Source: Candidatus Afararchaeum irisae (GTDB taxonomy: Archaea; Halobacteriota; Halobacteria; Halobacteriales; Afararchaeaceae). From it: 44,330 bases of DNA. The notes beneath the pieces were generated by a model that ran no database searches, was not told the origin of the DNA, and saw only the letters and a program-made list of their open reading frames with translations. Location: contig JAXIOF010000057.1 in the NCBI GenBank assembly GCA_034190545.1, forward strand, positions 1 through 44,330, in the 5' to 3' direction. Position numbers and translations under genes: made by a program. Below, piece by piece: positions 1 to 44,330 of this stretch (position 1 is its first letter; every line of letters begins with the position of its first letter).

Positions 1-28
1 GCGTTCATCTGCGGTCGCGGTGCGGTAT

Positions 29-68
29 CAGTACCGAACTTCGTGAGGTACTGAAAATTCATATATAG
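29..68 (+). promoter_or_regulatory. Inverted repeat and TATA box before the HTH gene
   Basis: A perfect 7-bp inverted repeat (CAGTACC at 29-35, GGTACTG at 47-53, 11-base spacer) lies just upstream of a TATA box (ATATATAG, 61-68). The TATA box is about 27 bases before the ATG at 91, which implies a nearly leaderless transcript. The repeat sits where an activator or autoregulator of an archaeal promoter could bind. It could also be the tail of a terminator from a gene left of the window. Confidence 0.5.
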
Positions 69-90
69 ACTCTATCATACAACACTCATT

Positions 91-876
91 ATGGAAGATC
101 TGTCTTCTGATAAGATCAGCTTCCTACTGAGATCCGATAACCGTATCCGTATTCTTCGCGCCCTCTCGGAAGAGAGCCTATCACTTCGCGAACTGATGGA
201 TCAACTCGACTGTCCGAGAACTACGTTGCAGGGAAATCTCAACAAGCTGGCTGAAAGAGATTGGGTGAAGAAGGTCTCAGGAGAGTACGAAATAACTCCA
301 GAGGGTTATGTGGTTCTAAGCGGTTTTATCGATCTAAATGACTGTTTCAAAGCTTCTGAAACTCTAAAGCCTTTTTTGAAACACATACCGACTGATAGAC
401 TCGATGAGATACATCTAAGTAATCTAACGGGTTCGAGGATCATTCTACCTCAGGAGGGAAGACCCCACGCACCTGTTAGAAGATTCAAACAGATTATTGA
501 GACGACAGACAGAGTACATGCTTTCACACCCGTCGTGCTCCCGGCTTATGTAGATGTCTTTCATAGACGTATAATGGAAGGTATGAAAGCCGATCTTATA
601 TTTGAAAAGGATGTGGTAGATAGTTTGGTGTCTATGGATAGAGAAGGGAAGATAACAGATATACTTGAGGAAGAAAATACAAATATACTCGTAACAGATC
701 ACGAGATAGAGTACGGACTCGGTATAGCTGATAATACTTTGGTTCTGAAGTCATACGGAAGCACCCAGATGCCACGTTGCCTCGTGGAAAATAAGTCGGG
801 ACAGGGAGTTCAGTGGGCTAGAAACGTATATAGGAATTATGAACGCGAATCTGAAGAGCTCGGTTTCATGGTATAG
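91..876 (+). CDS. Winged-HTH transcriptional regulator, FilR1-like
   Basis: Predicted DNA-binding regulator of 261 aa. Residues about 10-75 form an ArsR/MarR-type winged helix (IRILRALSEESLSLRELMDQL, then a recognition helix around PRTTLQGNLNKL). The remaining two thirds resembles the FilR1/DUF1724 middle domain common in haloarchaeal regulators, with the terminal GLGIADNTLVL-type strand. The start is fixed by the TATA box 27 bases upstream. The gene is visibly more AT-rich than its neighbours, which suggests recent acquisition or relaxed codon selection. It stands alone, so its targets cannot be inferred; the inverted repeat at 29-53 may be its own operator. Confidence 0.8.
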   Translation: MEDLSSDKISFLLRSDNRIRILRALSEESLSLRELMDQLDCPRTTLQGNLNKLAERDWVKKVSGEYEITPEGYVVLSGFIDLNDCFKASETLKPFLKHIPTDRLDEIHLSNLTGSRIILPQEGRPHAPVRRFKQIIETTDRVHAFTPVVLPAYVDVFHRRIMEGMKADLIFEKDVVDSLVSMDREGKITDILEEENTNILVTDHEIEYGLGIADNTLVLKSYGSTQMPRCLVENKSGQGVQWARNVYRNYERESEELGFMV

Positions 877-944
877 CCAACACCGTACAGTATTCGCCGC
901 CATGCTTTTACATCTGCGAGCATAATACCTTATTTGGTGGTTCT

Positions 945-1283
945 ATGAAAACCATAACCGCAGATAAACTCGAAGAGATGAAGGAAAGCGGCGAGGAGTT
1001 CGTCCTCATCGACGTGCTCGGGGAAGACCATTTCGAGGAGGAGCATATACCGGGTGCCCTAAACATACCCCTCGAACGAATAGCGAGCGAAGCACTTTCG
1101 AGGTTCGACAAGGACGAGAAGATAGTCGTCTACTGTGCCGATGACGAGTGTTCGGCGAGTCCGAGGGCGGCTGAGAAGCTCGAAGACCTCGGATTCGAGA
1201 ACGTGATCGACTTCGAGGCGGGTGTAGACGGATGGAAGAAGTCAGGGCGCGAGGTAGAGTCGGGGATGAAGACCGAAGTGTGA
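945..1283 (+). CDS. Rhodanese-like sulfurtransferase domain protein
   Basis: Single rhodanese domain of 112 aa, a normal length. Visible hallmarks are the LIDVLGEDHFEEEHIPGA segment (residues 21-38), the VVYCADDECSAS active-site region (61-72) and the C-terminal DGWKKSG. The candidate persulfide-carrying cysteine is C64, with a second cysteine at C69; the loop is of the YC-x4-CSAS type rather than the classical CRxGxR. It is expected to act in the cytoplasm in sulfur transfer or thiol chemistry. It is the first of three single-domain rhodaneses in the window (others at 11465 and 17772). It appears monocistronic. Confidence 0.88.
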   Translation: MKTITADKLEEMKESGEEFVLIDVLGEDHFEEEHIPGALNIPLERIASEALSRFDKDEKIVVYCADDECSASPRAAEKLEDLGFENVIDFEAGVDGWKKSGREVESGMKTEV

Positions 1284-1325
1284 GCCGTAACTGTCTCTCT
1301 TACGTGTTTTGTGTTTTGTTCCGTA

Positions 1326-2351
1326 TCAGACCCAGTCGACCACGCTGTTTATATTTAGGGACGTGAAGCCGTCGAGGTACGCACGAGTGTGTGAGTCCCT
1401 GTCAGGACGTGTCCGGAAGACGACAGCCGGCTTGTGACTCAGAGACGGCTTAGATTCGACCACGGATTCCCAGTCGTCGTCACCGAAGTTCGAACAGTCG
1501 ACAAAGAGGACTGCGTCGTGGTCTCTTAGCTGTCCACTCGATTTCGCGTCTACTGTCTCGTGTACAGCCTCGACGGGGCAGTTCGCCGACCGTCTGTCGG
1601 GAGGAAGTGGACGCGTGACCTCGATCAGAAGAGGGTCGTCTCGAACTCCATCCGAACTTTCGGCGGCGAAGTCGAGGCTGTGTCCCGTGTCGACGCCTAT
1701 CTCGGGAGTGATCTCGTAGCCCGCCTCGTCGAGTATCCGCGCAGCGGTGAACTCTGACATCGCCGACGCCATCCTCGTGAGGTCGAGTTCGGAGCTAGTT
1801 CCGACCTTAGTCGACATCTCGTATCTGTAGTCGTCGAGAATACCCGTCGAGAGGAACTCCTCGTAGAACGACGCCGCGTCATCGTGTGTTGCGTCGGGAA
1901 ATCCCGCGGCGTTTTCACGGAAGAAGTCGGGTACGGTCTTCCTGCCGTCCTTCGAGAGGAGAACCGGAAGGAAGAACCACGAGAGGTAGGGATACGACGA
2001 AACCCACGGCATACGTTCCTCGATTTCGCCGAGGAGTTCTCTCTGTGCTCCCCTCGAGATACCGTACGGTACAGCATCGTGCCCAAATCTGTACTTGTCG
2101 GTCTCCCAGAGTACCTCGGGAGTCTGAGTATTTCCGAGCCAGTAACCCTCTCTCGCGTCGTTCTTCCAAGCGAAGAGGGCTATGTCGCCGTTGTCCATCT
2201 CGAACCTGCACGACGAGTAGGCTTCGGGGACGTCGAAGCCGCCTGTTATACGTGCTCCTATCTTAGAGTCGAGAGGCTTGAGAAGCGACTCCTCGACCCG
2301 TTTTCGGCTCCAGTTTTGTCTCGAACGTCTGAAACGCAGAGGACCTGCCAC
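1326..2351 (-). CDS. DUF5784-like haloarchaeal protein of unknown function
   Basis: 341 aa. The N-terminus (MAGPLRFRRSRQNWS) and overall pattern resemble the haloarchaeal DUF5784 family, for which I know no function. The protein is soluble with no membrane segments. Around residues 226-248 there is an acidic strand pattern (SLDFAAES, then LLIEVTRPLPP) that loosely recalls the core of PD-(D/E)XK nuclease folds, but the expected lysine is a threonine, so I do not claim nuclease activity. It follows the CYTH gene by 25 bases on the same strand and is probably co-transcribed with it. Confidence 0.75.
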   Translation of the reverse strand: MAGPLRFRRSRQNWSRKRVEESLLKPLDSKIGARITGGFDVPEAYSSCRFEMDNGDIALFAWKNDAREGYWLGNTQTPEVLWETDKYRFGHDAVPYGISRGAQRELLGEIEERMPWVSSYPYLSWFFLPVLLSKDGRKTVPDFFRENAAGFPDATHDDAASFYEEFLSTGILDDYRYEMSTKVGTSSELDLTRMASAMSEFTAARILDEAGYEITPEIGVDTGHSLDFAAESSDGVRDDPLLIEVTRPLPPDRRSANCPVEAVHETVDAKSSGQLRDHDAVLFVDCSNFGDDDWESVVESKPSLSHKPAVVFRTRPDRDSHTRAYLDGFTSLNINSVVDWV

Positions 2352-2376
2352 TACTTGAGTTATGTCGCCGAGGTGC

Positions 2377-2925
2377 TTAGGTCTTCTGCCCCTCTTCCTC
2401 TTCCTGTGAGACGAGGAGACCCAGATACGACGTGGTTATCGAGTCCCCGGGATCGAGTCCGACTTCCCCTAAGACGTCTTTGACTCCGTCACGTGCGTCG
2501 TCTAGGCTCTCCTCGTCGGCTTCTGTCTCGACTTCGACGAACTCCCCGACACCGTCTACGTCGTCGAGAAGGACGTGGTAGCCGTCGACTTCATAGACCT
2601 CTCTTTCTTTTCTGACAGTCTCGAACTCCTCGAAGCCGAGCGAGGTGAGTACGGAGTCCATCGTGTCGTCATCACCGACTTCAAGTTCGAACTCCTCACG
2701 TGACTTCGTCTGGGTGTCGAGCTTAGGACCCTTGTAGGTCAGACGTGTCTCGCCGTCGAACCTTCTTATGCGTAACGCCTCGTCAGTCTCTGCGAAGTCC
2801 CTGTGGGGTGCCGAGTAGTAGGTATCGACCTGAGTCTTCGAACCGTGTCTCTCGGCTCCCATCTCTTCGAGTCTCTGTCTGACCTCGTCTATGTCGGCAC
2901 GTACCTTGACCTCGACTTCTATCAT
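2377..2925 (-). CDS. cyaB: CYTH-domain protein (class IV adenylate cyclase / triphosphatase family)
   Basis: 182 aa CYTH triphosphate-tunnel protein. The signature ExExK is present at the N-terminus (IEVEVKV, residues 2-8). Further tunnel residues are RIRRF (about 52-56), RLTYKGPK (about 61-68), KSREEFELEV and the late EVETE motif. Family members bind inorganic or nucleoside triphosphates and metal; archaeal members are often annotated as class IV adenylate cyclases, but triphosphatase activity is equally possible. The gene lies between a small membrane protein gene and the DUF5784 gene on the same strand, suggesting a three-gene unit. Confidence 0.85.
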   Translation of the reverse strand: MIEVEVKVRADIDEVRQRLEEMGAERHGSKTQVDTYYSAPHRDFAETDEALRIRRFDGETRLTYKGPKLDTQTKSREEFELEVGDDDTMDSVLTSLGFEEFETVRKEREVYEVDGYHVLLDDVDGVGEFVEVETEADEESLDDARDGVKDVLGEVGLDPGDSITTSYLGLLVSQEEEEGQKT

Positions 2926-2970
2926 AGTCGAGAGTGGCGTGACTGAGGCTTACAGCTTACGGTGGCTGTC

Positions 2971-3135
2971 TCACTCAAGGGCTATGGGAAGAAAGACACC
3001 GACGACGAATACGGAGACGAACGCGAGGAGGATCCCTATACCTATCATATCGGTGAGAAGTACGTCCTCCCAGTCGGGAAGTCCTCCGAGGACGGCGTTT
3101 CCGGCTGTCTCTCCGACGGCTCCTACCACGAACAT
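2971..3135 (-). CDS. Small membrane protein, 54 aa
   Basis: A 54-residue open frame starting MFVVGAVGETAGNAVLGG and ending FLPIALE. One strong transmembrane segment spans residues about 30-50 (MIGIGILLAFVSVFVVGVF). A clean Shine-Dalgarno sequence (GGAGGT) lies 7 bases before the ATG, unusual in this mostly leaderless window, and a TATA-like TAATAATAG lies near 3222-3232 on this strand, implying a leader of about 70 bases. It is too short for routine gene calling. It precedes the CYTH gene by 45 bases on the same strand. Function unknown. Confidence 0.65.
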   Translation of the reverse strand: MFVVGAVGETAGNAVLGGLPDWEDVLLTDMIGIGILLAFVSVFVVGVFLPIALE

Positions 3136-3284
3136 GCCGATACCTCCCAAAAAACCCGATCTTTGCAGTGTGTGCGTAGTCTATTCTCGCACCCGATGCC
3201 ATGTCTAACGACGCAGAACGCCACCTATTATTAGCTTCGGTCTCACGGTCTCAGACGGAGTCCTCTGAGAAGCTGTCCTGGCAT

Positions 3285-4130
3285 TCACAGAGAGTCTGCG
3301 ATCAGACTCGCTACAGAGACTGTGTCGAGACCCGACTTGAGCGTGTCAGTAGTTACGACCTCTTCTACGCCCGCGGAGTAGAGTCTCAGGACGGCGTTTC
3401 TGGCGAAGACTGGATGGACACACGCCGCGTAGACCTTCTCGGCACCCTGTTCTTCGAGAAGCTCGACGGCGGTACTCATAGTGCCACCCGTGGCTACCAT
3501 GTCGTCGACTATCACGACTTCTCTCCCTTCGACAGAGAGCTCCTTGGGCTGTATCTCGACCTCGTCGCCCGAGATACGTGTCTTCTCTAGGTAGTCGACC
3601 TCACCACCGAGAACAGACTGTGCCGACTCGGCGAGTTCTATCGCGCCGGCATCGGGCGAGAGGACGATTGGAGAGTCCGACTCGACGGTGTCTTCCAGCT
3701 TTTCTCCGAGAACCGACACTGCATCAAGGTTTTGGGTCTCAGCGTCGAACCAGTCGAGTACAGAAGGCTCGTGTACGTTGACCGTGGTGACCGAGTCGAC
3801 ACCGTCCGAGACTGCACGTCCGAGTGCCCTCGCGGTGACAGGCTCGCCCTCCTCGAACTTCTTGTCCTGTCTCGCATATCCCATGTACGGCATCACTACG
3901 TCTACTCTCTCGGCGTCGGAGCACGCGTCTATGGTCTGAAGGAGCTCTATATACGTCTCGTCAGTAGGTGTACTCGCGACTACTACGGCTCTACTGTCCT
4001 CTATACCCGGGACTCTCACGAGACTCTCGCCGTCAGGGAACCTCTCGTACTCGACTTCTACGAGATCGTCTCCCGACTCGTGGGCGACACGTGCGGCGAG
4101 TGCCTGTGACTCCGAACCTGCTACTATCAT
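3285..4130 (-). CDS. prs: Ribose-phosphate pyrophosphokinase (PRPP synthetase)
   Basis: 281 aa, the usual archaeal length. It makes PRPP from ribose 5-phosphate and ATP for nucleotide and histidine synthesis. Visible signatures are the ERFPDGE substrate loop near residue 29, the YMGYARQDKKF segment, the NVHEPSVLDWF motif and the PRPP-binding loop VVIVDDMVATGGTM around 205-218. A CTTAAA element about 30 bases upstream of the ATG on this strand fits a leaderless promoter. It is one of several nucleotide-supply genes in the window, with pyrE, tmk, dcd and folD. Confidence 0.95.
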   Translation of the reverse strand: MIVAGSESQALAARVAHESGDDLVEVEYERFPDGESLVRVPGIEDSRAVVVASTPTDETYIELLQTIDACSDAERVDVVMPYMGYARQDKKFEEGEPVTARALGRAVSDGVDSVTTVNVHEPSVLDWFDAETQNLDAVSVLGEKLEDTVESDSPIVLSPDAGAIELAESAQSVLGGEVDYLEKTRISGDEVEIQPKELSVEGREVVIVDDMVATGGTMSTAVELLEEQGAEKVYAACVHPVFARNAVLRLYSAGVEEVVTTDTLKSGLDTVSVASLIADSL

Positions 4131-4186
4131 TAGATACCAAATCGTGAGAGCCGGCTTTAAGCATCACGGTATCCGGTGTCGCTTTC

Positions 4187-4969
4187 TCAGACACCAATCT
4201 CCATCTCGACCCTGTCGCCCGACGACAGACCGAACTCGTCGCTCCCACTTCCGTGGTTGACGCTGATCTCGAAGTTGCCGTGGCTTCCGACAGTACAGAC
4301 GGGCTCTCCCTCGTCGACTCCGGCGTATGTTCTCTCGAACGCAACACGACGTCCGTCGACCTCGATGTAAGAGCCGTATCCCACCTCTTCGACCATCTCG
4401 TCGCCGTCGAGGTTAGTGACTACGTTTCCGAAGCTGTCGACGTAGACGACCTCGGCGGTAGTACTGCCGTCCTCAAGCCTCGCAGTCTCCCAGTCGAGGT
4501 CTACGTAGCCGTCTATCTCGTTCTCATCTGCGAACTCGAACTCTCCCTCAGCGACCTCGGCAGCCGCAGGCGCGAAGACGTCTCTTCCGTGGAAGGTGTT
4601 TGACTCGGTTTTGGCGTCCTCGTAGACGTAGTCGTAGACTGTCGGCTCGCCGAGACGTCTCATCGCTCTCAGAAGGACGCCGTTGTCGGGACCTACGAAG
4701 TACTGACCTCCCGACTCGCCGACGACGGCGCGTCTGTCGGTTCCGACTCCGGGATCGACTACGACACAGTGGACGGTTCCATCGGGGAAGTAGGCTGCTA
4801 CATTTGAGAGTATGAAAGACGCCGCACGCACGTCCTGGGGAGGTACCGAGTGGTAGATGTCTACGAGACGTGTACCTGCGTCGGTGCGTGACGACAGAAC
4901 GCCTTTCATCGCCGAGACGTAGAAGTCGTCGAAGTCCGTGAGGAGCGTGACCACGTCGGTGTCTGTCAT
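4187..4969 (-). CDS. SAM hydroxide adenosyltransferase (DUF62 family)
   Basis: 260 aa. The family hydrolyses S-adenosylmethionine to adenosine and methionine. Family hallmarks are LLTDFDDFYVSAMKG at the N-terminus, VVDPGVGTDRR, FVGPDNGVL, TFHGRDVFAP and the C-terminal VDSFGNVVTNL. I place the start at the ATG at 4969 (MTDTDVVTLLTDF), because upstream in-frame sequence lies inside the divergent Nif3-like gene and lacks family similarity. It lies 56 bases upstream of prs on the same strand and is probably expressed separately. Confidence 0.9.
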   Translation of the reverse strand: MTDTDVVTLLTDFDDFYVSAMKGVLSSRTDAGTRLVDIYHSVPPQDVRAASFILSNVAAYFPDGTVHCVVVDPGVGTDRRAVVGESGGQYFVGPDNGVLLRAMRRLGEPTVYDYVYEDAKTESNTFHGRDVFAPAAAEVAEGEFEFADENEIDGYVDLDWETARLEDGSTTAEVVYVDSFGNVVTNLDGDEMVEEVGYGSYIEVDGRRVAFERTYAGVDEGEPVCTVGSHGNFEISVNHGSGSDEFGLSSGDRVEMEIGV

Positions 4970-5029
4970 CGGAGTCGTTTGGTCTTCGGGAGCCAAAAGG
5001 CTTGACTTTGTGGCTGCGCGAGTCGTAGT

Positions 5030-5791
5030 ATGGCAAGTCTCACGGAGATAGGCGAGTCTCTCGAAGATCTTCTGGAGAACGACGACTGGGCGGGGATCGA
5101 TGCCTCGGTCAACGGGATACAGGTCGAGAACTCGGGAGAGGTAGAGAAGGCGGCGTTTGCGGTCGACGCATGTGTAGAGACTATCGACGAAGCGGCTTCG
5201 AGGGACGCCGACCTGCTCGTCGTCCACCACGGGATAGTCTGGGGAAGCATAGAGAGACTCACGGGACAGAGCTACGACAGGTTCAGAAGACTCGTCGAGA
5301 ACGACATCGCCCTCTACGTCTCACATCTACCACTCGATGCCCACGGGGAGATCGGAAACAACGCAGTCCTTATACGCGAACTCGGAGGCTCTCCCGACGA
5401 GGGATTCGGGGAAATAGGAGGACGCGATGTGGGTTACGTCGGCGAACTCGACGAATCAGTGGGATTCGAGGCGTTCGTCGATAGGGTCAAGTCTGTTACG
5501 GGATTCGACCCCGACGTACTCGGATTCGGAGACGACGAGGTCGAGAGGGTCGCCGTCCTCACGGGTGCAGGAGGCGGACATATAGACGAGGCGGCGGATG
5601 TCGACGCAGACGTCTTCGTCTCGGGCGAGCCCAAACACAGAGCCTACCACGACGCCAAGGAACACGGAGTCAACGCCGTCTTCGCGGGACATTACCACAC
5701 TGAGACATTCGGTGTGCGCGAGCTACAGAGAGTAGTCGAGGAAGAGTTCGGAGTCGCCACGACGTTTATAGACGCTCCGACCTCGGTCTGA
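5030..5791 (+). CDS. Nif3-like dinuclear metal centre protein (YbgI/NIF3 family)
   Basis: 253 aa. The conserved metal ligands of the family are visible: VVHHG (residues 64-68), the HLPLDAH motif near 97-103 and the GHYHTE motif near 223-228. Members form hexameric rings with two metals per subunit. The family is often annotated as GTP cyclohydrolase I type 2, but its true cellular role is unsettled. It is divergent from the DUF62 gene with about 60 bases between start codons. The box C/D RNA promoter begins immediately after its stop. Confidence 0.92.
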   Translation: MASLTEIGESLEDLLENDDWAGIDASVNGIQVENSGEVEKAAFAVDACVETIDEAASRDADLLVVHHGIVWGSIERLTGQSYDRFRRLVENDIALYVSHLPLDAHGEIGNNAVLIRELGGSPDEGFGEIGGRDVGYVGELDESVGFEAFVDRVKSVTGFDPDVLGFGDDEVERVAVLTGAGGGHIDEAADVDADVFVSGEPKHRAYHDAKEHGVNAVFAGHYHTETFGVRELQRVVEEEFGVATTFIDAPTSV

Positions 5792-5802
5792 ACCACCCTT
5801 CC

Positions 5803-5809
5803 TTTATAT
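5803..5809 (+). promoter_or_regulatory. TATA box of the box C/D RNA gene
   Basis: TTTATAT sits 25 bases upstream of position 5831, the first base of the terminal stem of the predicted guide RNA. That is the standard archaeal TATA-to-start distance, so it supports independent transcription of the RNA rather than processing from the upstream mRNA. Confidence 0.65.
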
Positions 5810-5830
5810 CTTAGCGGTCATAGAAAGACC

Positions 5831-5894
5831 GAGGCCGATGACGAGACTCAGGACTGAACAGGAGGATGATGAACCCTATGAGTGCCGAGGCCTC
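5831..5894 (+). ncRNA. Box C/D guide RNA, probable sR-tMet (elongator tRNA-Met C34 2'-O-methylation)
   Basis: All parts of an archaeal C/D sRNA appear in order. Terminal stem GAGGCC (5831-5836) pairs perfectly with GGCCTC (5889-5894). Box C is ATGACGA (5838-5844), D' is CTGA (5854-5857), C' is ATGATGA (5866-5872) and D is CCGA (5885-5888). The guides are 9 nt (5845-5853) and 12 nt (5873-5884). The D guide would pair with CACUCAUAGGGU; by the D+5 rule the modified base is the C of CAU, preceded by U and followed by A, exactly as C34 in an elongator tRNA-Met anticodon loop. Haloferax has a C/D RNA with this job. The D' target is unknown. The boxes deviate together: C box U5 is C and D box U2 is C, so the usual U-U pair of the kink-turn would be C-C. 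Confidence 0.75.
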
Positions 5895-5898
5895 ATCT
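5877..5898 (+). repeat. Direct repeat, left copy (3' end of the C/D RNA)
   Basis: 22-bp sequence matching 7795-7816 at 19 positions. It covers the last 8 bases of the D guide, the D box, the 3' terminal stem and four further bases. It would be the intact, functional attachment-site copy if the segment between the repeats is an inserted island. Confidence 0.6.
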
Positions 5899-6278
5899 CC
5901 TATATAGGAAATTAGTTGGATTTTGCTATAGTTTAACGGAATTTCTTTGGATAATTATCGATATTAAAGCTGTTTTTGTATCTTGGCTGATAGGGGTGGT
6001 TTCTGTTGTTGTGGCTGTGGATTGGAGTGGTAGAACGTAATGAGGTAAGGGGGTTCAGTACTGTTTTGGGGGGCTGCTTGCTTCCCATTTCGTCTTATCT
6101 TCTCTTGAGTGAGGAAAAGTCAGGGTACAGTGTTTAGTCGTTTGCAGTCTAAGTCCTGTTTCACAGTCGAAAGAGGAGAAGCAAGATGTCTTAGAGCGGC
6201 TTAAACAGCTTGATGATGAAGGAGTCCTGGATAAGCTGGAGGATTTAGGAGAGGTTCAGTCCTCTAATGTCCGATGAG
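5899..6278. other. AT-rich intergenic stretch with a gene remnant
   Basis: No intact gene. From an in-frame stop at 6110 to the stop at 6275-6277 an open frame on the plus strand encodes a helical, charged tail (KEEKQDVLERLKQLDDEG, then DKLEDLGEVQSS) but has no start codon, so it is best read as the decayed C-terminus of a lost gene. The rest, about 5900-6110, is low-complexity and T/G-rich, with no structure I can support. Confidence 0.4.
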
Positions 6279-6289
6279 TATATAAAATT
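6279..6289 (+). promoter_or_regulatory. TATA box of the MNT/HEPN operon
   Basis: TATATAAAATT at 6279-6289 would place transcription start near 6308. That is downstream of the ATG at 6299 and just before the ATG at 6317, so it decides the start codon of the nucleotidyltransferase gene. Confidence 0.6.
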
Positions 6290-6316
6290 CGGTCATTAAT
6301 GTTGACCGTGGTCATA

Positions 6317-6982
6317 ATGACAGACCAAACATCGCCCGGTGTCATACTTCCTATCCCACTCGGTGAAGAACGAGTGTTCCGCAACCAAGCGATGGAAGAC
6401 ATAACAGAACTCCTATACAGAAACCCACACGAAGAATTTGGCGTCCGACAACTTCGGGGTATCACAGAACACGGAGCACAGACAACGGATACAGCGATAA
6501 AACTCCTTGAACAGGTCGACCTCATCCAAACCAGGAGAGAGGGGAACCAGAAGCTTATCAGCATCAACAGAGACCGGATACACAAACCCGATGACCCCAT
6601 CCTAGAAATACCACAAGAAGAATTCAGAACCCCTGTGAACACCTTCGTGGATAAAGTAGAGAACGATCAAAAGGACAACTTAGTCGGTGTTCTCCTGTTC
6701 GGTAGCGTGGCACGAGGTGAGGGCGATAGAGCCAGTGACATCGACCTACAGGTGATCGTGGAGGAAGATCTACTGGAATCACGGAGAAGCATCCATGACA
6801 TCAGACAGGAAGTCGAAGAGACGAGGTTCGGAGGAAACCGTTACGAACTACAGGTTCTGGTAGAATCGGTAGACACCGCCGAGGATTACGGAGACAAACT
6901 TCACGAGATCTTCTCAGAAGCCATAACGCTCTACCAGACAGACAAACTGGACGAACTACGAAAGGTGATTCTGGATGGATAA
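6317..6982 (+). CDS. HTH-fused minimal nucleotidyltransferase (MNT antitoxin type)
   Basis: 221 aa. Residues about 25-75 form a winged helix. Residues about 122-150 carry the polymerase-beta nucleotidyltransferase core VLLFGSVARGEGDRASDIDL, with G129-S130 and metal-binding D141 and D143. In MNT/HEPN (MntA/HepT-type) systems such enzymes act as antitoxins, in studied cases by AMPylating the HEPN toxin. The ATG at 6317 is preferred over 6299 because the TATA box puts the transcript start between them. It overlaps the HEPN gene by 8 bases, so the two are translationally coupled. The fused HTH suggests self-regulation. Confidence 0.82.
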   Translation: MTDQTSPGVILPIPLGEERVFRNQAMEDITELLYRNPHEEFGVRQLRGITEHGAQTTDTAIKLLEQVDLIQTRREGNQKLISINRDRIHKPDDPILEIPQEEFRTPVNTFVDKVENDQKDNLVGVLLFGSVARGEGDRASDIDLQVIVEEDLLESRRSIHDIRQEVEETRFGGNRYELQVLVESVDTAEDYGDKLHEIFSEAITLYQTDKLDELRKVILDG

Positions 6983-7469
6983 CAGCCATATTGAAGACAA
7001 GTTAGATGAGGTTCAGGAGCTCTTCGACAAGAGACCTGAAGAAATAGAAACAGGTTTGCACGTCGACGGTGCTGAGATGCTCCAGTTACGGAAGGCATGT
7101 AGACTGCTGGAAGCAGCCAGACATCTGAAACAGGAGAACGGCTACTACACCGTTGTCATAGAGGCTTCTTTCGCAGCGATAGAGAGGACGATCCAGTTCT
7201 ACTTGGTAGACAACAACTTTCTGGACCCGGAGGAATACGTCGACCACCGAGAAGTCTATGAGAGAGGTAGCAGAGCAGGACTATACAGCGACGAGTTCAA
7301 ACAGAAGCTGATAGGTCTCTGGAGAGAAAACCGTTCACGCTCATACTACCGAGAAGGCGTAGGCAGCAGAAAAAGAGCCGACAAGATGCTTGAACTCGCA
7401 GAAGGAGTACATAGCCACGTGACTCAGTTAGCCGGCAAAAGCCATGAGTGTATCTGCAACACGGCTTGA
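6975..7469 (+). CDS. HEPN-domain protein (putative toxin partner)
   Basis: 164 aa, all-helical. It has the HEPN pattern LEAARHLKQENGYYTVVIEASFA split across helices at about 45-67, and a C-terminal motif WRENRSRSYYREG (116-128). HEPN ribonucleases normally carry an R-x4-6-H motif. Here the arginines are present (R117, R120) but the expected histidine position is a serine followed by two tyrosines, so RNase activity may be lost or altered. Its start overlaps the end of the nucleotidyltransferase gene. Pairing with MNT is the main evidence for a toxin-antitoxin role. Confidence 0.75.
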   Translation: MDNSHIEDKLDEVQELFDKRPEEIETGLHVDGAEMLQLRKACRLLEAARHLKQENGYYTVVIEASFAAIERTIQFYLVDNNFLDPEEYVDHREVYERGSRAGLYSDEFKQKLIGLWRENRSRSYYREGVGSRKRADKMLELAEGVHSHVTQLAGKSHECICNTA

Positions 7470-7507
7470 CTACAAACATTTACTACGTGACTACCAAGTA
7501 CTGCTGT

Positions 7508-7687
7508 ATGAACTGTTTTGCCAGAAGGATTGGAGAAGCTGAAGAACTCTTGGAAAAGGTAAAGTCCTGGAGCGAGGAAGAGATCGAGGAGTTAACTAAG
7601 CTTTACAGGGAAAAAGCAAGGGAATACAGGGGTCTTCTGCCAGACCACTGGTCTTTTTCCACTGTTTCTTATCTTCTTCTGACATAG
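7508..7687 (+). CDS. Doubtful small ORF, 59 aa
   Basis: Possible protein starting MNCFARRIGEAEELLEK. A charged helix spans about residues 20-40, followed by a hydrophobic tail. No family is recognised and no clear promoter or ribosome site is visible. An alternative in-frame ATG at 7448 would overlap the HEPN gene. It could be a third island gene or a chance frame. Confidence 0.3.
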   Translation: MNCFARRIGEAEELLEKVKSWSEEEIEELTKLYREKAREYRGLLPDHWSFSTVSYLLLT

Positions 7688-7794
7688 TAGCTTCGACCTC
7701 TTTTTTGGCAGGAGACGAGCGGGTTTGTGCCCTCAGCCTCGCACATCAAATAACTACGCCTTAGCCTTTTTATTACCTACGCAAACACCGAAAA

Positions 7795-7816
7795 TATGGT
7801 TGCCGAGGTCTCATCT
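7795..7816 (+). repeat. Direct repeat, right copy (remnant of the C/D RNA 3' end)
   Basis: Matches 5877-5898 at 19 of 22 positions, including the D-box-plus-stem core TGCCGAGG and CTCATCT. No box C, C' or guide is visible upstream, so this is a fragment and not a second C/D RNA. It lies just beyond the end of the convergent YchF gene. Confidence 0.6.
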
Positions 7817-7825
7817 TTCCATGTC

Positions 7826-9013
7826 TCACTGATTAGTAGACATTATCTCTATCACGTCGCGGTGATCTAATACTGTGTCGGCTCCTACCTGTCGGTCGTT
7901 ACGGCAGTCGATTCCGTGTAGGAATCCCTCTCCTATGTCCGAATGTAGATGGTAGGCGAACTCCTCGGCTGTGGCGTCCCCGGGTAGGAGGAAGCAGTCT
8001 CGGAAGGGACCTTTGGTCCAGTCTCCCGAGGCAGAGCCGGGGAAGACCGCCTTGAGTTCGAGGACGTCGAAGACTGCGGTTTCGAGTGATCTCTGTACAC
8101 CCGTGCCGCCGTACTCGTCGACGAACTCACGTATCTGTTCGAGACCTTCCCTCTTCTTCTCGGGGAGCTCAGCCGTGATCTCGAAGGAGTCGTCGCCGGG
8201 TATGTACTCGACTGAGTTCTGTTCCTTCGCGTTCTTGAGTGCCTTCTCGGCGTGTGCGGAGACAGGGACGAAGTCGAGATGTTCGTACTCGGGATCGTCG
8301 GTAATCTCGTCCCAGTTTTCCTGTGCCTCGGGTGTGTCCATCTTGTTCGCAGCTATCACGATCGGCTTTGTCCTCTCACGTATCTCACGTGCGACTGTCT
8401 TCCTGTCGTCCTCGTCCCACGACAGCGGATCGACTTCGAGACCCACTGATAGTACCGCCTGCTTGATCCCCGCCGCCGAGATTCCGAAAGCCGAGAGCTG
8501 TTCGGCGAGTACCTCCTCGGGATCGGGATTCGACATCTTCTGGCTCTCGTACCTCTCGATGCCCTTCTCAAGTATGTCGAGGTACCACGCGTCGAGCTCT
8601 TCTTCGAGGAAGTCGATGTCTTGCCTCGGGTCGTGACCCTCTGTGGCTTCGCCCTCGGGATCTGTCTTACCCGAGAAGTCGACGACGTGTATCAGAACGT
8701 CAGTCTCGTTGAGATCGGTGAGGAACTGGTTTCCGAGACCCTTTCCCTCGTGTGCCCCGGGGACGAGACCCGCTATGTCGACGAGTTTCACGGGGACAAA
8801 ACGCGTGCCATCCTCACACTTCCCGACCGAGGGCTGACACTCCTCGTCGAACTCGGGGGCGGCACAGTCGGTGCGGACGTAAGCCTCGCCTATGCTCGGG
8901 TCTATCGTCGTGAAGGGATACGCGCCCTCGGGGACGTCGTTCATCGTCGCGGCGTTGAAGAAGGTCGACTTGCCGACTGAGGGCTTGCCGACTAATCCGA
9001 TTCTGTAGCTCAT
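7826..9013 (-). CDS. YchF/Obg-like P-loop GTPase, paralogue 1
   Basis: 395 aa. It has an OBG-type G domain with G1 GLVGKPSVGKST (residues 6-17), the YPFTTIDP switch, G3 DIAGLVPGAHEGKGLGNQF and a G4-like NKMD, then a helical insert and a C-terminal TGS-type domain (FLLPGDATAEEFAYHLHSD). YchF-family proteins bind ATP or GTP and associate with ribosomes. A cysteine cluster (CAAPEFDEEC...C) lies between the switch and G3. A second, clearly different paralogue is at 21386-22564. The gene converges on the C/D RNA locus; the putative island now separates them. Confidence 0.93.
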   Translation of the reverse strand: MSYRIGLVGKPSVGKSTFFNAATMNDVPEGAYPFTTIDPSIGEAYVRTDCAAPEFDEECQPSVGKCEDGTRFVPVKLVDIAGLVPGAHEGKGLGNQFLTDLNETDVLIHVVDFSGKTDPEGEATEGHDPRQDIDFLEEELDAWYLDILEKGIERYESQKMSNPDPEEVLAEQLSAFGISAAGIKQAVLSVGLEVDPLSWDEDDRKTVAREIRERTKPIVIAANKMDTPEAQENWDEITDDPEYEHLDFVPVSAHAEKALKNAKEQNSVEYIPGDDSFEITAELPEKKREGLEQIREFVDEYGGTGVQRSLETAVFDVLELKAVFPGSASGDWTKGPFRDCFLLPGDATAEEFAYHLHSDIGEGFLHGIDCRNDRQVGADTVLDHRDVIEIMSTNQ

Positions 9014-9140
9014 TAGGTACTCAGAGGTTCCGCGCGCCTAAACAGATTTCTACATGACTGCGTCTATGCTATGTGGTGTCTTCACAGTCCAGAGTCCTCC
9101 AACGAGCCACAGATGAAAATAAGTTCTTAGCTTGGTTTTC

Positions 9141-9512
9141 TCAGCTTTCCTGCTTGAAGAGGTAGAGCGCAGCGCCGATGAAGATTACCTGAGAGAGTTT
9201 ATCTGGAACGGCAAATGGTATATTATGCATTCCTCCTCTTACCCACATGACTATCTGAATGACTGTAAGTAATGCTGCGACAAGGTAGAGGTAACGGTTC
9301 CAGTAGCGGGTCATGAACCAAGCTATTCCTATATAGTAGCCAATACCTGCCGTCAGGAAGAGCATCCCCATTGTCTGGCTGAAATCCATGACACCGGGAG
9401 CCAGAACAAGGTGTATAGAGCCAGATATAAACGCGGTTACTACGGCAACCCATTCGAGGATATTTATCTCGTCGATACGTAATGCCGGCTGCGACTGGCT
9501 TGCCTGTGCCAT
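9141..9512 (-). CDS. Four-helix membrane protein, DUF7475-like
   Basis: 123 aa with four predicted transmembrane helices (about residues 15-35, 42-65, 70-92 and 105-120) and a short polar N-terminus. It resembles small haloarchaeal DUF7475 proteins, which have no known function. The start at 9512 (MAQASQSQPAL) is chosen because a TATA box lies about 29 bases upstream, consistent with a leaderless transcript; the longer frame to 9641 runs through that promoter. Slightly AT-rich and monocistronic. Confidence 0.75.
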   Translation of the reverse strand: MAQASQSQPALRIDEINILEWVAVVTAFISGSIHLVLAPGVMDFSQTMGMLFLTAGIGYYIGIAWFMTRYWNRYLYLVAALLTVIQIVMWVRGGMHNIPFAVPDKLSQVIFIGAALYLFKQES

Positions 9513-9536
9513 ATAAATGAATTCATTAGACTTCCT

Positions 9537-9546
9537 ACATATAAAT
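9537..9546 (-). promoter_or_regulatory. TATA box of the DUF7475-like gene
   Basis: On the minus strand the sequence reads ATTTATATG, about 29 bases before the start codon at 9512, which fixes the start. Confidence 0.55.
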
Positions 9547-9843
9547 GTGGTCGGGATTCTAGAAATGTACCACACGATAGCCATCATATCCTTGACATAT
9601 TTCTGCCTTTCCGAAATAAAAGCGAAGTTCGAGATTGGCACGTGCTCGCCAAAGGCTTCGTAGCACAGACGGAGTCTGAAGCCCTACTGGCGGTGCAGGC
9701 AGGTGAATCCGATGGGATGGGATGTAGCTGAGACTGGGGGCGTGAATACGAAGACGGCGGTATCCACAGTCGCCTCAGCAGATACGTGTATACGTGGTTC
9801 CGACTTTACTTTTCGGCAAACTATTCTACAAAAGAGGTAAAAA
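9547..9843. other. Intergenic stretch without a supported gene
   Basis: No intact gene, tRNA or clear repeat. A short plus-strand open stretch ending at the stop at 9729-9731 (FVAQTESEALLAVQAGESD) looks like the tail of a decayed coding sequence, but I cannot assign a family. Confidence 0.3.
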
Positions 9844-10422
9844 TTACAGACGTGACTCTATCACGTGTCGGCAGTCATCGACTACCTCGTCGACGGGTCT
9901 CTCGGCGTCGACTACCACGAATCTATCCTCGTCGGAGGCTATATCGATGTAGTTCTCCCTGACTTTCTCTAGAAACTCGGTCTTTTCATACTTCGCAGTC
10001 GCGTGGGTTCTCTCGATAGCTGTCTCGGGGTCTATGTCGAGAAGCAGCGTGAGATCGGGGTAGACTGTCCAGGCGTCGTGTACCGACCGTATCCATTCGA
10101 GAGGCGACTCGACCTCGTCTTCGAGCGAGACCGCCTGATACGCTCGCCGAGAGTCGATATACCTGTCCGAGATCACCAGACTTCCTTCTTCGAGACTGGG
10201 GTCAATCACTCTGTCGACGTGTTGGGCGTGGTCAGCCACGAAGAGGAAGAACTCAGCCATAGAGGAAAGATCCCTCTCTCCCTCGACCGACTCGGTGACA
10301 GCCTCTCCCATCCACGAGTCGGTAGGTTCGCGAGTGAAGACGGCGTCGGAAAAGACCTCGTCGAGACGTTCAACTACGGTCGACTTACCCGCGCCGTCTA
10401 TTCCTTCAAGGGTCACGAGCAT
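9844..10422 (-). CDS. tmk: Thymidylate kinase
   Basis: 192 aa. It phosphorylates dTMP to dTDP with ATP. Visible are the P-loop LEGIDGAGKST (residues 5-15), the TREPTDSW segment, the DRY-type motif ISDRYIDSRRAYQ (about 85-97) and the acidic substrate strand LLLDIDPE. Length is typical. It is the last gene of an apparent minus-strand operon that begins with a CDF transporter near 13363; the gap to the preceding CDF gene is 21 bases. Confidence 0.94.
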   Translation of the reverse strand: MLVTLEGIDGAGKSTVVERLDEVFSDAVFTREPTDSWMGEAVTESVEGERDLSSMAEFFLFVADHAQHVDRVIDPSLEEGSLVISDRYIDSRRAYQAVSLEDEVESPLEWIRSVHDAWTVYPDLTLLLDIDPETAIERTHATAKYEKTEFLEKVRENYIDIASDEDRFVVVDAERPVDEVVDDCRHVIESRL

Positions 10423-10443
10423 GGATAAGGATTGAAGGTGTCT

Positions 10444-11421
10444 CTAATCGCGTTTACGGTATCTTTCCCGGTCTTCCGTGTCCGTGTCTGTGTCTGTGTA
10501 GCTACCGTCCTCAGTCGACGCTTCCTTCCACTCACCTATTCCGGCTGGGTCGAGATGTATATGTACGTCTCCGACGGAGTCTATCTCCTTGAGACTCCTG
10601 TAGATCTCCGACTCTATGTCGTGTGCCTCTCTCAGACTGTGGTCTGCGTCTATCTCGACGTGTGTCTCGACCTCTATCTTCGACCCGACGTAATGTGCCG
10701 TGAAGTCGTGTATTCCCCTGACCTCGGGATGGCTTCTCACCGTCTCCCCAATCCGTTCCTGTTCTTCCTCAGGCGGTGCTCTCCCCGCGAGGTAGTCTAT
10801 GTTCTCACGCGATATCTCGACCCCCTGACGTACGACGAATATGCTTACTATACCTCCGACTACGGGGTCGAGAACCGGGAAGCCCGCCCAGATTCCTGCG
10901 ACCCCGATGAGTGCGACGCCCGAGGTATATATGTCGTTGAGGCAGTCCTTCGCGAGGGCATCGAGACTCGGCGATCCGATCCTCTCGGCTATACGTCTCG
11001 TGTACCAGAAGGCGAAACCCATGTCAGCGACCGAGAAGACGAGACCCGCGACTAGCAACGGACTGAAAGACGAGTCGACGCCGCCGAGTATCTTGTGGAC
11101 GTTGTCATAGAGTAGCAAGCCGCCGAGTACGACTATCACACCGCCGACGAAGAGTGCGGTGAGTGGCTCTACGCGCTCGTGACCGTGGGGATGGCTCTCG
11201 TCTGGCTCCACGAATGAGAGACGTCCCCAGACTAAGACGACGAGGCTAGCTGCGAGGTCGGCGACGGAGTGAGCCGCATCAGCGACGAGTGCCATACTCC
11301 CGAAGAAGAGTCCGACGCTACCTTCGACGGCTATCTTGACGAGGTTAGCCCCCACGTTGAGGTACGACGCCCTCATGAAGTCGGACTCGTCGCTCTGGAC
11401 GCCGCCGTCGGTCTGGCTCAT
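10444..11421 (-). CDS. Cation diffusion facilitator transporter 1
   Basis: 325 aa integral membrane protein with about six helices and a cytoplasmic C-terminal domain. The TM2 metal site is of the H-x3-D type (HSVAD). The TM5 counterpart reads DCLND, i.e. D-x3-D instead of the H-x3-D typical of zinc exporters, so its specificity may differ. A histidine-containing loop ESHPHGHERVEPL follows TM2. CDF proteins export divalent metals in exchange for protons. Its C-terminus has a short Asp/Thr repeat. It sits 43 bases after the rhodanese gene in the operon. Confidence 0.9.
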   Translation of the reverse strand: MSQTDGGVQSDESDFMRASYLNVGANLVKIAVEGSVGLFFGSMALVADAAHSVADLAASLVVLVWGRLSFVEPDESHPHGHERVEPLTALFVGGVIVVLGGLLLYDNVHKILGGVDSSFSPLLVAGLVFSVADMGFAFWYTRRIAERIGSPSLDALAKDCLNDIYTSGVALIGVAGIWAGFPVLDPVVGGIVSIFVVRQGVEISRENIDYLAGRAPPEEEQERIGETVRSHPEVRGIHDFTAHYVGSKIEVETHVEIDADHSLREAHDIESEIYRSLKEIDSVGDVHIHLDPAGIGEWKEASTEDGSYTDTDTDTEDRERYRKRD

Positions 11422-11464
11422 AATGAGAAGGTAGAGTCTCTTGTGTAATCCGTCTTGCGTTAGG

Positions 11465-11818
11465 CTACTCGACCCTGCGCCCCGACCCCTTCCATCCCTT
11501 TATTCCACCTTTGAGACTCACGGCGTCGTAGCCCTTCTTCGACAGACTCCTCGCCGCGCCCGCGCTCCTCATACCCGACCTGCAGTAGACCACGACTCCC
11601 TCTTTCTCCGTGTCTCTCAAGCCGTCGGCTAACTCGTCGATCTCTCGCATCGAGACTGTCTCGTCGGTGCCTGGAATCTGTTCGTCAGATCTCCCACGTA
11701 CGTCTACGACGTAGTAGTCGTCCGACTCGACCATCTCCTCTGCGTCGTTGGGGTCTGCGGTCTCGTACTCCTGGAGACCGAGGAGTTCGAGTAGCTTGGC
11801 TACTAAGACCATTACCAT
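11465..11818 (-). CDS. Rhodanese-like sulfurtransferase, classical active site
   Basis: 117 aa. A hydrophobic N-terminal helix (VMVLVAKLLELLGL) precedes a rhodanese domain with YYVVDVRG, the active-site loop VVYCRSGMRSAGAA (catalytic C79) and GGIKGWKGSGR at the end. The CRSGMRS loop is the classical persulfide loop, unlike the rhodanese at 945. It starts 6 bases after the LAGLIDADG-like gene and belongs to the CDF/Tmk operon. Confidence 0.88.
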   Translation of the reverse strand: MVMVLVAKLLELLGLQEYETADPNDAEEMVESDDYYVVDVRGRSDEQIPGTDETVSMREIDELADGLRDTEKEGVVVYCRSGMRSAGAARSLSKKGYDAVSLKGGIKGWKGSGRRVE

Positions 11819-11824
11819 TTCTCT

Positions 11825-12421
11825 CTACTCCGCCTGTCTGACCTGTTCACGGCAGCCTTCGAGCTTGTCGTGGCGCGGCGGCGAGTAGAGGTTTGCCTTG
11901 TCTTCGTAGACGTAGTCGGCGAAGTCGTCGACGTCCTCGACGCTGAACCAGTAGTTGCCCGACGACGCCCTCTCTATGTGTCCCGTCTCGAAGTCGGGCT
12001 CTATTAGATCCTGTATAGTCGTCGTAAGACGGTGGGAAGGTGTCGAGAACGAGACACCGAGGCTCTTCGTCGACTTCTTGTAACAGATAGTGCCACACGA
12101 CTCTAAGAGACCTCTGAGAGAAACCTTCTCGTAGCCGTCGTCTACGAAGCTCTTGAGCCTCTCGATGTCGTCGTGGAAGTCGGCGTCTGTTTTCGCCGAG
12201 ACTTCGTAGACGCGTTCCTCGCCCTCGACGTCCCTGTGGGCGTTCTCGCGCTCCCTCGTAACTGGATCGGCTTCGCCGCCGAGTATATCGGCTAGCTTCT
12301 CGGCAGTCTCCCTGTGTTTTACCTCGAACTCTATCTCACCGTCTTCGACGCCGCGGCTTCCGACTGCATATCCCCATGCGTATGCGTACTCTGCTGTGTC
12401 GTCTTCGATCTGGACACTCAT
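11825..12421 (-). CDS. Free-standing LAGLIDADG-fold protein, apparently catalytically dead
   Basis: 198 aa with two halves, each resembling a LAGLIDADG unit. The first has AWGYAVGSRG (about residues 15-24) followed by a strand and the helix ETAEKLADILG. The second has LRGLLESCGTICY (about 103-115), then LGVSFSTPSHRLTTTIQDL. LRGLLESCG aligns position by position with LAGLIDADG, but the catalytic acid is a cysteine; in the first half the same position is a serine. This recalls WhiA-type proteins, where a homing-endonuclease fold was kept for DNA or protein binding. It is embedded in the CDF/rhodanese/Tmk operon and is not part of an intein. Function unknown. Confidence 0.62.
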   Translation of the reverse strand: MSVQIEDDTAEYAYAWGYAVGSRGVEDGEIEFEVKHRETAEKLADILGGEADPVTRERENAHRDVEGEERVYEVSAKTDADFHDDIERLKSFVDDGYEKVSLRGLLESCGTICYKKSTKSLGVSFSTPSHRLTTTIQDLIEPDFETGHIERASSGNYWFSVEDVDDFADYVYEDKANLYSPPRHDKLEGCREQVRQAE

Positions 12422-12445
12422 ACCTCAGACTGATTCCGAGACGAC

Positions 12446-13363
12446 TTAATATTTAGTAAGTCCTCCCGCCTCAACGTATATCCTGTCTGCGGCTGGGACA
12501 CAGTCGCGTATCAGGGACTCGACCTCGTCGACGGCGGTCTCTATCTCGGAGGTCTCCATCGAGTCACGGAACTCGACCTCGACAGCGACGAGAACTTCGT
12601 CGGCTCCCAGGTACATCGTCCTGAGGTCGGCGACACCGACGACGTCATCGTGTGTCTCTATGGCTCCGAGTATCTCGTCCCTCTCCGACGGCGTGACCCC
12701 CTCACCGACTATGAGACCTCTGTTCTCCCATGCGAGGACGGCAGCGAATCCCATGAGTAAGAGTCCTATGAGTATGCTCGAAGCCGCGTCGTAGAAGACG
12801 TTCTGTGTCACCTCGGTTAGGTAGACGCCCGCGATAGCCACGAGTATTCCGAGTATCGCTAAGGTGTCCTCCGTGAGTGCTGTGATGAGAGCCGCGTCCT
12901 TACTGTTCGTGTAAGCCGTCCAGAACGAGTCGTAGCCTTTCTCCTCCATCTCCTTCCTGAAGCCGTCGTAGGCGTTCTTGAGGGAGTACGCCTCGAAGAC
13001 GAGAGCGAGTCCGAGTAGGACGTAGTTGATGAGGACTTCTGACTCGTGGTAAGACTCGCCGAGTCGGTGGATGCCCTCGGTCAGAGACGAGTATCCCGCT
13101 ATTCCGAAGAGTATGACAGAGACGACGAAGGCATAGAAGTACTGTTCCTTGCCCCTGCCGAAAGGGTACTCGGGCGACGTCCCCTTCTCACTCATACGTA
13201 TTCCGAGAAGTAAGAGAACCTGGTTTCCGGTGTCGCTCACCGAGTGGTACGCCTCCGAGAGCATGCTCGAACTTCCCGTAACCGTCCACGCGCCGAACTT
13301 CGCGACGGCTATCAGGAAGTTGGCTACAAGGGCTGCGTATACTACTTTCTTTGTGGATGCCAC
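12446..13363 (-). CDS. Cation diffusion facilitator transporter 2 (SLC30A9-like branch)
   Basis: About 305 aa from a GTG at 13363. About six transmembrane helices and a C-terminal regulatory domain. The TM2 site is intact (AYHSVSDTGNQ, H-x3-D). The TM5 segment reads ALTEDTLAILG, the E-D pattern of ZnT9-like members rather than H-x3-D. The reading frame extends to an ATG at 13453, but that start would leave only 6 bases to the divergent carS gene, and the extra 30 residues are not typical of the family; the GTG (VASTKKVVYAAL) restores a normal N-terminus and a promoter gap. First gene of the five-gene minus-strand operon. Confidence 0.85.
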   Translation of the reverse strand: MASTKKVVYAALVANFLIAVAKFGAWTVTGSSSMLSEAYHSVSDTGNQVLLLLGIRMSEKGTSPEYPFGRGKEQYFYAFVVSVILFGIAGYSSLTEGIHRLGESYHESEVLINYVLLGLALVFEAYSLKNAYDGFRKEMEEKGYDSFWTAYTNSKDAALITALTEDTLAILGILVAIAGVYLTEVTQNVFYDAASSILIGLLLMGFAAVLAWENRGLIVGEGVTPSERDEILGAIETHDDVVGVADLRTMYLGADEVLVAVEVEFRDSMETSEIETAVDEVESLIRDCVPAADRIYVEAGGLTKY

Positions 13364-13459
13364 ATTCACGTGTCTCCGAACCAACCCAAAACGTTTTCGA
13401 ATCCCCGAGTACAGTAGGGTTATACGAAACCTCAACCACGCGGGGACGGACACAGAGAC

Positions 13460-13990
13460 ATGATACAGCCCATACTTGAGACAGCCGTGACAGCCGTCTG
13501 GCTGATGCTACCCGCCTACATACCCAACAACGCCGCCGTTATCTTCGGAGGCGGACGCCGGATAGACGCAGGTAAGGAGTGGGGTGGCAGACGCATACTC
13601 GGGGACGGAAAGACATGGAGAGGCTCCGTAGGCGGCTTCGTCTCGGGACTCGTGGTCGCTCTCGTTCTGAACCTCGTCTCAGCCTCCGGGGTTCCGGAGT
13701 TCAGCATCGGGGCGGCTGTCACACTCCCACTCGGAGCCGTCTTAGGGGACATAGGAGCTAGCTTCGTCAAGAGACGTCTCGGACGCGAGAGAGGCGAGTC
13801 TTTCCCCCTCCTCGACCAGCTAGACTTCGTTGCCGGAGCGTGGGGGCTGACAGCAGTCTTCGACACCGACTGGTTCCTGAGGCTCTTCACAGCCGAGATC
13901 ATCATAGCAGTTCTTATAATTACCCCCCTTCTCCATCTTACGGTAAACGTAGTCGGTTACAAGATAGGAGTCAAGAACGAACCATGGTAA
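13460..13990 (+). CDS. carS: CDP-archaeol synthase
   Basis: 176 aa membrane enzyme (DUF46 family) that transfers CTP to digeranylgeranylglyceryl phosphate, a key step of archaeal phospholipid synthesis. Family signatures are [16 protein letters not shown] (residues 17-32), [14 protein letters not shown] and [13 protein letters not shown]. About four hydrophobic segments are visible. It overlaps pyrE by 7 bases, implying coupled translation. Confidence 0.93.
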
Positions 13991-14553
13991 ACGACACAGA
14001 CATAGACACAGACACGACGGACGGGAAGAAGAGTCTAGTAGAAGCACTCCGCGAGTCGGAGGCGGTTCTCTACGGCGAGTTCGAGCTTTCGAGCGGGAGG
14101 ACGAGCGACTACTACATAGACAAGTACGTCTTCGAGACAGATCCCGAGGTACTCGACCTCGTCGGAGAGGAGATCGCACGTAAACTCGGAGAGATGGGGG
14201 CGAGCAAGATAGCGGGCGTCGCACTTGGAGCGGTGCCCCTCGCCGCCGTAGCGAGTGTAAAGTCGGGCCTTCCGTACGTCATAGCGAGGAAGAAGGCTAA
14301 GGAGTACGGCACCTCGAACCAGATAGAGGGAGACCTCGAAGACGGCGAGGAGGTCGTCGTAGTCGAGGACATAGTCACGACTGGTGGGAGTGCTATAGAC
14401 GCAGTCGAGACTCTCCGAGACGCGGGTGCCGAGGTCAACGATGTCGTCGTAGTCGTCGACAGACAGGAGGGTGGAAAGGAGGAGATCGAGTCACACGGTC
14501 TTAGACTACACTCACTCCTCACCGCCGACGACATACTCGAAGCCGGGGACTAG
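13984..14553 (+). CDS. pyrE: Orotate phosphoribosyltransferase
   Basis: 189 aa from the ATG at 13984. It converts orotate and PRPP to OMP in pyrimidine synthesis. The PRPP loop [14 protein letters not shown] (about 122-135) and the substrate region [14 protein letters not shown] are intact, as is the [13 protein letters not shown] catalytic-lysine segment. The N-terminus begins with an Asp/Thr-rich tail. A longer in-frame reading into carS is rejected because it only duplicates carS sequence out of frame. It is followed after 7 bases by the HD-domain gene. Confidence 0.93.
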
Positions 14554-14560
14554 ATAGAGG

Positions 14561-15331
14561 ATGACGGGTAAATTCGAGACCGTACGTCGTATAGTCGATG
14601 ACGACGACGAGATAGAGGGCTACCTCGAGGCGCAGAACACGACAGCGGTCAAACGCCTCGGCTACAACGACCACGGCAGGAAACACATCGGCATAGTCCA
14701 GGAGAGGGCACTCGAACTCCTCGAACTCCTCGCGGGTGACTCGAACCACGACGGGGTCGGCTTAGGCGTCGAAGAACACAAGAAAGGGCTCGGATACGAG
14801 GACGCGAAGGTCGTAGTCTACCTCGCCGCTACGCTCCACGACGTTGGACACGTCGTCCACCGTGACAGACATCCCTACTACTCCGTCGATCTCGCCGACG
14901 GGATAGTCGACAGGATACTCGGGGAAGCTGACGTCTACACCGAGAAGCAGAAGATAGCGGTAAAGGGCGACGTCCTCCACGCGATACTCTGCCACCACAC
15001 AGAGGAGTCGCCCCTGACGGCTGAGGCGGGTATAGTCAGGGTCGCAGACGCTCTCGACATGGAGATGGGGAGGTCACGTCTGCCGTACGAGAAGGGGAGA
15101 CGAGGTATCGACACCGTGTCGTCTCAGGCTGTGAAGGAGGTACGTCTTCTCGACGGAAGAGACGAACACGGCGTTCCCGTGTTGATAGAGATCGACCTTC
15201 GAAACTCCGCGGGGATATACCAGGTCGACTCACTCCTGAGGTCAAAAGTCGAGGACAGCGGGATCAAGAACCAGATACGTATAGTAGCAGTAAACGAAGG
15301 CGACGACATAGTCGGAAAGATAGAGTTCTAA
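14561..15331 (+). CDS. HD-domain metal-dependent phosphohydrolase
   Basis: 256 aa. HD signature residues are visible: the N-terminal [15 protein letters not shown] helix, [17 protein letters not shown] (the HD pair near 93-94), [11 protein letters not shown] and the distal [10 protein letters not shown] aspartate. Such proteins hydrolyse phosphomonoesters or diesters of nucleotides; the substrate cannot be told from sequence. Its position after pyrE and before dcd hints at nucleotide metabolism. Confidence 0.85.
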
Positions 15332-15360
15332 GAGAACGACTAACACCAGAGACAAGACAG

Positions 15361-17442
15361 ATGATACTCTCAGACCGCGACATACGTAAGAGACTCGAAG
15401 AAGGCGATCTATCCATAGAGCCGCTCGAAGATCCCGACCTTCAGATACAGCCAGCGAGCGTCGACATGCGCCTCGGGAACGAGTTCCTCGAGTTCCAGCG
15501 CTCGAACATACCGTGTATACATCCCCAGAGCGAGGAGGAGACCGACGCCTACACGCGGAGGAAGGTCGTCGAAGACGGCGATTCGTACATACTCCATCCG
15601 GGTGACTTCGTTCTCGGGACGACCTACGAGAGGGTCGAGATACCCGACGACCTCGTCGCACGTGTTGAGGGACGTTCGAGTCTGGGGAGGCTTGCAGTCG
15701 TAGTACACGCCTCGCTACCTTACGACGAGGAGGTGTTCATCTGGACACCCGATGACGGGTTCGGATTCCACGAGATAGGCGAAGTCGTCGAAGACGAGAA
15801 AGAAGCACGCGCGGTCTCGTTCGACCCCGAGAATCTGAGGGTCAGTACCCACGAGATCACCGACTACATAACCAACCCCAGAAAGGACATATACCGCGTG
15901 AGACTTGAATCCGGACGTGAGGTCAGGGTAACAGAGGATCACAACCTCTTCACGCTCGACTCAGAGGGTAAGGTCGACAGGATAGAAACCGAAGACTCCG
16001 AGGGCGAACTCGTGGCAGTCCCTCATAAGCTTCCCGAGCCCGTAGTCGATGAGACCGAAGTCGACCTCGTGGAGCTTCTCGACGGCTCTGAGGACATAAT
16101 CGCGTACGCATCCGACGGCAGAGGCAGAGGCAGAGGCAGAGGCAAAGGCAAGAATCAAGGATTTACAGATGTCGACTGGGAGGGCATCGGAGAGTCTACG
16201 AGACGCCATTACGAGGGACGTAACAGCGCGCCCCTGAGAAGGGTTAGCCCTGTCGAAGCGCGTGACTCCGACGTAGATCTGTGCTTCAAACAGAGTGACT
16301 TCAAGCTACCCGACACAGTACCCGTGACAGCCGAGTTCGGCTGGGTTCTCGGCTTCTACATAGCTGAGGGGTACGCAAGGAGAAAACACGTCGTCTTCAC
16401 CAACAAGAACGAGGAATACCTCGACAGGGTCGAGTCATGGTTCGAGGAGTACGGCACGACTATCACACGGAACTGTGACGACAGGGGTGTACGACAGCTT
16501 ACGGTATCCTCGGCTCTCTGGTCAGAGATCTTCCGACGTCTCGCCGACGAAGGCAGCGACAAGAACATACCAGACGAAGCCTGGAACTGGTCCGACGATG
16601 TACTCGAATCCCTTCTCGAAGGTCTGATTGACGGAGACGGACACAGACGTGAATCGCGGGAGACCTTCTACACCTTTAACGAGGATCTCGCGTACAACGT
16701 CGTCCACCTCGCTTCACGTCTCGGAAAACTGTCTTCTGTCTACTCAAGAGAGCGCGAGACGGGAACAGAATGGAACGTCGACATCTCCGAAGACGCTCAC
16801 AAGAAGGGGCAGTACGTTCCAAACGTCGACGGAGTTCTGAGAGAGTACAGACATGAAGCCGGTATGGGTATGAAAGAGGTAGCCGAAAAGGTAGGCTGGT
16901 CGTCGAAGTCAAGCGTGTCGAACCTCGAAAACTGTGAGTACAGCTCCGTGAAACGTGAGACTCTCCGGAAGCTACGCGAGGTATACGCCGACGAGGATGT
17001 CGAGACACGGCGTTTAGACAGTATACTCGACGGCGGAGTCAGGTTCGAACGCGTCGAGTCGGTCGAGAAAACCGGCGATCGCGAGGTTACCTACGACCTC
17101 GAAGTACAGCCCAACGGAAGGTGTATCGAGAACTTCATCGGCGGACGCGGAGGTGTCTTCCTGTCGAACACAGCCGGCTTCATAGATCCGGGTTACGAGG
17201 GACAGATCACCCTAGAGCTCTCGAACCTCGGAACCGCGCCCGTCGCACTACGTCCGAGGGAGATGCGTATCTCACAGGTCGTATTCACCGAACTCTCGTC
17301 ACGTGCGGAGCTTCCGTACGGAGAGGAGAGGGGCTCGAAGTACCAGAACCAGGAGGGTCCGACAGCGAGCCGTATACAGAGCGACGCCGAGTGGGAGACG
17401 GAGTCGGACGAAGGTACCGAGGTCGACGACGACGAACGATAG
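15361..17442 (+). CDS. dcd: dCTP deaminase interrupted by an intein
   Basis: 693 aa precursor. Residues 1-117 and 604-693 together form a 207-aa dCTP deaminase: the N-extein ends in the substrate motif [13 protein letters not shown] and the C-extein starts [17 protein letters not shown], with catalytic Glu619. The enzyme makes dUTP from dCTP for dTMP synthesis. The intein (residues 118-603) sits between two active-site segments, so the enzyme is presumably inactive until splicing. The C-extein ends in a long acidic tail. It lies 29 bases after the HD-domain gene, probably in the carS-pyrE-HD-dcd unit. Confidence 0.93.
15712..17169 (+). mobile_element. Dcd intein, 486 aa, with LAGLIDADG endonuclease and an HTH
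   Basis: It begins with Ser ([11 protein letters not shown]) rather than Cys and ends with VFLSN followed by Thr+1. Block B has VTEDH (T-x2-H). Endonuclease motifs are LGFYIAEG (precursor residues 330-337) and LEGLIDGDG (419-427) with acids E336 and D426, so the nuclease may be active. An extra XRE-like helix-turn-helix lies at about 493-542 between the endonuclease and the C-terminal splicing blocks. A Gly-Arg repeat lies before the endonuclease. Confidence 0.9.
16117..16152 (+). repeat. Hexanucleotide tandem repeat in the Dcd intein
   Basis: Six units of GGCAGA-type sequence (four exact, then GGCAAA and GGCAAG) encode alternating Gly-Arg/Lys. Such runs expand and contract by slippage; here length changes by whole units keep the frame. 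The resulting basic linker could help the intein bind DNA. Confidence 0.8.
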
Positions 17443-17450
17443 TATAATTT
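17443..17450 (+). promoter_or_regulatory. TATA box of the TusA/rhodanese pair
   Basis: TATAATTT is centred about 28 bases before the ATG at 17474 and begins one base after the dcd stop. It indicates a separate leaderless transcript for the sulfur-transfer pair. Confidence 0.6.
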
Positions 17451-17473
17451 GGCTCCGCGTCCTACCCACAGAT

Positions 17474-17770
17474 ATGACTGAAGTTAGGTGGGAAGACGTT
17501 CTCGAGCTTCCTGACGAGGTCGACGACGAGACAGCCGAGGAGCTATACGAGGAGGCTGACACGAAGCAGGACATGATGGGGGAGACGTGTCCGTATCCTC
17601 AGCTTGAGGCGAAGAAGGCTGTCGACGAGATGGAGGAAGGGGAGCTTCTCGTCCAGGAGACAGACCATGTCCCGAGCGCCGAGAACGTCCCTAACGCGGT
17701 CGACGACGACGCCGAGGCAAAAGTCTGGAGCGACGGCGGAACCTACAGGATATTCCTCTGGAAAAGATAG
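17474..17770 (+). CDS. TusA/SirA-like sulfur carrier protein
   Basis: 98 aa. An acidic 30-residue N-terminal extension is followed by a TusA fold with the conserved CPYPQLEAKKAV motif (C39). Family members carry persulfide sulfur for tRNA thiolation or cofactor synthesis. The start at 17474 is set by the TATA box. A rhodanese gene follows one base after its stop, so the two probably act together, the rhodanese loading the carrier. The classical CPxP motif is intact. Confidence 0.85.
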   Translation: MTEVRWEDVLELPDEVDDETAEELYEEADTKQDMMGETCPYPQLEAKKAVDEMEEGELLVQETDHVPSAENVPNAVDDDAEAKVWSDGGTYRIFLWKR

Positions 17771-17771
17771 T

Positions 17772-18098
17772 ATGGTGGAGTATATCAGCACTGACGATCT
17801 TCACGACAGGATAGAGTCGGGGGAGAAGCCCCAGATCATAGACATACGTTCGGAGGACGAGTACGAAGAGGGGCATATACCCGGCGCGGAGAACATACCT
17901 CTCGACGAACTCCCTCTCAAGATAGGCGAACACGACTGGGGGGACGACGTCGTGGTTGTCTGTAAGATCGGCGAAAGCTCCGTACAGGGTGCACGTCTCA
18001 TAAAGGCATACGAGGGCGTCAGCGACGACGCCGAAGTCGCGAGCATGGAGGGAGGTATGGAGAACTGGGAGTACGACACCGAGACCGACGGCGAGTAG
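17772..18098 (+). CDS. Rhodanese-like sulfurtransferase paired with TusA
   Basis: 108 aa single rhodanese domain. QIIDIRSEDEYEEGHIPGA and the active-site loop VVVCKIGESSVQGA (catalytic C64) are intact, as is the final EGGMENWEYD. Adjacent to and co-transcribed with the TusA-like gene. It is the third rhodanese in the window and its loop (CKIGESS) differs from the other two, suggesting distinct partners. Confidence 0.88.
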   Translation: MVEYISTDDLHDRIESGEKPQIIDIRSEDEYEEGHIPGAENIPLDELPLKIGEHDWGDDVVVVCKIGESSVQGARLIKAYEGVSDDAEVASMEGGMENWEYDTETDGE

Positions 18099-18185
18099 CC
18101 TCTGTTCTGTTGGGTTCGTTCGGTTCCACTCCTTGGTGACCCGAAGGACTCAAGTGGTAGACTGGGATAGAGTATCCAGGAACCA

Positions 18186-18860
18186 ATGGCGCGAAAGGAC
18201 TACCAGGAAAGGTTAGACGATCTTCGGCAGGACGTCCTCTACATGGGGGAGGTCGTCATAAACCGTCTCGAAAAGGGACTCGACGCCCTTGAGACGAAGG
18301 ACGACGACCTCGCGTGGGAGGTCATAGAGAAGGACAGCGAGGTCAACGATCTCTATCTGGAGATAGAACAGGAGTGTATAGACCTCTTAGCTCTACAACA
18401 GCCCGTAGCGGGTGACCTGCGTTTCATAGTGGCTTCTTTTAAGATAATTACCGACCTCGAACGCGTCGGAGACCTCGCCACCAACCTCGGCGACTACGCC
18501 CTCGACGCTGAGAAGTACGTCTTCCCCGAGGTCGACATACGTAACGTAGGCGACGACGCCTCCGAGATGGTGAGTCAGGCGATGGAGGCGTACGAGAACG
18601 AGGACACCGATCTCACATACGAGATCTCGGAGTACGACGACGGTCTCGACCAGAGGTGTGAGGAGATAAGCAACGAGATAATACGTAACCTGATCGAGAT
18701 GGAGACGGGGGACGCCGACGAGGACATAGAGACAACACTCAACGAGGTCTCACGTCTCCTTCTGACTGTGAGAGACCTCGAACGTGTCGGAGACCACGCC
18801 GTCAACATAGCCGCACGGACTCTCTACATGGTCGAGAACGACGACGAACTCATCTGGTAA
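18186..18860 (+). CDS. phoU: PhoU-family phosphate regulator
   Basis: 224 aa all-helical protein with two tandem PhoU bundles. Each has the metal-binding signature: DLRFIVASFKIITDLERVGD near residues 76-95 and VRDLERVGDHAVNIA near 195-209. PhoU proteins restrain phosphate import and signalling. No pst transporter genes are nearby, so its partner is not evident. It lies 7 bases before the Taw2-like gene. The 87 bases upstream show no clear TATA box. Confidence 0.9.
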   Translation: MARKDYQERLDDLRQDVLYMGEVVINRLEKGLDALETKDDDLAWEVIEKDSEVNDLYLEIEQECIDLLALQQPVAGDLRFIVASFKIITDLERVGDLATNLGDYALDAEKYVFPEVDIRNVGDDASEMVSQAMEAYENEDTDLTYEISEYDDGLDQRCEEISNEIIRNLIEMETGDADEDIETTLNEVSRLLLTVRDLERVGDHAVNIAARTLYMVENDDELIW

Positions 18861-18867
18861 GGGGGAG

Positions 18868-19854
18868 ATGACAGAGTACGCCGTCCGTGTTCCGAAGGAA
18901 GAGACAGAAGCCGTGATGCGGAAGGCGGAGAAAGAGGGCGTCTATGACGACGCGAGAAGCGTCAAGAAGTCGGAGACGGCTGGCGAGGAGAAGACCGAGA
19001 TACCGGTTACGGGAGAGGTGACTCTCGACGGCTACGACGCCTTCGAACAGGAGAGTCCCGAGTACAGGAAGACGAGTCTCGAAGACCTAACAGACGTAGA
19101 AGATCCGCCCTCAAGCTGGAAGACCGTAGGCGACGTCGTCCTCGTGAATCTGGGAGGCTACACGTCAGAGGAGAAGACCGAGATAGGCGAGTCTCTCCTC
19201 GAACTTACGAGCGCGAGGACAGTCCTCGACTACAGGGGTGTGTCGGGTGAGATGAGGAAGCCGGATGTCGGTCTCGTAGCTGGAGACGAAGAGACTGAGA
19301 CTCTCCACCGTGAGAACGGATTCGAGTTCAGGCTCGACCCCGCCGAGGTGATGTTCTCTGTCGGAAACGCCGAGGAGAGGCTGCGTATGCGCGAGACGGT
19401 CGGCGAGGGCGAGACAGTCTTCGACATGTTCGCGGGGATCGGCTACTTCTCTGTACCCGCAGCGGTCGGGGGTGCCGAGGTCGTCGCCGCCGAGATAAAC
19501 CCGGTCTCGTGTTCCTACCTCGAGGAAAACGCACGTCTCAACGGTGTCGAAAGCCGTATCGAGGCTTACAACGAGAACTGTCTCGACGTGGCCCCAGACC
19601 GGGAGATAGACAGGGTGCTGATGGGTCATTTCGACGCCGTCTCGGAGGAGTTTATGAGACACGCGGTGTCGTCAGTAGACGGCAAAGGCGTGCTACACGT
19701 ACACGACGCAGCCTACGATCCCGCCGAGACCGAGGAGGAGATACGTAGACTCGTCGAGGACAGGGGACTCGGAGCCTCGGTCGAGACGAGAAGGATAAAG
19801 GGATACTCAGAGGGTGTGTCGCATTACGTCTTTGACGTAGAGGTCGGGGTATAG
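18868..19854 (+). CDS. Trm5/Taw2-family tRNA-modifying enzyme, probably Taw2
   Basis: 328 aa with a Rossmann SAM-binding fold: FDMFAGIGYFSVPAAVGG (motif I) and VVAAEINPVSCSYLEENA. The signature VMFSVGNAEERLRM and the ending RRIKGYSEGVSHYVFDV fit Taw2/TYW2, which adds the aminocarboxypropyl group to 4-demethylwyosine-37 of tRNA-Phe, better than the m1G37 methyltransferase Trm5. The Trm5-type NLP motif is replaced by MGHFDA. Trm5 remains the alternative. It follows phoU by 7 bases. Confidence 0.8.
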   Translation: MTEYAVRVPKEETEAVMRKAEKEGVYDDARSVKKSETAGEEKTEIPVTGEVTLDGYDAFEQESPEYRKTSLEDLTDVEDPPSSWKTVGDVVLVNLGGYTSEEKTEIGESLLELTSARTVLDYRGVSGEMRKPDVGLVAGDEETETLHRENGFEFRLDPAEVMFSVGNAEERLRMRETVGEGETVFDMFAGIGYFSVPAAVGGAEVVAAEINPVSCSYLEENARLNGVESRIEAYNENCLDVAPDREIDRVLMGHFDAVSEEFMRHAVSSVDGKGVLHVHDAAYDPAETEEEIRRLVEDRGLGASVETRRIKGYSEGVSHYVFDVEVGV

Positions 19855-19882
19855 GAGCCGCCCCACACGGTACCAGCGCCAG

Positions 19883-19890
19883 TTATAAGA
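19883..19890 (+). promoter_or_regulatory. TATA box of the GDT1-like gene
   Basis: TTATAAGA lies about 33 bases before the ATG at 19919, giving a short leader of a few bases. Confidence 0.5.
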
Positions 19891-19918
19891 CGCCGCTCCG
19901 TGAATCTCAGTCAGTCCC

Positions 19919-20602
19919 ATGGCTGCTTGGATAGAGGTTATTACGACGGCTTTCTTCCTCCAGTTAATGTCTCTCCCGGGTGAGAAGGGTCAGCTAGTCA
20001 TAGCGGGGCTTGCGACGAAGTACAGCCCGTGGATGGTCGTCGCAGGTGCGAGTACGGCATTCGGAGGCTGGACAGTTCTCGAAATACTCCTCGGAAACGC
20101 CCTCAAGGACGCTCTCCCGAGGGTCTACCTCGACGGCGCGACCGCGGCGCTCTTCTTCATATTCGCGTTCTGGATACTCTACACGTCGCCGGGGAGAGGG
20201 AAAGGAAGTGAAAAGAGACGTGTCTCCGACGGCGGGTCTGAGAGTAAGGAAGACACAGACGAGACTGGGACTCAACTGAGTGAGATAGACCTGCCCGACG
20301 AGACGAGGTTCTACGGCTTTATCCCATCATTCTCGATGATGGCAGTCGGAGAGTTCGGAGACAAGACACAGATAATCACGATAGGTCTCGCAGCTACCTA
20401 CGGCGTACATCCCGGAATCTGGGTGGGCGAGATGCTCGCCATAATCCCCGTGAGTGCCGCAAACGCCTACTTCTTTAACAGAGCGTCACACCGTATAAAC
20501 CAGAGATGGTTCCATCTCGTCTCGGCGGGAATCTTCCTCCTCTTCGCATTCGACACCACAGCGAAGTACGCGATAGGCAGGTCTTTTCTACCAATAGGCT
20601 GA
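19919..20602 (+). CDS. TMEM165/GDT1 (UPF0016) family membrane transporter
   Basis: 227 aa with six predicted helices in two halves separated by a charged cytoplasmic loop (about residues 95-130). The family exports Ca2+/Mn2+ and each half normally carries an E-x-G-D-K-T motif. Here the second is intact (GEFGDKTQIITIGLA) but the first reads SLPGEKGQLVIAGLA, losing the usual acidic pair. The halves appear to have diverged, so transport by the canonical two-site mechanism is uncertain. Confidence 0.85.
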   Translation: MAAWIEVITTAFFLQLMSLPGEKGQLVIAGLATKYSPWMVVAGASTAFGGWTVLEILLGNALKDALPRVYLDGATAALFFIFAFWILYTSPGRGKGSEKRRVSDGGSESKEDTDETGTQLSEIDLPDETRFYGFIPSFSMMAVGEFGDKTQIITIGLAATYGVHPGIWVGEMLAIIPVSAANAYFFNRASHRINQRWFHLVSAGIFLLFAFDTTAKYAIGRSFLPIG

Positions 20603-20628
20603 CGACACGCCACGGTACGGTACAGTAC

Positions 20629-20635
20629 ATTTATC
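20629..20635 (+). promoter_or_regulatory. TATA box of the SDR-YchF pair
   Basis: ATTTATC is centred about 29 bases before the ATG at 20661, consistent with a leaderless transcript covering the overlapping SDR and YchF genes. Confidence 0.45.
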
Positions 20636-20660
20636 TTGATCTCGATCCCATAATCAGAGT

Positions 20661-21389
20661 ATGACCAGTCTCGAAGGACAGACGGTTCTCGTGACGGGTG
20701 CGAGCAAGGGAATGGGAAGAGAGATGGCTCTGCGTTTCGCCGATGAGGGAGCGAAGGTAGTCCTCGTAGCGAGGGACGGAGACGAACTCGATGACGTAGC
20801 CAAGGAGGCGAACGGCGAGACCCTAGTGGCTACCGCAGACGTCCGAAACCCGCAGGAGGTCGAGGCGACAGTCGACGTCGCAGTAGATGAGTTCGGAAGT
20901 ATAGACACGCTCGTCAACAACGCGGGTGTGGGACTCCTCAGCCTCTACGACGAGAGAAAAGACCTCGTCGATGTCTCCGAGGAGGACTGGGACACAGTGA
21001 TAGAGACCAACCTCAAGGGTGTCTTCCTCTTCACCAAGTACGTCCTTCCGAGTATGGAAAGCGGCGGCAACGTCATAAATATCTCGTCAGGTCTCGGGAG
21101 AAAAGCCGCTGAGGGCTGGTCGCCCTACGTGACCTCGAAATGGGGTCTCGAAGGACTCACGAGGACGGTTGCACTCGAAGTCGAGGACGACGGAGTCAAC
21201 GTAAACGGAGTATACCCCGGAGGCAGAGTCGAGACGGGATTCTGGAAACATCTCCCCGAGGAAGAACGTGACGAGATACTTCCGCCTGACGTCATGAACG
21301 ACGCCGCTGTCCTGCTAGCTCAGCAGGACAAAAACGGGGTCACGGGAGAGTCGATCTCCGCAGACGACTGGGAGGAGAGGCTCGGATGA
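20661..21389 (+). CDS. Short-chain dehydrogenase/reductase
   Basis: 242 aa classical SDR. It has the cofactor motif TGASKGMG (residues 13-20), an ADV acidic motif, NNAG, a catalytic Ser in VINISSG, and YVTSK (Y-x3-K). An arginine after the second strand (VARDGDE) suggests NADP(H) preference. Substrate unknown. It overlaps the YchF paralogue by 4 bases (ATGA), so the two are translationally coupled, an unusual pairing. Confidence 0.9.
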   Translation: MTSLEGQTVLVTGASKGMGREMALRFADEGAKVVLVARDGDELDDVAKEANGETLVATADVRNPQEVEATVDVAVDEFGSIDTLVNNAGVGLLSLYDERKDLVDVSEEDWDTVIETNLKGVFLFTKYVLPSMESGGNVINISSGLGRKAAEGWSPYVTSKWGLEGLTRTVALEVEDDGVNVNGVYPGGRVETGFWKHLPEEERDEILPPDVMNDAAVLLAQQDKNGVTGESISADDWEERLG

Positions 21390-22564
21390 TCACGGTGGGT
21401 CTCGCGGGAAAGCCCAACGCGGGTAAGTCGACCTTCTTCAAGGCGGCGACGAGCGCGGACGTAGAGGTCGGAAACTACCCTTTCACGACGATAGAGGCGA
21501 ACAGAGGGGTCACCCACGTCCGTACCGACTGTCCGTGTCTCGAACTCGACGAGAGATGTGGCAACTGCAGAGACGGAAGACGGTACGTCCCGGTCGAGAT
21601 AATAGACGTCGCGGGTCTCGTCCCCGAGGCACACAAGGGACGCGGTCTCGGAAACCAGTTCCTCGACGAGCTGAGACAGGCTGACGTCATAGTGCACGTC
21701 GTCGACGCCGCGGGTGCGACCGACTCGGAGGGCGAGCCCGTGGCTGTCGGTGAACACAGCCCTGTCGAGGACGTCGACTTCCTCGAGGAGGAGCTCGACA
21801 TGTGGACATACGGTATTCTGAGGGACAACTGGGAGAAGATAGAGAGACGTTCGAGGACGCCTGACTTCGACTTCGAGTCGGAGCTAACCGACGTACTCAC
21901 GGGCGTCGGAGCGACCGAGAACGAGATACGTCTCGCTCTGCGGAGGATAGACCAGCCCGAGAGCTTCGGCGACTGGGACGACTCCGACATAAGACTGCTT
22001 GCGAGGGAGATAAGACGTATCACGAAGCCGATAGCCGTCGCCGCGAACAAGGTCGACATAGCTCCAGACGACCTCGTCGAGAAACTCCTCGACACCGAGG
22101 GAGTCGTAGTTCCGACGACCGGGAAGGCGGAACTCGGACTCAGAAACGGAGATGAGTCTGGGATTCTGAGCTACGCACCCGGTGACTCGGAGTTCGAGAT
22201 ACTCGAAGACGACGGCGTATCCGACTCACAGCTAAAGGCACTCGGAGAGATACGCGGCGTGTTCGATGAGTACGGAGGAACCGGGATACAGAAGGTTCTC
22301 AACGACGCCGTCTACGGTCTCCTCGAACGCGTCACTGTCTACCCCGTCGAGAACGAGTCGGGCTGGACCGACGGCTCGGGTAACGTCCTTCCCGACGCCT
22401 TCCTCTTAGAACGCGGATCGACTCCTGTCGACCTCGCCTACTCAGTCCACTCCGACGTCGGTGAGGGATATCTCCACGCCGTAGACGCGAGGACACGCCA
22501 GAGGATAGCCAACGACTACGAGGTCGAGGAGGGTGACGTCATAAAGATCGTGAGCACCGCATAG
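21386..22564 (+). CDS. YchF/Obg-like P-loop GTPase, paralogue 2
   Basis: 392 aa. G1 is GLAGKPNAGKSTFFKAA, switch YPFTTIEANRG, G3 DVAGLVPEAHKGRGLGNQF, with NKVD, then the helical insert and a TGS-type C-terminus (FLLERGSTPVDLAYSVHSD). The cysteine cluster between switch and G3 (CPCLELDERCGNC) is denser than in paralogue 1 and could bind metal. Conserved throughout, so both copies look functional. Its start overlaps the SDR stop. Confidence 0.93.
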   Translation: MITVGLAGKPNAGKSTFFKAATSADVEVGNYPFTTIEANRGVTHVRTDCPCLELDERCGNCRDGRRYVPVEIIDVAGLVPEAHKGRGLGNQFLDELRQADVIVHVVDAAGATDSEGEPVAVGEHSPVEDVDFLEEELDMWTYGILRDNWEKIERRSRTPDFDFESELTDVLTGVGATENEIRLALRRIDQPESFGDWDDSDIRLLAREIRRITKPIAVAANKVDIAPDDLVEKLLDTEGVVVPTTGKAELGLRNGDESGILSYAPGDSEFEILEDDGVSDSQLKALGEIRGVFDEYGGTGIQKVLNDAVYGLLERVTVYPVENESGWTDGSGNVLPDAFLLERGSTPVDLAYSVHSDVGEGYLHAVDARTRQRIANDYEVEEGDVIKIVSTA

Positions 22565-22608
22565 CCGTATTGGGCTGTGGTCTCAAGACTGCCCAAGAAG
22601 ACCATATC

Positions 22609-22616
22609 TTTATAAT
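22609..22616 (+). promoter_or_regulatory. TATA box of the wHTH gene
   Basis: TTTATAAT is centred about 30 bases before the ATG at 22643. It supports that start over the upstream in-frame ATG at 22619, which would be inside the promoter. Confidence 0.55.
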
Positions 22617-22642
22617 TTGTGAACAAGTATCACAGTATACGT

Positions 22643-22978
22643 ATGGATCGAACACTTTGGTACCTCGTAGCAGGTACAAGGGGGGGAGAGAACAGGGGAA
22701 GGATACTCTGGAAGTTAGTCGACAACCCGATGAACACCAACCAGCTCGCTGAGGAGCTCGACCTCAACTACAGGACGGTGTCACATCACCTCGAAGTCCT
22801 AGAGGACAACAGCCTCATAGAGAAACACGGTGAGGGATACGGCTGTCTCTACTTCCTCACCGAGAACATGGAGTCGAAGATAGAGGAACTTGAGAAGATA
22901 CTCATGAAGTCGGAGTACGACTTCTTCGAGACAGCCGAGACGGAAGCAGGATCAGAAGCAACGACAACCTCGACGTAG
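22643..22978 (+). CDS. Winged-HTH transcriptional regulator, ArsR-like
   Basis: 111 aa. The haloarchaeal pattern LWYLVAGTRGGENRGRIL is followed by a winged helix with recognition helix around NYRTVSHHLEVLEDN (residues 42-56) and a wing GEGYGCLYFLTE. It ends in a helical, acidic, Thr-rich tail. No sensor domain is present, so it may respond by oligomerisation or to a small ligand bound at the winged helix. Monocistronic with a leaderless promoter. Confidence 0.85.
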   Translation: MDRTLWYLVAGTRGGENRGRILWKLVDNPMNTNQLAEELDLNYRTVSHHLEVLEDNSLIEKHGEGYGCLYFLTENMESKIEELEKILMKSEYDFFETAETEAGSEATTTST

Positions 22979-23013
22979 ATCCGAGTCCAAGTCGAAACTG
23001 GGTAGCCGGGGGA

Positions 23014-23466
23014 CTACTCCACTGACTCGAACTCTTCGTCGACCCTGTCGAGAACCGTCTCGAAGACCTCACTTATCTCGTCGGCGAGATGCTGTAGCTC
23101 CGAGTTGCCCGTGACAGGCAGAACCCTCTGTGTGTCGACGCCTCGGACGACTATCTCGTCGGTCTCGTCGTCCTCGTAGACTACCATGTTACACGGCATC
23201 ATAGCCCCCATTCTCTTGTCGGTCGAGAGAGCCTCGTAGGCGTATTCGAGAGCGCAAGCCCCGAGAATACGGTAGTTGGGGAACTCCTCGTCGATGTTCT
23301 GCTGTATGCCGTTTCCGGGGTCGAGGTCAGCCTGTATTCCCATTCCCTCGTCCTCTAAGGTCTCTATCACGAACTCGACGACTTCGTCGAAATCTCCTCT
23401 CACACGTGTTTCTACAGTGAACTCCATTCCACCGACGGCATACATCGCCTTGTTCATTATGGACAT
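23014..23466 (-). CDS. DUF302 family protein
   Basis: 150 aa. The DUF302 pattern is clear: FTVETRVRGDFDEVVEFVIETL split over the first strand and helix, YRILGACALEYAYEAL (about 65-80) and MGAMMPCNMVVYED (about 86-99), with conserved cysteines C71 and C91. The family has a small alpha/beta fold of unknown function, sometimes linked with redox or sulfur proteins. The start at 23466 is supported by a TATA box about 27 bases upstream on the minus strand. Confidence 0.87.
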   Translation of the reverse strand: MSIMNKAMYAVGGMEFTVETRVRGDFDEVVEFVIETLEDEGMGIQADLDPGNGIQQNIDEEFPNYRILGACALEYAYEALSTDKRMGAMMPCNMVVYEDDETDEIVVRGVDTQRVLPVTGNSELQHLADEISEVFETVLDRVDEEFESVE

Positions 23467-23486
23467 ACCTGAGGTTGGTTGTATTA

Positions 23487-23498
23487 AGATATAAATAC
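23487..23498 (-). promoter_or_regulatory. TATA box of the DUF302 gene
   Basis: On the minus strand this reads GTATTTATATCT, centred 27 bases before the start codon at 23466. It gives a leaderless transcript separate from the TBP-MGMT operon upstream. Confidence 0.6.
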
Positions 23499-23569
23499 AC
23501 CGCGGTGTCTCAGACGTCTGAAAAACCGCAGAAATACGTCAGAGCCAGATGACTTCGGCGTCTGTGTCT

Positions 23570-23614
23570 GTTAATCAGAGATTAACAGGCTAAGGCTAAT
23601 CAGTCGGAGATTAG
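23570..23614 (-). terminator. Two related inverted repeats at the end of the MGMT gene
   Basis: GTTAATC/GATTAAC (23570-23576 and 23580-23586, 3-base loop) and CTAATC/GATTAG (23596-23601 and 23609-23614, 7-base loop) are tandem palindromes sharing the core TAATC...GATTA. The second overlaps the MGMT stop codon. They could help end the TBP-MGMT transcript or serve as paired operators for the DUF302 promoter about 75 bases further on. Which applies cannot be told from sequence. Confidence 0.4.
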
Positions 23615-24072
23615 TGAGCGTCTTCGAGTTCGAGAAGACGTCTCTTAATCTCGGTGTCTCCGGTGTAGTCTCCTATCCCAGACTCCTCGACCACCCTGTG
23701 GCACGGCAGGAGTACAGGAACCGGGTTCGAGACGAGAGCCTCACGCACGTCGTCGTAGTCGTCCTCGTCGGCACCTATCGACTCGGCGAGTTCTTCGTAC
23801 GTGATAGTCGTGCCGCGGGGTATGTCACGTGTCCTGAGAAGAGCCGACCTCTCGATGCCTCCGAGTGTCAGTCCGACGTCGTACTCCGAGAGGTCAGTGT
23901 CTTCTCGGTCGAGGTACTCAAATATAGAGTCGAGAAGTTCGAGCCCGTCCTCTATGCTGTCTTCGTCGGGCGTCTCGGGAAACGAGACGCTAACTACCTT
24001 GTCTCCCGCCGTCCCGACCTGTACATAGCTTTCGAGGTAGTCGGAGTATCTGTGGAAGATACCCGTCTTCAT
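23611..24072 (-). CDS. ogt: Methylated-DNA-protein-cysteine methyltransferase
   Basis: 153 aa DNA repair protein that removes O6-alkyl groups from guanine by suicidal transfer to cysteine. The active-site motif VLLPCHRVV is intact (C124), preceded by the helix TITYEELAESIG and followed by GDYTGDTEIKRRLLELE. The N-terminal domain is short. Its ATG overlaps the TBP stop by 4 bases, so repair capacity is translationally coupled to the general transcription factor, an uncommon arrangement. Confidence 0.93.
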   Translation of the reverse strand: MKTGIFHRYSDYLESYVQVGTAGDKVVSVSFPETPDEDSIEDGLELLDSIFEYLDREDTDLSEYDVGLTLGGIERSALLRTRDIPRGTTITYEELAESIGADEDDYDDVREALVSNPVPVLLPCHRVVEESGIGDYTGDTEIKRRLLELEDAH

Positions 24073-24629
24073 CCTAAGAGATCGAGGTTCTCCAGTTCAT
24101 TGAGTATCCTGTCTACCGCCCTGTCTGCGTCCTCAGGCTTCTCTCCTCCTGTGACGACTAGCTTTCCGCTTCCGAAGAGGAGTACGACAACCTCGGGGTC
24201 GTCGAGACGGTAGACGAGACCCGGGAACTGTTCGGGCTCGTACTCTATGTTCTCGAGTCCGAGACCTATGGCTATCGCGTTGAGGTTGAGGTCGTGTCCG
24301 AGGTCAGCACTCGCGACTATGTTCTGGACGGTGATCTCGGGGTTCTCCTCGACGTCTATTCCGAGGTCACGGAGCTTGTCGAAGACTATCTTGAGCCCCC
24401 CGTCGACGCCGTCTATACTCTTCGCACCCGTACAGACTATCTTACCTGACCGGAATATGAGCGCCGCCGTCTTGGGCTCCGCCGTCCGGTAGACGAGACC
24501 CGGGAACTGATCGGGGTCATAATCCGCTCCTTCCATGTCCATAGTAACCTGCTGGAGATCGAGCTCCTGACCTATCGAGGTTGATGCGACTACGTTCTCT
24601 ATCTCTATCGTGTCCTTTGGATCAACCAT
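24069..24629 (-). CDS. tbp: TATA-box binding protein
   Basis: 186 aa, two direct repeats of about 90 residues, each with the saddle pattern: IENVVASTSIGQELDLQQV and VQNIVASADLGHDLNLNAI as first strands, QFPGLVYR in both halves, and the paired LIFRSGKIVCTG / LLFGSGKLVVTG strands. It recruits TFB and RNA polymerase to promoters. The start at 24629 is chosen because the TATA box lies 30 bases upstream; the longer frame to 24698 spans the promoter. Co-transcribed with the overlapping MGMT gene. Confidence 0.96.
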   Translation of the reverse strand: MVDPKDTIEIENVVASTSIGQELDLQQVTMDMEGADYDPDQFPGLVYRTAEPKTAALIFRSGKIVCTGAKSIDGVDGGLKIVFDKLRDLGIDVEENPEITVQNIVASADLGHDLNLNAIAIGLGLENIEYEPEQFPGLVYRLDDPEVVVLLFGSGKLVVTGGEKPEDADRAVDRILNELENLDLLG

Positions 24630-24632
24630 TTC

Positions 24633-24663
24633 GTTTAAACCTCTATTTAAAGTCTTATAAAGG
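24633..24663 (-). promoter_or_regulatory. tbp promoter with three stacked TATA-like elements
   Basis: On the minus strand CCTTTATAAG (24654-24663) lies 30 bases before the ATG and is the likely functional TATA box. Two more AT boxes follow toward the gene: CTTTAAATAG (24643-24652) and the palindrome GTTTAAAC (24633-24640). They are spaced about 11 bp apart, one helical turn. TBP bound at the downstream boxes would cover its own start site, which would suit autorepression. Confidence 0.5.
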
Positions 24664-24733
24664 TTGGTGAAAAACGTAACGTGATTTCGCCAAGACATAG
24701 ACGATAGGGGGATTCTACGGTTGATTGAGGAAG

Positions 24734-24741
24734 TTATTATA
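24734..24741 (+). promoter_or_regulatory. TATA box of the Trm-G10 gene
   Basis: TTATTATA is centred about 26 bases before the GTG start at 24764. It supports the non-ATG start. Confidence 0.55.
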
Positions 24742-24763
24742 GACGCCCTCGCGTCTTTCGTCT

Positions 24764-25747
24764 GTGTACCTCCTCGAACTCAAGAGCTCGAACCACGAAC
24801 TCGCCCTCGCCGAGGCACGCTCCGTCGGAGACGTCTATGAGACAGCTCGGGGAGTCGCCGTCTGTAAGGCTCTCGACCTCGAACGCGCAAAGAGACTCGG
24901 GATGTCACACCGCGTCCTGAGGTACATGGCTAAGTCGGACGCCTCACTCGAAGGAGTCCTAAGAGCGGTCGAGACCTGTGAGTACGCCTTCTCAGGGAGC
25001 TTCAGCGTCCGCGCCCGCGGGGTCGAGGAAACAGAGATCCCCGTCGGTACTGAGACCCTCGAAAGGAAGGTCGGGAGTGTGATACACGAGAGAGGGCACG
25101 AGGTCGACCTCGAAGATCCCGACAATGAGTTCCGTCTCGTCTTCACCGACGACAGATGTTACTTCGGAAAGGTGGTCGTCGACGTCTCGAAGGAGTTCTC
25201 CGACCGTCCGACTGACAAGCCCTTCTTCAAGCCCGGTAGCATGTCGCCTATGCTCGCGCGGACACTCGCTAACATCGCGGGCGCGGGCAAGTCGAGACTC
25301 GTTCTCGATCCGATGTGTGGCACGGGCGGTGTACTCGTCGAGGGCGGTCTCGTGGGATCAGAAGTCGTGGGATTCGACTCCGACAGACAGGTTCTGAGAG
25401 GGGCGGAGACCAACCTGCGCGAGTATCTCGAAAGCGACGGATGGCACCTCGGAGCCGCAGACGCCTCACGTCTTCCTCTCAGGGAGTCGTCGGTAGACTG
25501 TGCTGTGACGGACTTCCCGTACGGCAGAGCCTCGTCGGTCGACGCCGACTCTGTGAGGTCACTCGCCGAGAACGTCTTAGATGAGCTTTCGAGAGTAGTG
25601 AGCGACGGAGGGAGATGTGTCGTAGTCTGTGACAGATGGCTCGTCGACGAGGCGGAGGCGGCGGGATTCGAGGTCGTCGAGAGGCTCGAGGACAGGGTAC
25701 ACAAGTCGCTGACAAGACGGATTCTGGCTCTTGAGTCGAAGAAATAA
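24764..25747 (+). CDS. tRNA (guanine-10,N2)-dimethyltransferase, Trm-G10/Trm11 family
   Basis: 327 aa starting at GTG (VYLLELKSSNHELALAEA). The N-terminal half is a THUMP-type RNA-binding region. The C-terminal half is a SAM methyltransferase with motif I VLDPMCGTGGVLVEGG (about 181-196) and the catalytic TDFPYGRAS motif, a variant of D-P-P-Y. It methylates N2 of G10 in tRNA. Leaderless promoter; head-to-head with tbp. Confidence 0.9.
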   Translation: MYLLELKSSNHELALAEARSVGDVYETARGVAVCKALDLERAKRLGMSHRVLRYMAKSDASLEGVLRAVETCEYAFSGSFSVRARGVEETEIPVGTETLERKVGSVIHERGHEVDLEDPDNEFRLVFTDDRCYFGKVVVDVSKEFSDRPTDKPFFKPGSMSPMLARTLANIAGAGKSRLVLDPMCGTGGVLVEGGLVGSEVVGFDSDRQVLRGAETNLREYLESDGWHLGAADASRLPLRESSVDCAVTDFPYGRASSVDADSVRSLAENVLDELSRVVSDGGRCVVVCDRWLVDEAEAAGFEVVERLEDRVHKSLTRRILALESKK

Positions 25748-25795
25748 GTCGAGTCTGACCAAACGGTTTAATGTGTGTATTACGTACGTAGTAGT

Positions 25796-26056
25796 ATGCA
25801 GAAGGACGAAGTTATACATATCCACGCTCTTCTCCACGAGACTCTGGAGTTCCTGGAGGAGAACGACCTCGCTTCCTTCGACGACTCTTCTCTCGACGTA
25901 CGACCTACCGACGTACACAAGCCCAAGGAAGAACACGAGAAGGCTGTCTTCGCACTCGGAAACCAGCTCGCCGACGCGATGGCAGAGGACGAGTTCTCCG
26001 ACGTCGGCAGGGTGAGAGAGAGGATGAAAGAGCTCATAGAGGAGAGAAGTAAGTAA
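25796..26056 (+). CDS. UPF0058 family protein
   Basis: 86 aa, mostly helical, starting MQKDEVIHIHALLHETLEF. This is the archaeal UPF0058 family, function unknown. The start at 25796 is favoured by a TTTAAT element about 28 bases upstream; an in-frame ATG at 25775 would be too close to it. Ends 20 bases before the GIY-YIG gene. Confidence 0.85.
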   Translation: MQKDEVIHIHALLHETLEFLEENDLASFDDSSLDVRPTDVHKPKEEHEKAVFALGNQLADAMAEDEFSDVGRVRERMKELIEERSK

Positions 26057-26076
26057 CTGACCTGAACTGAAGCCCG

Positions 26077-26316
26077 ATGCATTACGTCTACGTAGTCGAG
26101 TGTTCCGACGGAAGCCTCTATACTGGCTACACGACAGACACCGACAGACGCCTTGAGGAGCACAACTCGGGTGACGGAGCTAAGTACACGCGTGGGAGGA
26201 CGCCGGTCGAGTTAGTACACGAGGAGGAGTACGGATCACGTTCTGAGGCTATGCGACGGGAACACGAGATAAAACAGATGTCACGCGACGAGAAGATCGA
26301 CTTACTTACTGGTTAG
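26077..26316 (+). CDS. GIY-YIG domain protein (UPF0213-like)
   Basis: 79 aa single-domain GIY-YIG protein. The motif pair appears as YVYVVECSDGSLYTGYT, with the conserved arginine in DTDRRLEEHNSG, and a final EIKQMSRDEKIDLL. Stand-alone members are putative nucleases of unclear role, possibly in DNA repair. The gene converges with, and overlaps by 11 bases, the minus-strand GtrA gene. Confidence 0.88.
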   Translation: MHYVYVVECSDGSLYTGYTTDTDRRLEEHNSGDGAKYTRGRTPVELVHEEEYGSRSEAMRREHEIKQMSRDEKIDLLTG

Positions 26317-26749
26317 CTATCTGCCACGTCCATCTCGCGTCTAAGACGTACCTGTATACCCCGGATATTAGTATACCTACGCCGTTCGCGACTATGTATC
26401 CGAGGTCACCCCACGATCCGAGTCCTCCCCAGGTTACGAGTGCGTAGAGTATACCCACCTGTATCGGAATTGCCGACCCCCTCACCGCGTTCGTCCTCAC
26501 GAGACCACGTATGTACTCTCCCCTGTCGGTGTGACGGACGACTTTGAATGTCCACGCGTTGTTGATTACGTACTGGAGTACGATGGTGATCTCTATAGCG
26601 ACGACCGCGGCGGCGACATAGTACATCCCGAGTGCCTCGACGAAGCCCCAGAGTAAGAGAGTCTGGACTCCCGCTGCGAAGACTCCGACTACGAAGAACT
26701 TGAGAACGCGTCCCCGCGGCGGTGCGAGGATATCCGTGACTCTCGACAT
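26306..26749 (-). CDS. GtrA-family membrane protein
   Basis: 147 aa with four predicted helices (about 14-34, 40-62, 80-102, 110-133) and the family motifs FFVVGVFAAGVQTLLLWG and YVINNAWTFKV. GtrA-like proteins are thought to flip lipid-linked sugars. It follows the sulfatase-like gene by 3 bases on the same strand, so the pair may act on a surface polymer. Confidence 0.87.
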   Translation of the reverse strand: MSRVTDILAPPRGRVLKFFVVGVFAAGVQTLLLWGFVEALGMYYVAAAVVAIEITIVLQYVINNAWTFKVVRHTDRGEYIRGLVRTNAVRGSAIPIQVGILYALVTWGGLGSWGDLGYIVANGVGILISGVYRYVLDARWTWQIANQ

Positions 26750-26752
26750 CTC

Positions 26753-28195
26753 TTATCTGTATCCTAGTGCCTCAAGACGTTTGGATACCTCGTCCGACAT
26801 ACCGTCGTCTTCCTCTTCGTGACTCTCGTTCGAGAGAACTTCCTCGGCACGTTCGTGAACCCTACGCCGGAAGGACTCTATAATCTCGGTGTCTCCGAAC
26901 TCGGTGTTCGACTCAGAGTATAGGTCGTTCTTCTTGAAGTCGTCCTCGGCTGTGTTGTAAAGCTCCTTCTCTCCCGTCTCGGTGTTCTTTATGTAGGTCC
27001 AGTCGGAGGTACGTGCGCTCACGAGGAGGTCGCCCTCGTCGGGAGTCTTCGGAATCGGCTGCTGTGTCACGGAGTCGCCCCTGACCGTCACCGAGACTAC
27101 GGGCTCGTCGTCTGGGCCGTCTCGGAGGAGACTTTCTCCCTCCCAGTCCTCGGGAGTCTCAACACCCATGACGTCACATACCGTCGGTGGCACCGAGTTG
27201 AGTCCGACGGGCTCCGAGACCGAGTCGGCTTCTAAGCCGTCTCTGGGGAGGTCTACAATCAGAGGCACGTTTATTAGCTCGTTGTAGAGCTTTGGGTAAT
27301 GTGCGAGATGTCCGTGTTCCTGGAACTCCTCACCGTGGTCACCCGCGACTACGACACAAGTCTCGTCTCTGATACCCTCATCGGAGAGTAGACTCAGGAG
27401 ACGTCCTATGCTCTCGTCGACCTGTCGGACGGTCGCTTCGTAGAGAGTCCGGAGACGTGAGAGTATCTTTTCGTCGACGTCCCATCCGAGTCCCGTGTAG
27501 AGATGTGCCCTCAGCATACCGAGAGTCCCCATATGGCTCGAAGAGACCTCACGGACGTGGCGTGGAGCCGGGACATACGGCGTATGTGTGTCCATGTAAT
27601 GTATCCATATGAAGAAAGAGCCGTCCGACCTCTCACGTATGAATCCCTTTGCCCTCTCCTCAAGCTCTATCATACGTGACGTGTCGGCGAAATGTGTGTC
27701 GTCGCCCTCGCGTTTGACAGCACTCGCGAGACGCTTAAAAGGCGACGTGCCTAGCTGTATCCAGCCCTGTACGGTGGGATGTGCCATGAGATACTTCGAG
27801 TATATCCTGTCGTTCGACTCTATGAAGTCCTCGAACTCGTCGAACCCCCTGTCGTACTCCCAGTGGTGGGTCAGGAAGCCGTTCGAGGCGTTGAAACCAC
27901 CCGTCGACACCGACTCACGTGACAGAGCCTCGGCGAGTGTCGGCGTCTCGGGTGCTCCTATGTTACGGCTGTCTGAGAAGACGGATCTCGAAGCTAAGAT
28001 GCTCGGAAACGAGAAGGGAGTCCAGTTGCCGTGTGCGAAGGCGTTCTCGAAGACTGTCGACGTAGATCGGCTCGAAAGTTCGCCTAAGACAGGTGTCACC
28101 TCGCTCTCGGGATCGTGTTCGACGGCGTCAGCCCGGAGAGAGTCCACGGTTATAAGTACCGTGTTCGTAGCTTCTGTAACCGGCTCGGCGCTCAT
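26753..28195 (-). CDS. Sulfatase-like hydrolase/transferase (alkaline phosphatase superfamily)
   Basis: 480 aa, no signal peptide or membrane segment visible. Metal-site segments are TVLITVDSLRADAVE at the N-terminus and VVAGDHGEEFQEHGH late in the protein, with IHYMDTHTPY between. The nucleophile region AHGNWTPFSFPSILAS has threonine/serine and no Cys/Ser-x-P-x-R formylglycine motif, so a phosphoesterase or transferase role is as likely as true sulfatase activity. The first gene of a two-gene unit with GtrA, suggesting a role in cell-surface glycan or lipid decoration. Leaderless promoter upstream. Confidence 0.87.
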   Translation of the reverse strand: MSAEPVTEATNTVLITVDSLRADAVEHDPESEVTPVLGELSSRSTSTVFENAFAHGNWTPFSFPSILASRSVFSDSRNIGAPETPTLAEALSRESVSTGGFNASNGFLTHHWEYDRGFDEFEDFIESNDRIYSKYLMAHPTVQGWIQLGTSPFKRLASAVKREGDDTHFADTSRMIELEERAKGFIRERSDGSFFIWIHYMDTHTPYVPAPRHVREVSSSHMGTLGMLRAHLYTGLGWDVDEKILSRLRTLYEATVRQVDESIGRLLSLLSDEGIRDETCVVVAGDHGEEFQEHGHLAHYPKLYNELINVPLIVDLPRDGLEADSVSEPVGLNSVPPTVCDVMGVETPEDWEGESLLRDGPDDEPVVSVTVRGDSVTQQPIPKTPDEGDLLVSARTSDWTYIKNTETGEKELYNTAEDDFKKNDLYSESNTEFGDTEIIESFRRRVHERAEEVLSNESHEEEDDGMSDEVSKRLEALGYR

Positions 28196-28220
28196 ACTTT
28201 TGTCTTATAATACATGTGAC

Positions 28221-28277
28221 TTTATACTGTCGGAGGAAGACGCAGATCTAACACGTGCCGGGAAAAGTGCTTTAAGC
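28221..28277. promoter_or_regulatory. Divergent promoters of the sulfatase and surface-protein genes
   Basis: Minus strand: AGTATAAA-type box at 28221-28228, 29 bases before the start at 28195. Plus strand: CTTTAAGC at 28270-28277, about 25 bases before the ATG at 28298. Both imply leaderless transcripts, and the roughly 100-bp shared region would allow co-regulation. Confidence 0.5.
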
Positions 28278-28297
28278 TACAGAGACGTGGAAAGGTT

Positions 28298-29302
28298 ATG
28301 AGAAGGGAGACGGCACTCGGACTCGGTGTCTTAGCCGTAGTTCTGTTTGTCTTAGGCGTGACTATTCTCGTCCCGGGTGCCGTCGAGAAGCCCCAAGACC
28401 CCGTGAGAAGGAGCTATATACACGTCAACGAAGTCAGTCTGAAGCCCGTCTCTGTCACGGGTTCGAACGTCACACTCAGGGTCGAGACACGTTTCGATCA
28501 CTCCGAGGGCGTCTCCGAGAACACGACCGTCACTGTCAGAGCCACGAGTACCGAGACGGGTCTCCTCGAAACCACCCGGACGAAAGATGTCGGAGACGTC
28601 AAAGACGAAAGAGAGGTGAGTGTGACACATAACGTCACCGTCGAGAGGTCGGGTGGTTACAGAGTAGACTCTGTCGTCTACACCGACGGAAGACGTGTCT
28701 CGTCGGCGTCGAAGTCTGTCGAGGGGGTCGGGAGCCTGAAGCCCGAGTACGCACGTAGTCCACTCGGATTCGAGAGCTTTGGGTCACAGCCGAGCATAGA
28801 GTACTCGGTAGACGAGGTAGACAGATCGACTGTGGCTCTCAACGTGACGGCGTACGTAACCAACACCGGAGGGAGACAGACCGGGAACACCTACGTCGTT
28901 CTCAAGGCTCGCCAGTCGGAGTCTGGTATAGTAGCCGATGAGAGACGCGTCGATGTCGGCGAGATAGACGAGGGCGAGACAGACAGGGTAAACGGGCGTC
29001 TGGTTGTTCCCGACGGATACAACTACTACCTCGACGCAGTCCTCTGGAAGGACGACGTGGTCTTGGGTACCACGAGAAGCGGAGCGAGTCTCAACCCTAG
29101 TAAGAGTATACCGACGAATGTGACCCAGGAGGAGGTGGGGATAAGAGTCGAGGACTTCGAGAGAGACGACGAGCCACAGTCCCGGAGCGACGAGTTGGAG
29201 TCGGAAGTTCCGGAGGACGGACAGGGACAGCCGGGTCTCGGAGTCGTCGCGGCTGTCTTGGCAGTCTCCGCCGTCGGAGTTAGAAGGTGGTACTATGACT
29301 GA
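28298..29302 (+). CDS. Secreted surface protein with PGF-CTERM-like tail (DUF7490-like)
   Basis: 334 aa. An N-terminal hydrophobic helix (residues 6-27) acts as signal or anchor, followed by two beta-rich domains with many N-glycosylation sequons (NVT, NTT). A Glu/Asp-rich linker precedes a C-terminal GQPGLGVVAAVLAVSAVG helix ending in RRWYYD. That tail resembles PGF-CTERM signals cut and lipid-attached by archaeosortase, but reads PGLG instead of PGFG. Likely exposed at the cell surface. Overlaps the next membrane gene by 8 bases. Confidence 0.75.
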   Translation: MRRETALGLGVLAVVLFVLGVTILVPGAVEKPQDPVRRSYIHVNEVSLKPVSVTGSNVTLRVETRFDHSEGVSENTTVTVRATSTETGLLETTRTKDVGDVKDEREVSVTHNVTVERSGGYRVDSVVYTDGRRVSSASKSVEGVGSLKPEYARSPLGFESFGSQPSIEYSVDEVDRSTVALNVTAYVTNTGGRQTGNTYVVLKARQSESGIVADERRVDVGEIDEGETDRVNGRLVVPDGYNYYLDAVLWKDDVVLGTTRSGASLNPSKSIPTNVTQEEVGIRVEDFERDDEPQSRSDELESEVPEDGQGQPGLGVVAAVLAVSAVGVRRWYYD

Positions 29303-29621
29303 GACTGAAACTGAGACTGAAACTGAAACTGAGACCCAGACCCGGACTGAGGCTGAGACCGAGAAAACAGACGACGGGACAGGTACCGAGACAGACACGG
29401 GAGACGGGAGAGACGCGAGGTACTACGTCGAGAGGGGGGTTCTCGGTATACTCCTCGTGATAGGCTTCGTCGCGTCTCTGAGGTTCTACCTGAGCGCGAC
29501 CGCTGCGATAGACTACTGGGTCACCGACGCCTACGTAGACGTCTTCCAGGCGGCGTTCAACCTGATAGTCCTACTCCTTGTCGGAATCGGGATCACGAGA
29601 CAGGTCAGAAAGATCACGTGA
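29295..29621 (+). CDS. Small membrane protein with Thr-Glu repeat, DUF8060-like
   Basis: 108 aa. A low-complexity Thr-Glu N-terminus (residues 2-40) is followed by two transmembrane helices (about 46-66 and 83-103) in a pattern resembling haloarchaeal DUF8060 proteins. The N-terminal repeat comes from a 6-bp DNA repeat and probably varies in length. Translationally coupled to the preceding surface protein, suggesting a membrane partner. Confidence 0.7.
   Translation: MTETETETETETETQTRTEAETEKTDDGTGTETDTGDGRDARYYVERGVLGILLVIGFVASLRFYLSATAAIDYWVTDAYVDVFQAAFNLIVLLLVGIGITRQVRKIT
29298..29363 (+). repeat. Hexanucleotide repeat encoding Thr-Glu
   Basis: Six ACTGAG/ACTGAA units followed by degenerate units. 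Length changes by slippage would keep the reading frame. Confidence 0.75.
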
Positions 29622-29663
29622 TCCGAAAAGCTTGAAGGCGACCATGTTCATCTATCACACAGT

Positions 29664-30527
29664 ATGGTCTCCCAGAAGGAGATAGAGACATTAAGGCAGG
29701 AAGCCCAGACGATATTCACACGTATAGACGAGGTTAACGGCGCGCTCAAAGACGCGAGGAAGAAAGAGGGAGACCACTGGGACGACGGAAGCCTCGACCT
29801 CAGCCTCGAAACGCCGTCGGGGGACGAGATAGAAGTAGAACTCGACCTCGATAAGGACGCCGCCGAGAACGCACAGGAGAGATACGAGGAGGCGAAGGAG
29901 ATGGAGGAGGTCTTAGAGGAGAAGAAAGAGGTCGAGGGCGAGCTCGCGGGCGCGCCGTCAGACCCCCTCGCCTACCTCATACTCTACCATCTCAAGAAGG
30001 TCAAGGGCGACTACCCGCGTTCTATGGCGATGAACCTCGACGCCGAGAGAAAAGACGTAGTCGACCTGTGTGATCAGCTAGAGAGCGCGGGTCTGATAGA
30101 ACGCATAGAGTCGGGGATGCTCAAGAGACGTAAGGTCAAGCTCAAACGGTCTCTTGAGACACACCAGCACCACACCTACTACCGTCTGTCGCGCGAGGGC
30201 GACCATCTACTACGTTTCTTGGAGGAGGACGACGGCAAGGAGAGCTTTCTGCGTAAGGTCGACAACGCCCTCACGGTGGCTCGGCGTATATCGGAGGGGG
30301 GACCCGACTACCCACGTATGACCTCGGAGGATCTCGACCTCGACCTCGACCACGTCCGGAAGCTCTACAAGGCGATGGTTCTCGCGGGAGTCGCCGAGAC
30401 CTACGACGGAAGCATAATAAAAGGGAAAGAGAGGAAGCTCAAGCCGAAGGACGAGACCCACAGGAAACACACCTACTACGTCACGACGCGCGACGTAGAC
30501 CTCATACTCAGGGACTGGGAAGACTGA
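29664..30527 (+). CDS. DUF2250-type tandem winged-helix protein
   Basis: 287 aa. A charged coiled-coil N-terminus (about 1-95) is followed by two homologous winged-helix units: PLAYLILYHLKKVKGDYPRS through THQHHTYYRLSREG (about 99-178), and a second with DYPRMTSEDLDLDLDHVRKL through THRKHTYYVTTRD (about 211-278). The paired HTYY motifs mark the repeat. This fits archaeal DUF2250, probable DNA-binding regulators. The coiled coil suggests dimerisation. Target unknown. Confidence 0.75.
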   Translation: MVSQKEIETLRQEAQTIFTRIDEVNGALKDARKKEGDHWDDGSLDLSLETPSGDEIEVELDLDKDAAENAQERYEEAKEMEEVLEEKKEVEGELAGAPSDPLAYLILYHLKKVKGDYPRSMAMNLDAERKDVVDLCDQLESAGLIERIESGMLKRRKVKLKRSLETHQHHTYYRLSREGDHLLRFLEEDDGKESFLRKVDNALTVARRISEGGPDYPRMTSEDLDLDLDHVRKLYKAMVLAGVAETYDGSIIKGKERKLKPKDETHRKHTYYVTTRDVDLILRDWED

Positions 30528-30567
30528 GACGGGATACTGTCTTATGCCGCGAGAACGGACATAGGAT

Positions 30568-31014
30568 ATGCTCGAAGTCGGAGACACAGCCCCTGAGTTG
30601 AGTGCCGAGACGACACAGGGGAGATTCGACCTGTCGGAGGCGGACGACGAGGGTGCCGTAGTACTGTTCTTCTTCCCTAAGGCGGGAAGCCGAGTATGTA
30701 CGAAGGAGGCTTGTTCGTTCCGTGACTCGACAGCCGAGTTCAACGATGTCGATGCGACCGTCGTAGGGGTCTCGTCGAACGACTCAGTCGAACGTCTCGA
30801 AGAGTTCGCGGAGAAAAACAGTCTCGACTTCCCTCTCGTGAGCGACACCGACGGAGAGATATCCGAGAAGTACGGCGCGAAGGGTGTACTCGGACTCTAC
30901 TCGAAACGCGTGACCTACGTGATCGAGGACGGCGAGGTCGTCGGACGCGTCAAGGGAATGCTGAGTGCCGACAGACACGTCGAGGTCTCTATTGAAACTC
31001 TGCGCCAGATCTGA
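30568..31014 (+). CDS. bcp: Peroxiredoxin, Bcp/PrxQ type
   Basis: 148 aa. It reduces peroxides using the peroxidatic C44 in FFPKAGSRVCTKEACSFRD, with resolving C49 five residues on, the PrxQ-type spacing. The usual Thr before the peroxidatic cysteine is Ser-Arg here (PKAGSRVC), conserving the hydroxyl. Thioredoxin fold throughout, normal length. Confidence 0.92.
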   Translation: MLEVGDTAPELSAETTQGRFDLSEADDEGAVVLFFFPKAGSRVCTKEACSFRDSTAEFNDVDATVVGVSSNDSVERLEEFAEKNSLDFPLVSDTDGEISEKYGAKGVLGLYSKRVTYVIEDGEVVGRVKGMLSADRHVEVSIETLRQI

Positions 31015-31069
31015 CCTGCTGAACGACGGCGTTATTAGGCAAGCGACAGAAGACACATACGGTACATAG

Positions 31070-34000
31070 ATGTCGGACGAGATGGATCGACCGAGTCAGA
31101 GTCAGAGCCAGAACCAGAGACGTGACGACTACCTACAGGAGCTCGAAGACCGTCTCTGGAACGCGATGGAGATAGCGAACGAGGCACGTTCGAGAGGCGG
31201 AGACCCGAGTCCGGAGGTCGAGATACCCGTCGCAAAGGATCTCGCCGAGAGGGTCGAAAACCTCATAGGAATCGAAGGTATCTCCGAGAGGATACGTGAG
31301 TTAGAGGACGAGATGAGCCGTGAGAACGTCGCTCTCAAGCTCGCCGAGGAGTTCGCAGTAGGTGAGATAGGAGACTCCGACTCGAAGGCGGGGAAGGCAG
31401 AGGACGCCATAAGAACCGCCGTCGCACTCCTCACCGAGGGAGTAGTCGCCGCGCCCCTCGAAGGCATCGATGCCGTAGAGGTCAGACAGAACGACGACGG
31501 TACCGAGTACCTCTCGGTCGAGTACGCGGGTCCGATACGGAGCGCGGGTGGTACAGCACAGGCTCTGAGCGTCTTAGTCGCTGACTACGTCCGTACAGAG
31601 GTCGGGATAGACGAGTACAAGCCGAGGGACGACGAGGTCGAGAGATACGTCGAGGAGATCGACCTCTACGCCTCGGAGACGGGTCTCCAGTACACTCCGA
31701 AGGACAAGGAGGTACGTAAGATAGTCGAGAACTGTCCGATCTTCTTAGACGGTGAGCCCACGAGCGAGCGCGAGGTCTCGGGTTACAGGGATCTCGAACG
31801 GATAGAGACCAACAGGGCGCGCGGAGGCATGTGTCTCGTCGCCGCCGAGGGAATCGCCCTCAAGGCTCCGAAGATAAAGAAACACGTCACTAGCCTGGGC
31901 CTCGACGGCTGGGACTGGCTCGACTTCTTCATACACGACTCGTCCGACGACGACGCCGAGTCAGAGGACGGCGAAGACGAAACAGAGGAAGACGGGGACG
32001 ACACCGACGGTAGTCAGCGTCCACGTCCACGTCCCCGTGTCGACCCCAACGACAAGTTCCTCCAGGATCTCATAGCCGGAAGACCCGTCTTCTCACATCC
32101 CTCGGCGAAGGGCGGCTTCCGTCTGCGTTACGCGAGGGCACGGAACACGGGATACGCCGCCTCTGGGATCAGTCCCGCGACGATGGTTCTCGTCGACGAC
32201 TTCCTCGCGCCCGGGACACAGCTGAAGACCGAGAGACCGGGTAAGGCGGCGGGGGTCGCTCCAGTCGACTCGTTGGAGGGTCCTACGGTGAGGCTCCACA
32301 ACGGCGAGGTGAGACGTATAGACGACGCCGACGAGGCGAGGAGGATCAGAAACGGAGTCGAGAAGATCATCGACATGGGCGAGATCGCCGTCAACTACGG
32401 CGACTTCCTCGAAAATAACCATCCACTTGCTCCGGCGTCTTACGTCTACGACTGGTGGATACAGGAGCTCGGAGAGACCGAGGCGGATGTCGAAGAGCTA
32501 TCGGAGGCTTTCGACCTCGAAGATGTAGACCCGAGACAGGCTCTCAGGCTGAGCGACAAGTACGGGGTTCCTCTCCATCCCAGCTTTACGTATCTTTGGC
32601 ACGACATAAGCCTCGACGAGTACTCACGTCTTCTCAATAGTGTGATAGAGAAGAAAGACGGCAAGCTTCTCCTCGAAGGCGACGTCTCCGAGCTACTCGA
32701 AAAGCTCCTCGTCCCGCATATACAGAACGACGACACCGTACGGGTCGGAGACAGGGACTCCGTGGTACTCGAAAGGTACCTCGACGCCGACTCTCCGCCG
32801 GACGACGCCGAGACTGTCTTAGACGCCGTAGAGGAGGTCTCGGGAATAGAGACGAGAGAGCGCGCGCCGACAAGTGTAGGCGCACGTATGGGACGTCCCG
32901 AGAAGTCGAAGAGACGTGACATGAACCCGCGTGTCCACTGTCTCTTCCCGATAGGCGAAGCGGGAGGCTCACAGAGGGACATAGACGAGGCGACTTCGTA
33001 CTCTGAAACTATGCGTGAGAGCACGGGACGTATAGACGTCGAAGTCGGCGTGAGACGGTGTCCCGACTGCGGAGAGACTACCTACGAGACCGTCTGTGAC
33101 TGCGGCGAGAGGACAGAGCCCGTCGAGAAATGCCCGAGATGTGGTGTCGAGGTCGACGACAGAGACGAATGTCCGAGATGTGGCGGCGAGACTTCGTCGG
33201 TCGAGGAGACGACTATCGACATAAAGTCGGAGTACAGGGAAGCACTCGACGAACTCGGCGAACGTGACAGCTACGACATACTCAAATGCGTCAAAGGTCT
33301 CTCATCGGAGGACAAGACACCCGAGCCCCTCGAAAAGGGTGTGCTGAGAGCGAAACACGACGTCTCGGCTTTCAAGGACGGCACCTCGCGGTACGACCTC
33401 ACCGACCTTCCACTCACGGCGTTCAAACCCGCTGAGTTAGACGTCTCAGTCGACAAGGTGCGCGAACTCGGATACGAGACCGACATAGACGGCGAGCCCC
33501 TCAGAGACCCCGAACAGGTCGTCGAACTCAAGCCACAGGACGTGGTTCTGAGCGACGACGCCGCCGAGTACATGGTATCAGTCGCCGACTACGTCGACGA
33601 TCTCCTCGAAGAGTACTACGGTACTGAGCCCTACTACGGGATAGACGACAGGGACGATCTCGTCGGAGAGCTCGTGATGGGACTCGCGCCACACACGAGC
33701 GCGGGAGTCCTCGGGAGGGTCGTCGGATTCACGTCAGCTTCTGTGGGATACGCACATCCATTCTTCCACGCAGCCAAGAGACGGAACTGCTTCCATCCGG
33801 AGACTAAAGTATGGGTGAAAGACGAGGATGGCTGGAGATACGAACGTATAGAGGAGTTGGTCGAGGGGAATCTCGAAGACCCGAGACGTGACGACTTCGG
33901 TAATCTGATACAGGAAATAGAAGACGACAGAGACCTCTATGTTCCCTCAGTCGACTCTGACGGCGAGACAGTCGTTAAGAGGATAGACGCACTTTCGAAA

Positions 34001-36064
34001 CATCCTTCCCCCGAACATTTAATCGAGATAGAGACACGCAGCGGACGAAGCCTGTCCTTGACACCCGACCACGAGTTACAGGTCTATGACAGGTCTTCGG
34101 GAGAGATCCATACTAAAAAGGCAGTTGAGATGTCCGAGGACGACCACCTCATAACACCACATGACCTCCCGGTCGACTCTGACTCCTCAGACCTCCGCTT
34201 CGACCTGCTTGAGGAGTTCCTACGAATCCCGGAAGTCGAAAACGACCGTCTGATGGTTAAGGGCTGGGAGAAAGACGAGATCTACGAGCTTTTCGAGGAG
34301 AGTCTCGAAACTGAGTGGGTCGGGGAGTTCTACCCATTAAAAAGCACAGCGGAGTATCTCGGCATGACTAAGAAGTCTCTCAGCAACTACATCTACCGTG
34401 GGAGTCTTCCGGCGAGTATACTACTCGAACTACTTGGGTCAGCCGAGAACGTCGTCAGCTCAACACCTGACAACCTAAAGCTCGGAATTAAACGCGACTC
34501 GGTGGAGATAGACCGGTTCATCGATGTCAACGAGAACGTCGCAACCCTTCTCGGCTACTACGCCGCTGAGGGGTTTGTACGCGAACAGGAGACTTCAAAG
34601 GGAAGTATACACCAGACAACCTTCTGTGGAGCCGAGGAAGATGCCCGTGACTTCTATCTCCGTACACTAGAGGAAGAGTTTGGCGTGAGTCCATACGTCG
34701 AAAATGAGTTCAAGATTACTGTTTCAGGACGTTTACTACGGGTCTTGTTAGATTCAGTTCTACAAGCCGGGGTCTATTCACACACGAAACGTGTTCCCGA
34801 CTTTGTCTTCGATGCTCCCCCGAGTATAGCCGCGGCATACCTTAAGGGATACTTCAGCGGTGACGGACACGTCTCCTCCGACGTGCTTGAGGTACACGCG
34901 ACGACCGTAAGCGACGAGCTGAAAGAGGATCTCCTCGCAGTACTCACACGTCTGGGTATAAAAGCGAAGGTGAGAGAGAAAGAGCCAGTTCGCCTCCACG
35001 AGAAGTTCCCTGACTACTACGACGCCGGTACCGAGAAGACTTCTCTTCCGACTTACAGGCTGTCTATTTCCTCGAAAGACGCAGCCACGTTCGGTCAGAA
35101 AGTCGGATTCCATCTCCCGAGGAAACAGTCAGTGCTCTCCCAACATCTCAGTCAGAAAACAACTGCTAAGAGAAGAATAGTCTTCGACGGTAGCTCAGAC
35201 GAAGAGGAGATACTCATCGAGTCGGTGGAAGAAGTTGAGTACACCAAGAGCGACACCGACTTCGTGTACTGTCTTACGGTAAATGACACACATTCGTTAG
35301 TAGCCAACGACTTAGGTGCTAAGCAGTGCGACGGTGATGAAGACTGTGTGATGCTACTGATGGACGGTCTTCTCAACTTCTCGAAGTCGTATCTCCCAGA
35401 CAAGAGAGGTGGACAGATGGACGCGCCTCTCGTGATGACGACACGTATCGACCCCGAGGAGATAGACGACGAGTCCCACAACGTAGACACCGTAGACCGT
35501 TACCCCCTCGACTTCTACGAGGCTACTCGTGAGATCGCCGACTCGAAGTCCGTAGACGTACCGATAGCTGAGGACGGTCTCAACGACCCCGACCTGAGCT
35601 TCGACCACACAGTCGAGACCACCGAGATAGCCGGAGGACCCGACAACTCGTCGTACAAGACACTCGGGTCGATGCTCGACAAGACAGAGAACCAGCTGGA
35701 GCTCGCACGGAAGATACGCGCGGTGAAGGAGGACGACGTCGCCGAGAGGATAATTGAGTCACATTTCCTCCCCGATCTGATAGGTAACCTGCGTGCCTTC
35801 GGTCAGCAGGAGGTTCGGTGTACCAACTGCAACTCGAAGTACAGACGTCCGCCTCTCTCGGGTAGATGTGACTGTGGAAGCGAACTCACTCTCACAGTCC
35901 ACGAGGGAAGCGTGAGGAAGTACCTCGACGTCTCGCTACGTGTCGGAGAGGAGTACGGTGCGTCGAACTACACCCTCCAGCGTCTCGAACAGCTTGAGAG
36001 GTCGATAGACAGCATATTCGAGGACGACAAGTCGAGACAGTCGGGAATAGCCGACTTCATGTAG
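31070..36064 (+). CDS. polC: DNA polymerase D large subunit (DP2), intein-containing
   Basis: 1664 aa precursor, 1151 aa after removal of the intein (residues 907-1419). DP2 is the catalytic subunit of the archaeal replicative polymerase D. Visible are AGPIRSAGGTAQALSVL, ARGGMCLVAAEG, an acidic insert near 285-315, cysteine clusters from C664 (RRCPDCGETT) and from C1584 (CTNCNSKY), and the catalytic motif CDGDEDCVMLLMDG directly after the intein (D1421 and D1423). The short Ser-Gln repeat at the N-terminus is disordered. The small subunit is not in the window. Confidence 0.96.
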   Translation: MSDEMDRPSQSQSQNQRRDDYLQELEDRLWNAMEIANEARSRGGDPSPEVEIPVAKDLAERVENLIGIEGISERIRELEDEMSRENVALKLAEEFAVGEIGDSDSKAGKAEDAIRTAVALLTEGVVAAPLEGIDAVEVRQNDDGTEYLSVEYAGPIRSAGGTAQALSVLVADYVRTEVGIDEYKPRDDEVERYVEEIDLYASETGLQYTPKDKEVRKIVENCPIFLDGEPTSEREVSGYRDLERIETNRARGGMCLVAAEGIALKAPKIKKHVTSLGLDGWDWLDFFIHDSSDDDAESEDGEDETEEDGDDTDGSQRPRPRPRVDPNDKFLQDLIAGRPVFSHPSAKGGFRLRYARARNTGYAASGISPATMVLVDDFLAPGTQLKTERPGKAAGVAPVDSLEGPTVRLHNGEVRRIDDADEARRIRNGVEKIIDMGEIAVNYGDFLENNHPLAPASYVYDWWIQELGETEADVEELSEAFDLEDVDPRQALRLSDKYGVPLHPSFTYLWHDISLDEYSRLLNSVIEKKDGKLLLEGDVSELLEKLLVPHIQNDDTVRVGDRDSVVLERYLDADSPPDDAETVLDAVEEVSGIETRERAPTSVGARMGRPEKSKRRDMNPRVHCLFPIGEAGGSQRDIDEATSYSETMRESTGRIDVEVGVRRCPDCGETTYETVCDCGERTEPVEKCPRCGVEVDDRDECPRCGGETSSVEETTIDIKSEYREALDELGERDSYDILKCVKGLSSEDKTPEPLEKGVLRAKHDVSAFKDGTSRYDLTDLPLTAFKPAELDVSVDKVRELGYETDIDGEPLRDPEQVVELKPQDVVLSDDAAEYMVSVADYVDDLLEEYYGTEPYYGIDDRDDLVGELVMGLAPHTSAGVLGRVVGFTSASVGYAHPFFHAAKRRNCFHPETKVWVKDEDGWRYERIEELVEGNLEDPRRDDFGNLIQEIEDDRDLYVPSVDSDGETVVKRIDALSKHPSPEHLIEIETRSGRSLSLTPDHELQVYDRSSGEIHTKKAVEMSEDDHLITPHDLPVDSDSSDLRFDLLEEFLRIPEVENDRLMVKGWEKDEIYELFEESLETEWVGEFYPLKSTAEYLGMTKKSLSNYIYRGSLPASILLELLGSAENVVSSTPDNLKLGIKRDSVEIDRFIDVNENVATLLGYYAAEGFVREQETSKGSIHQTTFCGAEEDARDFYLRTLEEEFGVSPYVENEFKITVSGRLLRVLLDSVLQAGVYSHTKRVPDFVFDAPPSIAAAYLKGYFSGDGHVSSDVLEVHATTVSDELKEDLLAVLTRLGIKAKVREKEPVRLHEKFPDYYDAGTEKTSLPTYRLSISSKDAATFGQKVGFHLPRKQSVLSQHLSQKTTAKRRIVFDGSSDEEEILIESVEEVEYTKSDTDFVYCLTVNDTHSLVANDLGAKQCDGDEDCVMLLMDGLLNFSKSYLPDKRGGQMDAPLVMTTRIDPEEIDDESHNVDTVDRYPLDFYEATREIADSKSVDVPIAEDGLNDPDLSFDHTVETTEIAGGPDNSSYKTLGSMLDKTENQLELARKIRAVKEDDVAERIIESHFLPDLIGNLRAFGQQEVRCTNCNSKYRRPPLSGRCDCGSELTLTVHEGSVRKYLDVSLRVGEEYGASNYTLQRLEQLERSIDSIFEDDKSRQSGIADFM
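33788..35326 (+). mobile_element. PolC intein, 513 aa, with LAGLIDADG endonuclease and C-terminal Gln
   Basis: It begins CFHPETKVWV directly after the extein AAKRRN and ends VANDLGAKQ before Cys+1 (CDGDED). Block B is SLTPDH, block F has VNDTHSLVAND. The endonuclease motifs LGYYAAEG (precursor residues 1161-1168) and LKGYFSGDG (1258-1266) keep both acids. The terminal residue is Gln, not Asn; DP2 inteins of Pyrococcus at this site share this. Insertion separates Asn906 from the catalytic DGD. Confidence 0.92.
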
Positions 36065-36095
36065 ATAACAGCGCGGAAACCCTGTCCTTTAGTGA

Positions 36096-36111
36096 ATCGG
36101 ATTTATCCGAT
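36096..36111 (+). repeat. Hairpin between polC and tnpB
   Basis: ATCGGAT/ATCCGAT with a TT loop, 32 bases after the polC stop. Followed at 36117 by TAGGGCGGGGAGG, which resembles the TAGGGCGG at the end of the hairpin array (37675-37682). It may mark the left border of the TnpB element or the right end of an older copy; it could also end the polC transcript. The rest of 36065-36234 is AT-rich with TATA-like sequence near 36192-36220 for tnpB. Confidence 0.4.
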
Positions 36112-36234
36112 GATAGTAGGGCGGGGAGGATCGCGTCTCCACAACCCAACTAACTACTCTCACAACCATTACGACTCCCCTAAACATTCAAAATAATATA
36201 AAGATTGATAAATATATAATTACACATATGAAAC

Positions 36235-37497
36235 GTGGAAATACGCCGAACAGTACCTGTCAAACTCGACGTGGACGACCACGCTGACACACTCCTCCAA
36301 GAGACTTTCAAACAGTTCAAGAAAGCGTGCCAACACGTCGCAGACGTAGGCTGGCACGCCGAAGACTACATAATCGACAACAAAACTGAACTTCACGAAA
36401 GAACTTACGACAGCCTACGTGAAGCTACCGACCTACAGGCTAGCCACGTCCAACTAGCACGAAACCTCGCAGCCGACGCACTCAAAGGCTGTGTCAAAAA
36501 GCTAGAAAACGATGAAAAAGCAAGTAAGCCTACGTTCACGTCGGATGTCGTGGTACACAACCAGAGAACCATGACATTCAAAGACGGTGGCGTGTCCCTC
36601 GCCACCGTCGATGACCGCATCCACGCTGACTTCATACTCCCTCACGAAGATGATAACGACAACCCACAGACAGAGTATCTGAGTGAAGACTGGGAGAAAA
36701 GAGAAGCTACTTTACACCACAGAGACGGCGACTACTACCTACACGTTACAGTTAGGAAAGAAGTAGAGGATAAAGAGTCGGAGGATGCCGAGAACGGAAC
36801 GTCTCGAAGCGGGAGCTTCGATGGCTCGCAAATCGAAGATTTGCGAACGGTTCTCGGCGTAGATCTAAACGTAACAGGTGGTTTCGCCGTCACTTCAACA
36901 GGTTATTTCGTAGAATCGGCTGACTACATCAACCACGTCCGTAACGAGTACGAAAAACGACGTGGTGGGATGCAAGAAAAAGGCACTCGTTCAGCTCACC
37001 TGACAATGAAGAGCGTAGGTAGTCGCTTTGCTCGCTGGAGCGAGCAAAAACTCCACGAGACTGCTAACGAGATCGTTGAAGAGGCAGTTGAACACAGTTG
37101 TATGGTCATTGCTTTCGAGGACTTAGAAGGTATTAGAGAGAATATATCAAACGACAAGAAGTTTCAGCAGTGGGCATTCAACCGGTTGTACGAGTACGTG
37201 GAGTATAAAGCCGAAGAGAGAGGGATTGACGTGGAACAGGTCAATCCCGAATACACGAGCCGACGGTGTTCTAAGTGTGGTTTTACGCATGAGAAGAACC
37301 GTGATGGTGACGATTTCGAGTGCCTGAAGTGTGGTTATGAGCTAAACGCCGACTACAACGCATCGAAGAATATAGCTATGAAGTATCTCCGCCGTGAGCA
37401 AAAGTCTCACGGCGGAGGGGCTACCAGTCACCTAGCCCTCAAGTCAGGGGTGTTGAACGTGAATGGTCAGTATCGACCTGCCGAACTTCTCGGCTAG
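36235..37497 (+). CDS. tnpB: TnpB, RNA-guided nuclease of IS200/IS605-type elements (IS1341-like)
   Basis: 420 aa from a GTG; the nearby ATG at 36228 is out of frame. RuvC residues are D210 (GVDLNVTGG), E295 (AFEDLEG) and D373 (ADYNASKN), and the zinc ribbon is C345/C348 and C363/C366 (CSKCG, CLKCG), so it looks intact. No tnpA is present, as in IS1341-type elements. Residues 190-205, just before the first RuvC motif, are encoded by a 48-bp in-frame hairpin insertion. Three further strong palindromes lie in the coding sequence and 3' end, where the guide-RNA scaffold of such elements is expected. Confidence 0.92.
   Translation: MEIRRTVPVKLDVDDHADTLLQETFKQFKKACQHVADVGWHAEDYIIDNKTELHERTYDSLREATDLQASHVQLARNLAADALKGCVKKLENDEKASKPTFTSDVVVHNQRTMTFKDGGVSLATVDDRIHADFILPHEDDNDNPQTEYLSEDWEKREATLHHRDGDYYLHVTVRKEVEDKESEDAENGTSRSGSFDGSQIEDLRTVLGVDLNVTGGFAVTSTGYFVESADYINHVRNEYEKRRGGMQEKGTRSAHLTMKSVGSRFARWSEQKLHETANEIVEEAVEHSCMVIAFEDLEGIRENISNDKKFQQWAFNRLYEYVEYKAEERGIDVEQVNPEYTSRRCSKCGFTHEKNRDGDDFECLKCGYELNADYNASKNIAMKYLRREQKSHGGGATSHLALKSGVLNVNGQYRPAELLG
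36787..36858 (+). repeat. Two-hairpin repeat inserted in frame in tnpB
   Basis: A 48-bp insert (36802-36849) sits in the loop of an older hairpin (GCCGAGAAC at 36787-36795, GTTCTCGGC at 36850-36858). Removing it restores codons Asn-Gly-Thr-Val-Leu-Gly, the usual TnpB sequence before GVDLN. Insert hairpins: TCGAAGC/GCTTCGA (36804-36810, 36815-36821) and CGCAAATC/GATTTGCG (36827-36834, 36838-36845, loop GAA). ACG flanks both ends. The insert has no stop codon in any of the six frames. It shares the framework of the array at 37505-37668. Confidence 0.75.
37387..37417 (+). repeat. 12-bp perfect inverted repeat in the 3' end of tnpB
   Basis: Arms 37387-37398 and 37406-37417 with a 7-base spacer, inside the coding sequence for the C-terminus. 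In TnpB systems the guide RNA overlaps the 3' end of tnpB, so this is a candidate scaffold stem. A second palindrome (TTTGCTCGCT/AGCGAGCAAA, near 37027-37048) lies further upstream in the gene. Confidence 0.6.
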
Positions 37498-37504
37498 AAC
37501 GGGA

Positions 37505-37681
37505 GTTGTGAAATCTCTGATTTCACAATCCACAAGATCGAAGATCTTGTGAAGTCCACTGACAAGCTCCGTCCCGAATTCTCCGAATTCGCGGGCTCGG
37601 AAATCGAAGATTTCCGAACGTCCCGAGAACTTCGTTCTCGCGGGCACGTCAAACAAAGTTTGACGAACGCCCTTTAGGGCG
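37505..37681 (+). repeat. Tandem array of 49-nt two-hairpin repeats
   Basis: Three units: 37505-37553, 37571-37619 and 37620-37668, then a closing hairpin CGCCCT/AGGGCG (37668-37681). Each unit is 7 framework bases, a 4-3-4 hairpin, 11 framework bases, a 6-3-6 hairpin and 5 framework bases. Units 2 and 3 share GTCCCGA, TCGCGGGC and CGAAC, while their inner stems (ATTC vs GAAC; GAAATC vs TCAAAC) differ, each pairing within its own unit. Unit 1 has a diverged framework (GTTGTGA) but identical geometry. The array starts 8 bases after the tnpB stop, so it may also form part of its right end or guide RNA. Confidence 0.75.
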
Positions 37682-37747
37682 GAGAAGGTGACGTGACGTG
37701 GCTTCGACTGTGACTCTACCTCCGACTGCCGCCGAGGACTCGGAACT

Positions 37748-37755
37748 GTTTAAAC
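37748..37755 (+). promoter_or_regulatory. TATA box of valS
   Basis: GTTTAAAC is centred 25 bases before the ATG at 37777, so the transcript is leaderless. The same 8-mer occurs in the tbp promoter. The region 37682-37747 shows nothing else. Confidence 0.5.
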
Positions 37756-37776
37756 CCTAGCATACAATCTTCGAAC

Positions 37777-40401
37777 ATGGAAGTTCCGAAGTCGTACGAC
37801 TCCTCCGAGGTCGAGGAGAGATGGCGCGACGAATGGGATGACTCTCTCTACGCCCACGATCCCGACAGCGACGCTCCTGACTACAGGATAGACACACCTC
37901 CGCCGTATCCGACGGGCAACCTCCACATAGGAAACGCCCTAGGCTGGTGTTACATGGACTTCGTGGCGCGGTACAAGAGGCTCCAGGGCTACAACGTCCT
38001 CTTCCCACAGGGATGGGACTGCCACGGACTCCCGACTGAGGTCAAGGTCGAGGAGGAACAGGGCGTCCACAGATCGGAGGTGCCGAGGGACGAGTTCCGG
38101 CAGATGTGTATCGACCACACCTACGAACAGATCGACGAGATGCGTGACACGATGGACGTACTCGGCTTCTCACAGGACTGGTCACACGAGTACATCACGA
38201 TGGAGCCCGAGTACTGGGGGAAGACACAGAGGTCTTTCCTTGAAATGGCAGACGACGGCTACGCTTACCAGGGTAAACATCCCGTCAACTGGTGTCCGAG
38301 ATGTGAGACCGCGATAGCCGACGCCGAGGTCGAGAGAGAAGAGGAGGAGGGCGTCCTTGTCTACCTCGAGTTCCCCGTCGTAGGAGACGACGACGTGATC
38401 GAGATCGCGACGACACGTCCCGAGCTTCTGCCTGCGTGTGGTGCGGTGGCTGTCGACCCCGACGACGAACGTTTCGAGGAGTACGTCGGAGAGGAGGTCG
38501 AGGTTCCTATATTCGGACAGACCGCCGAGGTCATACAGGACGAGGAAGTCGACCCCGAGTTCGGTACGGGAGCCGTCATGATCTGTACATTCGGTGACAA
38601 ACAGGACGTCGAGTGGTGGCAGGAGTACGACATAGATCTCAGAGAGGCGTTCACTAAGACGGGAGGGCTCACAGAGATAGCGGGAGAGTACGAGGGGATG
38701 GAGATAGACGAGGCGAAGGAAGCGATCATAGAAGACCTCGAGGACGAGGGATATCTCTACGACAAGGAGCCTCTCGAACAGAACGTCGGAAAGTGCTGGA
38801 GATGTGACACGCCGATAGAGATACTCTCGAAGGAACAGTGGTTCATAGAGGTCAGACAGAACGAGATACTCGAAAAGGCGGAGGAGGTCGACTGGATACC
38901 CGACCACATGCACAGCCGCCTAGTCGACTGGACCGAGGGAATGGAGTGGGACTGGGTCATATCGCGCCAGCGCGTATTCGCTACGCCTTTCCCCGTCTGG
39001 TACTGTGACGACTGTGGCAGTGTCAAGTTCGCCTCGGTCGATGAGGTTCCGGTCGATCCCACTGAGGAAGACCCCGAGACGCCCTGTGAGGACTGCGGTG
39101 GTACGTCGTTCACCCCCGAGGAAGACGTCATGGACACGTGGATGGACTCCTCGATCAGCGCGATGCACGTCGCTGGCTGGCCCGAAGAGGGATTCGAGCC
39201 CACACAGCTCAGGGAACAGGGTCACGACATAATACGGACGTGGGCGTTCTACACAATTCTCCGTACTGCGGCACTCGAAGACGAGATACCGTGGGAGGAG
39301 GCACTCATAAACGGAATGGTCTTCGGAGACGACGGACACAAGATGTCGAAGTCACGCGGCAACTTCGTCCAGCCTGAGGAGGCTGTCGACGAGTACTCCG
39401 CCGACGCATTCAGACAGTCTCTCGCGTCGGGTGGACGTCCCGGAAGCGACATACAGTTCCGGTGGAAGGAGGTCAAACGCGCCTCGAAGTTCATGACTAA
39501 GCTCTGGAACATCTACCGCTTCTCGGCGTCGCATATCACGAAGGACGTCTACGACTACGAGGACGAGGCTCCCGATGCCGATCTGCGCCTCGCTGACAGA
39601 TGGATACTCTCGAAGCTCTCCGAGACAGCCGACGAGGTCGAGGAAGCGATGGACGAACACCGTTTCGACCTCGCACTCAAGGAGCTAAGGGAGTTCGTCT
39701 GGGACGACGTCGCCGACGACTACGTCGAGATGGTCAAGGGACGTCTCTACGAGGAGGACGGCGACGGCTACGAGGCTGTGAGATGGACTCTACGTACGCT
39801 GATAGAGTCGGTCGTCGTTATGTTCTCGCCCGTCGCACCCTTCTTCTCCGAGGAGGTCTACTCGGGTCTCAGGGACGAGAGCGTCAACAACGCCGACTGG
39901 CCCCGGGTCGAGGTCTACGACGCCGACGCCCTCGAAGCCGGAGAGCTCCAGGCTGAGATCGCTTCGTCTGTGAGGAGATGGAAGAGCGAGGAAGGGATCG
40001 CACTCAACGCAGAGCTCGACAGGGTCGAGGTCTACGCAGAGTCGGAGTCTGTCGGCGAGAGACTCGACATTGACGACCTCTCGGACACCCTGTCTTCCGA
40101 AGTCACAGTCGAGACCGGAGAGCCCGACCTCGAAGAGGTGCCCGTCGGTGTCGACCCCGACATGAGCGTGATAGGACCCGAGTACAGGGACACCGCGGGA
40201 GAGATAGTCTCGGCTCTCGAGTCGTCCGATCCTTCGGAGGTCAGAGAGGAGAAGGAGACCGGAGCCGTCGAGGTCGAGGTCAACGACGGGGTTATAGAGC
40301 TCGACTCCGACGCCGTCGGTATAGAAAACGAGCTACGTAGCGGCGGGAGAGAGGTCGAGGTCATAGAGACTGACGGCGCGACGGTCTTAGTCTTCGAGTA
40401 A
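37777..40401 (+). CDS. valS: Valyl-tRNA synthetase
   Basis: 874 aa class I synthetase. HIGH-type motif GNLHIGNALG (HIGN at 50-53), editing-domain ATTRPELLPACGAV, two CxxC zinc knuckles (WCPRCETA, WYCDDCGS with CEDCGG) and HKMSKSRGN (KMSKS at 522-526). The overall pattern, including FPQGWDCHGLPTE, fits haloarchaeal ValRS. The C-terminus lacks an obvious long coiled coil. It charges tRNA-Val and clears mischarged Thr. Confidence 0.95.
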   Translation: MEVPKSYDSSEVEERWRDEWDDSLYAHDPDSDAPDYRIDTPPPYPTGNLHIGNALGWCYMDFVARYKRLQGYNVLFPQGWDCHGLPTEVKVEEEQGVHRSEVPRDEFRQMCIDHTYEQIDEMRDTMDVLGFSQDWSHEYITMEPEYWGKTQRSFLEMADDGYAYQGKHPVNWCPRCETAIADAEVEREEEEGVLVYLEFPVVGDDDVIEIATTRPELLPACGAVAVDPDDERFEEYVGEEVEVPIFGQTAEVIQDEEVDPEFGTGAVMICTFGDKQDVEWWQEYDIDLREAFTKTGGLTEIAGEYEGMEIDEAKEAIIEDLEDEGYLYDKEPLEQNVGKCWRCDTPIEILSKEQWFIEVRQNEILEKAEEVDWIPDHMHSRLVDWTEGMEWDWVISRQRVFATPFPVWYCDDCGSVKFASVDEVPVDPTEEDPETPCEDCGGTSFTPEEDVMDTWMDSSISAMHVAGWPEEGFEPTQLREQGHDIIRTWAFYTILRTAALEDEIPWEEALINGMVFGDDGHKMSKSRGNFVQPEEAVDEYSADAFRQSLASGGRPGSDIQFRWKEVKRASKFMTKLWNIYRFSASHITKDVYDYEDEAPDADLRLADRWILSKLSETADEVEEAMDEHRFDLALKELREFVWDDVADDYVEMVKGRLYEEDGDGYEAVRWTLRTLIESVVVMFSPVAPFFSEEVYSGLRDESVNNADWPRVEVYDADALEAGELQAEIASSVRRWKSEEGIALNAELDRVEVYAESESVGERLDIDDLSDTLSSEVTVETGEPDLEEVPVGVDPDMSVIGPEYRDTAGEIVSALESSDPSEVREEKETGAVEVEVNDGVIELDSDAVGIENELRSGGREVEVIETDGATVLVFE

Positions 40402-40459
40402 GGCGGCGACGCGACAGTATAAGCAACACCTTTCAAAGGATCGAGTTCGTACTCCTTCT

Positions 40460-41125
40460 ATGGAGATACGTGGCGACAGGAGATGTCTCGAATGCGGATA
40501 CGAGTGGAGCTACTTCGAGACCAACCGGATAAGATGTCCCGACTGCGGCAGCATGAGAAGCGAGAGCACCTCATCGGGACGTCTCGACACACAGGGAAGT
40601 GCCAACTCGGGGATAGGGATAGGGTTCAACGAGCTTGTCTCGAAGACTGCGAGCTTCGAGGAGACTCTGTCGGAGGCTGAGGAGTCATGCCGTAAGTTCG
40701 TCTCGAACTACGGATTTATAGACGCGGGAGAGCTTCAGCCACCATCCCCCGAGTACGTCATGGCTGCGGAGGTCACCGAGATCGCAAACGGTCTTCTGAC
40801 TTCCCGGGGAGACGTCGACGACGAGGAGAGGGAGTACGTCATAGATCTCCTCAGGGGCATAGAGTCGGGAGAGCCTCCCGCACCCGAGAAGCGTCCGTCG
40901 TCACTCGACAGCTACCACGCCCTCGCAGTCGCGCGTCTCGTCGACGAGTACTCGAAGGAGATACGGCGGTATGCACGTATAAACGAGAACGAGACTGACG
41001 TCCCGTCGGAGATAGAGACAGCGCGCGACAAGGCGAAGAGGACACAGGCAACCAGCGGCGAGAGACACGACGCAGTCGACGGTCTCAGAGACCTCAGGGA
41101 AGCATACGAAGAAGTTACTTCTTGA
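40460..41125 (+). CDS. Zinc-ribbon protein, DUF7117-like
   Basis: 221 aa. An N-terminal zinc ribbon (CLECGYEW at 9-16, CPDCGSM at about 26-32) is followed by a helical body with no recognised catalytic motif. The layout matches haloarchaeal DUF7117 proteins, sometimes called TFIIB-type zinc-ribbon proteins, of unknown function. It ends 10 bases before the convergent folD stop. Confidence 0.75.
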   Translation: MEIRGDRRCLECGYEWSYFETNRIRCPDCGSMRSESTSSGRLDTQGSANSGIGIGFNELVSKTASFEETLSEAEESCRKFVSNYGFIDAGELQPPSPEYVMAAEVTEIANGLLTSRGDVDDEEREYVIDLLRGIESGEPPAPEKRPSSLDSYHALAVARLVDEYSKEIRRYARINENETDVPSEIETARDKAKRTQATSGERHDAVDGLRDLREAYEEVTS

Positions 41126-41135
41126 TCGTTTACCT

Positions 41136-41978
41136 CTACTCAGAAAGCTTAGCCGCCTCGACCGTGTTACGGAGGAGCATCGCACGTGTCATGGGACCCA
41201 CACCGCCGGGCACGGGTGTTATCGCAGCCGCCTTCTCGCTGACCCCCTCGTAGTCGACGTCCCCGACGAGTTCACCGTCGACCTTGTTTATTCCGACGTC
41301 TATAACGACTGTTTCCTCCGAGACCATCTCAGCGGTCACGAACTCGGGTACTCCGACAGCGGCTACGATTATGTCGGCGCGTCGGGTGTGTTCCTTGACG
41401 TTCCGAGTTCCAGAGTGACAGACTGTCACAGTCGCGTTCGCGCCGTCCGACTTCTGGACTAAGAGGTTGGCGAGGGGCTTCCCGACTATGTCCGACCTAC
41501 CGAGTATAACGACGTCCTTCCCATCGGGCGAGTTGCCGGTCGCCGTCAGGAGCTTCTGGACACCCATCGGAGTCGCGGGGACGAACCTCGGACGTCCCTC
41601 CATCAGAAGACCCTTGTTCTCGGGATGGAAGCCGTCGACGTCCTTCTCGGGTGAGACCGCTTCGAGTGCCTTCGTCTCGTCTACGTGGTCGGGAAGAGGA
41701 AGCTGGACTATGAAGCCGTCGACCGAGTCGTCGTGGTTGAGGTCGTCTATCACCGACATCAGCTTCTCCTCGGACTCCGAGGGATCTATACGTACGACCT
41801 CCGACTCTATGCCGACCTCGCCGCAGTCCTTCTCCTTCATCGAGACGTATGTCTCGCTCGCGGGGTCGTCGCTCATGAGAACTGCAACCAGCTTAGGAGG
41901 TGTCTCCATCTCCTCGACCTCCTCGGTTACAGAGTCCCTTACTTCCTCAGCCACGGATTCGCCGTCGATTACTTCCAT
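41136..41978 (-). CDS. folD: Bifunctional methylene-THF dehydrogenase / methenyl-THF cyclohydrolase
   Basis: 280 aa. It interconverts one-carbon folates for purine and formyl-group supply. Catalytic Y-x3-K is in ETYVSMKEK, the folate motif is FIVQLPLPDHV, the NADP site GRSDIVGKPLANLL and the terminal ITPVPGGVGPMTRAMLL. Full length. Convergent with the DUF7117 gene and divergent from the NfuA-like gene. Confidence 0.95.
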   Translation of the reverse strand: MEVIDGESVAEEVRDSVTEEVEEMETPPKLVAVLMSDDPASETYVSMKEKDCGEVGIESEVVRIDPSESEEKLMSVIDDLNHDDSVDGFIVQLPLPDHVDETKALEAVSPEKDVDGFHPENKGLLMEGRPRFVPATPMGVQKLLTATGNSPDGKDVVILGRSDIVGKPLANLLVQKSDGANATVTVCHSGTRNVKEHTRRADIIVAAVGVPEFVTAEMVSEETVVIDVGINKVDGELVGDVDYEGVSEKAAAITPVPGGVGPMTRAMLLRNTVEAAKLSE

Positions 41979-42063
41979 GTCTCGAAATCGACCCGGAGGC
42001 GATTCAAGTTAACGGAACCGCGCCACCGCTAGTTTTTTACTTCCGTTTCCATAAGTAACTACC

Positions 42064-42654
42064 ATGAGTGTCGAATCCGACAACATTATTAACGTCACAT
42101 CAGAAGCCGCAACAAAGGCAAACGAACTCATGGAAGACAGGGGTCTCGACGGCTACGGGATACGTATCTCCGTCGACTACAAGGGAGGAGACGCCGACTA
42201 CTCTCTCGAGTTCTCACAGAAGCCGATGGACTCCGACAGGATCGTCGAGACTGACGGTCTGACACTCTTTATCGACTCCGAGTCAGAAGCCGCAGTCGAG
42301 GGGAGCACACTCGACTACGTAGTCGAGAACGGAAGGGGAGGCTTCACGGTGAAGTCTGCTGGGGGGAAAGACGAGGCGGAGTTCGACGAGTCGACAGTCG
42401 AGGGACAGGTGCGTTCGTTCCTCGTGCGTAACTTCCCACAGATACAGGGACACGGCGGTGAGGCAATCATAGAGGAACTCGACGAGGACGAGGGATACGT
42501 CAAGCTCAGCTTAGAGGGGGCGTGTTCGGGCTGTGGCATATCCGACGCGACCGCCGAGGCGATAATGAGGAAACTGCCCAAGACGGTCGAGGACATATCT
42601 AGGGTCGAGGTCGACGCGGGATCGGGCGGCGCGGGTGCCGACGTACCGTTCTGA
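42064..42654 (+). CDS. NfuA-like Fe-S protein (degenerate IscA-like domain plus NifU domain)
   Basis: 196 aa. Residues about 1-100 resemble an A-type (HesB/IscA) carrier fold but contain no cysteine at all. Residues about 110-185 are a NifU C-terminal domain with the cluster-binding GACSGCGIS motif (C154, C157). This is the NfuA architecture, a carrier delivering 4Fe-4S clusters; in NfuA the cysteine-less N-domain binds targets. A haloarchaeal Fe-S delivery role is inferred. Confidence 0.85.
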   Translation: MSVESDNIINVTSEAATKANELMEDRGLDGYGIRISVDYKGGDADYSLEFSQKPMDSDRIVETDGLTLFIDSESEAAVEGSTLDYVVENGRGGFTVKSAGGKDEAEFDESTVEGQVRSFLVRNFPQIQGHGGEAIIEELDEDEGYVKLSLEGACSGCGISDATAEAIMRKLPKTVEDISRVEVDAGSGGAGADVPF

Positions 42655-42709
42655 GACGGCTGAGCCAAAAAGACTTACTTGGTTCCCCTCGTTACTACTC
42701 TCATTCTAT

Positions 42710-43924
42710 ATGAACCCGAGGGATTATGAGAAAAGACGTCGGGAGATCTCGGGGTCTGAGCTAGCCGAGGCGATAGGTCTCGACGACGACGAGATTCACG
42801 AGAGGAAGGAGTACGTCGGCTTCGACGGCGACGACACACAGACTCTTGAGGAGATGATGTCGGTCTTCGAGAGTCTCGAGAACCAGATCGCCGAGGACTT
42901 CTATGACCACACTATGTCTTTCGAGGGGACGCGCGAGGTCATAGACAGATCCGACGTGACGAGCGAGTACCTCAAGAAGGTTCACGGACCCTATCTCACG
43001 CGTATGGGAATGGGAGACTACGGCAGGGAGTACTTCGAGGACAGGACACGTATAGGGAAGCTCCACGAGATGGTCGACATGCCCGTCAAGTACTACGTCG
43101 GCACATACATGCTCTACTACGACAGGGTTATCTCTGAGATCTTCGAGAGGCTCAAGTCGGAGAAGACAGACGAAGCCGATATAGACGAGGCTAACGAAAG
43201 GGTTATCTCTTTCCTGCGTGCTACCAACCTCGACCTTCAGGTCGCCATGGACACCTACATAGACTCGTACACTAAGGAGGTCGAGAGGAAGAACGACCGT
43301 CTCGAGGAGTTCGCGGAGGTAGTCTCACACGACCTCAGGAACCCTCTCAACGTCGCGCAGGGTCATCTCGAGATAGCAGCCTCACAGACGACCGATGAGA
43401 CGGTTGAGAACAGCCTCAGAGAGGTCGATGAGGCTCTCGAAAGAATGGAAGACCTGATACACGACGTCCTCGAACTCGCGCGCCACGGGAGGTCGATAGA
43501 GAACGTATCCGCAGTCAGTCTCTCCGACGCCGTGGAGGAGGCTTGGGACAACGTCGACACCAGAGACGCCGAGATAGAAGTTGAGGTAGATGACAGAAAC
43601 GACTCGGTCTGTTCGGACCACGACCGTCTGATACAGCTTCTCGAAAACCTATTCAGGAACTCGATGGATCACGGCGGTGACGTCTCGGAGGTACGTGTGG
43701 GAAGACTCGAAGACGGCTTCTACGTCGAGGACGACGGTGTGGGAATACCCGAAGGGAAGAGAGACGATATCTTCGAGTCGGGATTCACGACATCCGACGA
43801 GGGCACGGGTCTCGGTCTCTCGATAGTCAAGGAGATCACAGAGGCTCACGGCTGGAGAATCGAGGTCGTGGAGGGAGACGACGGTGGCGCGAGGTTCGAG
43901 ATAAGGGGCGTTGAGTCGGCTTAA
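42710..43924 (+). CDS. Globin-coupled sensor histidine kinase
   Basis: 404 aa, soluble. Residues about 12-150 are a protoglobin domain: helical, with RTRIGKLHEMVDMPVKYYVG giving the proximal haem ligand H119. A coiled linker leads to a histidine kinase: H-box EVVSHDLRNPLN (H207), N-box LLENLFRNSMDHGG, G1 VEDDGVGIP and G2 GTGLGLSIVKEI. It probably senses O2, NO or CO and signals to an unidentified response regulator; no receiver gene is adjacent. The ATG at 42710 is chosen because the longer frame runs into the preceding NfuA-like gene. Confidence 0.9.
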   Translation: MNPRDYEKRRREISGSELAEAIGLDDDEIHERKEYVGFDGDDTQTLEEMMSVFESLENQIAEDFYDHTMSFEGTREVIDRSDVTSEYLKKVHGPYLTRMGMGDYGREYFEDRTRIGKLHEMVDMPVKYYVGTYMLYYDRVISEIFERLKSEKTDEADIDEANERVISFLRATNLDLQVAMDTYIDSYTKEVERKNDRLEEFAEVVSHDLRNPLNVAQGHLEIAASQTTDETVENSLREVDEALERMEDLIHDVLELARHGRSIENVSAVSLSDAVEEAWDNVDTRDAEIEVEVDDRNDSVCSDHDRLIQLLENLFRNSMDHGGDVSEVRVGRLEDGFYVEDDGVGIPEGKRDDIFESGFTTSDEGTGLGLSIVKEITEAHGWRIEVVEGDDGGARFEIRGVESA

Positions 43925-43994
43925 CAGACCGACAGAGGACAGAGACGGTAGAGTAACGCATTTTGGCGTGTGAAATCTACGTAGAGACGAGAAC

Positions 43995-44330
43995 ATGCAG
44001 GCTCAAGAGTCGGAGTCCTCGGACACGGAAGCACAGACTGAGGTTCTCATCACAGGTCTGAGAGACGAGGAGCCCGGAGACGTAGTCGGAGCCTTCACGA
44101 ACGAGGCGGATGTCGATCCCGAGGCAATAGGAGAGATAAGCATCGAGGACGCCGAGGCTACTGTCGAGGTCGGCGAGGATACTGTAGATAGAGTAGTCGA
44201 CGAGGTCGACAGGGTGGGTAGGTCTGAGGTCTGTGTGAGACGTCTCGACGACGAGACGGAGGCAGTGCGTGAGTACGTGAAGTACCTCGGGGACAAGCCC
44301 CGTTCCGAGATCTCCGATCTCGCGGGCTCG
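43995..44330 (+). CDS. DbpA-type RNA-binding domain protein, cut by the window end
   Basis: At least 112 codons with no stop. Residues about 14-95 resemble the DbpA RNA-binding domain found at the C-terminus of some DEAD-box helicases: VLITGLRDEEPGDVVGAF, then IGEISIEDAEATVEV and a final VCVRRLDD. Here the domain is at the N-terminus without a helicase in front. From residue 100 (DKPRSEISDLAGS) the frame runs into a copy of the two-hairpin repeat, which either extends the protein in frame or has replaced its natural end. Confidence 0.6.
   Translation, partial: MQAQESESSDTEAQTEVLITGLRDEEPGDVVGAFTNEADVDPEAIGEISIEDAEATVEVGEDTVDRVVDEVDRVGRSEVCVRRLDDETEAVREYVKYLGDKPRSEISDLAGS
44292..44330 (+). 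repeat. Partial two-hairpin repeat at the window end
   Basis: Bases 44302-44330 are the first 29 bases of the 49-nt unit: GTTCCGA, a 4-3-4 hairpin GATC-TCC-GATC, then TCGCGGGCTCG. The ten bases before it (GACAAGCCCC) match those before unit 37571 at 9 of 10 positions. The inner stem differs from every other copy. The unit continues beyond the window. Confidence 0.7.

Follow-up and report, generated by a model that had tools for sequence, protein, structure and literature searches.

The double-hairpin repeats in the window, a 44,330-nucleotide contig of Candidatus Afararchaeum irisae, belong to a real, dispersed haloarchaeal family of miniature insertions. They are probably non-autonomous, REP-like mobile units, with template switching during replication as the process that rewrites their stems. 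Each would be a miniature element of about 45–54 nt, with head-to-head hairpins flanked by CGT/ACG tags and joined by a (T)GGC linker. It would insert after CG (often ACG or CGTC), with no clear target duplication beyond the 2–5 bases common to the element end and the target. After insertion, polymerase template switching between the arms would keep the stems perfect and slowly rewrite them.

Architecture and spread of the units

Across genomes, the unit contains two hairpins within 45–54 nt and has the layout (A)CGTC, hairpin 1, (T)GGC or CGGGC, hairpin 2 (usually TCG...CGA) and AACG(TC). The arms are 7–10 bp long (mode 9), and 195 of 210 loops measure 3 nt. Hairpin 1 mostly has C-G as its outer pairs, and hairpin 2 mostly T-A and C-G. 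The CGTC/ACG flanks, part of which the target supplies, are present in the units of every genome read. All five copies reported in a preliminary description of the window were found. That description gave the geometry as 4-3-4 and 6-3-6 hairpins; its loop-to-loop spacing is correct, but the stems were undercounted and part of the claimed framework is stem. It also described a three-unit array, which does contain three units, although the first is reversed and lies 17 bases of host sequence from a tandem pair. The features of the window are as follows.

36235..37497, + strand: tnpB gene with a Cas12f1-like TNB domain (Pfam PF07282, E=2.6e-24), in the IS605/IS1341-type element carrying the units
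36802..36849, + strand: 48-nt double-hairpin unit in frame within tnpB (covariance-model match, E=1.9e-10)
37506..37554, − strand: 49-nt double-hairpin unit in opposite orientation, with arms of 10 and 9 bp (the model matches the minus strand)
37567..37684, + strand: terminal hairpin of the tnpB element (host sequence), CTCCGCCC TTTA GGGCGGAG, split by the 98-nt tandem pair (8-bp hairpin regained in silico without 37572–37669)
37572..37620, + strand: tandem pair, unit 1, TCC-(CGAATTC TCC GAATTCG)-CGGGC-(TCGGAAATC GAA GATTTCCGA)-ACG
37621..37669, + strand: tandem pair, unit 2, TCC-(CGAGAAC TTC GTTCTCG)-CGGGCA-(CGTCAAAC AAA GTTTGACG)-AACG
37685..37691, + strand: probable right end of the tnpB element, AAGGTGA (similarity among copies L129, L131, L132, L133 and L139 ends here)
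44303..44330, + strand: first half only of a further unit, at the contig end (truncated model match, positions 1–28)

The hairpins of the copy within tnpB occupy 36804–36821 and 36826–36846, and its first loop has 4 nt. Arrays grow by tandem and nested units, and two of them (L083 and L089) hold more than a dozen hairpins in series. Ordinary terminators and chance hairpins were considered as an explanation and rejected, since loop-3 hairpins cluster in the units and the remainder of the window lies near the shuffled expectation.

A covariance model trained on 13 copies of the host genome (G000) gives 86 matches at E<=1e-3 in its 1.9 Mb, and copies in other genomes that were not used for training reach E=3e-10. 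The anticipated genome-wide family, with further copies in other halophiles, thus exists. Related Halobacteriales families also carry units, the richest genomes being G009, G037, G048 and G018; the genomes drawn include none other from the family of the host, whose nearest relatives among them are Halobacteriales (judged by named hits). Of 149 genomes drawn evenly from the phylum, only two pass 1e-5, the host included. A DNA search located units on named plasmids of Haloferax mediterranei, halophilic archaeon DL31, Natronomonas pharaonis and others. Several contigs of the host genome end in or near units (44303–44330 in the window, and also, for example, C60, C78 and C106), so units probably break the assembly and copy number is underestimated.

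Other two-hairpin repeats were encountered in passing. One of these, a second family in other Halobacteriales, reads GTCGTT-(CGA..TCG)-TGATCA-(CGA..TCG)-AACGAC and is near-symmetric with variable stems. It occurs at L056, L058, L059, L064, L069 and L070 (matches near 1501–1560), and at L056 it splits a CCCCGGGG...CCCCGGGG terminal hairpin. A symmetric unit, GTGTTG-(..)-CATACGTATG-(..)-CAACAC, recurs in arrays L091, L094, L099, L100 and L101, which have the outer bounds CCCTACTGCG and CTCCTTGAGG.

Insertion into mobile elements, tRNA ends and genes

Aligned loci with and without units identify them as insertions. These recoverable empty sites, like the loop inversion between identical arms described below, were missed in the preliminary description. 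Empty-site evidence comes from the window and L130 compared with Halovenus L139 and Halobellus L138, at two sites each. The unit at 37506–37554 sits between GGGAG and TCCAC, just past the tnpB stop codon; neither Halobellus inordinatus (L138) nor Halovenus aranensis (L139) has a unit at this site, which is filled in five host-genome copies. The split terminal hairpin has CTCCG (37567–37571) and CCCTTTAGGGCGGAG (37670–37684) as the flanks of the 98-nt pair. Its interruption measures 98 nt in the window and L133 and 49 nt in L130, and uninterrupted equivalents are found in L139, L131 and L132. The uninterrupted right end of the tnpB element reads GGGAGTCCACTGACAAGCCTCGGGGCTTGACCCCGAGG in Halobellus inordinatus and GGGAGTCCACCGACAAGCTCCGCCTTTTACGGCGGAGAAGGTGAC in Halovenus aranensis. 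Within tnpB, the unit corresponds to SRSGSFDGSQIEDLRT between ENGT and VLGVD, a gain of 16 codons, and a tnpB paralogue of the same genome (L133) has the empty site GAGAACGGAACGGTTCTCGGC, reading ENGTVLGVD. The same insertion (36802–36849) is also present in L093 and in another genome (L147).

Further cases lie outside tnpB. One gene orthologous between G009 and G048 has a single in-frame unit in each genome (51 and 45 nt), without counterpart in the other, and a tRNA-Pro 3′ end has one additional unit in G009 relative to G037 and G048. Units are found inside near-terminal palindromes of IS605 elements in the window, L130, L133 and L079, and recognition of the 49-nt unit makes some of the confusing palindrome structure at haloarchaeal IS605/tnpB ends intelligible.

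The inserted DNA usually has CG at both ends, and sometimes a longer shared ACG, CGTC or GAACG. This pattern is compatible with an element that would end in AACG and be placed after CG; a true 2-bp target duplication at the units could also be involved. Hairpins of at least 7 bp are present at 12 of 81 restored sites compared with 4% of control CG sites (p=1.4e-4). Since this excess is modest, hairpin targeting is a preference and not a rule, and hairpins were rejected as the general target. Landing sites comprise IS605/tnpB terminal hairpins, tRNA 3′ ends, other units (giving rise to tandem arrays) and genes.

Nearly all units in identifiable genes measure 45, 48, 51 or 54 nt, while non-coding units are mostly 49 nt in the host genome and 53 nt in G018. 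In the host genome, the genes with in-frame units include those for methionyl-tRNA synthetase (MetRS), a beta-CASP RNase, a tetrapyrrole methylase and TnpB; in G009 they include RNA polymerase Rpo3 and UPF0047. The following loci are examples.

L098 1-900 (G000:C40): in-frame unit, methionyl-tRNA synthetase
L103 1-582 (G000:C39): in-frame unit, beta-CASP RNase gene
L146 1422-2246 (G009): in-frame unit, RNA polymerase Rpo3

The residues of the MetRS insert align to a gap in solved MetRS sequences, and the peptides that the units encode, such as DVRQTESDEPSRSDASGD, are hydrophilic. In G018, a number of long open frames are likely spurious and were left out of the in-gene evidence. Of the copies that enter genes, those that keep the frame survive. 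A gene resembling DNA polymerase B with inteins, as read by eye from the translation, contains different in-frame units in G009 (L148 1-4101) and G048 (L162).

The units may move as single-stranded DNA, plausibly by single-strand (HUH/Y1-type) transposition in trans. They could also be REPIN- or PATE-like minimal IS200/IS605 ends moved in trans by a Y1 (HUH) transposase, with covariation reflecting selection for transposability; stems would then remain perfect since only a folded single-strand hairpin would serve the transposase. This alternative to template switching is a tentative one. It would account for the two hairpins with outer tags, the insertion beside a short constant sequence with no evident duplication and the IS605/tnpB location, and the host genome has four Y1 genes or fragments. 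Terminal-only 52-bp PATEs of Haloquadratum are inferred to be mobile (PMC3119063), and REPINs have compensatory stem changes (PMC3116915). However, Y1 TnpA was not found in several unit-rich genomes (G018, G037, G048, G051 and others), some of which are incomplete, and units were not seen to form the ends of any Y1 gene. Co-occurrence of Y1 transposase with the units was not supported, the presence of Y1 not following that of the units. That no transposase is linked to the units also counts against template-switched REP-like elements, the reading preferred here. A more radical proposal is that the family spreads without any Y1 transposase, through a host process acting on single-stranded hairpins, with stems continually rewritten by template switching. 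This is unlikely; if true, each copy would record the rate and strand of switching events.

Changes in stems and loops

Pairing holds in 98.0% of the cells of 134 distinct units, compared with 72.5% after shuffling (0/500) and 29–50% with the arms slid, in agreement with the earlier observation that both arms change and stay paired. The 2089 stem cells of these units include 14 G-U pairs (0.7%) and 42 mismatches. Double changes occur at 15 of 16 pairs, and the covariation score is 0.644 vs. 0.164 in shuffles. The idea of a fixed framework with free stems is correct as to covariation but overstated, as mean column entropy is 0.80 bits in the framework and 0.96 in the stems (1.58 in the loops), and some stem positions are fixed as A or C. 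The stems combine invariant pairs (closing C-G, central A-T) with a small number that vary, several stem pairs being no less constant than any framework base.

Paralogous arrays differ at 62 stem pairs, comprising 41 double Watson-Crick changes, 3 G-T pairs, 17 one-sided mismatches and 1 two-sided mismatch. G-U pairs are not enriched among the departures from pairing and are about as frequent as random mutation would yield. Selection for RNA pairing would give a G-U excess; as none is present, the departures resemble random mutation. This makes it improbable that the stems are conserved as RNA, for example within the tnpB omega RNA or in regulatory hairpins, with compensatory changes arising through RNA selection. 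The window units do lie in the tnpB 3′ region, where the omega RNA scaffold is expected, and the host hairpins there covary too. Yet the same tnpB scaffold occurs without units in Halobellus and Halovenus, copies occupy both orientations, many unrelated genes and tRNA ends, and an Rfam scan of the window gave no match.

The tnpB 3′ end itself (window 37387–37494 and 37567–37684; L130–L133, L138 and L139) forms a chain of hairpins within and beyond the coding region, including GGGCTA-ccagtcacc-TAGCCC, one hairpin beside the stop codon and the terminal hairpin. Their arms covary among paralogues, and the loops and linkers are fixed. This chain is likely to be an omega RNA scaffold.

Identical stems recur at many loci (e.g., TCGCAAATC, TCGTGAATC and CGAGAGC), and blocks of several pairs differ together between paralogues. 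Both observations would fit whole-hairpin swapping by recombination among units with a limited stock of stems, instead of template switching within hairpins. The probability of such swapping is nevertheless low. Single double-changed pairs occur in fixed surroundings, as in the tnpB insertion common to two genomes, where TCGAAGC/GCTTCGA is changed to TCCAAGC/GCTTGGA in coding DNA, and loop inversion between identical arms requires an event within the hairpin.

The strongest indication of how the stems change comes from the loops. Among homologous hairpins with equal arms and unequal loops, 19 of 36 pairs have loops that are exact reverse complements, whereas the controls gave 1 reverse and 1 complement; these are counts of pairs, mostly from paralogous arrays and thus non-independent, and mis-registered array alignments could contribute some. 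The cluster figures come from a strand-normalised test with flanking alignment, in which 8 of the 15 groups contain a reverse-complement loop pair; the null expectation is 1.46 on average and at most 6 in 2000. Clear inversions within long homologous context are TTCA/TGAA in L131/L132 (a host hairpin) and TCT/AGA in the window/L133. The usage of loop triplets is correlated with that of their reverse complements, with a few near-symmetric units counted on both strands. In two strains of Halocatena marina, the 3-kb loci compared are identical.

Double Watson-Crick changes without G-U intermediates, together with inverted loops, would be explained by template switching between arms. An intrastrand switch would transfer an altered base from one arm to its partner, and switching between strands would invert the 3-nt loop; the process would also act on the hairpins of the host element. 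Arm homogenisation with spacer inversion is what has been described for template switching at short inverted repeats (PMC8604942; PMC8794818), and the units show such a footprint with unusual clarity. Template switching is therefore the presumed cause of both covariation and loop inversion, although frequent double changes could also arise via structure selection or gene conversion among units with a limited stem set. Of the two causes originally suggested, a copying mechanism is better supported than selection for structure by the double changes without G-U excess and by loop inversion. The frequent inversion of unit loops also argues against movement by a Y1 transposase, as a tested TnpA-REP, that of S. 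maltophilia, becomes severely defective when the loop is replaced by its reverse complement (PMC8266576). Should template switching be the correct reading, covarying stems would not by themselves prove a functional RNA. The more than 130 units of one architecture are a natural test set for covariation from selection vs. mutational copying.

Two contigs of the host genome (L108 and L109; G000:C29 and C36) share, at 100% identity, a 689-bp stretch that contains several hairpin clusters. Each copy has two internal repeats that are 86% alike, with inverted loops (ATT/AAT).

Comparison with known repeat systems

The preliminary description knew of no similar haloarchaeal family, which overlooked the PATEs and SMR-A of Haloquadratum (PMC3119063). 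Like the units, the PATEs of Haloquadratum walsbyi are haloarchaeal and palindrome-based, lack classical terminal inverted repeats and target duplication, are as short as 52 bp and are tied to IS605-type elements. PATEs, however, resemble IS605 ends, whereas the units are inserted within such palindromes, differ from them and possess a framework of their own. SMR-A shares the haloarchaeal host, the absence of target duplication and the location inside near-terminal palindromes of IS605 elements or PATEs (PMC3119063). Compared by description, it differs in its length of approximately 110 bp, its prominent inverted terminal repeats and its commonly >95% likeness per type, as the units have about 49 nt and variable stems.

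REPINs share with the units paired hairpins that act as a single mobile unit and compensatory stem changes, but have a GTAG tag and a dedicated flanking RAYT, neither of which was found for the units (PMC3116915; PMC8266576). Template-switch mutations at short inverted repeats share arm homogenisation, multi-base compensatory change and spacer or loop inversion; the published cases concern yeast genes and rRNA genes, and not the evolution of a mobile repeat family (PMC8604942; PMC8794818).

CGTC-tagged REPs, which include Rickettsia RPE-4/RPE-6 and Neisseria dRS3, have only bacterial hosts in the survey that describes them (PMC3733652). The units share their CGTC tag (published variants TGTC/CCTC), stems of typically 8–9 bp, head-to-head heterodimers of unlike hairpins, intragenic copies, lack of a dedicated transposase and alternative complementary residues in the stems. 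Such compensatory stem changes are known in bacterial REPs and REPINs (PMC3733652; PMC3116915). The differences are loops of 4–5 nt in REPs vs. 3 nt in the units, complementary A/T in the first two stem positions of REPs, a rule the units do not follow, and the common tandem arrays, 2–6 nt linker and archaeal host of the units. Because of the loop length and the stem foot, the units are not filed as members of the CGTC-tagged REPs. Their GCCA/TGGC linker holds CCA on one strand; the short tail of published CGTC-tagged REPs is mostly CCA, on a strand that is not readable from the figures.

The units share with Rickettsia palindromic elements their in-frame insertion in unrelated genes, housekeeping genes included (MetRS, Rpo3, beta-CASP RNase, UPF0047 and tnpB for the units). 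The analogy with Rickettsia drawn in the preliminary description is apt at the level of in-frame palindromic insertions, because the units are in frame in genes and RPE-4/RPE-6 of R. conorii are classed as CGTC-tagged repeats (PMC3733652). The units thus extend CGTC-tagged, REP-like double hairpins to the archaea, where they lie in frame within essential haloarchaeal genes.
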